Below, in pieces: positions 1 through 42,238 of a stretch of DNA of 42,238 nucleotides (positions are counted from its first letter, which is position 1; the number at the start of each line of letters is the position of its first letter). The notes below the pieces were generated by a model. That model was not told the DNA's origin. It ran no database searches and saw only the letters and a list, made by a program, of their open reading frames with translations. Location: NCBI GenBank assembly GCA_005503065.1, contig SCOE01000046.1, forward strand, positions 1 through 42,238. Direction: 5' to 3'. Origin of the DNA: Comamonadaceae bacterium ALPHA2B (GTDB taxonomy: Bacteria > Pseudomonadota > Gammaproteobacteria > Burkholderiales > Burkholderiaceae_C). The translations under genes were made by a program, and so were the position numbers.

Positions 1-306
1 GTCGGCGGGACTGGTGTTGGCGGGCTTCGGTTCGCGCTTGAAGATGACGGTGCCGTCGGCAATGGCGCGCACGGGCAGGCGAAGTGGCACCTGAGCCGCC
101 GGGCTTTGCGTGACGGGGGCCCGTACATTGCGTGGCGCATCGATGTGCAGTCCGTTGTGCCAGGTCAGCGCGGTGGTCAGCGGGTATGAGCCCACGGGGG
201 CGCCGCCGGAGTTGGGCGCGATGTCGACGGCATCGGGCATGGCAGTGCGCACGAAGGCCTCGTCGTCGGCCTCAGGCGCCGGCAGGAAGGGCGGGCTGAT
301 GATCAT
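1..306 (-). CDS. Partial hypothetical protein, possible T6SS cargo or M23-like
   Basis: The gene starts at ATG 306 and runs off the left edge, leaving 102 codons without a stop. I translated it directly. It begins MIISPPFLPAPEADDEAF and contains the segment TWHNGLHIDAP followed about 30 residues later by VRAIADGTVIF. A His-containing segment followed by a VRAIADGTV-type beta strand resembles the start of LytM/M23 peptidase-like domains, but the catalytic motifs lie outside the window, so the family is only suggested. There is no signal peptide. It lies just downstream of a truncated VgrG on the same strand, which fits a T6SS cargo or accessory protein. The Shine-Dalgarno is weak (GAAAG). Confidence 0.55.
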   Translation of the reverse strand, partial: MIISPPFLPAPEADDEAFVRTAMPDAVDIAPNSGGAPVGSYPLTTALTWHNGLHIDAPRNVRAPVTQSPAAQVPLRLPVRAIADGTVIFKREPKPANTSPAD

Positions 307-354
307 GTGTGACAGCTTTCTTTCGGTCCGGACTTGCAGCTTCTTTTTGTGATG

Positions 355-750
355 TCAGGGGCGCAGGACGAGGCGGTACTGGACGTGGCGGCCTTCGTCG
401 CCCCACAGGGCCGCTTCGGTGATGAGGGCGTTGATCTCGCGCACGCCAGCGCCCACCCAATCCACGGAGGCACCGACGGAACCGGGGAGGAATTCGCCGG
501 CACCGTCCAGTTCGATGAGGCAGCTGATCTCCCGGCCGATGAAGGGGTCGAGGTCGAAGTCGGCGGGGCCGCTGGGTCCCAGGTTCAGGGCATCGGAGGT
601 CTTGAGAAGCAGTTCGTACTCGAACAGGTGGTTCAAGCCCTCGCGGCCCAAGAGGCGGACCGGCTCCAGCGCGGGCTGGCCCAGATGCAAGGGGATGGCA
701 TCGCTGCGGATGCGAAGCGGGCGCGCAGATGCGCCGCCGATATGGGTCAT
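355..750 (-). pseudogene. Truncated type VI secretion tip protein VgrG (N-terminal fragment)
   Basis: The 131-aa product begins MTHIGGASARPLRIRSDAIP after a good Shine-Dalgarno (GGGAGG, about 5 nt before ATG 750). It continues with hallmarks of the VgrG/Rhs N-terminal gp27-like domain: LEPVRLLGREGLNHLFEYEL, then a FIGREISCLIEL segment and a INALITEAALWGDEGRH segment, ending RLVLRP. Complete VgrG proteins are over 600 aa and continue past this point with a WLHLA-like segment; here a TGA stops the frame. The gp5/OB needle region is absent, so this fragment cannot form a full spike. It could be a decayed duplicate or a recombination donor for other vgrG copies. The 266 bp upstream (751-1016) show no gene. 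Confidence 0.75.
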
Positions 751-1016
751 GACAAGCCTCCCTGGCCTTCTTGCTGGTGTGCGGTTGCGTGTGACACCAC
801 AACCGCCCAACCATCGTAGTCCAGCGGCACAGCGCCGGAAGGGCGCGAATGCCCACGCCGTAGGAGAACCCGCTCAGGGACCGCCAAGGAACGACAAGTT
901 CTTCACACTTTGCCGCCACGGCCAGCGCCGGTCCGCGCCGCGGGGCTATCGCCGCAGGCCCCACCCGCTACGCGCCAGTGGCCGCCGGAGCCTGCTGTCC
1001 CGCCCGAGCAATACGT

Positions 1017-1724
1017 CTATGCAGGTGGGATGGGCTCAATGCCCAGTTCGGCGCAGACCCTTTCGAGCGTGGCGCGGAGCGTAGCGACCTCCGCCTCAAG
1101 CTGCGTGACCCGCACCTGCAGCGCGCTGCCGGCGGGCTCGTTGCGCGCGGCGGCGGCAGGCGCCGCGGCCAGCAACTCCTCGGACGGCGGCCCGGCCAGC
1201 AGATGCATCCAGCGGCTTTCGCGCGCGCCCGGCAACCGCGGCAGCTTCACCACCAGGGCGCCGGCCGGCCGCTCGGCCAGCTCGTCGAGGAAGGCCTCCA
1301 CCGAGGAGATGTCGGCGAAGTTGTGCATGCGGTCGCTGGCGATGCGCAGCTCGCCCGCGGTCTGCGGGCCGCGCAGCATCAGCACCGCCAGCAGGATGAC
1401 CGACTGCGATGGCAGCTTCAGCACGCGGTCGGCGTTGTGGCCGTAGCGCATCGCGCGGCCGCCGCTCGATTCGGTCACCAGCGCATGGGCACGCAGCCCT
1501 TCGAGGGCGGCCTGGACCTGCGCGTCGGACAGTTCGAGCACCGGGTGCCGGCTGGTCTTCTGGTTGCAGCCGGCCACCAGGCTGTTGAGCGTCAGCGGGT
1601 AGGTGTCGGGCACCGTGCGCTGCTTCTCGATCAGCACGCCGAGCACGCGCGTCTCGGCGGCATCGAGCGTCCAGCCCGGGCCGGATGCGGCCGCGGGCGC
1701 CGTGGCGTCGGGCGTCTCGCTCAA
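1017..1724 (-). CDS. yceH: YceH-family (DUF480) protein
   Basis: The 235-aa product belongs to the YceH/DUF480 family, which folds as two winged-helix domains; its cellular role is unsettled. The N-terminal part contains the family core LDAAETRVLGVLIEKQ, then TVPDTYPLTLNSLVAGCNQK and the NPxxxl-type SRHPVLELSD segment. The middle carries a second winged helix (VILLAVLMLRGPQTAGELR). The C-terminus, LEAEVATLRATLERVCAEL, is a short predicted coiled coil. No ATG exists in frame near the family N-terminus. I chose TTG at 1724, with GAAGGG 10 nt upstream; this start lies 6 nt after the icd stop, so the genes are probably co-transcribed and translationally coupled. Confidence 0.85.
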   Translation of the reverse strand: MSETPDATAPAAASGPGWTLDAAETRVLGVLIEKQRTVPDTYPLTLNSLVAGCNQKTSRHPVLELSDAQVQAALEGLRAHALVTESSGGRAMRYGHNADRVLKLPSQSVILLAVLMLRGPQTAGELRIASDRMHNFADISSVEAFLDELAERPAGALVVKLPRLPGARESRWMHLLAGPPSEELLAAAPAAAARNEPAGSALQVRVTQLEAEVATLRATLERVCAELGIEPIPPA

Positions 1725-1729
1725 CGCCG

Positions 1730-2761
1730 TCAGCCCTTCAGCCGCGCCACCAGCGCCTGCGTGAAGGCGGCCGTGTTGGCCGTGCCGCCCAGGTCGCCGG
1801 TGCGCACCTTGTCGACGTTCAGCGTCTGGTCGATGCCGGTGCGCAGGCGCTGGGCCAGGTCGGTGCGCTTCACGTGGTCGAGCATCTGCGCCGCGGCGAG
1901 CATCAACGCGATCGGGTTGGCGATGCCCTTGCCCGCGATGTCGGGCGCCGAGCCGTGCACGGCCTCGAAGATGGCCGCATCGGTGCCGATGTTGGCGCCC
2001 GGCGCCATGCCCAGGCCGCCCACCAGGCCGGCCACCAGGTCGGACAGGATGTCGCCGAACAGGTTGGTCGTGACCACGGTGTCGAACTGCCAGGGATTGA
2101 GCACCAGCTTCATCGCGCAGGCGTCGACGATCATGGTCTCGAACTGGAACTTGCCCTGGTACTTCTCGGCGTAGAGCTGTTCGGCCGTCTCCAGGAAGAT
2201 GCCCGTGAGCGCCTTCATGATGTTGGCCTTGTGCACCACCGTCACCTTCTTGCGGCCTTGCGAGATGGCGGCCTGGAAAGCGTAGTCGAGGATGCGGTGG
2301 CAGCCCTGCCGCGTGTTGATGCCGGTGGCCATGGCCACGGCGTGCGGGTCGCCGTCGATGCGCACGTAGTGCTCGTGGCCGATGTACAGGCCCTCGAGGT
2401 TCTCGCGCACCACCAGCAGGTCGATCTTGTCGAAGCGGCCGCCGGGGATGATCGTGCGCGCCGGGCGCACGTTGGCGAAGAGCTGGAACTCCTCGCGCAG
2501 GCGCACGTTGGAGCTGCGGTAGCCGCCGCCGGAGGGCGTTTCCAGCGGTCCCTTGAGCGCCAGGCGCGTCTTGCGGATCGAATCGAGCGTGGCCTTGGGC
2601 AGCGGGTCGCCGGCGGCCTTCACGCCGCCGAGGCCGGCGATCTGGGAGTCCCACTCGAAGGGCGCGCCCAGAGCGTCGAGCGCGGCCAGGGTGGCGTCCA
2701 TGATCTCGGGGCCGATGCCGTCACCGGGGATCAGGGTGGCAGGGATGCGGGAGGTGGTCAT
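1730..2761 (-). CDS. icd: NAD-type isocitrate dehydrogenase
   Basis: The 343-aa enzyme of the isocitrate/isopropylmalate dehydrogenase family oxidatively decarboxylates isocitrate to 2-oxoglutarate in the TCA cycle. Visible motifs are the N-terminal PGDGIGPEI, the substrate-binding arginines around NVRPARTIIPG and VVRENLEGLYIG, the catalytic Lys in VVHKANIMK, and the metal-binding aspartates of NLFGDILSDL. The cofactor loop reads HGSAPDIAGKG: Asp-Ile replaces the Lys-Tyr pair of NADP-dependent E. coli Icd, which predicts NAD use. The length matches the short, homo-oligomeric NAD-IDH subfamily rather than the 416-aa NADP enzyme. ATG 2761 fits the family N-terminus; an upstream in-frame start at 2800 would add 13 atypical residues. 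A 3-isopropylmalate or tartrate dehydrogenase is less likely because the sequence follows IDH around the active site. Confidence 0.85.
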   Translation of the reverse strand: MTTSRIPATLIPGDGIGPEIMDATLAALDALGAPFEWDSQIAGLGGVKAAGDPLPKATLDSIRKTRLALKGPLETPSGGGYRSSNVRLREEFQLFANVRPARTIIPGGRFDKIDLLVVRENLEGLYIGHEHYVRIDGDPHAVAMATGINTRQGCHRILDYAFQAAISQGRKKVTVVHKANIMKALTGIFLETAEQLYAEKYQGKFQFETMIVDACAMKLVLNPWQFDTVVTTNLFGDILSDLVAGLVGGLGMAPGANIGTDAAIFEAVHGSAPDIAGKGIANPIALMLAAAQMLDHVKRTDLAQRLRTGIDQTLNVDKVRTGDLGGTANTAAFTQALVARLKG

Positions 2762-2824
2762 TCGGATACTCGTGTTCAGTGCGGGCGAGGCCGACAGCAT
2801 AAGCCGCGGGGCCCACCGCCCGCT

Positions 2825-3415
2825 TCATTCGCCGGCAGTTTCGCCCTTTACGCGCTCGCCCTGCAGGCGGCGGGCCTGCTCGAGCAGCTGGGCAGCGACC
2901 GCCTCGAAGGGCTCCAGGCTCTGGTCGGCGCGGCTGAGCACGACGGCGCCCTCGGCCGAGGCGATCAGCACCATGGCGAAGCGCCTCGCTTCGTCGGCCG
3001 GCAGGCCGCCCTGGCGCAGCAGGTCGCCCAGGCGCTCCCGCCAGGCGCGGAAGACCGCGGTGGCGTGCGACAGCAGCTCGGCCGAATCGGTCGCCACCGT
3101 CACGGCCAGCACCGCGCAGCCGGCCTCGCACTGCGACCGGGTGAGCACCGCGCGCCAGATGGCCAGGAAGCGCTCCACCACCGCTTCGGCCGGCGCGCCG
3201 GCCACCGGCTCCAGGGCGTCGGCCAGCACCGCGCCGGCCCGGTCCACCGCGGCGGCCACCAACTGGTCCTTGCCGCCGGGAAAGTGGTGGTACAGCGAAC
3301 CGCGCGGCGCGCCGGTGGCGGCCAGCACCTCGGAGAAGGACGTGGCATGCAGCCCGCGCCGCGCCAGCAGCGCCATCGCGCCCTCGACCATGCCCTTTCG
3401 AACCTCGCCCGCCAT
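2825..3415 (-). CDS. TetR/AcrR family transcriptional regulator
   Basis: The 196-aa protein has an N-terminal TetR helix-turn-helix (about residues 8-55). It includes ALLARRGLHATSFSEVLAATG and the recognition-helix signature GSLYHHFPGGKDQLVA. The rest is an all-helical ligand-binding and dimerisation domain of the YfiR/LmrA-like type (CAVLAVTVATDSAEL). The start at ATG 3415 has AGGA 4-8 nt upstream. The gene is divergent from the lipoprotein gene at 3515, and the 99 bp between them carry two palindromes listed separately. By analogy with other divergent TetR pairs it probably represses itself and the lipoprotein gene; the inducer is unknown. Confidence 0.88.
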   Translation of the reverse strand: MAGEVRKGMVEGAMALLARRGLHATSFSEVLAATGAPRGSLYHHFPGGKDQLVAAAVDRAGAVLADALEPVAGAPAEAVVERFLAIWRAVLTRSQCEAGCAVLAVTVATDSAELLSHATAVFRAWRERLGDLLRQGGLPADEARRFAMVLIASAEGAVVLSRADQSLEPFEAVAAQLLEQARRLQGERVKGETAGE

Positions 3416-3452
3416 GACTTCCTGCACCTTTTCCCGAGTTTCACGCCCAAAG

Positions 3453-3499
3453 ACTATGACAACCATCATAGACAGCGTTACTATGACAACCGTCATAGT
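3453..3499. promoter_or_regulatory. Two tandem palindromic operators, likely for the divergent TetR regulator
   Basis: Two near-identical palindromes sit between the TetR and lipoprotein starts. The right one (3481-3498) is CTATGAC-AACC-GTCATAG with perfect 7-bp arms. The left one (3454-3471) is CTATGAC-AACC-ATCATAG with one arm mismatch. Their centres are 27 bp apart. The right palindrome ends 17 nt before the lipoprotein ATG, so a bound dimer would block that gene's promoter or translation start. Paired operators of this size are typical TetR-family targets. Assignment to this regulator is inference from position. Confidence 0.7.
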
Positions 3500-3514
3500 C
3501 ACAACCCAACGCCC

Positions 3515-4195
3515 ATGCCGCACCGCCGCCGACTCCTTGCCACCCTCGGGCTGCCCCTGGTGCTCGCCGCCTGCGGCGCGCCGTCGCTGGCGCCCCCTTC
3601 CCTGTCATCCACCCCCGCAAAGACTCCCATGACCCTCTCACAGACCCAGCAGGCCCTCGTCGGCGAATGGACCAGCATCGCCCCCGAAGTGCGCCCCAGC
3701 GCACAGAAGAACCCCGACGGCAGCCTCAAGCCCTTCTACCTGACGCGCGAGTTCAAGGCCCTGCCGGGCGACCGCTTCGAGCTGGCCATCGTCAACTTCG
3801 CCGACCCCTACGGCAAGGTGCCGCTGGCCCGCCTGCTGATCAAGGGCCACGCCTTCTGGCGCGGCGACCATCCCATCGCGCCCGGCGCGCAGAAGGTCGA
3901 CTTCGTCGCCGACGAGGGCTACGAGGTGACACCGCTCGTGGCAGGCTTCGCCGACCTGCTGAACAAGGTGGCGGCGCAGGGCTACGCGCCCTGGGCGGTC
4001 GGGCAGACGCAGAGCATCTTCGGCAAGGATTTCCTGCCCTTCGGCCTGAAGGCGGGCCAGCACTTCATGGAGTACGACCTGGTGTACCTGGCGCACGGCA
4101 TGCTGTTCTGGGGCGCGCGCAACATCGACGGCCGCGGCTTCGACACCGAGGCCAACCGGCCGACGAACCTGCAGATCCCGATGGTGCGGCGCTAG
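3515..4195 (+). CDS. Predicted outer-membrane lipoprotein of unknown function
   Basis: The 226-aa product starts MPHRRRLLATLGLPLVLAAC, a lipoprotein signal peptide with lipobox LAAC and lipidated Cys20. The mature part has a Pro/Ser-rich linker, then a compact domain opening LSQTQQALVGEWTSIAPEVR and containing YLTREFKALPGDRFELAIV. GEWTSxxPE plus strand-rich spacing suggests a lipocalin-like small-molecule-binding barrel, but I do not recognise a named family. There is no clear Shine-Dalgarno before ATG 3515; an ATG at 3630 would remove the signal peptide and give a cytosolic form. It is divergent from, and probably controlled by, the TetR regulator. Confidence 0.7.
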   Translation: MPHRRRLLATLGLPLVLAACGAPSLAPPSLSSTPAKTPMTLSQTQQALVGEWTSIAPEVRPSAQKNPDGSLKPFYLTREFKALPGDRFELAIVNFADPYGKVPLARLLIKGHAFWRGDHPIAPGAQKVDFVADEGYEVTPLVAGFADLLNKVAAQGYAPWAVGQTQSIFGKDFLPFGLKAGQHFMEYDLVYLAHGMLFWGARNIDGRGFDTEANRPTNLQIPMVRR

Positions 4196-4274
4196 GGCCG
4201 GAGCGCGCGGGCCACGCTTGCAAGACCCGATACCGGGCCGGCGCGGGGCGCTCTCCTAAAATCCGTGGATTGCG

Positions 4275-4302
4275 GCGCGTTGCCCGGGCAGCGCGCCTTT
4301 TT
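4275..4302 (+). terminator. GC-rich hairpin plus T-run in the metG leader
   Basis: Positions 4275-4285 and 4286-4296 form an 11-bp inverted repeat (GCGCGTTGCCC / GGGCAGCGCGC, one G-U pair in RNA), followed by C and five Ts at 4298-4302. This has the form of an intrinsic terminator. It lies 30 nt before the metG ATG and just after a TAAAAT box at 4256-4261 that could be a -10 element. It may end transcription from the upstream lipoprotein gene, or act as an attenuator if metG transcription starts between the two. Confidence 0.5.
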
Positions 4303-4331
4303 CCATTGCCCCGGCCTCCTCGAACCCTCCG

Positions 4332-6533
4332 ATGCCCGCACCGCGCAAGCTCTTCGTGACCACCGCCCTGCCGTACGCCAACGGCAACTTCCACATCGGC
4401 CACATCATGGAATACATCCAGGCCGACATCTGGGTGCGGTTCCAGCGAATGAACGGGGCCGAAGTGAACTTCGTGGGCGCCGACGATGCGCACGGGGCGC
4501 CGATCATGATCGCGGCCGAGAAGGCCGGCAAGACGCCGCAGCAGTTCGTGGCCGACATCGCCGCGGGCCGCAAGCCTTATCTCGACGGCTTCCATATCGC
4601 CTTCGACAACTGGAGCTCGACCGACTCTCCCGAGAACCACGAGCTCGCGAAGCAGATCTACCTCGACCTCAAGGCCGCCGGCCTGATCGAGACGCGCACC
4701 ATCGAGCAGTTCTTCGACCCCGAGAAGAACATGTTCCTGCCCGACCGCTACATCAAGGGCGAGTGCCCCAACTGCCACGCCAAGGACCAGTACGGCGACA
4801 ACTGCGAGGTGTGCGGCAAGGTCTACGCGCCGACCGACCTGATCAACCCGTATTCGGCGCTGTCGGGCGCCAAGCCGGTGCTGAAGAACTCGGAGCACTT
4901 CTTCTTCAAGCTCTCGGATCCGCGCTGCGTGGCCTTCCTCGAAGAGTGGACGCAGAACGGCCAGCACGTGCAGCCCGAGGTGGCGCGCAAGGTGAAGGAG
5001 TGGTTCAGCGTGCGCACGAACCCCGACGGCACCACCAGCGAAGGCCTGGGCGACTGGGACATCAGCCGCGACGCGCCCTACTTCGGCATCGAGATCCCCG
5101 ACGCGCCGGGCAAGTACTTCTACGTCTGGCTCGATGCGCCGGTGGGGTATCTCGCGTCGCTCAAGAACCTGCTCGACAAGGCCTGCATCGAGGTCGACAT
5201 CGACGACGACACCTCCGAGCCCAGCGGCATGAGCCTGGAGCGCTACATGGCGCAACCCGAGCTGGAGCAGGTGCACTTCATCGGCAAGGACATCATCACC
5301 TTCCACACGCTGTTCTGGCCCGCGATGCTGAAGTTCAGCGGCCGCAAGACGCCCGACAAGATCTGCGTGCACGGCTTCCTCACCGTCAACAACGGCGAGA
5401 AGATGAGCAAGAGCCGCGGCACCGGCCTGGACCCGCTCAAGTACCTGAGCCTGGGCCTGAACGCCGAGTGGCTGCGCTACTACCTCGCGGCCAAGCTCAA
5501 CGGCAGGAACGAGGACATCGACTTCAACCTCGAGGACTTCGTCGCGCGGGTCAACAGCGACCTGGTGGGCAAGTACATCAACATCGCCAGCCGTGCGGCC
5601 GGCTTCATCGGCAAGCGCTTCGGCGGCCAGCTCGGCACGCCGGGCGCCGACGGCGCGGCGCTGCTCGAGGCCCTGCGCGCCGCCGCGCCCGCGCTGCGCG
5701 AGCACTACGACGCCCGCGACACCGCGCGCGCCGTGCGCGAGACGATGGCCCTGGCCGACAAGGTGAACGAGTACGTCGACGCCAACAAGCCCTGGGAACT
5801 GGCGAAGAAGGAAGGCGCCGAGGCGCGGCTGCACGACGTGTGCACCGTGTGCATCGAAGCCTTCCGTCTGCTCACGCTCTACCTCAAGCCGGTGATGCCG
5901 GCCCTGGCGCAGAACGTCGAGGCCTTCCTGAAGATCGCGCCGCTGCAGTGGGCCGACGCCGAGGCCGCCCTGCCCGCCGGCCATGCGATCGGCGAGTACA
6001 AGCACCTGATGCAGCGCGTCGACGCGAAGCTGCTGGACCAGCTCTTCGAGTTGCCGCCGGCCGCCGCTTCAGAAGAAAAAACGGCCGCAGCACCCGCCAC
6101 GCCTTCGAAGGCAGCTACAAAAAACGTAGCAAAACCGATCGACCCCGACGCGCCGGGCGGCGAGGCGCTGGCCGAGAGCATCGGCATCGACGACTTCGCC
6201 AAGGTCGACCTGCGCATCGCGAAGATCCTCGCCTGCGAGGCCGTCGAAGGCTCGACCAAGCTGCTGCGCCTGACGCTCGACGTCGGCGAGAAGGGCGACG
6301 ACGGCCAGCCGAAGACGCGCAACGTCTTCAGCGGCATCGCCTCGGCCTACCGCCCCGAGCAGCTCGTGGGCAAGCTCACCGTGATGGTCGCCAACCTCGC
6401 GCCGCGCAAGATGAAGTTCGGCCTCAGCGAAGGCATGGTGCTGGCCGCCAGCCACGCCGACGAGAAGGCGAATCCGGGCATCTTCGTGCTCGAGCCCTTC
6501 CCCGGCGCGCAGCCGGGCATGCGGGTGCGTTGA
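4332..6533 (+). CDS. metG: Methionyl-tRNA synthetase
   Basis: The 733-aa class I synthetase charges tRNA-Met (initiator and elongator) with methionine in the cytosol. The signature is HIGH at residues 21-24 and KMSKS is at 357-361. Between them is the zinc-binding connective peptide with CPNC and CEVC knuckles, as in the E. coli-type enzyme. A helical anticodon-binding domain follows, and from about residue 615 the C-terminal EMAPII/Trbp111-like tRNA-binding domain used for dimerisation ([18 protein letters not shown]). These two domains are joined by an Ala/Pro/Lys-rich linker. Residues 582-602 of that linker are encoded by a dispersed DNA repeat found three more times in this window (see 6075-6137). 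Confidence 0.97.
6075..6137 (+). repeat. Dispersed hairpin repeat (family A) inside metG
   Basis: This 63-bp stretch aligns by eye with the intergenic copy at 9771-9833. Both share an A-rich start, then GGCCGCAGC, later CAGCTA, a short A-rich loop and TAGCAAA followed by CCG or CGG. It is read in frame as residues 582-602 of MetG and begins [20 protein letters not shown]. The small hairpin here is GCTAC / GTAGC around AAAAAAC. Because the unit is exactly 21 codons and lies between two folded domains, its insertion was evidently tolerated. Confidence 0.75.
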
Positions 6534-6787
6534 TGCGGCCCGCAACCGCACAAGGTGGGCGAGTGGCGCGGCTGCCTGCGCTCGCTGCGCTTGGGCTGGT
6601 GCTCGGCGGCTGCGGCTCGGTGGGCGTGGGCCTGGCCGCCAACAACCAGGGCGCCGCGCTGGGCTTGAGCACCGGCATCGCGCTGCCCACGGGCGGTTCG
6701 CCGCGCGACAGCCGACAGGCGCTGCCGCCCCCCAGGCTGGTCGATCCTGCCGACGCCGGCGCCGACGCGCGCAAGGTCACGCCATGA
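6533..6787 (+). CDS. Small predicted lipoprotein (84 aa)
   Basis: The ATG at 6533 overlaps the metG stop (TGATG), so translation is probably coupled. The product has a signal peptide with a hydrophobic LPALAALGLVLGGC core ending in a lipobox LGGC, then a short Gly/Ala-rich segment (VGVGLAANNQGAALGLSTGI) and a charged C-terminus. I do not recognise a family. It overlaps the next small lipoprotein gene by 4 nt (ATGA), and the pair looks like an operon with metG. Confidence 0.65.
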   Translation: MRPATAQGGRVARLPALAALGLVLGGCGSVGVGLAANNQGAALGLSTGIALPTGGSPRDSRQALPPPRLVDPADAGADARKVTP

Positions 6788-7152
6788 TCCCCGGCCGGCC
6801 GCACCCGCGTGCCGGGCTGGTCCTGACGCTCATGCTCGCTGCCTTGCCGCTGCTCGACGGCTGCGCTGTTGCCGGCGCCGCGGTCAGCGTCGGCGCCACA
6901 GCCGTCAGCGTCGGCGCCGGCGCGGTCGGCCTGGCCGCCGATGCCGCCATCGGCACCGCCCGCCTGACCGGCAAGGCCGTCGGCGCCGCGGTGGATGCGG
7001 CCAGCGGCGGCGACGACCACAGCGGCGTGAACATCCGGTTCCGCGAGCCCACGGCCGCGGACCGCGAGAAGCGCCGTCTCGCCGAGCAGCAGGCGGAAGA
7101 GGAAGACCGGCGCGCCGCCGGGCAACTGCCGCCGCGCGGCGATGCGCCCTAG
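6784..7152 (+). CDS. Small predicted lipoprotein with Ala/Gly/Val repeats (122 aa)
   Basis: It starts with ATG 6784, overlapping the previous stop by 4 nt. The N-terminus is a lipoprotein signal (LVLTLMLAALPLLDGC, lipobox LDGC). The mature part begins with an internal near-repeat, SVGATAVSVGAGAVGLAADA, followed by TGKAVGAAVDAASGG, and could form an amphipathic membrane-associating helix. The C-terminal third is charged (DREKRRLAEQQAEEEDRR). Similar small lipoproteins are common in Burkholderiales; the function is not known to me. Confidence 0.7.
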   Translation: MIPGRPHPRAGLVLTLMLAALPLLDGCAVAGAAVSVGATAVSVGAGAVGLAADAAIGTARLTGKAVGAAVDAASGGDDHSGVNIRFREPTAADREKRRLAEQQAEEEDRRAAGQLPPRGDAP

Positions 7153-7193
7153 GCGCGTCGACCCGTTCCACCCACTTCATCCTGGACACGCCC

Positions 7194-7556
7194 ATGCCTC
7201 ATCTCGTCATCGAACATTCCGCCAATCTGGGCACCTTGCCCGTCGGCGAGCTCCTGCCGGCGCTCAACCGAAGCGTCACGGCCAGCACGGCGATCCTCGA
7301 CGAGGCAGACCTGAAGACCCGCGTGGTCGCGGTCGACACCTTCCGCATCGGCAACCAGGGCGACGGCCGCGCCTTCGTGCATGCGCAGCTGCGCCTGATG
7401 GCCGGGCGCACGCCCGAGGCCAAGCGCGACCTGGCGGAGCGCATCGCGGCGGCGCTGCGCGCCGCCGTGCCGCGCCCGGCGGGCCTGGAGGTGCAGCTCA
7501 GCGTCGAGGTGGTCGACATGGACCGAGACAGCTACGTGAAGGAACGGCTCGCATGA
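7194..7556 (+). CDS. 5-carboxymethyl-2-hydroxymuconate isomerase family protein
   Basis: The 120-aa protein belongs to the CHMI branch of the tautomerase superfamily, which isomerises 5-carboxymethyl-2-hydroxymuconate in homoprotocatechuate degradation. Pro2, exposed after Met removal, is the expected catalytic base (MPHLVIEHSANL). The rest follows CHMI: KTRVVAVDTFRIGNQGDGRA, then HAQLRLMAGRTPEAK and the C-terminal VEVVDMDRDSYVK. No other homoprotocatechuate genes are nearby, so its physiological substrate is uncertain and it may be a stand-alone tautomerase. Its stop overlaps the start of the hydrolase gene (ATGA at 7553). Confidence 0.85.
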   Translation: MPHLVIEHSANLGTLPVGELLPALNRSVTASTAILDEADLKTRVVAVDTFRIGNQGDGRAFVHAQLRLMAGRTPEAKRDLAERIAAALRAAVPRPAGLEVQLSVEVVDMDRDSYVKERLA

Positions 7557-8710
7557 GCCTGCGCGTGCTGGCCGGCGCGGCCGCCGCCCTGGCACTCGCC
7601 CTTGGCCCCCCCCAGGCCGGGGCCGCAGGCGCGGAGGACGCACCTTCGGCAGCCGCTGCCGAGGCGCCCTGCGACCAGGCCGCGTCCGGCCGTTGCTTCA
7701 TCGGCTTCGAGCTGCCCGGCGCCGCGGGCCGGCTCCACTACTACGCTTCGCGCGGTGATGCGGGCACCGCCGAAGCAGGCACGGCGCCGACCACGGCGCT
7801 GCTCGTGATGCATGGCCACCCGCGCGACGCCAACCGCAGCTTCGACGCCGGTCTGCGCGCGGCCCGTGCGGCCGGCCGGCTCGGCGACACGCTGGTCGTC
7901 GCGCCGCTGTTCCAGGTCGGCGATGCCGACGCCGCGCGCTGCCGCACGCGCGGCGTGCCGGCCGCCGAGCCGGGCGATGCGCTGTGGACCTGCGGCGGCT
8001 GGCTGGAAGGCGCGCCCTCGATCGGCGCCAGGCCGATCGGCGCCTTCGCCGCGCTGGACGCGCTCGTCGCCGAGCTGCACCGCCGCTGGCCCAGCCTGCA
8101 GACCGTGACGCTGGCGGGCTTCTCGGCCGGTGCGCAGATGCTGCAGCACGGCGTCGGCTTCGCGGCCGATCCGCCGCCCGGCCTGAGGCTGCGCTATGTG
8201 ATCGCCGACCCCGGCAGCTGGCTCTACTTCGACCCCGCACGGCCGCAGCCGCAGCGCGGCGGCCAGGACGTCGACTGGGAGGCCTGCGGCCGCGGCGACA
8301 CATTTCCCGGCGACTGCAGCTTCGCGCTGCAAGCTCCCGACGGCGCCGCCTGCCCGGGCCACGACCGATGGAAGTACGGCACCGGCAGCCTGCCCGCGGC
8401 GCTCGGCCGCGACGCGGCGCAGGCGCGCGCACGCTATGCGGCCGCCGAGATCCACTACGTCGAGGGCGCACTCGACAGCAGCGCCGACAAGGGCACCTAC
8501 TACCCGATCCTCGACAAGTCCTGCGCGGCGATGCTGCAGGGTCCCTACCGTCTGCAGCGCGGCGTGGCCTATGCAGCCTACGACCGCGCGCTGCTCGCGC
8601 CCGCCCAGGCGCGCCAGGTCACGGTGGTGCCGGGCTGCGCGCACGACGTGGGCTGCGTGCTGCCGTCCGACGCGGCGCGCGCGGTGCTGTTCCCCACGCC
8701 GAGACGATGA
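7553..8710 (+). CDS. Secreted alpha/beta-hydrolase
   Basis: The 385-aa protein has an N-terminal signal peptide (VLAGAAAALALALGPPQAGAA) and an alpha/beta-hydrolase fold. Visible parts are the LLVMHGHP oxyanion-hole region, the nucleophile elbow GFSAGA with Ser191, and a late CAHDVGC segment that supplies a plausible catalytic His. Many cysteines (for example in CGGWLEG, EACGRG, GDCSFA, GAACPG and DKSCAA) suggest disulfides in a periplasmic or secreted enzyme. It resembles PHB-depolymerase or esterase-like proteins annotated as hypothetical; the substrate cannot be read from the sequence. It overlaps CHMI upstream and mnmH downstream by 4 nt each, so the three are probably one transcript. Confidence 0.75.
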   Translation: MSLRVLAGAAAALALALGPPQAGAAGAEDAPSAAAAEAPCDQAASGRCFIGFELPGAAGRLHYYASRGDAGTAEAGTAPTTALLVMHGHPRDANRSFDAGLRAARAAGRLGDTLVVAPLFQVGDADAARCRTRGVPAAEPGDALWTCGGWLEGAPSIGARPIGAFAALDALVAELHRRWPSLQTVTLAGFSAGAQMLQHGVGFAADPPPGLRLRYVIADPGSWLYFDPARPQPQRGGQDVDWEACGRGDTFPGDCSFALQAPDGAACPGHDRWKYGTGSLPAALGRDAAQARARYAAAEIHYVEGALDSSADKGTYYPILDKSCAAMLQGPYRLQRGVAYAAYDRALLAPAQARQVTVVPGCAHDVGCVLPSDAARAVLFPTPRR

Positions 8711-9771
8711 GCCACCGCCAGCCCACCCGCGTCGCCGACATCGCCGGCTTCGACACCTTGATCGACGCGCGCTCGCCCTCGGAGTTCGCGCTCGACCACA
8801 TCCCCGGCGCCATCAACTGCCCGGTGCTCGACGACGAGGAGCGCCGCATCGTCGGCACGATCTACAAGCAGACCGGCGCCTTCGAAGCCCGGCGCGTCGG
8901 CGGCGCGATGGTGGCCGCCAACCTGGCGCGGCACCTGCGCGAGCATTTCGCCGAGCGGCCCGCCCACTGGAAGCCGCTGGTCTACTGCTGGCGCGGCGGC
9001 CTGCGCAGCGGCTCGATGGTGAACTGGCTGCGCCTGGTCGGCTGGGACGCGCAGCAGCTCGCGGGCGGCTACAAGAGCTGGCGCCGCCACGTCATCGAAC
9101 GCATCGCCCAGGCCTGCCCGGCCCTGCCGCTGGTGGTGCTGTGCGGCGCCACGGGCAGCGCCAAGACCCGCCTGCTGCAGCGCATGGCCGAGGGCGGCGC
9201 GCAGGTGCTGGACCTGGAGGGCCTGGCGCGTCATCGGGGATCATTGCTGGGTGCGCTGCACGGCGTGCCGCAGCCGTCGCAGAAGCATTTCGAGACCCTG
9301 CTCGCGCAGCAGCTCGAGCGCTTCGACCTTCACCGCCCCGTCTTCACCGAAGGCGAGAGCCCGCGCATCGGCCGTATCGCGCTGCCGCAGCAGCTGGTCG
9401 ATCGCATGCGCGACGCGCCCTGCATCGAGGTGCAGGCCACGCCCGAGGCGCGGCTGGCCTACCTGCTGCGCGACTACGCCGACCTGGGCGAGGACCGCGA
9501 GGCGCTGGCGCAGCTGATGGCGCACTTCAAGGAAGCGCAGGGCAAGACGACGGTGCAGCGCTGGCAGGACTGGGCGCGCGCCGGCGAGCTGCCCGCCCTC
9601 TTCGACGAGCTGATGCGGCTGCACTACGACCCGCACTACGAGCGTTCGCAGGCCAGACACTTCCGGCGCTGGGAGCAGCGGCTGGCGGTGCCGGCGGACG
9701 ACCTGTCGGAGACGGCGCTCGACGGCCTGGTGCCACGGATGCTAACGGCCGCGAGCCCCTCCGATCCATAG
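8707..9771 (+). CDS. mnmH: tRNA 2-selenouridine synthase
   Basis: The 354-aa enzyme (MnmH/SelU/YbbB) replaces sulfur by selenium in 2-thiouridine at the wobble position of Glu, Gln and Lys tRNAs, using selenophosphate. The N-terminal rhodanese domain has the active-site Cys94 in VYCWRGGLRSGS. A P-loop follows (GATGSAKT, residues 147-154), and then the family-specific domain with SQKHFETLLAQQLE and the EGESPRIGR segment. It starts at ATG 8707, overlapping the hydrolase stop. It converges on selD, which makes its selenium donor. Only a 66-bp intergenic stretch filled by a repeat separates the two genes. Confidence 0.95.
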   Translation: MSHRQPTRVADIAGFDTLIDARSPSEFALDHIPGAINCPVLDDEERRIVGTIYKQTGAFEARRVGGAMVAANLARHLREHFAERPAHWKPLVYCWRGGLRSGSMVNWLRLVGWDAQQLAGGYKSWRRHVIERIAQACPALPLVVLCGATGSAKTRLLQRMAEGGAQVLDLEGLARHRGSLLGALHGVPQPSQKHFETLLAQQLERFDLHRPVFTEGESPRIGRIALPQQLVDRMRDAPCIEVQATPEARLAYLLRDYADLGEDREALAQLMAHFKEAQGKTTVQRWQDWARAGELPALFDELMRLHYDPHYERSQARHFRRWEQRLAVPADDLSETALDGLVPRMLTAASPSDP

Positions 9772-9833
9772 ACAAAAATGGCCGCAGCGCCCACGGGGCG
9801 GGCGCAAGCAGCTATCGAAAAGATAGCAAACGG
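9771..9833 (+). repeat. Dispersed hairpin repeat (family A), intergenic copy between mnmH and selD
   Basis: This is the clearest copy. It has an A-rich start, GGCCGCAGCGCCC, a GC-rich centre, then CAGCTATC-GAAAA-GATAGCAAA. GCTATC (9811-9816) and GATAGC (9822-9827) form a 6-bp stem. It overlaps the mnmH stop codon and fills the gap to the convergent selD stop, where a hairpin could serve as a shared transcript end. I recall this element type from Comamonadaceae genomes. Confidence 0.8.
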
Positions 9834-9837
9834 TTTC

Positions 9838-10893
9838 TCAGTCGACCACGACCTGCGGCGCACCCGGCGCCATGCGCCCGACCACCGCCGCTTCGCCGAA
9901 GCCGCCCTGCGCGAACATCGCCAGCACCTGCTCGGCGGCTTCGGGGGCGCAGGCCACGAGCAGCCCGCCCGAGGTCTGCGGATCGGTCAGCAACGCACGC
10001 AGCACCGAATCGTTCTCCAGGCCCTTCACGTCCGTCCCGTACGACGCCCAATTGCGCCCTGAAGCGCCCGTGACGGTGCCGCGCCCCGCCAGCGCCTGGA
10101 CGCCGGGCAGCCAGCGCAGCGCCCTGGCGTCGATGTGCGCGCTCAAGCCGGCGCCCCGCGCCAGTTCCAGCGTGTGGCCCAGCAGGCCGAAGCCGGTGAC
10201 GTCGGTCAGCGCGTGCACGCCGGGCAGGCGCGCGAGTTCGGTGCCGGGGCGGTTGAGCTTCGTCGTCGCGGCCACCATCGCAGCGTAGCCGTCGGCGTCG
10301 AGCTCGCCCTTCTTCAGCGCCGCCGACAGGATGCCCACGCCCAGCGGCTTGCCCAGGATCAGCACGTCGCCGGCCTGCGCGGTGGCGTTGCGCTTGAGGT
10401 GCTCGATCTCCACGATGCCGATGCCCACCAGGCCGTAGATGGGCTCCACGGAATCGATGGAATGCCCGCCTGCCAGGGGAATGCCGGCTTCGCGGCACAC
10501 CGACTCGCCGCCTTCCAGGATCCTCGCGATCACCTCGTGCGGCAGCACGTTGATCGGCATGCCCACGATGGCCAGCGCCATCAGCGGCTGCGCGCCCATG
10601 GCGTACAGGTCCGACAGCGCATTGGTCGCGGCGATGCGGCCGAAGTCGCGCGGGTCGTCGACGATGGGCATGAAGAAGTCGGTGGTCGCGACGATGGCCT
10701 GTCGCTCGTTGATGCGGTAGACGGCGGCATCGTCCGCCGTCTCGGTGCCCACCAGCAGGTCGGGGAAGACCATGGGCGGCAGGCTGCTTCTGGCAAGCAG
10801 GGCGGACAGTACGCCGGGGGCGATCTTGCAGCCGCAGCCCCCGCCGTGGGACAGGGAGGTGAGGCGCGGGGTGGAGTCGGTGGCAGCGGTCAT
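9838..10893 (-). CDS. selD: Selenide, water dikinase (selenophosphate synthetase)
   Basis: The 351-aa enzyme makes monoselenophosphate from selenide and ATP, the donor for selenocysteine, selenouridine and other selenium chemistry. The N-terminal HGGGCGCK motif holds Cys20 (E. coli Cys17) and Lys23 (E. coli Lys20), so this is the Cys form, not a selenoprotein. Further family segments are VGTETADDAAVYRI, the TTDFFMPIVDDPRDFGRIAA metal/ATP site, GGHSIDSVEPIYGL and DVTGFGLLGH. I chose ATG 10893. An in-frame GTG at 10920 overlaps the stop of the upstream ferritin-like gene (GTGA) and would add nine residues; neither start has a strong Shine-Dalgarno. It is the last gene of a four-gene minus-strand operon. 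Confidence 0.95.
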   Translation of the reverse strand: MTAATDSTPRLTSLSHGGGCGCKIAPGVLSALLARSSLPPMVFPDLLVGTETADDAAVYRINERQAIVATTDFFMPIVDDPRDFGRIAATNALSDLYAMGAQPLMALAIVGMPINVLPHEVIARILEGGESVCREAGIPLAGGHSIDSVEPIYGLVGIGIVEIEHLKRNATAQAGDVLILGKPLGVGILSAALKKGELDADGYAAMVAATTKLNRPGTELARLPGVHALTDVTGFGLLGHTLELARGAGLSAHIDARALRWLPGVQALAGRGTVTGASGRNWASYGTDVKGLENDSVLRALLTDPQTSGGLLVACAPEAAEQVLAMFAQGGFGEAAVVGRMAPGAPQVVVD

Positions 10894-10916
10894 GGGCGTC
10901 GGGTCGGGGAAGGGAT

Positions 10917-12158
10917 TCACATGAAGTTTCGCGTATGCAGCGCCGACAGGCGCTCGGCCTCGGCGCGGTCGAAGCCCAGGCGCAGCAGGCGCGTGAAACG
11001 GCCGTCGGCCATCTCCCGCATGAGCTGCTGCACCTTGGCAAAGCCCGAGGCGACCGCCTGGGGCGTCAGGCTGCCGGCGCCGATGAGCACCAGGGCGTCG
11101 AACACCTCTTCGTTGAGGCCCGCGGTGCCGGCCAGGCTGTCGTGCCGCGCCTCCACGGCCTGGGCCAGACGTCCGCGCAGGGCGGGCTCCTGCTGCAGGC
11201 GGTACAGCAGGTGCGACATGCCCAGCGCCACGTGGCGCGCCTCGTCGCGGGCGGCGAGCTTCGCGATCTGCCGCGTGAGCGGGTCGGGCGCGTGCGCGGC
11301 CAAGAACTGCAGCAGGTTGACGAAGGTGCCCTCGCCCAGCACCGACAGCAGGAAGCCGGCGACGGAGAAGTCCGGCTCGTCGAGCAGGCTCTTGAGCGAG
11401 GCCTGGCCCCCCGCGGTCGAGAGGGCCGGCTCGCCGCCGCCCATCCGGATGCGCCGGTTGAACACCTCGATGTGCCGCGCCTCGTCGGCCACCTGGATCG
11501 CCAGCGCGGCCTGGAGTTCACGGTAGTGCGGATGGATCTGGCCGAGGAAGCGCGCGGGCACCAGCAGCGCGGCGTTCTCGTTCTCGACCATGTAGGTCAT
11601 GACCTGGCGGACCGCGGCCTCCACTTCGGGCAGATGCGTGAAGCTCACGTTCCAGTCCAGCGCGGCCTCCGGGTCCCATTGCGCGCCCACGGCCTGCGCA
11701 TACAGCTCGGCGGCGTTCTCGGCCCACAGCTCGTCCTTGCGGTCGAGTCGGAAGGCGATGTCGGGCGAGCCGGCCTCCACGCGCGCGCCGCGGGCCGCCA
11801 GGCCCCAGTGTGCGGGCGCATGCGGCAGCACCGCGCCCTCGGCGTGCGGGTCGGCATGGCCGGTGTGCGCGGCGTCGCGCCAACGGCCGGCTTCGGCGGT
11901 GCCGGGGGTGATCGAGGCGATGCGGTCCGGCTTGTCTGCCAGGGGGCGAGGAAGTGCGATCCACGTCAACGTGTGCCCCTGCGCGCGGCACCAGTCGGCG
12001 AGCTGCGCCTGCCAGCCGGGCGCATGCCCCGTCACGCGCAGCGACTCGCCCCGGGGCAAGGCCGCCAGCGCGTGCCGCACCAGCAGGTGCGCGCCGGCGT
12101 CGAAGCCCAGCGACTCAATATCGATAGTCGGCAGCGACGATGTGTCCACGCTCGTCAT
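10917..12158 (-). CDS. Diiron ferritin-like protein with degenerate TusA-like N-terminus
   Basis: The 413-aa protein has two parts. Residues about 10-70 resemble the TusA/SirA fold (IDIESLGFDAGAHLLVRHAL, then PRGESLRV), but Phe-Asp-Ala stands where TusA has its catalytic CPxP, so persulfide transfer by that residue is not possible; only Cys57 remains. After a His/Pro-rich linker (100-125), residues about 165-330 form a ferritin-like four-helix bundle. It has a complete diiron ligand set: Glu192 or 194, Glu226 and His229 in DEARH, Glu276 in LGEGTF, and Glu306 and His309 in the second DEARH. Such sites activate O2. It overlaps the upstream binding-protein gene by 44 nt and touches selD downstream. 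An oxygenase acting in sulfur or selenium metabolism is inferred from context only. Confidence 0.75.
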   Translation of the reverse strand: MTSVDTSSLPTIDIESLGFDAGAHLLVRHALAALPRGESLRVTGHAPGWQAQLADWCRAQGHTLTWIALPRPLADKPDRIASITPGTAEAGRWRDAAHTGHADPHAEGAVLPHAPAHWGLAARGARVEAGSPDIAFRLDRKDELWAENAAELYAQAVGAQWDPEAALDWNVSFTHLPEVEAAVRQVMTYMVENENAALLVPARFLGQIHPHYRELQAALAIQVADEARHIEVFNRRIRMGGGEPALSTAGGQASLKSLLDEPDFSVAGFLLSVLGEGTFVNLLQFLAAHAPDPLTRQIAKLAARDEARHVALGMSHLLYRLQQEPALRGRLAQAVEARHDSLAGTAGLNEEVFDALVLIGAGSLTPQAVASGFAKVQQLMREMADGRFTRLLRLGFDRAEAERLSALHTRNFM

Positions 12159-12987
12159 AGAAGCCCTGTTCGGTGGCGGCGCGCTCCAGTAGGTGGAAGC
12201 CGCCGGCGCGGCCCTCGCGCCACTGCTTCAGGCCTTCCAGTTCCAGCAGCGGGCGCACCTTGGCATCGTTCCAGTCCATGGCCAGCAGCAGTTCGGCAAA
12301 GCGCTTCGTGGCGGCGGCGTCCACGCCGGGGCTCACGGTCATCGTGCAGTGGTCGTACAGCCCCGTGGTGGCCAGCACGCGCGTGCCGCCCGCCGGGAGC
12401 GTGCCTTCCTTGGCGAAGGCGCGGTGGTTGCCCGCGATCATCCAGCTCGCGGCCACCTCGCCGGCCAGCATCGCGACGGCCGCATCGCGCTCGCCGCCGA
12501 TGTGGTCGCCGTGCTTGCCGCCCAGCACGTCGAAGCGGCGCACCTCGTAGTCCTTGCCGGGCACGAGGCCGCCCTCGTGCTGCAGATGGTCCAGCGGGAT
12601 CAGCGTGGCCTGCGGCGAATCGATGGCGCCGAAGCCGACCGTCCTGCCCCTGAGGTCGGCCAGCGACTGCACCGGGCTGTCGGCCTTGACCACGAGCACG
12701 GACTGCAGGTCCTGGTCGGTGTCGCGCATCACCAAAGACTGCACGGCCTGGCCGCGCGCACGCGCCATGCGGTCGGCGCGCACCCAGGCGAGCGGCGAGT
12801 TCCAGGCGAAGGCGATGTCGCCGGTGAACTGCGCCTGCACCTGGGTCTCGTAGTTCGAGTAGAGGATGTAGTCCATCGCGAAGCCGCGCTCGCCCAGGTA
12901 GGTCTTGAAGCCTTCCCAGATGGTGACGACCTTGGGCGCGTAGGCGACGGCGCCGAGCATGAAGGGTGGGGGTTGGAGTTGAGGCAT
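12115..12987 (-). CDS. PhnD/transferrin-fold substrate-binding protein without signal peptide
   Basis: The 290-aa protein has the two-lobed type 2 periplasmic-binding fold typical of PhnD-like proteins: FMLGAVAYAPKVVTIWEGF, then QFTGDIAFAWNSPLAWVRAD, VVKADSPVQSLADLRGRTVGF and an IDSPQATLIPLDHL segment. Periplasmic relatives bind phosphonate or other oxyanions for an ABC importer. Here there is no signal peptide from any start, and no permease or ATPase gene nearby, so it probably acts in the cytosol as a sensor or delivery protein. I chose ATG 12987 because it fits the family N-terminus. A GTG at 13020 would add 11 residues, but it abuts a dispersed repeat that would supply the ribosome site. 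It overlaps the diiron gene by 44 nt. Confidence 0.75.
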   Translation of the reverse strand: MPQLQPPPFMLGAVAYAPKVVTIWEGFKTYLGERGFAMDYILYSNYETQVQAQFTGDIAFAWNSPLAWVRADRMARARGQAVQSLVMRDTDQDLQSVLVVKADSPVQSLADLRGRTVGFGAIDSPQATLIPLDHLQHEGGLVPGKDYEVRRFDVLGGKHGDHIGGERDAAVAMLAGEVAASWMIAGNHRAFAKEGTLPAGGTRVLATTGLYDHCTMTVSPGVDAAATKRFAELLLAMDWNDAKVRPLLELEGLKQWREGRAGGFHLLERAATEQGFYDERGHIVAADYRY

Positions 12988-13019
12988 GGGAAGCGGTTGT
13001 TCGGTCAGCAAATCTTTCA

Positions 13020-13079
13020 CCGTTCAGCCTGATCCTGCCGAAGGCCGGCGCGGGGCTTCGACAGGCTCGGCCCGAACGG
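13020..13079. repeat. Inverted-repeat element (family B) between flavoprotein and binding-protein genes
   Basis: Arms 13020-13043 and 13056-13079 are imperfect inverted copies. The right arm reads CTTCGACAGGCTCGGCCCGA and ends ACGG; the left arm begins CCGTTCAGCCTGA. The loop is GC-rich. The same unit recurs at 19901-19985. It lies inside an operon, so in the mRNA it would form a strong hairpin immediately before the binding-protein gene. This matches the REP-like TTCGACAGGCTCAG elements widespread in Proteobacteria. Confidence 0.8.
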
Positions 13080-13099
13080 CCGGAGCACGGTTTCCATCG

Positions 13100-14224
13100 T
13101 CATGCGGCGGCCTTGGCCACCGCGTCGCAGAGCGCGTTGCCGATGAAGTCGTACAGCACGTCCGAGGTGGGCGCCATGATCGACGCCGCGCGCGCATCGC
13201 GGAACAGGCGCTCGATGCCCACGTCCTTGCGGAAGGCGGCGCCGCCGCAGATGCGCATGGCGGTGTCCGTCACCTCCAGCGCGGCCTCGGCGGCGCTGGC
13301 CTTCACCTCCAGCACGCGCAGCATGGTGTCGGCGCGGCCGGCGGCCATGGCCGCCAGGGCATCGTCGCGCAGCACGCGCGCCTGGTCGGCGCGGATCTGC
13401 GCACGCGCCAGGTAGGCACGCACGGTCGGCAGGTCGGAAATGCTGCCGCCGCTCTCGGCGAAGCGGTTCTTCGTGATGTGCGCCGTGGCCCGCGCGAGCA
13501 CGCCGTCCATCATGCCCACCGAGCACGATGCGATCAGCGTGACGAACACCGGCAGTTCGTCGTTGTTCATCAGCACGTCGCCCTTGCCGTCCTCGCCCAG
13601 CAGTGCGCTGGCCGGGATGCGCACGCCCTCGGCCTTGACCGGCGCCGACGCGTTCCCGCGCAGGCCCATGCCGTCGAAGGCCGCGGTGCGGGTGAGGCCC
13701 GGCGCCTTCGCGTCGACCAGCCAGATGCTGGACGGCCCCTCGCCTTCGGTCGGCCGCGACGACCACACGTACGAGTCGGCCTCCTCCGCCGACGTCACCA
13801 TGCTCTTGAAGCCGTCGAGCACCACCTGGTCGCCTTCGCGGCGCGCGGTGCCCACGGGGGCCCAGAAGTGGCTGCGCGTGCCCATCTCGGACCAGGCCAG
13901 CGTCGTGACGTGCCGGCCCGCCGCGATGGCCTGGCGCACCTCGGGCGCTCCGTATTTCTCGATCAACGCGGTGCCCGCGTAGTGCATGGTCAGCACCATG
14001 GCGGTCGAGGGGCAGTCCTGCGCGATGCGCTGCACCACCTGCGCCGCCTCGGCCAGCCCCAGGCCCAGGCCACCCACTTCCTTGCTGCTCAGCAGCCCCA
14101 GCAGCCCCGCGGCGCCCAGCGCGTCCAGGGCACGGCGCGGAAAGCGCGCCTCGCGGTCGGTGTCGGCAGCGGCGGGCGCGATGGTGTCGCGGACGATGGG
14201 TTCGAGGTCTTGGAGGTGGGACAT
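13100..14224 (-). CDS. Acyl-CoA dehydrogenase-like flavoprotein
   Basis: The 374-aa protein has the acyl-CoA dehydrogenase fold: an N-terminal helical domain (AALDALGAAGLLGLL-type segment, then GGLGLGLAEAAQVVQRIAQD), the middle FAD-binding beta domain (LAWSEMGTRSHFW and VLDGFKSMVTSAEEADSYVW), and a C-terminal bundle ending ICGGAAFRKDVGIERLFRDA. Many family members oxidise acyl-CoAs; others are FMN/FAD monooxygenases acting on sulfur compounds (DszC, SfnC type). Glu366-type catalytic base placement is not clear, so the reaction is open. It starts at ATG 14224 after AGGAA. It is the first gene of the operon leading through the binding protein and diiron protein to selD. Confidence 0.85.
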   Translation of the reverse strand: MSHLQDLEPIVRDTIAPAAADTDREARFPRRALDALGAAGLLGLLSSKEVGGLGLGLAEAAQVVQRIAQDCPSTAMVLTMHYAGTALIEKYGAPEVRQAIAAGRHVTTLAWSEMGTRSHFWAPVGTARREGDQVVLDGFKSMVTSAEEADSYVWSSRPTEGEGPSSIWLVDAKAPGLTRTAAFDGMGLRGNASAPVKAEGVRIPASALLGEDGKGDVLMNNDELPVFVTLIASCSVGMMDGVLARATAHITKNRFAESGGSISDLPTVRAYLARAQIRADQARVLRDDALAAMAAGRADTMLRVLEVKASAAEAALEVTDTAMRICGGAAFRKDVGIERLFRDARAASIMAPTSDVLYDFIGNALCDAVAKAAA

Positions 14225-14541
14225 GTCGGATTCCTGCAGGGGACACGGTGGGCATCCGTGTGCGGCTTGCAGGGCGCGTCCGGCGGCGGCGGTCCGGGCG
14301 CGGCGCATCGGGTGCACGCAGGCCCGCTCCGGCGCGACATCGGTGCAGACCTGCAACGGCGACTCACGAACGGCGAAGCATCGGCCACCCGGCGGGCGGC
14401 CCGGGCCATTATGGCCATGCATCGCGTCGCCTGCCCAGTGCGCCGCCGGGGTGCCGGGGCTTTTCCGCCGACGCCGCGAACGCATGGACTCTGGGATGAT
14501 GGCGGCCGGGCCCTGCCGAACAGGCCACAGGAGATCCAGCG
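14225..14541. other. Divergent intergenic region between flavoprotein and Coq4-like genes
   Basis: This 317-bp stretch has no convincing ORF. It must hold the promoters for the minus-strand selenium-linked operon and for the plus-strand Coq4-like gene. I see one short palindrome, GGCCAT-T-ATGGCC at 14404-14416, and a weak -10-like GATGAT near 14496 on the plus strand. No strong -35 is recognisable. Confidence 0.4.
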
Positions 14542-15294
14542 ATGAAGTACAGCACCACCATCTCGGGCTCATACAAGCGCGATGTGCCCGCCGCCCTGCG
14601 CGCCGTGCGCGCGCTCATGCGCGACGCCAATGCCACCGAGCAGGTCTTCATCATCATGCGGTCGCTCAACGGGCCGGTGCTGCCGGTCAACCTGGCGCGG
14701 CTCATCAGCACCGAGGCGGGTGCGCGGCAGGTGTACCGCCGCACCGAACTGGTCGAGCGACTTTGCGACCCGGCCTTCGTCGCGAGCTTCGCGCCCGGCA
14801 CCGTGGGCGCGGCGTACCGGGAGTTCCTCCAGAAGACCGGCTACTCGGCCGCCGGCCTGGCCGATGCCTCCAACCCGGAAGGCCACGCGCTGGTCGAGCA
14901 TCCGCACGCCTGGCTCGGGCGCCGCGTGCGCGACGTCCACGACATCTGGCACGTGCTCACGGGCTACCAGGCCGACGAGCCGCTCGGCGAGGCCTGCCTG
15001 GTCGGCTTCAGCTTCGCGCAGACGCGCGGCAAGGGCTGGGCCGTGCTGGGCATCGCGTCGGCGCTCAAGGGGCTCAAGGAGATGCACAGCCTGGTCGTGG
15101 CACGCGCGATCCTCGAGGGTTATCGGCGCGGCCGGGCCGCATCCTGGCTGCTGGGCGAGGACTACGAGGTGCTGCTGCACGAGCCGCTGGACGCGGCCCG
15201 CGCACGCCTGCGCATCGGCCCGGCACCAGCCTATGCCCGCGCCCAGGCGGCCGTGGCAGCGGCGACGCGCGCCGGCGGCACGGCCTCGGCCTGA
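14542..15294 (+). CDS. Coq4-family protein
   Basis: The 250-aa protein resembles Coq4, a ubiquinone-biosynthesis protein that in eukaryotes acts on the C1 position of the ring and organises the CoQ complex. The key segment is VRDVHDIWHVLTGY, giving the HDxxH metal motif with a following acidic run (QADEPLGE). SFAQTRGKGWAVLGIASAL and the C-terminal RGRAASWLLGEDYEVLLHEP segment also fit. Bacterial homologues are often annotated only as Coq4-family; a role in quinone synthesis here is inferred. The start ATG 14542 has AGGAGA about 8 nt upstream. No other ubi genes lie nearby. Confidence 0.8.
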   Translation: MKYSTTISGSYKRDVPAALRAVRALMRDANATEQVFIIMRSLNGPVLPVNLARLISTEAGARQVYRRTELVERLCDPAFVASFAPGTVGAAYREFLQKTGYSAAGLADASNPEGHALVEHPHAWLGRRVRDVHDIWHVLTGYQADEPLGEACLVGFSFAQTRGKGWAVLGIASALKGLKEMHSLVVARAILEGYRRGRAASWLLGEDYEVLLHEPLDAARARLRIGPAPAYARAQAAVAAATRAGGTASA

Positions 15295-15408
15295 GCGCCC
15301 CGGTGGGGCTTGGGGTCGGCGCGCTGACCTCGGCGCATGCAGCGTGAATAATCGGCCACCCGCCGTATGACGGCGACAACGACCCACCCGCTCCAAGGAA
15401 CCGCCACC

Positions 15409-16539
15409 ATGCAACGCCGCCACTTCCTCAGCCTCTCCGCTGCCGCCCCCCTGCTGGGTGCCACCGCCGCCACGCTGCCCGCCTTCGCGGCGGCCCGCAC
15501 CGCACCCGCCACCCCCGCCGCCGAGGGCTGGCGCAGCTACGACATCACGACCCAGGTCGACCTGGCCGAACGCACCGGCCTGGGCCGCGTGTGGGTGCCG
15601 CTGCCAGCGCAGCAACTGGCCGGCACCGAGGGTGTCTACCAGCGCCTGGTCGACACGCGCTTCGACGCCCCCGGCGCCAAGCAGGCCCGCATCGTCGAAG
15701 GCACCGGCGGCGCCCGCATGCTGTTGGTGGAGTGGGCCGATGCCAACGCGCCGCAGCAGCTCACCCTGGTCAACCGCGTCGCGCTGCGCGACCGCGCCAC
15801 CGACCTGGGCGCCGCGCCGCGCGCCGGCAACGCCACGCCCGAACAGCTGCGCGCCTGGCTGCGCCCGACCGAGTTCAAGCCCACCGACGGCATCGTCGGC
15901 GAGACGGCCCGCAAGATCGTGGCCGACGCCGGCGCCCGCACCGACATCGAGAAGGCCAAGGCCGTCTACGACTGGATCGTGGCCAACTGCCACCGCGAAG
16001 GCAGCGTGCGCGGCTGCGGCACCGGCGACGTCAAGTACGTGCTGACCAGCGGCAACCTGGGCGGCAAGTGCGCCGACCTCAACGGCCTGTTCGTCGCCCT
16101 GGCCCGCGCCAGCGGCGTGCCGGCGCGCGACGTGTACGGCGTGCGCGTGGACGATTCGGCGCGCGGCTACAAGAGCATGGGCAAGAGCGGCGACATCAGC
16201 CGCGCCCAGCACTGCCGCGCCGAGTTCTATGCCCAGGGTTATGGCTGGGTGCCGGTCGATCCGGCCGACGTGCGCAAGGTCATGCTCGAGGAGGAAAAGG
16301 GCGGCCTGGCCGCCACCGACGCCCGCGTGCGCGCCGCCAACGCGATGCTCTTCGGCGCCTGGGAATCGAACTGGCTGGGCTACAACAGCGCCGAGGACGT
16401 GCGCCTGCCCGGCAGCCGCCAGGGCGCGCCGATCGCCTTCCTGATGTACCCCAACGGCGAGACCGCCAAGGGACGCCTGGACAGCCTGGACCCGGCCAGC
16501 TTCAAGTACGTGATCCAGTCCAAGCGGGTGAGCGCCTGA
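15409..16539 (+). CDS. Tat-exported transglutaminase-like protein
   Basis: The 376-aa protein starts MQRRHFLSLSAAAPLLGATA, a twin-arginine-type signal ending near AFAA, so it is probably exported folded. The mature part carries a transglutaminase-like cysteine-protease core with the expected triad: Cys221 in GGKCADLNGLF, His268 in RAQHCRAEF and Asp284 in VPVDPADV. The GKCADL signature and the TDIEKAKAVYDWIVANC helix upstream are typical of bacterial periplasmic transglutaminase-like proteins, whose substrates are mostly unknown. The start ATG 15409 has AAGGAA nearby. It overlaps the following TlpA-like gene, so a shared function in the envelope, for example thiol maintenance of the active-site Cys, is possible. 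Confidence 0.88.
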   Translation: MQRRHFLSLSAAAPLLGATAATLPAFAAARTAPATPAAEGWRSYDITTQVDLAERTGLGRVWVPLPAQQLAGTEGVYQRLVDTRFDAPGAKQARIVEGTGGARMLLVEWADANAPQQLTLVNRVALRDRATDLGAAPRAGNATPEQLRAWLRPTEFKPTDGIVGETARKIVADAGARTDIEKAKAVYDWIVANCHREGSVRGCGTGDVKYVLTSGNLGGKCADLNGLFVALARASGVPARDVYGVRVDDSARGYKSMGKSGDISRAQHCRAEFYAQGYGWVPVDPADVRKVMLEEEKGGLAATDARVRAANAMLFGAWESNWLGYNSAEDVRLPGSRQGAPIAFLMYPNGETAKGRLDSLDPASFKYVIQSKRVSA

Positions 16540-17087
16540 CCCTGCACCCCACGCGCCGGCAGCTGCTCGCCGGCGCCGCCGCCGGGCTCGCGGGTGCGGC
16601 GTGGGCGCCGGTGCATGCCCAGCCCGCGACCGCCACGGGCCTGGCCCGCTGGCGGCCCATCCGTCCGCCACGCCTGGAGGCCATCGAGCTGCAGACCGAG
16701 CAGGCGCGCACGCTGGCCGACTTCGCCGGCCGGCCGCTGCTGGTGAACGTGTGGGCCACCTGGTGCGGCCCATGCCGCATTGAGATGCCCTCGCTCAACA
16801 CGCTGGCGCAGCAGCTGGCGCCTCAAGGCTGGCAGTTCGTGGCGCTGAACCATGGCGAGATGCCGGAGCGCGTGCGGCGCTTCCTGGCCGAGGTGCCGAT
16901 CCAGGGCACCGTGCTGCTCGACCGCAGCCAGTCGGTGTTCAAGTCGTGGGGTGGCCAGGCGCTGCCCGCGACCTTCGTGTTCGACGGCGCCGGCCGGCCG
17001 CTCGCATGGGCCGAGGGCGAACGCGACTGGGCGGCGCCCGCCATGGCCGAGGCCCTGCGCCAACTGATCGCCGAACGCCGAAGCTGA
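16536..17087 (+). CDS. TlpA-type thioredoxin-like protein
   Basis: The protein of about 183 aa has an N-terminal signal sequence beginning TRRQLLAGAAAGLAGAAW (twin-arginine-like) and a thioredoxin domain of the TlpA/ResA class. It has NVWATWCGPCR with the CxxC pair, a following IEMPSLNTLAQQLAPQGW helix, and the cis-Pro loop LPATFVFDGAGRP. It should act as a periplasmic thiol-disulfide reductase. No ATG or GTG lies in frame before the signal sequence. Initiation is probably at CTG 16536 or CTG 16542, overlapping the stop of the transglutaminase-like gene with GGGTGAG just upstream. The exact start is uncertain. Confidence 0.82.
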   Translation: MTLHPTRRQLLAGAAAGLAGAAWAPVHAQPATATGLARWRPIRPPRLEAIELQTEQARTLADFAGRPLLVNVWATWCGPCRIEMPSLNTLAQQLAPQGWQFVALNHGEMPERVRRFLAEVPIQGTVLLDRSQSVFKSWGGQALPATFVFDGAGRPLAWAEGERDWAAPAMAEALRQLIAERRS

Positions 17088-17094
17088 AGACCGT

Positions 17095-18033
17095 TCAGCC
17101 TGCCGCGAGCGGCAATGCCTCCACGCGCCAGACAGCGCGCAAGGTCATCGATTCGCCCGGCGCGAGCACGCGCAGGCCGGGACACCCGTCGAGGTGGAAG
17201 GCGTCGATCGGGTGCGTGATCGGCTCGAAGCAGAAGACGTCGCCCGCGGGCGGGCGGTACACGAGGCAGAAGGCCGTCGGCGCCTCGGCACCGGGCGCGC
17301 CGTCGCGCGCCGAGAGCGTCACGCGCAGGCCATGCTCGGGCCACTCGATGGCGGCTTCACCGTTCCAGCCGGTGAAGCCGTTGTCGATGAAGCTGCCCGC
17401 GGCGCCGATGCCGCGGCGCAGGTCCCAGTCGCGCGCAAATTCGGTGCTGCGGCCCACCGGCAGCGGGTCCGCGCCCGAGAGCCACACGCCGCCCACCGAC
17501 GCCTGCACGCGCGCACGCGGCGTGCGCGGGAACCACGGGTGCAGGCCGAGGCCGAAGGGCAGCGCCTCGTCGCCGGTGTTGGTGACTTCCACCGACTGGT
17601 CGAGCCCGCCTTCGACCAGCGCGAAGCGCTGCGTGGCGCGGTAGCGGTACGGGTTGCCACCGTGGTGGTCGCAGCGCAGGTCCATCTCGAACACGCCGGG
17701 CGCCACCGCGGCGCCCTCCCAGGGTTGCAGCCAGCCGTCGCCATGGATGGGGTACGGCTCGCCCTCGCGGTTGGGCTGCATCGGATGGTGGCGCTGCGCA
17801 TTCGTGAAGCCGCCGCCGCTGATGCGGTTGGACCACGGCACCATCGCAAAGGACGCGAGGCGGTACATGTCCGGCGTCCGCCCGTCCCACGGCCGCCAGA
17901 GGTCGAGCCAGCCGCCGCCAGGGCGCGCGAGCTGCCATGCAGCCACGCCCCCGCCCAACGCGGGCAGCAGGCCCAGGCGCTGGTCCGCATGCGTGAGCCA
18001 CCGGACCTCGGCCACCGTGTGCTGCCCGCTCAT
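17095..18033 (-). CDS. Aldose 1-epimerase family protein (mutarotase)
   Basis: The 312-aa protein of the GalM superfamily interconverts alpha and beta anomers of a free sugar. Family segments are VPWSNRISGGGF, PIHGDGWLQPWE with the first catalytic His region, FGLGLHPWFPRT with the second His, and VFCFEPITHPIDAFH with the catalytic Glu. The start ATG 18033 overlaps the stop of the SMP-30 lactonase gene (ATGA). The mutarotase, lactonase and divergent SDR together supply the first steps of oxidative aldose degradation: the correct anomer, the lactone and the aldonate. Confidence 0.88.
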   Translation of the reverse strand: MSGQHTVAEVRWLTHADQRLGLLPALGGGVAAWQLARPGGGWLDLWRPWDGRTPDMYRLASFAMVPWSNRISGGGFTNAQRHHPMQPNREGEPYPIHGDGWLQPWEGAAVAPGVFEMDLRCDHHGGNPYRYRATQRFALVEGGLDQSVEVTNTGDEALPFGLGLHPWFPRTPRARVQASVGGVWLSGADPLPVGRSTEFARDWDLRRGIGAAGSFIDNGFTGWNGEAAIEWPEHGLRVTLSARDGAPGAEAPTAFCLVYRPPAGDVFCFEPITHPIDAFHLDGCPGLRVLAPGESMTLRAVWRVEALPLAAG

Positions 18034-18956
18034 GGCGCTCCGCCGTACACCGCCGCCGGCAAGCCGGCCACGTCGACGTCGACCGCGAACAGCCCGCCGG
18101 CCAGCGGCTGGGCCGCACGCTGCGCGGCATCGAGGCCGACCGCGGCGCTGGTGATGAACAGCGTGCGCAGCTTCGGCCCGCCGAAGGCACAGCTCGTCAC
18201 CTGCGTCACCGGCAGTTCGATGCGCGCCAGCAGCTCGCCGCTGAAGGGGTCGTGCCGCGTGACGCTGCTGCCGCCCCAGTGCGCGATCCACAGGCAGCCT
18301 TCGGCATCGGTGGTCATGCCGTCGGGCAGGCCATCGGCATCGCGATCCCATTCACGCCACACGCGGCGGCCCGAGACGCCACCCGACACCGGATCGACGT
18401 CGTAGGCCAGCGTGCGCGCGCCGACGGTGTCGTTGAAGTAGAGCGTGCGCCCGTCCAGCGACCAGGCCGGCCCGTTGCAGACGGGAAAGCCGCTGTCCTG
18501 CGGCGTGCAGCGCGCGTCGGCATCGAAGCGGTACAGCGTGCCCGTGGGCGCCACGGCGTCGAAGTCCATGCTGCCCGCCCAGAAGCGCCCCTGCGGGTCG
18601 CACTTGCCGTCGTTGAAGCGGTTGCCCGGGAGTTCCTGCCTCGGGCAGTGCAGGTAGCGCGGAATGGCATCGGCCTCGAAGGGCGCGAAGCGCGCGAAGC
18701 CGCGCCGCAGGGCGAGCAGCAGGCGTTCGCCGCGGCCCTCGGCCACGGCCGAGACCTCCTCGTCGAACTGCCAGCTGCGCCGCGACTGGCCCTGTGCGTC
18801 GCACTGGTGCAGGCGCCGCCCGAGGATGTCCACCCACCACAGCGCCTGCAGCCGGGGCGACCACAGCGCGCCCTCGCCCAGCTCGGCACCGGCCTCCCAG
18901 AGGCATCGCCACGACCCCGACACGGGCCGCGGCGCCAGGGCTGCGGTTGCGCTCAT
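18030..18956 (-). CDS. SMP-30/gluconolactonase family sugar lactonase
   Basis: The 308-aa six-bladed beta-propeller of the SMP-30/LRE family hydrolyses aldono-lactones. Metal-binding residues are present: Glu28 in LGEGALWSP, the Asn in FNDGKCDPQGRFWAG, the second Asn in VCNGPAWSLDG, and the Asp in DADGLPDGMTTDAEG. In this locus the substrate is probably L-arabino- or D-galactono-lactone. ATG 18956 is preceded by GGAG and GAGG; a start at 18998 would add 14 atypical residues. It is transcribed away from the SDR gene and overlaps the mutarotase start. Confidence 0.9.
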   Translation of the reverse strand: MSATAALAPRPVSGSWRCLWEAGAELGEGALWSPRLQALWWVDILGRRLHQCDAQGQSRRSWQFDEEVSAVAEGRGERLLLALRRGFARFAPFEADAIPRYLHCPRQELPGNRFNDGKCDPQGRFWAGSMDFDAVAPTGTLYRFDADARCTPQDSGFPVCNGPAWSLDGRTLYFNDTVGARTLAYDVDPVSGGVSGRRVWREWDRDADGLPDGMTTDAEGCLWIAHWGGSSVTRHDPFSGELLARIELPVTQVTSCAFGGPKLRTLFITSAAVGLDAAQRAAQPLAGGLFAVDVDVAGLPAAVYGGAP

Positions 18957-19083
18957 CCTCGTCGTCTCCTGAAGCGTCGAACGCGCTTGACGGCGCAAAT
19001 GCTATCAAGGCATATTGATGCTTAAAAATATCTTTTCGCAATCTATCGATTGCAATTTCAATATCCCATCAAGAGACATCCTC
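18957..19083. promoter_or_regulatory. Divergent promoter region of the lactonase and SDR genes with a palindrome
   Basis: This AT-rich 127 bp separates two divergent sugar genes. A perfect palindrome GCAATC-TATC-GATTGC lies at 19038-19053 and runs into GCAATTTCA (19052-19060). The same 9-mer occurs in the control region of the transporter operon at 21032-21040. A weak -35/-10 pair for the SDR gene is TTGACG (18988-18993) with CATATT about 18 bp later. A LysR-type regulator of the GbpR group is encoded nearby and is the obvious candidate to bind here. Confidence 0.5.
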
Positions 19084-19854
19084 ATGCGTACTCCCCTCGC
19101 CTCCTACCCCGACCTGCGCGGCAAGAACGTCTTCGTCACCGGCGGCGGCAGCGGCATCGGCGCCGGCATCGTGCAGGCCTTCGCCGAGCAGGGCGCGCGC
19201 GTCGCCTTCATCGACATCGCCGAGGCGCCGAGCGAAGCGCTGGCGCAGCGCATCGCCGCGGCGGGGCTGCCGGCACCGTGGTGGTGGCGCTGCGACGTGC
19301 GCGACATCGGCGCGCTGCAGCAGGCGATCGCGCAGGCCGAGGCCGAGCTCGGCCCCTTCGCCGTGCTGGTGAACAACGTGGCGAGCGACGACCGCCACAC
19401 GCTGGAGTCGGTTACGCCCGCCTACTACGAGGAGCGCATGGCGATCAACGAGCGTCCGGCCCTCTTCGCCATCCAGTCCGTCGTGCCGGGCATGAAGCGC
19501 CTGGGCGGCGGCTCGATCGTCAACCTCGGCTCCACCGGCTGGCAGGGCAAGGGCGGCGGCTACCCCTGCTACGCGATCGCGAAGTCCTCGGTCAACGGCC
19601 TGACGCGCGGCCTGGCCAAGCCGCTGGGCCAGGACCGCATCCGCATCAACACCGTGTCGTCCGGCTGGGTGATGACCGAGCGGCAGGTCGCGCTCTGGCT
19701 CGACGAGGAAGGCGAGAAGGAGCTGGCGCGCAACCAGTGCCTGCCCGGCAAGCTGCTGCCGCACGACATCGCGGCCATGGTGCTGTTCCTGGCTTCGGAT
19801 GCGGCGGCGATGTGCACGGCGCAGGAGTTCAAGGTCGACGCCGGCTGGGTCTGA
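19084..19854 (+). CDS. SDR-family sugar 1-dehydrogenase
   Basis: The 256-aa short-chain dehydrogenase probably oxidises an aldopyranose (L-arabinose, D-galactose or similar) to its lactone. The cofactor motif is TGGGSGIG at 19-26, the D-V pair (CDVRD) is at 71-72, and the active site comprises Ser150 (NLGSTGW), Tyr163 and Lys167 (YAIAK). The C-terminus ends KVDAGWV, as usual for classical SDRs. I chose ATG 19084; a start at 19015 would add 23 residues encoded by the palindromic control region. Known L-arabinose/D-galactose 1-dehydrogenases come from several families, including SDRs; the assignment rests on the lactonase and dehydratase genes around it. Confidence 0.82.
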   Translation: MRTPLASYPDLRGKNVFVTGGGSGIGAGIVQAFAEQGARVAFIDIAEAPSEALAQRIAAAGLPAPWWWRCDVRDIGALQQAIAQAEAELGPFAVLVNNVASDDRHTLESVTPAYYEERMAINERPALFAIQSVVPGMKRLGGGSIVNLGSTGWQGKGGGYPCYAIAKSSVNGLTRGLAKPLGQDRIRINTVSSGWVMTERQVALWLDEEGEKELARNQCLPGKLLPHDIAAMVLFLASDAAAMCTAQEFKVDAGWV

Positions 19855-19900
19855 CAACTGCGGGCGCGCACCCGCTGTGCATCGCGTTCGAGGACCACGA

Positions 19901-19985
19901 ACCGTTCACGCTGAGCTTGGCCTGTCCTGAGCCTGTCGAAGGGTCGAAGCGCCGCGCGGGGCTTCGACAGGCTCAGCCCGAACGG
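19901..19985. repeat. Inverted-repeat element (family B) between SDR and LysR genes
   Basis: A perfect 14-bp inverted repeat (TGAGCCTGTCGAAG at 19928-19941; CTTCGACAGGCTCA at 19962-19975) flanks a 20-nt loop. Outer arms ACCGTTC and GAACGGT extend it. It shares GCGCGGGGCTTCGACAGGCTC with the copy at 13020-13079. It lies where the convergent SDR and LysR transcripts end, so it may act as a bidirectional terminator, though without a T-run. Confidence 0.85.
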
Positions 19986-20007
19986 TTGGGTAGATCGCAA
20001 CGCGAGA

Positions 20008-20970
20008 TCAATCCATCTTGCGCCCGTAGATCGGGAAGCAGGAGGTCCTCAGCGCCTTGACGAGCAGCTGCGCCCCCGGCGACAGCGCCCGGTCGGCGCG
20101 GGTGATGAGGCCGAAGTCGTCCATGTGGCAGGCCATCTCCAGCGGCAGGATCGTGAGGATGCCGTGCGACGCGTAGTAGCGCGCCACCTCGGTGCCCATG
20201 ACGCACAGCATGTCGCTCTGCTGCAGCATGCGGGTGATGAAGAGCAGCGCCGCCGTCTCGATGATGTCGAAGGGCGGCTTGAGGCCCGCCTCCTGGAACA
20301 TGAGCTCGAAGCGGTGGCGCAGCACGCTGCCGGCCGGCGGCACGATCCAGGCCGCGTCCTTCACGTCGGCCAGTTGCAGGTCGTGCTTGCCGGCCAGCGG
20401 GTGGCCGGGCCGCGCCACCGTGCACACCGGTTCGCTGGTGATGGCCTCGTAGCGCAGGTCGCTCTGGTCCTCGCCGGCAAAGAAGCGCGCCAGCAGGATG
20501 TCCAGCCGCCCCTGGCGCAGGTGCTCCAGCAGCACCGGGCTGGTCTCGATCTCGAGCACCACGCGCAGGCTGGGCTGCTCGCGCTTGACCATCGCGATGG
20601 CCGGCGGCAGCAGCGCCAGGGCCGGCGAGGTGATGGCACCCACGCCCACCTGACCGTAGCGGCCGGCCTTCAGCGCCGTGAGCTCCTCGTGCGCCTGGCT
20701 CAGGCTCGCCAGCGCCTGGCGGGCGTGGCGGATCATGGTCTCGCCGTACCAGGTGGGGCGCATGCCGCGCGGCATCCGCTCGAAAAGCTGCACCTCCAGC
20801 ATGTCCTCCAGGTCCTTGAGCAGCTTCGAGGCTGCCGGCTGCGTCATGTTGAGCGCTCGGGCCGCCGCGTGGATGTTGCCCTCCTCCTCCAGCGCCGTGA
20901 GCAGCAGCAGCTGTCGCGTCTTCAGCCGGGCCCGCAGGAACCAGTGGGTGTATTCGGAGAAGGTATTCAT
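20008..20970 (-). CDS. LysR-family regulator, GbpR-like
   Basis: The 320-aa LysR-type regulator has an N-terminal winged helix-turn-helix (residues about 17-75: ARLKTRQLLLLTALEEEGNI, AARALNMTQPAASKLLKDLE) and a C-terminal effector-binding domain. It resembles GbpR, the LysR regulator of the ChvE sugar-binding protein in Agrobacterium and Azospirillum, which responds to L-arabinose, D-galactose and related sugars. It is transcribed divergently from the transporter-dehydratase operon across a 145-bp gap. ATG 20970 fits the family N-terminus despite a poor Shine-Dalgarno. It is the likely regulator of both sugar operons. Confidence 0.85.
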   Translation of the reverse strand: MNTFSEYTHWFLRARLKTRQLLLLTALEEEGNIHAAARALNMTQPAASKLLKDLEDMLEVQLFERMPRGMRPTWYGETMIRHARQALASLSQAHEELTALKAGRYGQVGVGAITSPALALLPPAIAMVKREQPSLRVVLEIETSPVLLEHLRQGRLDILLARFFAGEDQSDLRYEAITSEPVCTVARPGHPLAGKHDLQLADVKDAAWIVPPAGSVLRHRFELMFQEAGLKPPFDIIETAALLFITRMLQQSDMLCVMGTEVARYYASHGILTILPLEMACHMDDFGLITRADRALSPGAQLLVKALRTSCFPIYGRKMD

Positions 20971-21115
20971 GAGGGTTTGCGCGAATGCCCGGAACGATAT
21001 CGATTCTGGCGAAAACTCTATTGGATTGATAGCAATTTCATTCTTACACTGCCGCCCAGCCCCGGGCAACGGTATCGCCTGGAGGCGGACACAAACGGCA
21101 CAAGGAGACAAACCG
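20971..21115 (+). promoter_or_regulatory. Control region of the sugar transport and catabolism operon
   Basis: This divergent region carries a plausible sigma-70 promoter for the plus-strand operon: TTGGAT (21021-21026), an 18-bp spacer, TACACT (21045-21050). The sequence between contains GATAGCAATTTCATT, sharing the 9-mer GCAATTTCA (21032-21040) with the lactonase/SDR control region. A strong Shine-Dalgarno, AAGGAGA, precedes ATG 21116. Confidence 0.5.
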
Positions 21116-22084
21116 ATGCCAACGAACCGCAGACACGTCATTGCCACCGCCGTCGCCCTGTCGGCCTCCACCCTGATCCCGCTCTCCGCGTTCGCGCAGA
21201 AGAAGATCGTGCTGGGCTTCAGCCAGGTCGGTGCCGAGAGCGAATGGCGCACCGCCAACACCGAATCGATCAAGTCGGCGGCCAAGGACGCCGGCATCGA
21301 CCTCAAGTTCTCCGATGCCCAGCAGAAGCAGGAGAACCAGATCAAGGCGATCCGCGCCTTCATCGCGCAGAAGGTCGACGTGATCGCCTTCTCGCCGGTG
21401 GTCGAGTCGGGCTGGGACAACGTGCTGCGCGAAGCCAAGGCCGCCAAGATCCCGGTGGTGCTGACCGACCGCTCGGTCAACTCCAAGGACACCTCGCTGT
21501 ACGTCACCTTCATGGGTTCGGACTTCGTCGAGGAAGGCCGCAAGGCCGGCCGCTGGCTGGTCGAGAAGATGAAGGACAGCAAGGGCGAGGTCCGCATCGT
21601 CGAGTTGCAGGGCACCGTGGGCTCGGCGCCGGCCATCGACCGCAAGAAGGGCTTCGAGGAAATCATCAAGGCCGACCCGAAGTTCAAGATCGTGCGCAGC
21701 CAGACCGGCGACTTCACCCGGGCCAAGGGCAAGGAGGTGATGGAAGCCTTCCTCAAGGCCGAGGGCAAGAACGGCATCAATGTGCTCTACGCGCACAACG
21801 ACGACATGGCGATCGGCGCCATCCAGGCCATCGAGGAAGCGGGCCTGAAGCCGGCCAAGGACATCACGATCATCTCCATCGACGGCGTCAAGGGCGCCTT
21901 CGAGGCCATGATGGCCGGCAAGCTCAACGTCTCGGTCGAATGCAGCCCGCTGCTCGGCCCGCAGCTGATGGCCGCCCTCAAGGACATCCTGGCCGGCAAG
22001 CCGGTGCCCAAGCGCATCGTGACGGAAGAGAGCATCTTCCCCATGGAGACTGCCGCTGCCGAGTTCCCGAAACGCAAGTACTGA
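21116..22084 (+). CDS. ytfQ: YtfQ-like sugar-binding protein of a CUT2 ABC importer
   Basis: The 322-aa periplasmic type 1 binding protein of the ribose/galactofuranose group has a signal peptide of about 27 residues ending AFAQ. The mature protein follows Ytf[21 protein letters not shown], then [17 protein letters not shown], a LTDRSV strand and a [19 protein letters not shown] segment near the sugar site. In E. coli, YtfQ with YtfR, YtfT and YjfF imports galactofuranose; related proteins bind L-arabinose and D-galactose. Its cognate ATPase and permeases are encoded five genes downstream, after an intervening second importer. Confidence 0.9.
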
Positions 22085-22106
22085 GCACGCCGGGGACACG
22101 ACCACC

Positions 22107-23177
22107 ATGAAGCGCCAATTCCTGCGCCACACCCTCGCCCTGGCCGCCGCCTTCGCGGTGCTCAGCCCCCTGTCCGTGCTGGCCCAGGGCAAGGCCCTGG
22201 TCGGCATTGCGATGCCCACCAAGTCCTCGGCCCGCTGGATCGCCGACGGCGACAACATGGTCAAGGTGCTCAAGGGCCGCGGCTACCAGACCGACCTGCA
22301 GTACGCCGACGACGACATCCCCAACCAGCTCGCGCAGATCGAGAACATGGTGACCAAGGGCGCCAAGGTGCTCGTGATCGCCTCGATCGACGGCACCACG
22401 CTCACCAAGGCGCTGCAGAACGCGGCCGACAAGGGCGTGAAGATCATCGCCTACGACCGGCTCATCAAGGGCTCGAAGAACGTCGACTACTACGCCACCT
22501 TCGACAACTTCCAGGTCGGCGTGCTGCAAGCGACGTCCATCGTCGACAGGCTCGGCCTGAAGGAGGGCAAGGGCCCGTTCAACATCGAGCTCTTCGGCGG
22601 CTCGTCCGACGACAACAACGCCTTCTTCTTCTACGACGGCGCGATGTCGGTCCTCAAGCCCTACCTCGACAGCGGCAAGCTCGTCGTGCGCAGCAAGCAG
22701 ATGGGCATGGACAAGGTCGGCACCCTGCGCTGGGACGGCGCCGTCGCCCAGGCCCGCATGGACAACCTGCTGTCGGCCTTCTACGGCAAGGCGCGCGTCG
22801 ATGCGGTGCTCTCGCCCTACGACGGCCTGTCGATCGGCATCCTGTCCTCGCTCAAGGGCGTTGGCTACTGCACGGCGCAGCAACCCTGCCCCGTCGTTTC
22901 GGGCCAGGACGCCGAGGTGCCCTCGGTCAAGTCGATCCTGCGCGGCGAACAATACTCGACCGTGTTCAAGGACACGCGCGAGCTGGCCCGCGTGTCGGCC
23001 GACATGGTCGATGCGGTGCTCAGCGGCAAGACGCCCGAGGTCAACGACACCAAGACCTACAACAACGGCGTGAAGGTCGTGCCTTCTTACCTGCTCAAGC
23101 CGGTGCTGGTGGACAAGAGCAACTACGAGAAGGTGCTGGTCGACAGCGGCTACTACAAGGCCTCGCAGCTGAAGTAA
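22107..23177 (+). CDS. chvE: ChvE-like multiple-monosaccharide-binding protein
   Basis: The 356-aa periplasmic binding protein with a 26-residue signal peptide (cleaved near VLAQG) is close to ChvE, which binds L-arabinose, D-galactose, D-glucose, D-xylose and D-fucose. Characteristic segments are [59 protein letters not shown] and [17 protein letters not shown]. ChvE also has a chemotactic and signalling role in Agrobacterium; no VirA or chemoreceptor gene is in this window. It directly precedes gguA and gguB with 31 bp between. Confidence 0.92.
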
Positions 23178-23208
23178 GGGCGCCGACACGGCACAGGGCA
23201 GGACCACG

Positions 23209-24798
23209 ATGCAGGCAGGAGACGACGCGCGCACGGCCGACACGCTGCTGGAGATGCGGGGCATCCGCAAGACCTTCCCGGGCGTGGTCGCGCTCGATCG
23301 CGTCGACCTGCGCGTGCGCGCCGGCTCGATCCATGCGCTGGTGGGCGAGAACGGCGCCGGCAAGTCCACGCTGATGAAGGTGCTCAGCGGCGTGTACCCG
23401 CACGGCGACCACGAAGGCGACATCGCCTTCGACGGCCAGGTGCAGCACTTCGGCGGCATCCATGACAGCGAGCGAGCCGGCATCATCATCATCCACCAGG
23501 AGCTGGCGCTGGTGCCGATGCTCTCGATCGCCGAGAACATCTTCCTGGGCAACGAGCAGGCCGCAGCCGGCGTGATCGACTGGATCGCCACCTACCGGCA
23601 GACGCAAGAGCTGCTGGCCAAGGTGGGCCTGGCCGAGCGGCCCGACGCGCTGGTCGGCCCGCTGGGCGTGGGCAAGCAACAGCTCATCGAGATCGCCAAG
23701 GCGCTGTCCAAGCGGGTGCGGCTGCTCATCCTCGACGAGCCCACCGCCAGCCTGAACGAGAACGACAGCCAGGCCCTGCTCGACCTGCTGCTGGAACTGC
23801 GCGCGCAGGGCATCACCTGCATCCTCATCTCGCACAAGCTCAACGAGATCGCGCGCGTGGCCGACGCCGTCACCGTGCTGCGCGACGGCCGCACGGTCGA
23901 GACCATCGACTGCCGTGCCGCGCCGGTGGACGAGGACCGCATCATCCGCGGCATGGTCGGCCGCGCGCTGACCGACCGCTACCCGCCCCGCACGCCGGCC
24001 ATCGGCGAACTGGGCTTCGAGGTGCGCGGCTGGTCGGCCGAGCACCCCGAGCGGCCCGGCCGCCCCTTCCTCGACGGCCTGAACCTGAAGGTGCGCCGCG
24101 GCGAAGTGGTCGGCATCGCGGGCCTCATGGGCGCAGGACGCACCGAGTTCGCCATGAGCGTCTTCGGCCGCAGCTGGGGCCGCGCGATCCGCGGCGAGGC
24201 GCTGCTCGACGGCCGCCCGCTGGATGTGGCCACCGTCGACCGCGCCATCGCCGCCGGCCTGGCCTACGTGACCGAGGACCGCAAGGGCGCCGGCCTGGTG
24301 CTGGAGGAGAGCATCCGCTTCAACACCCCGCTCGCGCACATGGCCGGCGTCTCCTCGCGCACCGGCGTGATCGACCGCGGCCGCGAGCATGCGGTGGCCG
24401 AGCGCTACCGCCAGGCGCTGCGCATCCGCTGCTCGGGCGTGGAGCAGAAGACGGTCAACCTCTCCGGCGGCAACCAGCAGAAGGTGGTGATCGCCAAGTG
24501 GCTCTTCACCGACCCGCAGGTGCTGATCCTCGACGAGCCCACCCGCGGCATCGACGTCGGCGCCAAGTACGAGATCTACACGCTGATCGCCGAACTCGCC
24601 GCGCAGGGCCGCTGCGTGGTCGTCATCTCCTCCGAGATGCCCGAGCTGCTGGGCATCACCGACCGGCTCTACGTCATGAACGAGGGCCGCTTCGTCGCCG
24701 AGATGCCCACGGCCGAGGCGACGCAGGAACGCATCATGGCCGCCATCCTGCGTGCGCAGGCGCGCGGCGCGCACCACCCCGAGGGAGTCCCCGCATGA
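23209..24798 (+). CDS. gguA: GguA/MmsA-type sugar ABC transporter ATPase
   Basis: The 529-aa protein has two fused nucleotide-binding domains of the CUT2 class. Domain 1 has Walker [11 protein letters not shown] (residues 45-54), an unusual signature LGVGKQQ, and Walker [12 protein letters not shown]. Domain 2 has the degenerate P-loop GLMGAGRTE, an intact signature [13 protein letters not shown] and Walker [12 protein letters not shown]. Asymmetric domains of this kind are normal in CUT2 importers. It energises uptake of sugars bound by ChvE. Its stop overlaps the gguB start (ATGA at 24795). Confidence 0.93.
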
Positions 24799-26012
24799 AC
24801 GAGAAGACGGCCACCGCCGCGCTGCCCACCGCGCCGGCGCGCGCCGGCACCGACAGCTCCGCCGCATCCTTCCTGAAGCACCACCTGCGCGAGTACGGCA
24901 TGCTGATCTGCCTGATCGCGATCATGGTGTTCTTCCAGGTCGTGACCGACGGCACGCTGATGCAGCCGCTCAACCTCACCAACCTGGTGCTGCAGAACAG
25001 CTACATCGTCATCATGGCGCTGGGCATGCTGCTGGTGATCGTGGCGGGGCACATCGACCTGTCGGTGGGTTCGGTCTGCGGCTTCGTGGGCGCCGTGGCC
25101 GCGGTGCTGATGGTCGAGCACGACTGGCCGGTGCTGCCCGCCGTGGTGCTGTGCATCGCGGCCGGCGCGCTGGTGGGCGCGGTGCAGGGCTGGTTCGTCG
25201 CCTATGCGCGCATCCCCTCCTTCATCGTCACGCTGGCGGGCATGCTGGTCTTCAAGGGCCTGGCGCTGGCGGTGCTGCAGGGGCAGTCGGTCGGGCCCTT
25301 CCCCGAGGTGTTCCAGCGCCTGAGCAGCGGCTTCATTCCCGAAGCGCTCGCCAGCGGCGGCGGTCTGCGCCTCACCTCGCTGCTGCTGGGCGTGGCGGCG
25401 GGTGCCGCCTTCGCCATCGCCGGCTGGCGCACGCGGCAGCGCCAGCTCGCGCACGGCATCGGCGCCGAGCCGCTGGCGATCTTCGTCGCCCGCAACGCGA
25501 TCTTCGCGCTGCTCATGGTCGGCTTCGCCTGGCTCATGGCCTCGTACAAGGGCCTGCCCAACGTGCTGGTGGTCATGGCGGTGCTGATCCTGCTGTTCGA
25601 CTTCGTCACCCGCCGCACCACGCTGGGCCGGCGCATCTACGCGCTGGGCGGCAACGAGAAGGCGGCGCGCCTGTCGGGCATCGACACCCGGCGCCTGAGC
25701 TTCTACGCCTTTATGAACATGGGCGCGCTGGCCGGGCTGGCGGGCCTGGTGTTCGCGGCACGCCTGAACACCGCCACGCCCAAGGCCGGCCTGGGCTTCG
25801 AGCTGGACGTGATCGCCGCCTGCTTCATCGGCGGCGCCTCGGCCTCGGGCGGCGTGGGCAAGGTGACGGGGGCCGTCATCGGCGCCTTCGTCATGGGGGT
25901 GATGAACAACGGCATGTCGATCATGGGCATCGGCATCGACTACCAGCAGGTCATCAAGGGCCTGGTGCTGCTGGCCGCGGTGTTCATCGACGTCTATCAC
26001 AAGAATCGCTGA
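24795..26012 (+). CDS. gguB: GguB/MmsB-type sugar ABC transporter permease
   Basis: The 405-aa inner-membrane permease has about ten hydrophobic segments. Its length is typical for GguB, longer than the roughly 330 aa of RbsC-type permeases. Conserved segments are [66 protein letters not shown] (the ATPase-contact EAA-like loop) and [14 protein letters not shown]. It should function with GguA and ChvE. The start ATG 24795 overlaps the gguA stop and has GGGAG upstream. Confidence 0.92.
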
Positions 26013-26017
26013 GCGCC

Positions 26018-27559
26018 ATGGCCGACATCGCCGAGCCGACCGTGATCCAGACGCCCGTACTCGAGGTCGAGGGCCTGGGCAAGCGCTTCGGCACGGTGCA
26101 GGTGCTGCACGACGTGCGCCTCACGCTACGCCCGGGCGAGATCCATGCGCTCATGGGCCAGAACGGCGCCGGCAAGTCGACCCTCATCAAGATCGTGACC
26201 GGCGTGTTCGGCGCCGATGCGGGCGAGATCCGCCTGGCCGGCCGCGCCGTGCGGCCCGACTCGCCGCTGGCCGCGCAGCGCCTGGGCATCAGCACCGTGT
26301 ACCAGGAGGTGAACCTCTGCCCCAACCTCTCGGTGGCCGAGAACATCTTCGCCGGCCGCGAGCCGCGCAAAGGCCTGCTGGGCGCCGGCCGCATCGACTG
26401 GGCCGCGGTGAACGAGGGCGCACGCGCGCTGCTGGCGCGCATCGGGCTGGACATCGACGTCACGCGGCTGCTCGCGAGCTACCCGGTGGCCGTGCAGCAG
26501 ATGGTGGCCATCGCCCGCGCGCTGGGCGTGGATGCCCGCGTGCTGATCCTCGACGAGCCGACCTCCAGCCTCGACGAGGACGAGGTGCAGCGGCTGTTCG
26601 AGGTGCTGCGCCGCCTGCGCGCGCAGGGCCTGGCGATCCTCTTCGTCACGCACTTCATGAACCAGGTGTATGCCGTGTCGGACCGCATCACCGTGCTGCG
26701 CAACGGCGGCTGGGTCGGCGAATGGCCGGTGGCGCAGCTGCCGGCACCGGCACTGATCGCGGCCATGCTCGGCCGTGAGCTGGCGGCCGAAGCGACGCGA
26801 CGGCCGCCGCCCGCGCAGGCCGGCGACGGCACGCCGCCGCTGCTGTCGGCGCAGGGCTTCGGACAGGCGGGAACGCTCGAACCGCTGGACCTGCAGATCC
26901 GCCCCGGGGAAGTCGTCGGCCTGGCCGGCCTGCTGGGCGCCGGCCGCACCGAGCTGGCCCGCCTGCTCTTCGGGCTGGAGCCCGCCGACCGCGGCACGCT
27001 CGCCATCGACGGCCGCACCGTGCGCTTCGCCGACCCGGCCGACGCCATCGCGCACGGCCTGGCGCTGTGCCCCGAGGAGCGCAAGACCGACGGCATCGTG
27101 GGCGAGCTGTCGGTGCGCGAGAACATCGTGCTGGCCTTGCAGGCGCGTATGGGCATCGGCCGCTTCCTGCCGCGCGCCGAGCAGGACCGGCTGGCCGAGC
27201 GCTTCATCGCGGCGCTGGGCATCCGCACCGACAGCGCCGACAAGCCGATCGCCCTGCTCTCGGGCGGCAACCAGCAGAAGGCCGTGATCGCGCGCTGGCT
27301 GGCCATCGAGCCGCGCCTCCTGATCCTCGACGAGCCCACGCGCGGCATCGACGTCGCGGCCAAGCAGGAAATCATGGCGCAGATCCTGCGCCTGGCCGAC
27401 GCCGGCATGGCGGTGCTCTTCATCTCCTCCGAGGTCTCGGAAGTCGTGCGCGTGGCGCATCGCATCGTGGTGCTGCACGACCGCCGCAAGGTCGGCGAGC
27501 TGCCCGGCGGGTCGACCGAAGACGAGGTCTACGAACTGATCGCGGCGCAACATGCCTGA
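26018..27559 (+). CDS. ytfR: YtfR-like sugar ABC transporter ATPase
   Basis: The 513-aa protein is a second duplicated CUT2 ATPase. Domain 1 has Walker A MGQNGAGKST (46-55), an unusual SYPVAVQQM in place of the canonical signature, and LILDEPTSSLD. Domain 2 has GLLGAGRTE, the signature SGGNQQKAVIARW and [11 protein letters not shown]. It is closest to YtfR and pairs with YtfQ, YtfT and YjfF. It begins 5 nt after the gguB stop and overlaps the next permease gene by 8 nt, showing tight coupling. Confidence 0.9.
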   Translation: MADIAEPTVIQTPVLEVEGLGKRFGTVQVLHDVRLTLRPGEIHALMGQNGAGKSTLIKIVTGVFGADAGEIRLAGRAVRPDSPLAAQRLGISTVYQEVNLCPNLSVAENIFAGREPRKGLLGAGRIDWAAVNEGARALLARIGLDIDVTRLLASYPVAVQQMVAIARALGVDARVLILDEPTSSLDEDEVQRLFEVLRRLRAQGLAILFVTHFMNQVYAVSDRITVLRNGGWVGEWPVAQLPAPALIAAMLGRELAAEATRRPPPAQAGDGTPPLLSAQGFGQAGTLEPLDLQIRPGEVVGLAGLLGAGRTELARLLFGLEPADRGTLAIDGRTVRFADPADAIAHGLALCPEERKTDGIVGELSVRENIVLALQARMGIGRFLPRAEQDRLAERFIAALGIRTDSADKPIALLSGGNQQKAVIARWLAIEPRLLILDEPTRGIDVAAKQEIMAQILRLADAGMAVLFISSEVSEVVRVAHRIVVLHDRRKVGELPGGSTEDEVYELIAAQHA

Positions 27560-28607
27560 CACCACGCCCTCCTCCGGCCCCGGCCTGCTCGCGCGGGCCA
27601 TGCAGCACCGCCTGACCTGGCCGCTGGTCACGCTGGCACTGCTGCTCGCGGCCAACGCAGCCTTCAACCCCGGCTTTTTGCACCTGGAATGGCGCGACGG
27701 GCACCTGTACGGCAGCCTGGTCGACATCCTCAACCGCGCGGCGCCGCTGATGGTGGTGGCGCTGGGCATGACGCTGGTGATCGCCACGCGCGGCATCGAC
27801 ATCTCGGTGGGCGCGGTGGTCGCCATCAGCGCGGCCGTCGCGGCCTGGATGATCGGCGGCGCGGTGGACGGCAGCGCGCGCTTCGGCCTGGCCGCCGCGG
27901 TCGCCGCGGCACTGGCGGTGGCGCTGCTGTGCGGCGTGTGGAACGGCGTGCTGGTGGCAGGCGCGGGCATGCAGCCCATCATCGCGACGCTGATCCTCAT
28001 GGTGGCCGGCCGCGGCGTGGCGCAGCTCGTCACCGACGGGCAGATCCTCACGATCTACCACAAGCCCTTCTTCTTCATCGGCGGCGGCTACCTGCTGGGG
28101 CTGCCCTTCTCGCTCTTCGTCGCGGGTGCGGTGTTCGCGCTGCTCTTCGTGCTGTGCACGCGCACCGCCCTGGGCCTGTTCATCCAGGCGATCGGCATCA
28201 ACCCGGTGGCGGCGCGGGTGGCGGGCGTGCGCGCGCGCCGGCTCACGCTCGCGGTGTACGCCGTGTGCGGGCTGTGCGCGGGGCTGGCCGGTTTGCTCAT
28301 CAGCTCGAACGTCAAGAGCGCCGACGGCAACAACGCGGGCCAGCTGCTGGAGCTCGATGCCATCCTCGCCGTGACGCTGGGCGGCACGCTGCTGACCGGC
28401 GGACGCTTCAGCCTGGTGGGCAGCGTGATCGGCGCGCTCATCATCCAGACGCTGACCTACGCCATCTACTCGCTGGGCGTGCCGCCCGAGATCAACCTGG
28501 TGGTGAAGGCCGCCGTGGTGTTCGCGGTGATGCTGCTGCAGTCGGCCGAGTTCCGCGCCACGCTGCGCGCCATTGCCGTGCGGCCCGCGCCGGGAGCGCT
28601 GCGATGA
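27552..28607 (+). CDS. ytfT: YtfT-like sugar ABC transporter permease
   Basis: The 351-aa CUT2 permease has a set of hydrophobic helices and family segments PLMVVALGMTLVIATRGIDI, SVGAVVAISAAVAAWMIGG, AIGINPVAARVAGVRARRLT and LGGTLLTGGRFSLVGSVIG. E. coli YtfT forms a heterodimeric channel with YjfF, whose homologue follows here with a 4-nt overlap. It overlaps the ytfR end by 8 nt. Confidence 0.9.
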   Translation: MPDTTPSSGPGLLARAMQHRLTWPLVTLALLLAANAAFNPGFLHLEWRDGHLYGSLVDILNRAAPLMVVALGMTLVIATRGIDISVGAVVAISAAVAAWMIGGAVDGSARFGLAAAVAAALAVALLCGVWNGVLVAGAGMQPIIATLILMVAGRGVAQLVTDGQILTIYHKPFFFIGGGYLLGLPFSLFVAGAVFALLFVLCTRTALGLFIQAIGINPVAARVAGVRARRLTLAVYAVCGLCAGLAGLLISSNVKSADGNNAGQLLELDAILAVTLGGTLLTGGRFSLVGSVIGALIIQTLTYAIYSLGVPPEINLVVKAAVVFAVMLLQSAEFRATLRAIAVRPAPGALR

Positions 28608-29644
28608 GCACGCCCACCACCCACCTGCCCGCGGCCACCCGGCCCACGCCCGCACGCGCCGCCGCGCCGGCCACGCGCCGCCGCGGGCTCGATCCCAAGT
28701 ACCTGCCGCTGGCCGCCACCATCGCGCTCTTCGTCTGCGTGGCCACCGCCGGCTCGCTGCGCTACGACGGCTTCTTCTCGGCGCAGGTCTTCCTCAACCT
28801 GCTGATCGACAACGCCTTCGTCATCGTGGTCGCGGTGGGCATGACCTTCGTCATCCTCACCGGCGGCATCGACCTGTCGGTGGGCTCGGTGATCGCGCTG
28901 TCGACCATGGTGGCGGCGGCGCTGGTCGAGCACCGCGGCTGGCCGCCCGCCGCGGCCATCGCGCTGGTGCTGGTGATGGGCACGGGCTTCGGCACGGTGA
29001 TGGGCTGGCTGATCGAGCGCTTCCGGCTGCAGCCCTTCATCGTCACGCTGGCGGGCATGTTCCTGGCGCGCGGGCTGTGCTACCTCATCAGCATCGATTC
29101 GATCGCCATCACGCAGGAGGGCTACACCGAGCTCGCGCAATGGCGCCTGCCGCTGGGCGAGGGCGCGTCGCTCTCGGTGGGCGCGGTGATCGCCGTCGTG
29201 GTGCTGCTCGCGGGCATCTTCGTCGCCCACTACACGCCGTTCGGCCGCACGGTGTACGCCATCGGCGGCAACGAGGCCGCGGCGCGCCTCATGGGCCTGC
29301 CGGTGCGGCGCACCGTGGTGGGCGCCTATGCGCTGTCGGGCTTCTGCGCCAGCCTGGCTGGGGTGATCTTCACCTTCTACATGCTCTCGGGCTACGGGCT
29401 GCACGCCGTGGGCATGGAGCTCGACGCCATCGCCGCCGTGGTCATCGGCGGCACGCTGCTCTCAGGCGGCGTGGGCTACGTGGCGGGCACGCTCTTCGGC
29501 GTGCTCATGCTCGGGATCATCCAGACCCTCATCGCCTTCGACGGCACGCTCAGCTCGTGGTGGACGCGCATCGTAGTGGGCGTGCTGCTCTTCGTGTTCT
29601 GCCTGCTGCAGCGCTTCATCGCCACGCGCGTGCCGCGGCGCTGA
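28604..29644 (+). CDS. yjfF: YjfF-like sugar ABC transporter permease
   Basis: The 346-aa second permease of the YtfQRT-YjfF importer has an N-terminal cytosolic Pro/Ala/Arg-rich tail (about 30 residues) before the first helix. Core segments are [71 protein letters not shown] and VIGGTLLSGGVGYVAGT. The start ATG 28604 overlaps the ytfT stop. It completes one of two full sugar importers encoded head to tail. Confidence 0.9.
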   Translation: MSTPTTHLPAATRPTPARAAAPATRRRGLDPKYLPLAATIALFVCVATAGSLRYDGFFSAQVFLNLLIDNAFVIVVAVGMTFVILTGGIDLSVGSVIALSTMVAAALVEHRGWPPAAAIALVLVMGTGFGTVMGWLIERFRLQPFIVTLAGMFLARGLCYLISIDSIAITQEGYTELAQWRLPLGEGASLSVGAVIAVVVLLAGIFVAHYTPFGRTVYAIGGNEAAARLMGLPVRRTVVGAYALSGFCASLAGVIFTFYMLSGYGLHAVGMELDAIAAVVIGGTLLSGGVGYVAGTLFGVLMLGIIQTLIAFDGTLSSWWTRIVVGVLLFVFCLLQRFIATRVPRR

Positions 29645-29682
29645 CGCCGTTCTCTCTGTCCCCGCCTCCGAAGGCCATCGCC

Positions 29683-31428
29683 ATGTCCGACACCCCCACA
29701 CCCAAGAAGAAGCTGCGCTCCGCCGAATGGTTCGGCACCGCCGACAAGAACGGCTTCATGTACCGCAGCTGGATGAAGAACCAGGGCATCCCCGACCACG
29801 AGTTCGACGGCCGGCCGATCATCGGCATCTGCAACACCTGGTCGGAACTGACGCCCTGCAACGCGCACTTCCGCAAGATCGCGGAGCACGTCAAGCGCGG
29901 CATCTCCGAGGCGGGCGGCTTCCCGGTCGAGTTCCCGGTGTTCAGCAACGGCGAATCGAACCTGCGGCCCACCGCCATGCTCACGCGCAACCTGGCCAGC
30001 ATGGACGTGGAAGAGGCCATCCGCGGCAACCCCATCGATGCGGTGGTGCTGCTCACCGGCTGCGACAAGACCACGCCCGCATTGCTGATGGGTGCGGCCA
30101 GCTGCGACATCCCGGCCATCGTCGTCACCGGCGGGCCGATGCTCAACGGCAAGCTCGAGGGCCGCAACATCGGCTCGGGCACGGCCGTGTGGCAACTGCA
30201 CGAATCGCTCAAGGCCGGCGAGATCCAGCTGCACCAGTTCCTGGCCGCCGAGGCCGGCATGAGCCGCTCGGCCGGCACCTGCAACACCATGGGCACCGCA
30301 TCGACCATGGCCTGCATGGCCGAGGCGCTGGGCACCTCGTTGCCGCACAACGCGGCCATTCCGGCCGTCGATTCGCGGCGCTACGTGCTCGCGCAGCTGT
30401 CGGGCGCGCGGGCGGTGGAGATGGCGCGCGAAGGGCTCACGCTGTCGAAGGTGCTCACGCGCGAGGCCTTCGAGAACGCGATCCGCGTCAACGCGGCGAT
30501 CGGGGGCTCGACCAACGCGGTGATCCACCTCAAGGCCATCGCCGGGCGCATCGGCGTGCCGCTCGAGCTGGAGGACTGGACGCGCATCGGCGCCGGCACG
30601 CCCACGCTGGTCGACCTCATGCCCTCCGGCCGCTTCCTGATGGAGGAGTTCTATTACGCCGGCGGCCTGCCCGCCGTGCTGCGCCGCCTGGGCGAGCATG
30701 GCCTGCTGCCGCACCCGCAGGCGCTCACCGTCAACGGCCGCACGCTGTGGGACAACGTGAAGGACGCGCCCAACTACGACGACGAGGTGATCCGCCCGCT
30801 CGACAAGCCCCTGGTGGCAGACGGCGGCATGCGCATCCTGCGCGGCAACCTGGCGCCGCGCGGCGCCGTGCTCAAGCCCTCGGCCGCCACGCCCGCACTG
30901 CTGCAGCACCGCGGCCGCGCCGTGGTGTTCGAGGACTTCGAACACTACAAGGCGCGCATCGTCGACGAGTCGCTCGACGTCGATGCCGACTCGGTGCTGG
31001 TGATGAAGAACTGCGGACCGCGCGGCTACCCCGGCATGGCCGAGGTGGGCAACATGGGCCTGCCGCCCAAGCTGCTGCGCCAGGGCGTGAAGGACATGGT
31101 GCGCATCTCCGACGCGCGCATGAGCGGCACCGCGTATGGCACCGTGGTGCTGCACGTGTCGCCCGAAGCCGCCGCCGGCGGGCCGCTGGCCGCGGTGCGC
31201 GACGGCGACTGGATCGAGCTGGACTGCGACGGCGGCCGCCTGCACCTGGACATCCCCGACGAGGAACTGCAGCGCCGCCTGGACGACCGCCCCGCACCCG
31301 CCGACGCCAAGCCGCGCGGCGGCTACGCGGGCCTGTACGTGCAGCACGTGCTGCAGGCCGACGAAGGCTGCGACTTCGACTTCCTCGTCGGCTGCCGCGG
31401 GGCCGAGGTGCCGCGGCATTCGCACTGA
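29683..31428 (+). CDS. IlvD/Edd-family aldonate dehydratase (L-arabonate dehydratase)
   Basis: The 581-aa iron-sulfur dehydratase converts an aldonate to its 2-keto-3-deoxy acid; in this pathway L-arabonate to L-2-keto-3-deoxyarabonate. The three candidate [2Fe-2S] ligands, Cys59 (ELTPCNAH), Cys127 (TGCDKTTP) and Cys200 (GTCNTMGT), sit at the positions I recall for the Rhizobium L-arabinonate dehydratase. The Mg-binding Asp128 and Lys129 are intact. Length and spacing separate it from true IlvD of branched-chain synthesis. D-galactonate or D-fuconate may also be substrates. It follows the transporter genes after 38 bp with AAGG before the ATG. Confidence 0.9.
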   Translation: MSDTPTPKKKLRSAEWFGTADKNGFMYRSWMKNQGIPDHEFDGRPIIGICNTWSELTPCNAHFRKIAEHVKRGISEAGGFPVEFPVFSNGESNLRPTAMLTRNLASMDVEEAIRGNPIDAVVLLTGCDKTTPALLMGAASCDIPAIVVTGGPMLNGKLEGRNIGSGTAVWQLHESLKAGEIQLHQFLAAEAGMSRSAGTCNTMGTASTMACMAEALGTSLPHNAAIPAVDSRRYVLAQLSGARAVEMAREGLTLSKVLTREAFENAIRVNAAIGGSTNAVIHLKAIAGRIGVPLELEDWTRIGAGTPTLVDLMPSGRFLMEEFYYAGGLPAVLRRLGEHGLLPHPQALTVNGRTLWDNVKDAPNYDDEVIRPLDKPLVADGGMRILRGNLAPRGAVLKPSAATPALLQHRGRAVVFEDFEHYKARIVDESLDVDADSVLVMKNCGPRGYPGMAEVGNMGLPPKLLRQGVKDMVRISDARMSGTAYGTVVLHVSPEAAAGGPLAAVRDGDWIELDCDGGRLHLDIPDEELQRRLDDRPAPADAKPRGGYAGLYVQHVLQADEGCDFDFLVGCRGAEVPRHSH

Positions 31429-31453
31429 CACCAACGATCCGGACGACTTTCCA

Positions 31454-32383
31454 ATGACTTCTCGCCCCACCCCCCGCTACCGCGGCCTCTTTCCCGTCGT
31501 GCCCACCACCTTCACCGAAGATGGCGCGCTCGACCTGCCGAGCCAGAAGCGCGCGGTCGATTTCATGATCGACGCCGGGTCGAACGGCCTGTGCATCCTC
31601 GCCAACTTCTCCGAGCAGTTCCTGCTGTCGGACGAGGAACGCGAGGTGCTCACCCGCACCATCCTCGACCACGTGGCCGGCCGCGTGCCGGTGATCGTGA
31701 CCACCACGCACTTCAGCACCACCGTGTGCGCCGAGCGCAGCCGCCGCGCGCAGGACATGGGCGCCGCCATGCTGATGGTGATGCCGCCGTATCACGGCGC
31801 CACCTTCCGCGTGCCCGAGCCGCAGATCTTCGATTTCTATGCGCGGCTGTCGGACGCGGTGCGCATCCCCATCATGGTCCAGGACGCGCCGGCCGCCGGC
31901 ACGCCGCTGTCGGCCGCCTTCCTGGCGCGCATGGCGAGCGAGATCGAGCAGGTGTCGTACTTCAAGATCGAGACCGCCTTCGCCGCCGCCAAGCTGCGCG
32001 AGCTGATCCGCCTGGGCGGCGATGCCATCGAGGGCCCGTGGGACGGCGAAGAAGCCATCACCCTGCTGCCCGACCTGGAGGCCGGCGCCACCGGCGCCAT
32101 GACCGGCGGCGGCTTTCCCGATGGGCTGCGCCCCATCCTCGACGCCTACCGCGACGGCCGGCGCGACGAAGCCATCGCCGGCTACGAGCGCTGGCTGCCG
32201 CTCATCAACATCGAGAACCGCCAGTGCGGCCTGCTCGCGGCCAAGGCGCTGATGAAGGAAGGCGGCATCATCGACTGCGAGGCGCCGCGCCACCCGCTGC
32301 CGGCCATGAACCCCTTCAGCCGCGAGCTGCTGATCGAGACCGCGAAGCGGCTGGACGCGCTGGCGCTGCGCTGGGGGCGCTGA
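31454..32383 (+). CDS. DHDPS-family L-2-keto-3-deoxyarabonate dehydratase
   Basis: The 309-aa TIM-barrel class I enzyme of the DapA/NAL superfamily has Schiff-base Lys171 (VSYFKIETA), the same position I recall for the Azospirillum L-2-keto-3-deoxyarabonate dehydratase. The GxxGE-type substrate motif is altered to LANFSEQFLL, and the DapA catalytic Tyr region is replaced by MVQDAPAAGTPLS, as expected for dehydratases rather than DapA synthase. The product would be 2-oxoglutarate semialdehyde. An aldolase activity giving pyruvate and glycolaldehyde is the alternative. It lies 25 bp after the aldonate dehydratase gene and ends the operon before a terminator. Confidence 0.88.
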   Translation: MTSRPTPRYRGLFPVVPTTFTEDGALDLPSQKRAVDFMIDAGSNGLCILANFSEQFLLSDEEREVLTRTILDHVAGRVPVIVTTTHFSTTVCAERSRRAQDMGAAMLMVMPPYHGATFRVPEPQIFDFYARLSDAVRIPIMVQDAPAAGTPLSAAFLARMASEIEQVSYFKIETAFAAAKLRELIRLGGDAIEGPWDGEEAITLLPDLEAGATGAMTGGGFPDGLRPILDAYRDGRRDEAIAGYERWLPLINIENRQCGLLAAKALMKEGGIIDCEAPRHPLPAMNPFSRELLIETAKRLDALALRWGR

Positions 32384-32402
32384 GCCACGCCGGCCGGCAA
32401 AG

Positions 32403-32467
32403 CCGGTTTGCTATCGATTTCGTAGCTGCTCGCGCCCACCCCGCCTGCGCAAACGGCCGATTTCATT
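32403..32467 (-). repeat. Dispersed hairpin repeat (family A), copy after the sugar operon
   Basis: Read on the minus strand it has AATCGGCCG, a GC-rich centre GGCGGGGTGGGCGCGAG, then CAGCTACGAAATCGATAGCAAACCGG in outline, matching the copy at 9771-9833. It lies between the end of the sugar operon and the bidirectional terminator. Confidence 0.75.
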
Positions 32468-32499
32468 TAAAAAAGCGCGCTCCACGACGCCAAAAGAGA

Positions 32500-32525
32500 A
32501 AAAGGCCCCGCAGGGCCTTTTCTTT
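32500..32525. terminator. Bidirectional intrinsic terminator
   Basis: Stem AAAAGGCCC (32500-32508) pairs with GGGCCTTTT (32513-32521) around CGCA. On the plus strand a T-rich tail (TTTTCTTT) follows, ending the sugar operon. On the minus strand the tail is TTTTTCTCTTTT, ending the PA2169-family gene. This is the clearest terminator in the window. Confidence 0.9.
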
Positions 32526-32582
32526 CTGGCTGTCCACCGTCGCGACACCGGCGAGAACCGGCGATCACGACGACGTCATCAA

Positions 32583-33038
32583 TCAGGCGCGAGCCTTGGC
32601 CGCGTCGCGCAGGTCGCGGATCTGGTCGTGGTTCTTCTGCGCGCCCTGGGCCTGGCGCTCCACCACCGCGCGCACATCCGGCGGCAGCTCTTCCTTCAGC
32701 GCCTTGCGGTAGCGGGCGATGCCCGAGTCCTCGCCGCGCTCGCACGACTCGAGGATGGACGCCTCGCTGTCGGCGCCCACGGCGCCCTTGACCTTCACCC
32801 AACCGCGGTGCAGCGCACCGGCGGCCGTGCCGCCTTCGGCCGGCTTGCCGCCGTATTGAACGATCAGCGCTTCGAGTTCCGAGGCAGCCTGCGCGCAGCC
32901 CGCGGCGCGGTCGGCGAACAGCGTCTTCAGGTTCGAGGCCTCGACCTCCTCGGCGCAGGTGCGAAAGCCGTGTTCGCCGTCGCGGGCGTTTTCCAGCAGA
33001 TCGTTGAGCACGCTCACCACGTCCTTGTTGTCCAGCAT
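32583..33038 (-). CDS. PA2169/DUF2383-family four-helix-bundle protein
   Basis: The 151-aa protein matches the PA2169 family, a ferritin-like four-helix bundle often linked to stress. Segments are NKDVVSVLNDLLENARDGEH, FRTCAEEVEASNLKTLFADR, GALHRGWVKVKGAVGADSEA and ILESCERGEDSGIARYRKAL. No diiron ExxH pair is evident, so metal binding is unproven. I chose ATG 33038, preceded by AAGGAATTC; an upstream in-frame start at 33107 would add 23 atypical residues. It is a single-gene unit ended by the shared terminator at 32500. An AT-rich stretch upstream (33092-33105) probably holds its promoter. Confidence 0.88.
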   Translation of the reverse strand: MLDNKDVVSVLNDLLENARDGEHGFRTCAEEVEASNLKTLFADRAAGCAQAASELEALIVQYGGKPAEGGTAAGALHRGWVKVKGAVGADSEASILESCERGEDSGIARYRKALKEELPPDVRAVVERQAQGAQKNHDQIRDLRDAAKARA

Positions 33039-33288
33039 GTTGAATTCCTTCCTAGGTTGATCGGCACCGCATCGGCGCCGGGGTGGATGGGTTAAATAAA
33101 AAATCACTTCCGGAGAAGTTGAGATGAACGATGGACGACACCCCGTGCCTGCGGCGTCGTCGGTGGCGGCGCGCGGGTGTAGGTGTGCGACGACCCGGCT
33201 TGCACGTGTGGGTGCCAGCGGGGCGCAGGGCGGCGCGTGCAGCGTGTGGGCCGGGGCGCCGTTCTTCGCTTGCCCACCGCGTGCGGAC

Positions 33289-33350
33289 GTCTTGCTATCG
33301 AATCAGGAGCTGCTCGCGCAGACTGGACGGGCGCTGCGGGCTCTTTTGGC
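33289..33350 (-). repeat. Dispersed hairpin repeat (family A), diverged copy
   Basis: Read on the minus strand it shows GCCAAAAGAGCCCGCAGCGC, CCGTCC, then GCGCGAGCAGCT and TCGATAGCAAG. It is the most diverged of four copies: the AGCT half of the hairpin has lost pairing with GATAGC. Confidence 0.65.
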
Positions 33351-33455
33351 TTACGGACCGACGCGATGACTCGCGCGCGTGCGATCTGCTGTACCGCGCC
33401 CGGTTTGCCTTACCTCAACGTTCTGATGACCTGCGACAAACCATAGGTACCGCTC

Positions 33456-33475
33456 ATGTAACTATCGATTTACAT
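33456..33475. promoter_or_regulatory. Palindromic operator upstream of the Mrr-type nuclease
   Basis: ATGTAA (33456-33461) and TTACAT (33470-33475) form perfect 6-bp arms around CTATCGAT. The site lies 45 bp before the nuclease ATG in otherwise GC-rich DNA, the position of a repressor operator or of an AT-rich promoter. No regulator gene is encoded next to it. Confidence 0.4.
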
Positions 33476-33519
33476 TTGTCAAACAAGGGGCCCGCGGGGC
33501 GGGCGAGGAGAGAAGAGCG

Positions 33520-34254
33520 ATGGGTTGGCGAGACGTCATCGGCGCCGTGCTGGATGCGACGGCGGCTGCCCCTGCACGGCAGGCGAGCAGGACAACATCA
33601 GCAAACAACAAGGCGTCGGCACCGGCTTCCGACACCAAGGCGAGCCTTGCGCGGCAACGACCAGCCAAGCCTGCGCCGCCCGAGCCCGAGCGCCCGACTC
33701 CAGAACGTGCGTGGAGCGCCGCCGTCTTCGACCACATCGAATGGCGCCGCTTCGAGGCGGTTTGCGAAGCCCTCTTCGCCCAGAGCGGCATGCGCGCCGA
33801 GTCGCAGTCGCACGGTGCCGACGGCGGCGTCGACATCTGGTTGTATTCGCAGCACAGCGACAAGCCCATGATCGTGCAGTGCAAGCACTGGAAGAAGCGC
33901 GTCGTCGGCGTGAAGGAACTGCGCGAGTTCTATGGGGTGCTGAAGTCGCATGACCTCACGTATGGCACCTTCGCCACCAGTTCCACCTTTAGCAGCGATG
34001 CGCTGGCGTTTGCGAAGAGCAACCGGATCAATGCGCAGGACCGGGAGGGGTTGCTGAGGCTTATCGCCGGGCGCTCGACAGAACAGCAGCAGGCGCTGCT
34101 CGATACGGCGTATGAGTGCGAATATTGGAAGCCGACGTGCGTCAAGTGCGGGGTGAAGATGGTGCTGCGGGAGAAGAAGGACGGGTCTTCTTCGTTTTGG
34201 GGTTGTGCGAACTATGGAAAGACGCGATGCAACAGCATGATGAAAGTAGCGTGA
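33520..34254 (+). CDS. Mrr-type restriction endonuclease with C-terminal zinc ribbon
   Basis: The 244-aa protein has a low-complexity Ala/Lys/Pro N-terminus (1-65). An Mrr_cat PD-(D/E)xK nuclease domain follows (about 66-185): WRRFEAVCEALFAQSGM with Glu79, GADGGVDIWL with Asp105, and IVQCKHW giving the Mrr-type Q-x-K at 120-122. The C-terminus is a topoisomerase-type zinc ribbon, CVKCG followed by GCANYGKTRC. Such proteins cut modified or foreign DNA. The start has AGGAGAG upstream. It is followed by 231 bp with an AGCGGT/ACCGCT hairpin just after the stop (34257-34277), then a Gabija-like pair. Confidence 0.85.
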   Translation: MGWRDVIGAVLDATAAAPARQASRTTSANNKASAPASDTKASLARQRPAKPAPPEPERPTPERAWSAAVFDHIEWRRFEAVCEALFAQSGMRAESQSHGADGGVDIWLYSQHSDKPMIVQCKHWKKRVVGVKELREFYGVLKSHDLTYGTFATSSTFSSDALAFAKSNRINAQDREGLLRLIAGRSTEQQQALLDTAYECEYWKPTCVKCGVKMVLREKKDGSSSFWGCANYGKTRCNSMMKVA

Positions 34255-34485
34255 TCAGCGGTATCAGGAGCACCGCTATCAGTTGCGCCCCAAGGGTACG
34301 GGACATTCAGCGCCGAGCTCAGCCAGGCTGAAGTCGAATGACTCCCGGGGTCAGGCGTCCGTAGCGCTCAAGAAGGGACTTGGAGCTGCACTGAGAGCCG
34401 CAACCGGCTACGAAGCCTCCATACAGGTTATCCGCGGGTTCATGGTTGGTTCAACCAAGAATTACAAGCAGTAGTGAGGAGCGAA

Positions 34486-36840
34486 ATGCACATCGAGTTC
34501 GTCGAAATCGCCAATTTCAAAAAGCTCTTGTCGGCACGAGTGGATCTGTCGCCCAAGACCACGCTGTTCGTCGGCGCGAACAACAGCGGCAAAACCTCAG
34601 CTATGTTGGCCCTACGGCGTTTCCTCACGCCCCGCCGTTGTCCGTTCGATATCCACGACTTCACGTTGTGCCACTTGCCTGCACTCGTGGACATCGGCGA
34701 AGCATGGCTTCAATCGAACCAGGTCGGTGGGGTGGCAGACCTCACCCTGGATTCATGGGTGCAAGCGTTGCCAACCTTGGATCTCTGGCTGCAGGTTGAG
34801 GAAGGCGAAGTCCACCGGGTGCGAGATTTGGTCCCGCTCATGGAGTGGACAGGAGGGCGTTTGGGAGTACGACTGCGCTATGAGCCCAAAGACCTCGATG
34901 CTCTTTTCAAGGAGTTCATCACCGCGATCACCGAAGCCAATGCTATGCGCGATGCCGCAGCGGCGGCGGCAGGTCACAAGGCTGCCGGCACGGCGCCTGC
35001 GGCCAAACTTACGGTCTGGCCCGAAAACTTGGTCGACTTCCTCACAAAGCGGCTGAGCTTGATGTTCACGATCCGGGCCTATCCGCTCGATCCAGCGCTA
35101 CTTGCCACCCCTGAGAGGCTTCGTGCACTGCCACAGGCGCTTCCGGCATCGGCGTTGCCGATTGAGGGCGATCCTCTCGGTGGACTGATCAAGGTGCATG
35201 ACATCCCCGCGCAGCGCGGCTTCGGCGAGATCCCGAGCGGCGTCGAGGAAGAGGGCGAATTGCAAACGTCGGCTGGTGGAACGCGGTTGTCGGAACAGCT
35301 GAGAAGTTACTACGCCAGACATCTGGATCCCGCTAAGGGGCCAGACCCCAAGGACCTCGAGGCTCTGCAGGCGATGGAGGCAGCTGAGGATGCATTCGAC
35401 CTGAAGCTGACCGAGAGCTTCAAAGAATGCTTCACTGAAGTAGCAGGCCTGGGCTACCCGGGAGTTAGCGACCCGCGGCCTCGCGTGTCGACACGCTTAC
35501 GTGCGATCGATGGGTTGAACCACAGCGCAGCAGTCAATTTCGAAGTCGACGTGGCGTCAGATGAGGGAATGGTCCCGCCCCTCCTGCTGCTGCCGGAGGG
35601 CAGCAATGGGCTGGGCTACCAGAACCTAATATCGATGATCTTCCGGCTAATGAGCTTCCGCGATGCCTGGATGCGTGTCGGCAAAGCCTCCAAGGGTAAC
35701 GAAGCTGCGAGCATCGAACCGCTTCACCTGGTGCTCGTTGAGGAGCCTGAAGCCCACCTGCATGCGCAGGTGCAGCAAGTCTTCATCAAGACGGCTTACG
35801 AAGTACTGCGCCGCCACCCAGAGCTGGGAGAAAGCGACGCTCTTCGGACGCAGCTTATCGTCAGCACGCACTCGAGCCACGTTGCACACGAGACGGCCTT
35901 TGCTAGCTTGCGGTATTTCCGGAGGCTGCCGGCCGGCATGGTAGCCAAAGTGCCTGTGTCGACGGTGGTCAATGTTTCGCAGGTTTTCGGGGAGGGCACG
36001 GAAACTGAACGTTTTGTCAGCCGGTACTTGCGTGCGCAGCACGCTGACATGTTCTTCGCAGACGCGGTGATCCTCGTTGAAGGTCCAGCCGAGCGCATGC
36101 TCATCCCCAACTTCATTCGGGCTCACTACAAGGTACTGCATCAGAGTTACGTCACGCTATTAGAGATCGGCGGCAGCCACGCCCATCGTCTGCGCCCATT
36201 GATTGATCATCTGGGTCTGTTGACGCTGATCGTCACCGATTTAGACAGCCTGACCGGGCCGGGCGGCTCATCAGTCCAACCGGCTCTTGGCACTGGCCAG
36301 AAGACCAACAATGCCACTCTCAAGACCTGGGTGCCAGCCATGGACGACGTCGACTCCCTCATCGGCGCGAAGCCTGAAGCCAAGACGATCAAGGACGCCA
36401 GCGACACATTGTTCGCTGTGCGAGCAGCGTATCAAACACCAATTGAGGTCACGATGCCGGGTGCCGGCGCTAAGGAGACCGCATACCCCTACACGTTTGA
36501 GGACGCGCTCGTGTTCGAGAACCTGGATTTCTTTGCGGTGTTTAGCGGCCCGGGCCTCAACGCCAAGTTCCGGACTGCCATCGCGAATGGTGGCGGTGCA
36601 GCCGCGGTTGGTGCCAAGATGTATACAGCGCTCAAGGAAGGCAAAAAGGCTGAGTTTGCCCTCGACGTTGTGATGGCGGACGACTTCAACAGTCTGAAGG
36701 TGCCGCAGTACATCGCCGAGGGTCTAGAGTGGTTGCTGGAGCAGATGAAGAAGAAACAGCTGGAAATCTTGGCGACAGCGCCGGCCACGTCCGTTTCGGT
36801 AGTGCCCGCCGCGGGCGCAGCGCCCGGTGCGACACCATGA
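34486..36840 (+). CDS. GajA/OLD-family ATPase-TOPRIM nuclease
   Basis: The 784-aa protein has an N-terminal ABC-type ATPase with Walker A GANNSGKT (30-37). It is interrupted by a long helical insertion. Walker B LVLVEEPEAHLHAQ (near 417-425) and STHSSHVAHE (H-loop) follow. A C-terminal TOPRIM nuclease has Glu532 (ILVEGPAERML) and Asp585/Asp587 (VTDLDS). This is the OLD/GajA architecture; class 2 OLD nucleases are encoded next to a UvrD-like helicase, as here, and form Gabija anti-phage systems. It is longer than the well-studied GajA (about 580 aa). ATG 34486 follows AGGAG; a GTG at 34474 is in frame. GC content is visibly lower than in the flanks. Confidence 0.85.
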   Translation: MHIEFVEIANFKKLLSARVDLSPKTTLFVGANNSGKTSAMLALRRFLTPRRCPFDIHDFTLCHLPALVDIGEAWLQSNQVGGVADLTLDSWVQALPTLDLWLQVEEGEVHRVRDLVPLMEWTGGRLGVRLRYEPKDLDALFKEFITAITEANAMRDAAAAAAGHKAAGTAPAAKLTVWPENLVDFLTKRLSLMFTIRAYPLDPALLATPERLRALPQALPASALPIEGDPLGGLIKVHDIPAQRGFGEIPSGVEEEGELQTSAGGTRLSEQLRSYYARHLDPAKGPDPKDLEALQAMEAAEDAFDLKLTESFKECFTEVAGLGYPGVSDPRPRVSTRLRAIDGLNHSAAVNFEVDVASDEGMVPPLLLLPEGSNGLGYQNLISMIFRLMSFRDAWMRVGKASKGNEAASIEPLHLVLVEEPEAHLHAQVQQVFIKTAYEVLRRHPELGESDALRTQLIVSTHSSHVAHETAFASLRYFRRLPAGMVAKVPVSTVVNVSQVFGEGTETERFVSRYLRAQHADMFFADAVILVEGPAERMLIPNFIRAHYKVLHQSYVTLLEIGGSHAHRLRPLIDHLGLLTLIVTDLDSLTGPGGSSVQPALGTGQKTNNATLKTWVPAMDDVDSLIGAKPEAKTIKDASDTLFAVRAAYQTPIEVTMPGAGAKETAYPYTFEDALVFENLDFFAVFSGPGLNAKFRTAIANGGGAAAVGAKMYTALKEGKKAEFALDVVMADDFNSLKVPQYIAEGLEWLLEQMKKKQLEILATAPATSVSVVPAAGAAPGATP

Positions 36841-38756
36841 CGATCGCAGACGACCAATTCGACTTCGAGGCAGATGCAACGATCATTGAGTGCCTTGATC
36901 TGCGCAAGCCAAGAAGCTTTTTCCTTTACGCAGGCGCTGGGTCAGGAAAGACGCGGTCGTTGGTCAGCGCCGTCAGAAAGACGATCGAGGGCGAGCACGG
37001 CCGGCAGCTGACTCTGACTGGCAAAAAAATTGGCATCATCACGTACACCAATGCCGCTTCCGACGAAATCAAGCAACGTCTTAAGTTCGACCCTCGGGTA
37101 GAGGTGATGACGATCCACGCATTCTCGTGGTCGTTGATCTAGGGTTTTAACGCTGACATCCGCCAGTGGGTCGCCAAGAACCTTACAGAGGAAATTGCCG
37201 AGCTCGAGGAACTGCACAAGAAGGGACGAGCCAACACGAAGGCCGGCGCTGAACGGCTTCGGTCAATGGAAAGCAAGCGTCGCCGTCTGGCGCGGCTGGA
37301 CTCCATCGTCAAATTCATCTACAGCCCGACCAGCGATAACCGTACTCGTGATTCTCTGAATCACTCCGAGGTCATCGCCATGACGGCGTCGTTCTTGACC
37401 AGCAAGCCCGGGCTGCGGCGAATGTTGGTCAGTCGGTGTCCAATCTTGCTCATTGATGAGAGCCAGGACACCAACAAAGCGCTCATGGATGCGTTCCTGC
37501 ATTTGGAAGAAGAGTTCCATGGACGGTTCAGCCTGGGGCTCTTCGGCGACATGATGCAGCGCATCTACTCCGACGGAAAGGAGCAGTTGCACAAGGCCAT
37601 ACCGGCTAGGTGGGCCATGCCTCGCAAGAGGATGAACCACCGATGCCCGTCTCGCGTCGTCGAGGTAATCAACAGCATCCGCCACGATGTTGATGGCGAG
37701 GAACAGGTTCCACGCAGCGACGCTGAAGAAGGCATGGTCCGGGTGTTCATCGCACCCCAGTCGGGCGTTGACGCCTTCGCCGTCGAAGCTACGGTGCGCC
37801 AGCGTATGGCGACGATAGCCGAGGACCCGGCCTGGCAGAACTCAGACATGGTGAAGACGCTTGCCCTTGAGCATCTGATGTCCGCTCGGCGATTCGGCTT
37901 CGTGGAGTTCTTCGAGCCGCTTTGGTTTGTCGACAATCTCAAGACTAGCCTACTTCAAGGCACCGGCGCAGGCCTCGGATTCTTCGTTCGGGACGTGTTG
38001 CCGCTAGTCAAGATGCTTCGCGCAAACGACCGGTTTGGGGCTACGGCGGCCGTAAAGGCGTCGTCCCCGCTGCTGGACCGCGCAGCGCTCCAAGAAGCTG
38101 GATCGAATCAAGTCGCGCAGCTCCAGAAGGCCAAGGCGGCGTGCGACGGGCTCCTTGCGCTAGTCACAGAACAGCCTGAGATCGCTGCGCAAGCGGTGCT
38201 CGAATTTGTGGCGCAGACGGGCCTGTTTGTCATTCCGGAGGTGCTGGCTCCGTTCGTTCCCGGCAACACCGTGACAGAAACGACCAAGGACGGCGCAGGC
38301 CCGGGCGATCAGATGGAGGGTGCCGAGGGAGGGGAAGACGAGGACACGAGTCCTGAGCTTCGAGCGTGGAGCAAAGCGCTTGAGGCCCCTCTGAGCCAGA
38401 TCGAGCGCTACGACTTGTATGCGCGAGGGCTATCGCAGTTCGGGACACACCAAGGCGTCAAGGGGCTCGAGTTCCCACGCGTGCTGGTCGTGATCAACGA
38501 TGACGAGGCGCGAGGCTTTCTTTTTGCTTACGACAAGTTCTTCGGGACCAAGGAGAAGTCAAAGGCGGACGCTGAAAACGAAGCTGCTGGCCGAGAGACC
38601 GGTTCGGACCGCACTCGCCGCTTGTTCTACGTGACATGCAGCCGGGCCGAGAACAGCTTGGCTATCGTCTACTACTCGCCGAATCCTGCGCTGGCTCGCA
38701 ACGCCATCCTCCAGCACGGTTGGTTCAGAGAGGGCGAGGTTGAACTGATCAACTGA
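36837..38756 (+). pseudogene. GajB-like UvrD/Rep-family helicase interrupted by an in-frame amber codon
   Basis: ATG 36837 overlaps the GajA-like stop (ATGA). The frame encodes Walker A YAGAGSGKT (31-39) and motif Ia IITYTNAASDEI, then reaches TAG at 37140-37142 (codon 102) after HAFSWSLI. The same frame continues without another stop to 38756, starting GFNADIRQWVAKNL. It carries motif II ILLIDESQD, motif III LGLFGDMMQR, motif V HQGVKGLEF and motif VI YVTCSRAEN. Without the TAG the protein would be about 639 aa. The first ATG after the stop with a sizeable frame (37266) has no Shine-Dalgarno and would lack Walker A. So the helicase is inactivated by one base change (C to T from CAG, or A to T from AAG), unless suppressed. 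Confidence 0.88.
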
Positions 38757-38941
38757 ATCGACGCCGCCAACCCGTCACTACTGGTCTGAAAGTATCTTGT
38801 AAGAAGGCAGCAGTGTGTTTGGCGGCAGCCAGTGTCTGGAGGATCACGAGGGTCTGCTCGCGCTGCAACTCGAATTTGATGCATTGCCCAAGACACGGGC
38901 CGGGCTGGCAGTCAATGCTCCTCGTTGACGCTTGTGCGCAT

Positions 38942-39036
38942 TGGCGGAAAGCAGCCGGAGTCGAACCGACCAGAAAGCGGCCGGCACCCCTACCGGGTTT
39001 CAAGCCTGGGCGCACTGCCGGCTGCGCTTGCTCTGG
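38942..39036 (-). tRNA. Degenerate tRNA-Sec-like gene with UGA anticodon
   Basis: Read on the minus strand, 95 nt fold in the plan of bacterial tRNA-Sec, with every segment length equal to E. coli selC as I recall it. There is an 8-nt acceptor (CCAGAGCA with TGCTTTCC, six of eight paired), a 6-4-6 D arm with CGGC loop, and a 6-7-6 anticodon arm. A 21-nt variable region follows, then a T arm GTCGG-TTCGACT-CCGGC, and G-CCA. The anticodon loop is CTTGAAA, so the anticodon is UGA, not UCA of tRNA-Sec. Mismatches in acceptor, D and anticodon stems suggest a decayed gene. Its 3' end faces the defence genes. The rest of 38757-39062 shows nothing recognisable. Confidence 0.5.
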
Positions 39037-39062
39037 TTGTGGGCCTTGATGGCTCCAGCTGT

Positions 39063-40091
39063 TCAATCCACCCGCGCCCCCGACGCCTTCACCACAGGCG
39101 CCCACCTCTTCAGCTCCCGGTCGATGAACGCCCCGAAGCTCGGCCCGTCCGAGGCGACGGTCTCGATGCTCAGTTGCGACATGCGTTCGCGCACCTCGGG
39201 CAGGTTGGCCACGGTCTGCAGGTCGCGCGACAGCTTGGCCGCCACGGGCGCGGGCAGGCCGCTCGGGGCGACAAAGCCGAACATGCTTTCCAGCGCGTAG
39301 CCGGGCAGGCTTTCGGCGATGGTGGGGTACTGCGGGTAGATGGCGCTGCGCTTGCTGCTGGTGAGGCCCAGCACCTTGAGCCGGCCGTCCTTGATGTAGG
39401 GCAGCGCAGAGTCGAGCAGCACAAAGCCGACAGGCACCCGGCCGGTGAGCATGTCGGTGTACGCCGGCGCGCTGCCGTTGTAGGGCACGTGCACCAGGTC
39501 GGCGCCGGTCATGGTCTTGAGCAGTTCGCCGGCCAGGTGGGTGGCGGTGCCGATGCCCAGCGACGCATAGCTGATGGCGCCCTGGCGCGATTGCTGGACC
39601 AGCCCCTTCACGTCGTTCGCCGCCACCGAGGGGTGCGCGACCAGGGCCATGACCGGAAAGCCCAGCAAGGTCAGGGGCGTGAAGTCCTTGACCGTGTCGT
39701 AGGGCATGTGGGTGCGCAGCGACGGGTTGATGACGTGGGCGCTGATGACCATGCCGAAGGTGTAGCCGTCGCGCGGCGCACGGGCCACGGCGGTGGAGCC
39801 GATGAGGGTGCCGGCACCGGGCCGGTTGTCGACGACCACGCCCTGCTTCCAGAGGTCGCCGAGCTTCTGCGCGATGAGGCGCGCGACGACGTCGCTGGCG
39901 CCGCCGGCCGGCAGCGGCACGATCATGCGGACCGGGTGGTCGGGGAAGCCGTCCGCAGTGGCGGCGAGCGCAAAGGGCGCAAAGGGCGCGCAGGTGCCGG
40001 CCAGGGCGGCCGCGCTGGCGCGCAGCAGCAGGGTGCGGCGCGTGGCGCCAGGGGCGGCGGGCGGGCGGGGCGTTTGGGGTCGGGGCGTCAT
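39063..40091 (-). CDS. Bug-family (tripartite tricarboxylate transporter) binding protein
   Basis: The 342-aa periplasmic protein has a Tat-like signal, RRTLLLRASAAALAGTCAPF, ending near FALAA. The Bug/TctC fold follows: PVRMIVPLPAGGASDVVARL, VVVDNRPGAGTLIGSTAVAR, VPYNGSAPAYTDMLTGRV and YPTIAESLPGYALESMFGF. Such proteins bind carboxylates; Burkholderiales have very many copies, mostly without adjacent TctA/TctB, as here. ATG 40091 has AGGAG upstream and overlaps the leuD stop, so it is co-transcribed with leuCD and may sense or import their substrate. Confidence 0.92.
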   Translation of the reverse strand: MTPRPQTPRPPAAPGATRRTLLLRASAAALAGTCAPFAPFALAATADGFPDHPVRMIVPLPAGGASDVVARLIAQKLGDLWKQGVVVDNRPGAGTLIGSTAVARAPRDGYTFGMVISAHVINPSLRTHMPYDTVKDFTPLTLLGFPVMALVAHPSVAANDVKGLVQQSRQGAISYASLGIGTATHLAGELLKTMTGADLVHVPYNGSAPAYTDMLTGRVPVGFVLLDSALPYIKDGRLKVLGLTSSKRSAIYPQYPTIAESLPGYALESMFGFVAPSGLPAPVAAKLSRDLQTVANLPEVRERMSQLSIETVASDGPSFGAFIDRELKRWAPVVKASGARVD

Positions 40092-40792
40092 GGCAAGTCT
40101 CCTGAGTTGGAATGAGGTGGTGTGGCCCCGTCGTGGGGCTGCGGCGGGGCGGCCGAGGGTTCGAGCAGCAGCCAGGGCCGCAGCGCGCGGGTGCGGGCCT
40201 GCCAGGCGTCGATGCGGGCGCTGTCGGCCAGGGTCAGGGCGAGTTCGTCCAGGCCCCGCAGCAGGCCTTCGCGGCGGCGGCGGGGGATGTGGAAGGGCTC
40301 GGCTGCCAGGCCTTCCTGGGCCGCGTCCATGGTCGGTCCCACGGTGCACTGCTCGAGGTCGACACGCAGGCGGGGGCCGCCGGGTCCGGCCACGAAATCG
40401 GCCAGCGCACGGACGCGGTCGGCCGGCAGCGCCACCGGCAGCAGGCCGTTCTGGTAGCAGTTGCCCTGGAAGATGTCGCCGAAGCTGGGCGCCACCACGC
40501 AGCGGATGCCCAGCCCCAGCAGGGCCCAGACGGCGCCCTCGCGCGAGCTGCCGCAGCCGAAGTTGGCGCCGGCCAGCAGGATGCCGGCGCCGCGGTAGCG
40601 CGGCTGGTTGAGCACGAACTCCGGTCGCTCCCGGCCTTCGGCGTCGAAGCGCACGGTGGCCAGCGCATGGGGGCCGAGCGCCTCGCGCGGCACGCCGGCA
40701 AAGAGCGGCTCGACGCGGATGATGAGGTCGGTGTCGACGTTGTCGCGCAGCCAGGGGGCGGCAACGGCATCGAGCGTGGTGAAGGCTTGCAT
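40088..40792 (-). CDS. leuD: 3-isopropylmalate dehydratase small subunit (paralogue)
   Basis: The 234-aa swivel domain partners LeuC in hydration and dehydration of 2- or 3-isopropylmalate or similar C4/C5 diacids. Family segments are RDNVDTDLIIRVEPLF, GILLAGANFGCGSSREGAVW and the FGDIFQGNCYQNGLLPV segment. It is about 20 residues longer than usual, with a Pro-rich C-terminal tail after PWLLLEP. No leuB follows; instead a Bug protein gene overlaps its end. This points to a catabolic paralogue rather than the leucine-biosynthesis copy. The Shine-Dalgarno is poor. Confidence 0.88.
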   Translation of the reverse strand: MQAFTTLDAVAAPWLRDNVDTDLIIRVEPLFAGVPREALGPHALATVRFDAEGRERPEFVLNQPRYRGAGILLAGANFGCGSSREGAVWALLGLGIRCVVAPSFGDIFQGNCYQNGLLPVALPADRVRALADFVAGPGGPRLRVDLEQCTVGPTMDAAQEGLAAEPFHIPRRRREGLLRGLDELALTLADSARIDAWQARTRALRPWLLLEPSAAPPQPHDGATPPHSNSGDLP

Positions 40793-40821
40793 GGGTCGGT
40801 CGGCGGCTGGCGCGCGTGTCT

Positions 40822-42216
40822 TCACATCGAGCGGGGATCGACCAGCGCGCCGGCCAGTGCGGCCGCGGCGGCGGTGGCGGGGCTGGCCAGGTGGGTGCGG
40901 GCGCCCGGCCCCTGGCGGCCGACGAAGTTGCGGTTGGACGTGGACACCACGCGCTGGCCCGGCGGCACGGCCTCGCCGTTGGCGGCCACGCACAGCGAGC
41001 AGCCGGATTCGCGCCACTCGAAGCCCGCGTCGAGGAACTGGGCGTGCAGCCCTTCGCGCTCGGCCTCGCGCCGCACGTTCTCCGAGCCGGGCACCACCCA
41101 GGCGCGCACGCCGGGCGCGACGCGGCGCCCGCGCAGCACGGCGGCGGCGGCGCGCAGGTCCGACAGGCGCGCGTTGGTGCACGAGCCGATGAACACCCAG
41201 TCGACAGGTGTGCCGGCCAGCGCCTGGCCGGGCTGCAGGCCCATGTAGTCGAGCGCGGCCTGCAGCGTTTGGCGGTGTGCGGCGTCGGGCTCGGCGTCGA
41301 GTTGGGGCACGCGGCCGTCGATGCCGGCGACCTGCTGGGGCGAGGTGCCCCAGGTGAGCTGGGGCGCCAGGTCGTCGATGTCCAGCGACTCGGTGCGGTC
41401 CCAGGCGGCGCCGGAGTCGCTGCGCAGTTGCAGCCATTCGCGCGCGGCGGCGTCCCATTGCGCCCCGGTGGGTGCGTAGGGCCGGCCGCGAAGGTAGTCG
41501 AGCGTGCGGGCGTCGGGCGCGATGAGGCCGTATTTGCCGCCCATTTCGACCGTGAGGTTGCACACGGTCATGCGCGCTTCCATGTCGAGCGCCTCGATCG
41601 CGCTGCCGCAGAACTCCAGCGCGTGGCCGCTGGCGGCCTGGGTGCCCAGGCGGCCGATCACATGCAGGATGAGGTCCTTGGCGAACACGCCCTCGGGCAG
41701 GCGCCCGTCGATGCGCACGCGCATCTGGCGCGGGCGCTGCTGCACGATGGTCTGGGTGGCGGCCACGTGCTCGAACTCGGTGGCGCCGATGCCGAAGGCC
41801 AGCGCGCCGAGCGCGCCGTGCGTGCAGGTGTGGCTGTCGCTGCACACGACGCTGCTGCCCGGCAGGGTGAGGCCCAGCTCGGGGCCGACCACGTGCACGA
41901 TGCCCTGCCCCGGCTCGCCCAGGTCGAAGAGGCGGATGCCGTTGCGCGCCGTCTCGCGCCGCAGGTCCTGCAGGTAGCGCAGCGCGTTGGGCCGCTGGTC
42001 GGCACGGCCCGGCGCGGTGGACACGGTGTGGTCGGGCGTGGCGAAGGTGAGCTGCGGATCGCGCACGCGCAGGCCGCGCGCATGCATGTGGACCAGCGCC
42101 TTGCTGCCGGGATCGGCCACCAGGTGCCGGTCGACATGCAGCAGCGAGAAGCCGTCGCCCAGGTCGTCGACCTCGTGGTCGTCCCAGAGCTTGTTGAACA
42201 GGGTGCGAGCGGCCAT
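40822..42216 (-). CDS. leuC: 3-isopropylmalate dehydratase large subunit (paralogue)
   Basis: The 464-aa aconitase-family subunit carries the [4Fe-4S] cluster. Ligand cysteines are visible in FIGSCTNARLSDLR and in ESGCSLCVA (CxxC). Other family segments are TLFNKLWDDHEV at the N-terminus, VCSDSHTCTHGALGALAFGI, EFCGSAIEALDMEARMTVCN and STSNRNFVGRQGPGARTHL. The start ATG 42216 lies 22 bp from the right edge, so its promoter and any upstream operon genes are not visible. It precedes leuD by 29 bp. The true substrate may be another hydroxy diacid such as citramalate. Confidence 0.9.
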   Translation of the reverse strand: MAARTLFNKLWDDHEVDDLGDGFSLLHVDRHLVADPGSKALVHMHARGLRVRDPQLTFATPDHTVSTAPGRADQRPNALRYLQDLRRETARNGIRLFDLGEPGQGIVHVVGPELGLTLPGSSVVCSDSHTCTHGALGALAFGIGATEFEHVAATQTIVQQRPRQMRVRIDGRLPEGVFAKDLILHVIGRLGTQAASGHALEFCGSAIEALDMEARMTVCNLTVEMGGKYGLIAPDARTLDYLRGRPYAPTGAQWDAAAREWLQLRSDSGAAWDRTESLDIDDLAPQLTWGTSPQQVAGIDGRVPQLDAEPDAAHRQTLQAALDYMGLQPGQALAGTPVDWVFIGSCTNARLSDLRAAAAVLRGRRVAPGVRAWVVPGSENVRREAEREGLHAQFLDAGFEWRESGCSLCVAANGEAVPPGQRVVSTSNRNFVGRQGPGARTHLASPATAAAAALAGALVDPRSM

Positions 42217-42238
42217 GGGGCGGGGGTCTGGGGCCTGT

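Follow-up and report, generated by a model that had tools for sequence, protein, structure and literature searches.

A four-gene run ending in selD

The window analysed here, a stretch of 42,238 nt (contig SCOE01000046.1 of Comamonadaceae bacterium ALPHA2B, assembly GCA_005503065.1), carries between positions 9838 and 14224 a run of four genes, all on the minus strand. Gene A (13100..14224) encodes a flavoprotein of the acyl-CoA dehydrogenase superfamily in which the catalytic glutamate is missing, gene B (12115..13020) a soluble relative of the phosphonate/phosphite-type periplasmic binding proteins that has no leader peptide, and gene C (10917..12158) a TusA-like N-terminal domain, without the CPxP cysteine, joined to a ferritin-like diiron oxygenase domain. 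The run ends in selD (9838..10920), identified as selenide, water dikinase by scores above cut-off for both NF002098 (540.7 bits, cut-off 299) and TIGR00476 (422.8 bits, cut-off 125). A gap of 79 nt separates A from B, whereas the overlap is 44 nt between B and C and 4 nt between C and selD, in agreement with the original prediction of four tightly spaced or overlapping genes on one strand. Pfam and NCBIfam profile searches found no permease or ATPase gene within the run. The tRNA 2-selenouridine synthase gene mnmH (selU; 8707..9771, plus strand), also expected next to selD, is indeed there (NF008752, 507.9 bits, cut-off 266); it is convergent with selD, and we treat it as a context gene outside the A-B-C unit.

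A further claim, that selA and selB are missing, is true of the window, but not of the genome. Contig C42 carries both selA (606 bits) and selB (382.6 bits summed over pieces, cut-off 242), and a formate dehydrogenase gene with an in-frame TGA lies on a contig other than that of the window. What survives of the earlier interpretation is the selenium link of A, B and C; the absence of selA and selB, and the argument built on it, do not.

Predicted properties of the A, B and C proteins

Protein A matches the N, M and C Acyl-CoA_dh domains of Pfam, all above cut-off, and so has the three-domain architecture of the superfamily. In alignment with short-chain acyl-CoA dehydrogenase, YEGTSE lies opposite MAPTSD; at the position of the catalytic glutamate, the 28 aligned sequences have alanine (25), glycine (2) or serine (1), and the glutamate of the short-chain/medium-chain site is absent from all 28. 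Judged by these residues, A would be a flavin enzyme no longer capable of the usual dehydrogenation of acyl-CoA. The sulfur-acquisition flavoproteins SfnB and DszC belong to the same superfamily, but A scores only 85 of 431 bits and 56 of 850 bits against them, respectively.

Protein B matches PF12974 with 109.5 bits. Its structure model (pLDDT 92.7) has the two-lobed binding-protein fold and matches PtxB, PhnD, ArrX and AioX, the closest solved folds being those that bind phosphite, phosphonate, arsenate and arsenite. No hydrophobic leader precedes the fold in either the model or the alignment, the first strand beginning at residue 20. B has neither the export signal nor, within the run, the transporter partners of an ABC-type periplasmic binding protein, as had been predicted; the model suggests a protein with an oxyanion-binding fold that apparently remains in the cell, probably in the cytosol. 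The motifs KHGDH, GER and DHC are invariant in 27 of 27 sequences. B shares its fold superfamily with TIGR04553, the putative selenate ABC transporter binding protein with PhnC/PhnE-like partners, but at 60.8 bits against a cut-off of 250 it is not a member of that family. Aligned with two TIGR04553 paralogues, B is 26–28% identical and has HGDH and DHC motifs that both paralogues lack, while the paralogue of L108 has the hydrophobic leader and transporter partners that B does not.

Among named families, A and B come closest to the mycobacterial Rv1679 (FadE16, NF049984, the best NCBIfam match of A) and Rv1680 (NF049985), respectively, which are neighbours too, judging by their gene numbers. 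Both proteins nevertheless fall far under the respective cut-offs (346 of 600 bits for A; 213 of 400 for B) and are not members of these families. Among the papers listed in our literature search, we saw none that gave the Rv1679/Rv1680 pair a diiron partner or tied it to selenium.

The structure model of C (pLDDT 81.9, pTM 0.84) begins with a strand-helix-strand-helix-strand-strand part, which we take to be the TusA layout, and goes on with a helical domain that matches diiron oxygenases. The seven diiron ligands (E192/E194, E226, H229, E276, E306 and H309) are invariant in all 34 aligned sequences, that of the window included, as expected from the original prediction of a full ligand set, and they lie within a helical bundle as in diiron oxygenases of the ADO/VlmB/AurF kind. 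The sequence match to Pfam AurF is below cut-off (20.6 bits, cut-off 29.6), and among the matches listed, aldehyde-deformylating oxygenase and the VlmB/AurF-type oxygenases are 15–21% identical to C. From the model, C resembles aldehyde-deformylating oxygenase and VlmB, and probably has oxygenase chemistry. The TusA-like domain is an addition relative to these enzymes. Although the model layout agrees with TusA, the Pfam match is weak (16.7 bits, cut-off 28.6), and no cysteine is found in any of the 34 sequences at residues 10–28, presumably the place where the CPxP motif would fall (one sequence has a cysteine at residue 29). On both counts the domain departs from a TusA carrier, and its predicted loss of the CPxP cysteine is borne out; a downstream cysteine, Cys57, is conserved in 32 of the 34 sequences. 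A search of plasmids with C gave one match, from Streptomyces, with 30% identity over 40% of C.

Recurrence of A-B-C in selenium loci

The order A-B-C is kept in 74 of 80 loci, from which we conclude that the three genes form one unit, beyond chance. In 21 of the 80, this unit has a selenium gene no more than 10 kb away, in several arrangements; in 20 it is selA, selB, selD or mnmH, while the remaining locus (L031) adjoins a formate dehydrogenase gene with an in-frame TGA. If each 5 Mb genome is taken, roughly, to have three selenium loci, linkage would be expected in about 1 of 80. In L013–L016, L018, L068 and L083–L086, a codirectional selD lies a short way downstream of C, and several copies of the unit adjoin selA, selB and formate dehydrogenase genes. 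Linkage to differing selenium genes is seen in eleven genus-level lineages, and by the supported tree branches it must have been gained or lost at least seven times. Carriers of the unit include Xenophilus azovorans DSM 13620 and Hydrogenophaga aromaticivorans.

In the congener G001, a distant A-B-C begins 16 nt after the selA stop and is followed, 13 nt later, by selB, two genes that overlap by 4 nt in G012, a relative without A-B-C. The unit of G001 is thus in a selenium locus without being beside selD. Furthermore, the C of G001 and the C of the window are separated by supported branches, so that the genus contains two dissimilar copies, both of them in selenium loci.

The link predicted from one locus therefore extends to others, but it is not a strict one: a search within 10 kb for selA, selB, selD, mnmH and formate dehydrogenase genes found nothing in 59 of 80 loci. 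Of these, 19 are truncated by the contig and 40 have 10 kb of sequence on either side. Such loci might be explained if A-B-C served organosulfur or other oxidative metabolism and came to lie near selenium genes by chance or by way of insertion hot spots. To our knowledge, the Rv1679 and Rv1680 families lie outside selenium metabolism and their mycobacterial hosts have no selD, so that A and B may act in a chemistry that does not involve selenium. A cluster of ABC ATPases near 8 of the 80 copies also fits such a module, although ABC ATPase genes are common and the only annotated member is the taurine-type one of the Lampropedia locus L021. There the taurine-type transporter is immediately upstream of A; upstream of A at a second Lampropedia locus (L022) there is none of this kind. 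Linkage to differing selenium genes in many lineages, its repeated gain or loss, the clean placement between selA and selB in G001 and the presence of selD in nearly all carriers (below) all count against a module unrelated to selenium, which we regard as improbable. Our conclusion is that the selenium link of A-B-C is probably real, and we are confident that the unit is related to selenium in some way.

In Hydrogenophaga L084, the region ∼3.4 kb upstream of A encodes a TIGR04553 binding protein (over cut-off) of a putative selenate transporter. A transporter with a TIGR04553 protein also adjoins selD in G001, but it does so likewise in G012, which has no A-B-C, and this neighbour of selD therefore gives the unit no support. 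Besides A, B, C and selD, no gene cluster occurs in more than 11 of 80 loci, and no theme is common to ten annotated neighbour proteins from L017, L024, L039, L045, L058 and L067. Among them, Nitrosovibrio L039 has genes for aromatic amino acids, L024 encodes a glycosidase together with a regulator of AraC type, and L067 encodes a helicase.

Co-occurrence with selD, selA and mnmH

Co-occurrence was assessed in genomes carrying 50 of the 80 loci, the other 30 being either near-duplicates by eye or loci already showing selD (11 of the latter: L013–L015, L022, L068, L078, L083–L086 and L089). Identical coordinates show G004/G060, G005/G062 and G218/G079 each to be one genome under two handles. 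In one genome survey for C, 11 of 15 matching genomes (E values 2e-21 to 7e-4) were not counted as having C, among them G169, with a 50% match over residues 5–133 and a stop; in the survey of the class of G108, 119 of 127 were not counted, their listed matches being at most 36% identical.

Far from being mostly free of selD, 47 of 50 carriers have it, compared with 179 of 250 genomes of the order. The three exceptions are metagenome-assembled genomes, and one of them, G104, has selA while selD is missing, so that it is probably incomplete. For selA, the counts are 35 of 50 carriers against 70 of 250 in the order (Fisher p 2e-8 against a background of 67/246), and in the class of G108 all 8 genomes with C have selD, against 206 of 296 overall (p 0.05); it is important to note that the 50 carriers and their background were drawn from differing families, so these p-values are only indicative. 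The background frequency of selD is high in both comparisons, and within the genus of the window 8 of 15 genomes keep selD without C, which makes the unit dispensable.

The 47 carriers with selD comprise 34 with selA and 13 that have mnmH instead, and carriers have selA only, mnmH only or both, that is, selenocysteine, selenouridine or both. (The search for mnmH covered 37 genomes, among them each of the 15 carriers without selA; the 14 carriers outside it all have selA.) No orphan selD, without both selA and mnmH, occurs among the 47.

This distribution bears on two further explanations. The first, in the spirit of the original prediction, is that selenophosphate from SelD feeds A-B-C, which would build or modify a selenium compound or cofactor oxidatively, the TusA-like domain presenting or receiving the selenium. 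The 4-nt overlap of C and selD in the window, the loci in which selD shortly follows C, and the fusion of a carrier-type domain to an oxygenase all speak for this. The original argument that selenophosphate may feed a new pathway, however, has lost its premise in the missing selA and selB, and with no orphan selD an independent use of selenophosphate is not apparent, a weak objection given that orphan selD is perhaps rare anyway. The lack of cysteine where CPxP would presumably lie and the want of any further gene cluster in more than 11 of 80 loci also stand against consumption, which we consider unlikely. The second explanation is protective: A-B-C would remove or recycle reactive selenium (selenide, selenol or oxidised selenium) or oxygen, and so let aerobic cells run the selenocysteine and formate dehydrogenase pathway. 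Copies adjoining selA, selB and formate dehydrogenase genes, together with a C protein that is by its predicted fold an oxygen-using enzyme, are in keeping with such a role; the 13 carriers with selD and mnmH but no selA show that the unit is not tied to selenoproteins, and why detoxification would need a binding-protein-like partner is not obvious. We therefore think protection distinctly improbable. A restriction of A-B-C to selenocysteine or formate dehydrogenase is rejected by the same 13 carriers.

A possible route of selenium supply to SelD

We tentatively favour, as a whole, the reading that A-B-C is a horizontally moving three-gene unit of selenium metabolism acting at or just upstream of SelD. 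Presence with selA only, mnmH only or both is the pattern expected of a supplier, and the lack of a selD carrier without both genes fits supply upstream of SelD at least as well as it fits a new selenophosphate product. Further points in favour are the transporter genes upstream of A in L084 and L021, and the phosphite, phosphonate, arsenate and arsenite ligands of the solved folds nearest to B. Against supply count the 59 loci without a nearby selenium gene, the high background of selD and the dispensability of the unit.

On this supply reading, B, with its binding-protein fold kept in the cytosol, would capture a small selenium compound, perhaps an oxyanion, an alkyl seleninate or an alkyl selenonate. 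The flavin enzyme A and the diiron oxygenase C, with its TusA-like part as a putative docking domain, would then oxidise or cleave this compound in an O2-dependent manner, and the released selenium would join the pool that SelD uses to make selenophosphate for selenocysteine and 2-selenouridine. More doubtful, though possible, is that we have here the first dedicated O2-dependent selenium-acquisition pathway in bacteria, in which B is a cytosolic enzyme of binding-protein fold that passes organoselenium or a selenium oxyanion to A and the TusA-tethered diiron protein C, freeing selenium for SelD.

How bacteria acquire selenium specifically, as opposed to through sulfur or phosphate routes, is an open question, and such a pathway would fill a gap, no specific supply route upstream of selenophosphate having been identified. 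Patchily distributed, and found between selA and selB as well as before selD, A-B-C is a concrete candidate that can be tested through defined residues (DHC, HGDH and the diiron ligands). If it instead consumes selenophosphate, it would represent a further biological use of selenium.

No description of A-B-C was found in the literature searched, which included PMC5322559, PMC9312934 and PMC13188914. According to the text of Lin et al. 2015 (PMC5322559), YedE, YedF, DUF3343 and a LysR-like gene were predicted genomically from their neighbourhood with selenium genes, the same kind of evidence as that used here for A-B-C. The terms acyl-CoA, ferritin, ABC transporter, phosphonate and TusA are absent from the main text of that paper, which suggests, as far as the main text goes, that A-B-C is a set separate from those genes.

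Sulfur acquisition may offer a parallel to the chemistry proposed for A and B: there, an oxidising flavoprotein (DszC or SfnB) would be paired with a binding-protein fold in DszB, which we take to be a desulfinase with that fold.

A conserved three-gene unit in front of selD

Genes A (14224–13100), B (13020–12115), C (12158–10917) and selD (10920–9838) occupy four frames on the minus strand of the window, just as the original prediction placed them. The tight packing it described is borne out by a gap of 79 nt between A and B and by overlaps of 44 nt (B/C) and 4 nt (C/selD). A belongs to the acyl-CoA dehydrogenase superfamily and B to the phosphonate-binding-protein family, while C matches AurF (20.6 bits, cut-off 29.6) and TusA (16.7 bits, cut-off 28.6) weakly and below threshold. 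Both selD and mnmH, which is convergent with it, score far above their curated cut-offs.

An alignment of C was scanned once against 84,980 species genomes, giving 182 stretches that encode relatives; the best 80 of these were used. The order A, B, C on one strand is found in 74 of these best 80; the exceptions are L020, L022, L045, L047, L078 and L088, and of these L047 and L078 open at a contig end that falls within the unit or immediately ahead of it. Within the stretch covered, no A adjoins B and C in L020, L088 or L143, suggesting that B-C is the core and that A may come from elsewhere.

C was detected in 7 of 15 genomes of the window's genus, in 4 of 250 drawn from its order and, at 61–100% identity, in 8 of 296 from the class of the actinobacterial carrier G108. 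The eight stretches from that class comprise six complete units, L143 with B-C only and L147 with parts of B and C only. This patchy distribution, taken with the tree of C, points to horizontal movement of A-B-C. The same class also contains a second family (e.g. L130–L141) with ∼30% identity to the C protein of L091 over roughly residues 94–380, a match that excludes the TusA-like part.

Linkage to selenium genes

We sought selA, selB, selD, mnmH and formate dehydrogenase genes within 10 kb of C. One or more of the first four was found in 20 of 80 loci, and L031 carries a formate dehydrogenase whose frame runs across a TGA between FDNQARV and HGPTV, which we take to be a selenocysteine site. 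If a 5 Mb genome is taken to hold about three selenium loci, a rough expectation is about 1 in 80. The 21 linked loci come from Xenophilus (plus one MAG of that genus), Lampropedia, Hylemonella, Ideonella, Methyloversatilis, Ramlibacter, Hydrogenophaga, Novimethylophilus, Azoarcus, Paraburkholderia and one Pseudomonadota MAG.

The arrangements vary. selD directly follows C in L013–L016, L018, L068 and L083–L086; selA-selB directly precede A in Hylemonella and Ideonella; selenium genes flank the unit on both sides in Methyloversatilis (L068), and lie on opposite strands or farther apart in L087, L089 and L092. In Lampropedia L021 and L022 a second A (11215–12330 and 11214–12326, respectively; 62–63% identity to the window's A) intervenes between C and selD, and upstream of B in L022 there is a short A fragment only. 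Mapped on the tree of C, the presence of a nearby selenium gene requires eight gains or losses, at least seven of them being forced by supported branches; a single early gain followed by several losses is possible.

Such repeated and different linkages weaken the view that A-B-C has no selenium role. It keeps some weight, because 59 of 80 loci have none of the sought genes within 10 kb (in 19 of them the stretch ends before 10 kb on a side, in 40 it does not) and because A and B have their closest named families among mycobacterial proteins that to our knowledge stand outside selenium metabolism.

The cleanest case of selenium linkage is a congener, G001. Its gene order is formate dehydrogenase, fdhE, selA, A, B, C, selB; the selA stop lies 16 nt from A and the C stop 13 nt from selB. 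G012 has no A-B-C, and there a 4-nt overlap joins selA to selB; selB also directly follows selA in G009 and G011. In a tree of 92 C proteins, G001 C pairs with that of genome G226 (support 100/94), and branches at 100/98 and 100/99 separate it from the window's C, though the end branch of G001 C is long and the program flags its placement as unsure. Thus a single genus holds two distant versions of A-B-C, the first lying between selA and selB, the second before selD.

Co-occurrence with selD

Carriers of C are not mostly devoid of selD: it exceeds the cut-off in 47 of 50, compared with 179 of 250 genomes of the order. The three others are MAGs (G076, G085 at 1.5 Mb, and G104), and G104 is probably incomplete, since it has selA without selD. 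selA is present in 35 of 50 carriers against 70 of 250. Fisher tests give 2e-4 for selD and 2e-8 for selA, values we take as indications because carriers and background are drawn from different mixes of families. selD occurs in 8/8 carriers of the class of G108 against 206/296 overall (p 0.05); in the window's genus it occurs in all 15 genomes, of which only 7 carry C. Thirteen carriers have selD and mnmH without selA, and seven of the carriers asked (G063, G066, G072, G104, G106, G107, G108) have selA without mnmH over cut-off, while none of the 47 with selD lacks both. A-B-C follows SelD, not one end use. In G106, G107 and G108, the MAGs behind L088, L090 and L091, selD contains an in-frame TGA, and SelD is probably itself a selenoprotein there.

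Proposed role of A-B-C

Our best reading is that A-B-C handles a small selenium compound oxidatively upstream of SelD, by chemical steps that are inferred. It is supported by the occurrence of A-B-C with either SelD-dependent trait, by two neighbours of the unit, a putative selenate-transporter binding protein close by in Hydrogenophaga (L084) and a taurine-type transporter preceding it in Lampropedia (L021), and by the oxyanion binding of relatives of B. One rival is the original prediction, in which A-B-C uses selenophosphate. That proposal took selA and selB to be absent and MnmH to be the only known user. Both genes, adjoining, are on contig C42 of the same genome, a different contig from the window, which does not reach them; C42 also encodes a formate dehydrogenase (L114) whose frame contains a TGA. 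The argument that selenophosphate has no known user besides MnmH therefore falls. Another rival is that A-B-C protects selenium metabolism in air.

In the window's genus selD is adjoined, with or without A-B-C, by a gene that scores over cut-off for TIGR04553, a putative binding protein for selenate transport, as at L110 11472–12371 and in the region L108 15608–18330, where PhnC-like and PhnE-like genes then follow. We do not count its presence beside selD in G001 as support for upstream handling, because G012 carries the same transporter without A-B-C.

Our literature searches found no paper describing A, B or C in a selenium context. The accessible text of PMC5322559 names YedE, YedF, DUF3343 and a LysR regulator as selenium genes, that of PMC9312934 states that, as of 2022, a high-affinity transport system for selenium had yet to be identified, and in a term search of the accessible text of PMC13188914 the words acyl-CoA, ferritin and diiron all gave no match. 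The folds of A, B and C are all known; as far as we have searched, the assembly, the fused carrier-like domain and the selenium link are new.

Other genes in the window

The window also contains a Gabija anti-phage pair, GajA (34474–36840, plus strand; full length, 908 bits) and GajB (37266–38756, plus strand). The match of the GajB frame to its 625-position profile does not begin until position 144; the N-terminal portion is therefore either absent or encoded in a different frame. Divergent from A is a gene for a Coq4-like protein (14542–15294, plus strand; 49 bits, cut-off 22.9), which is also found just upstream of A in L013–L015.
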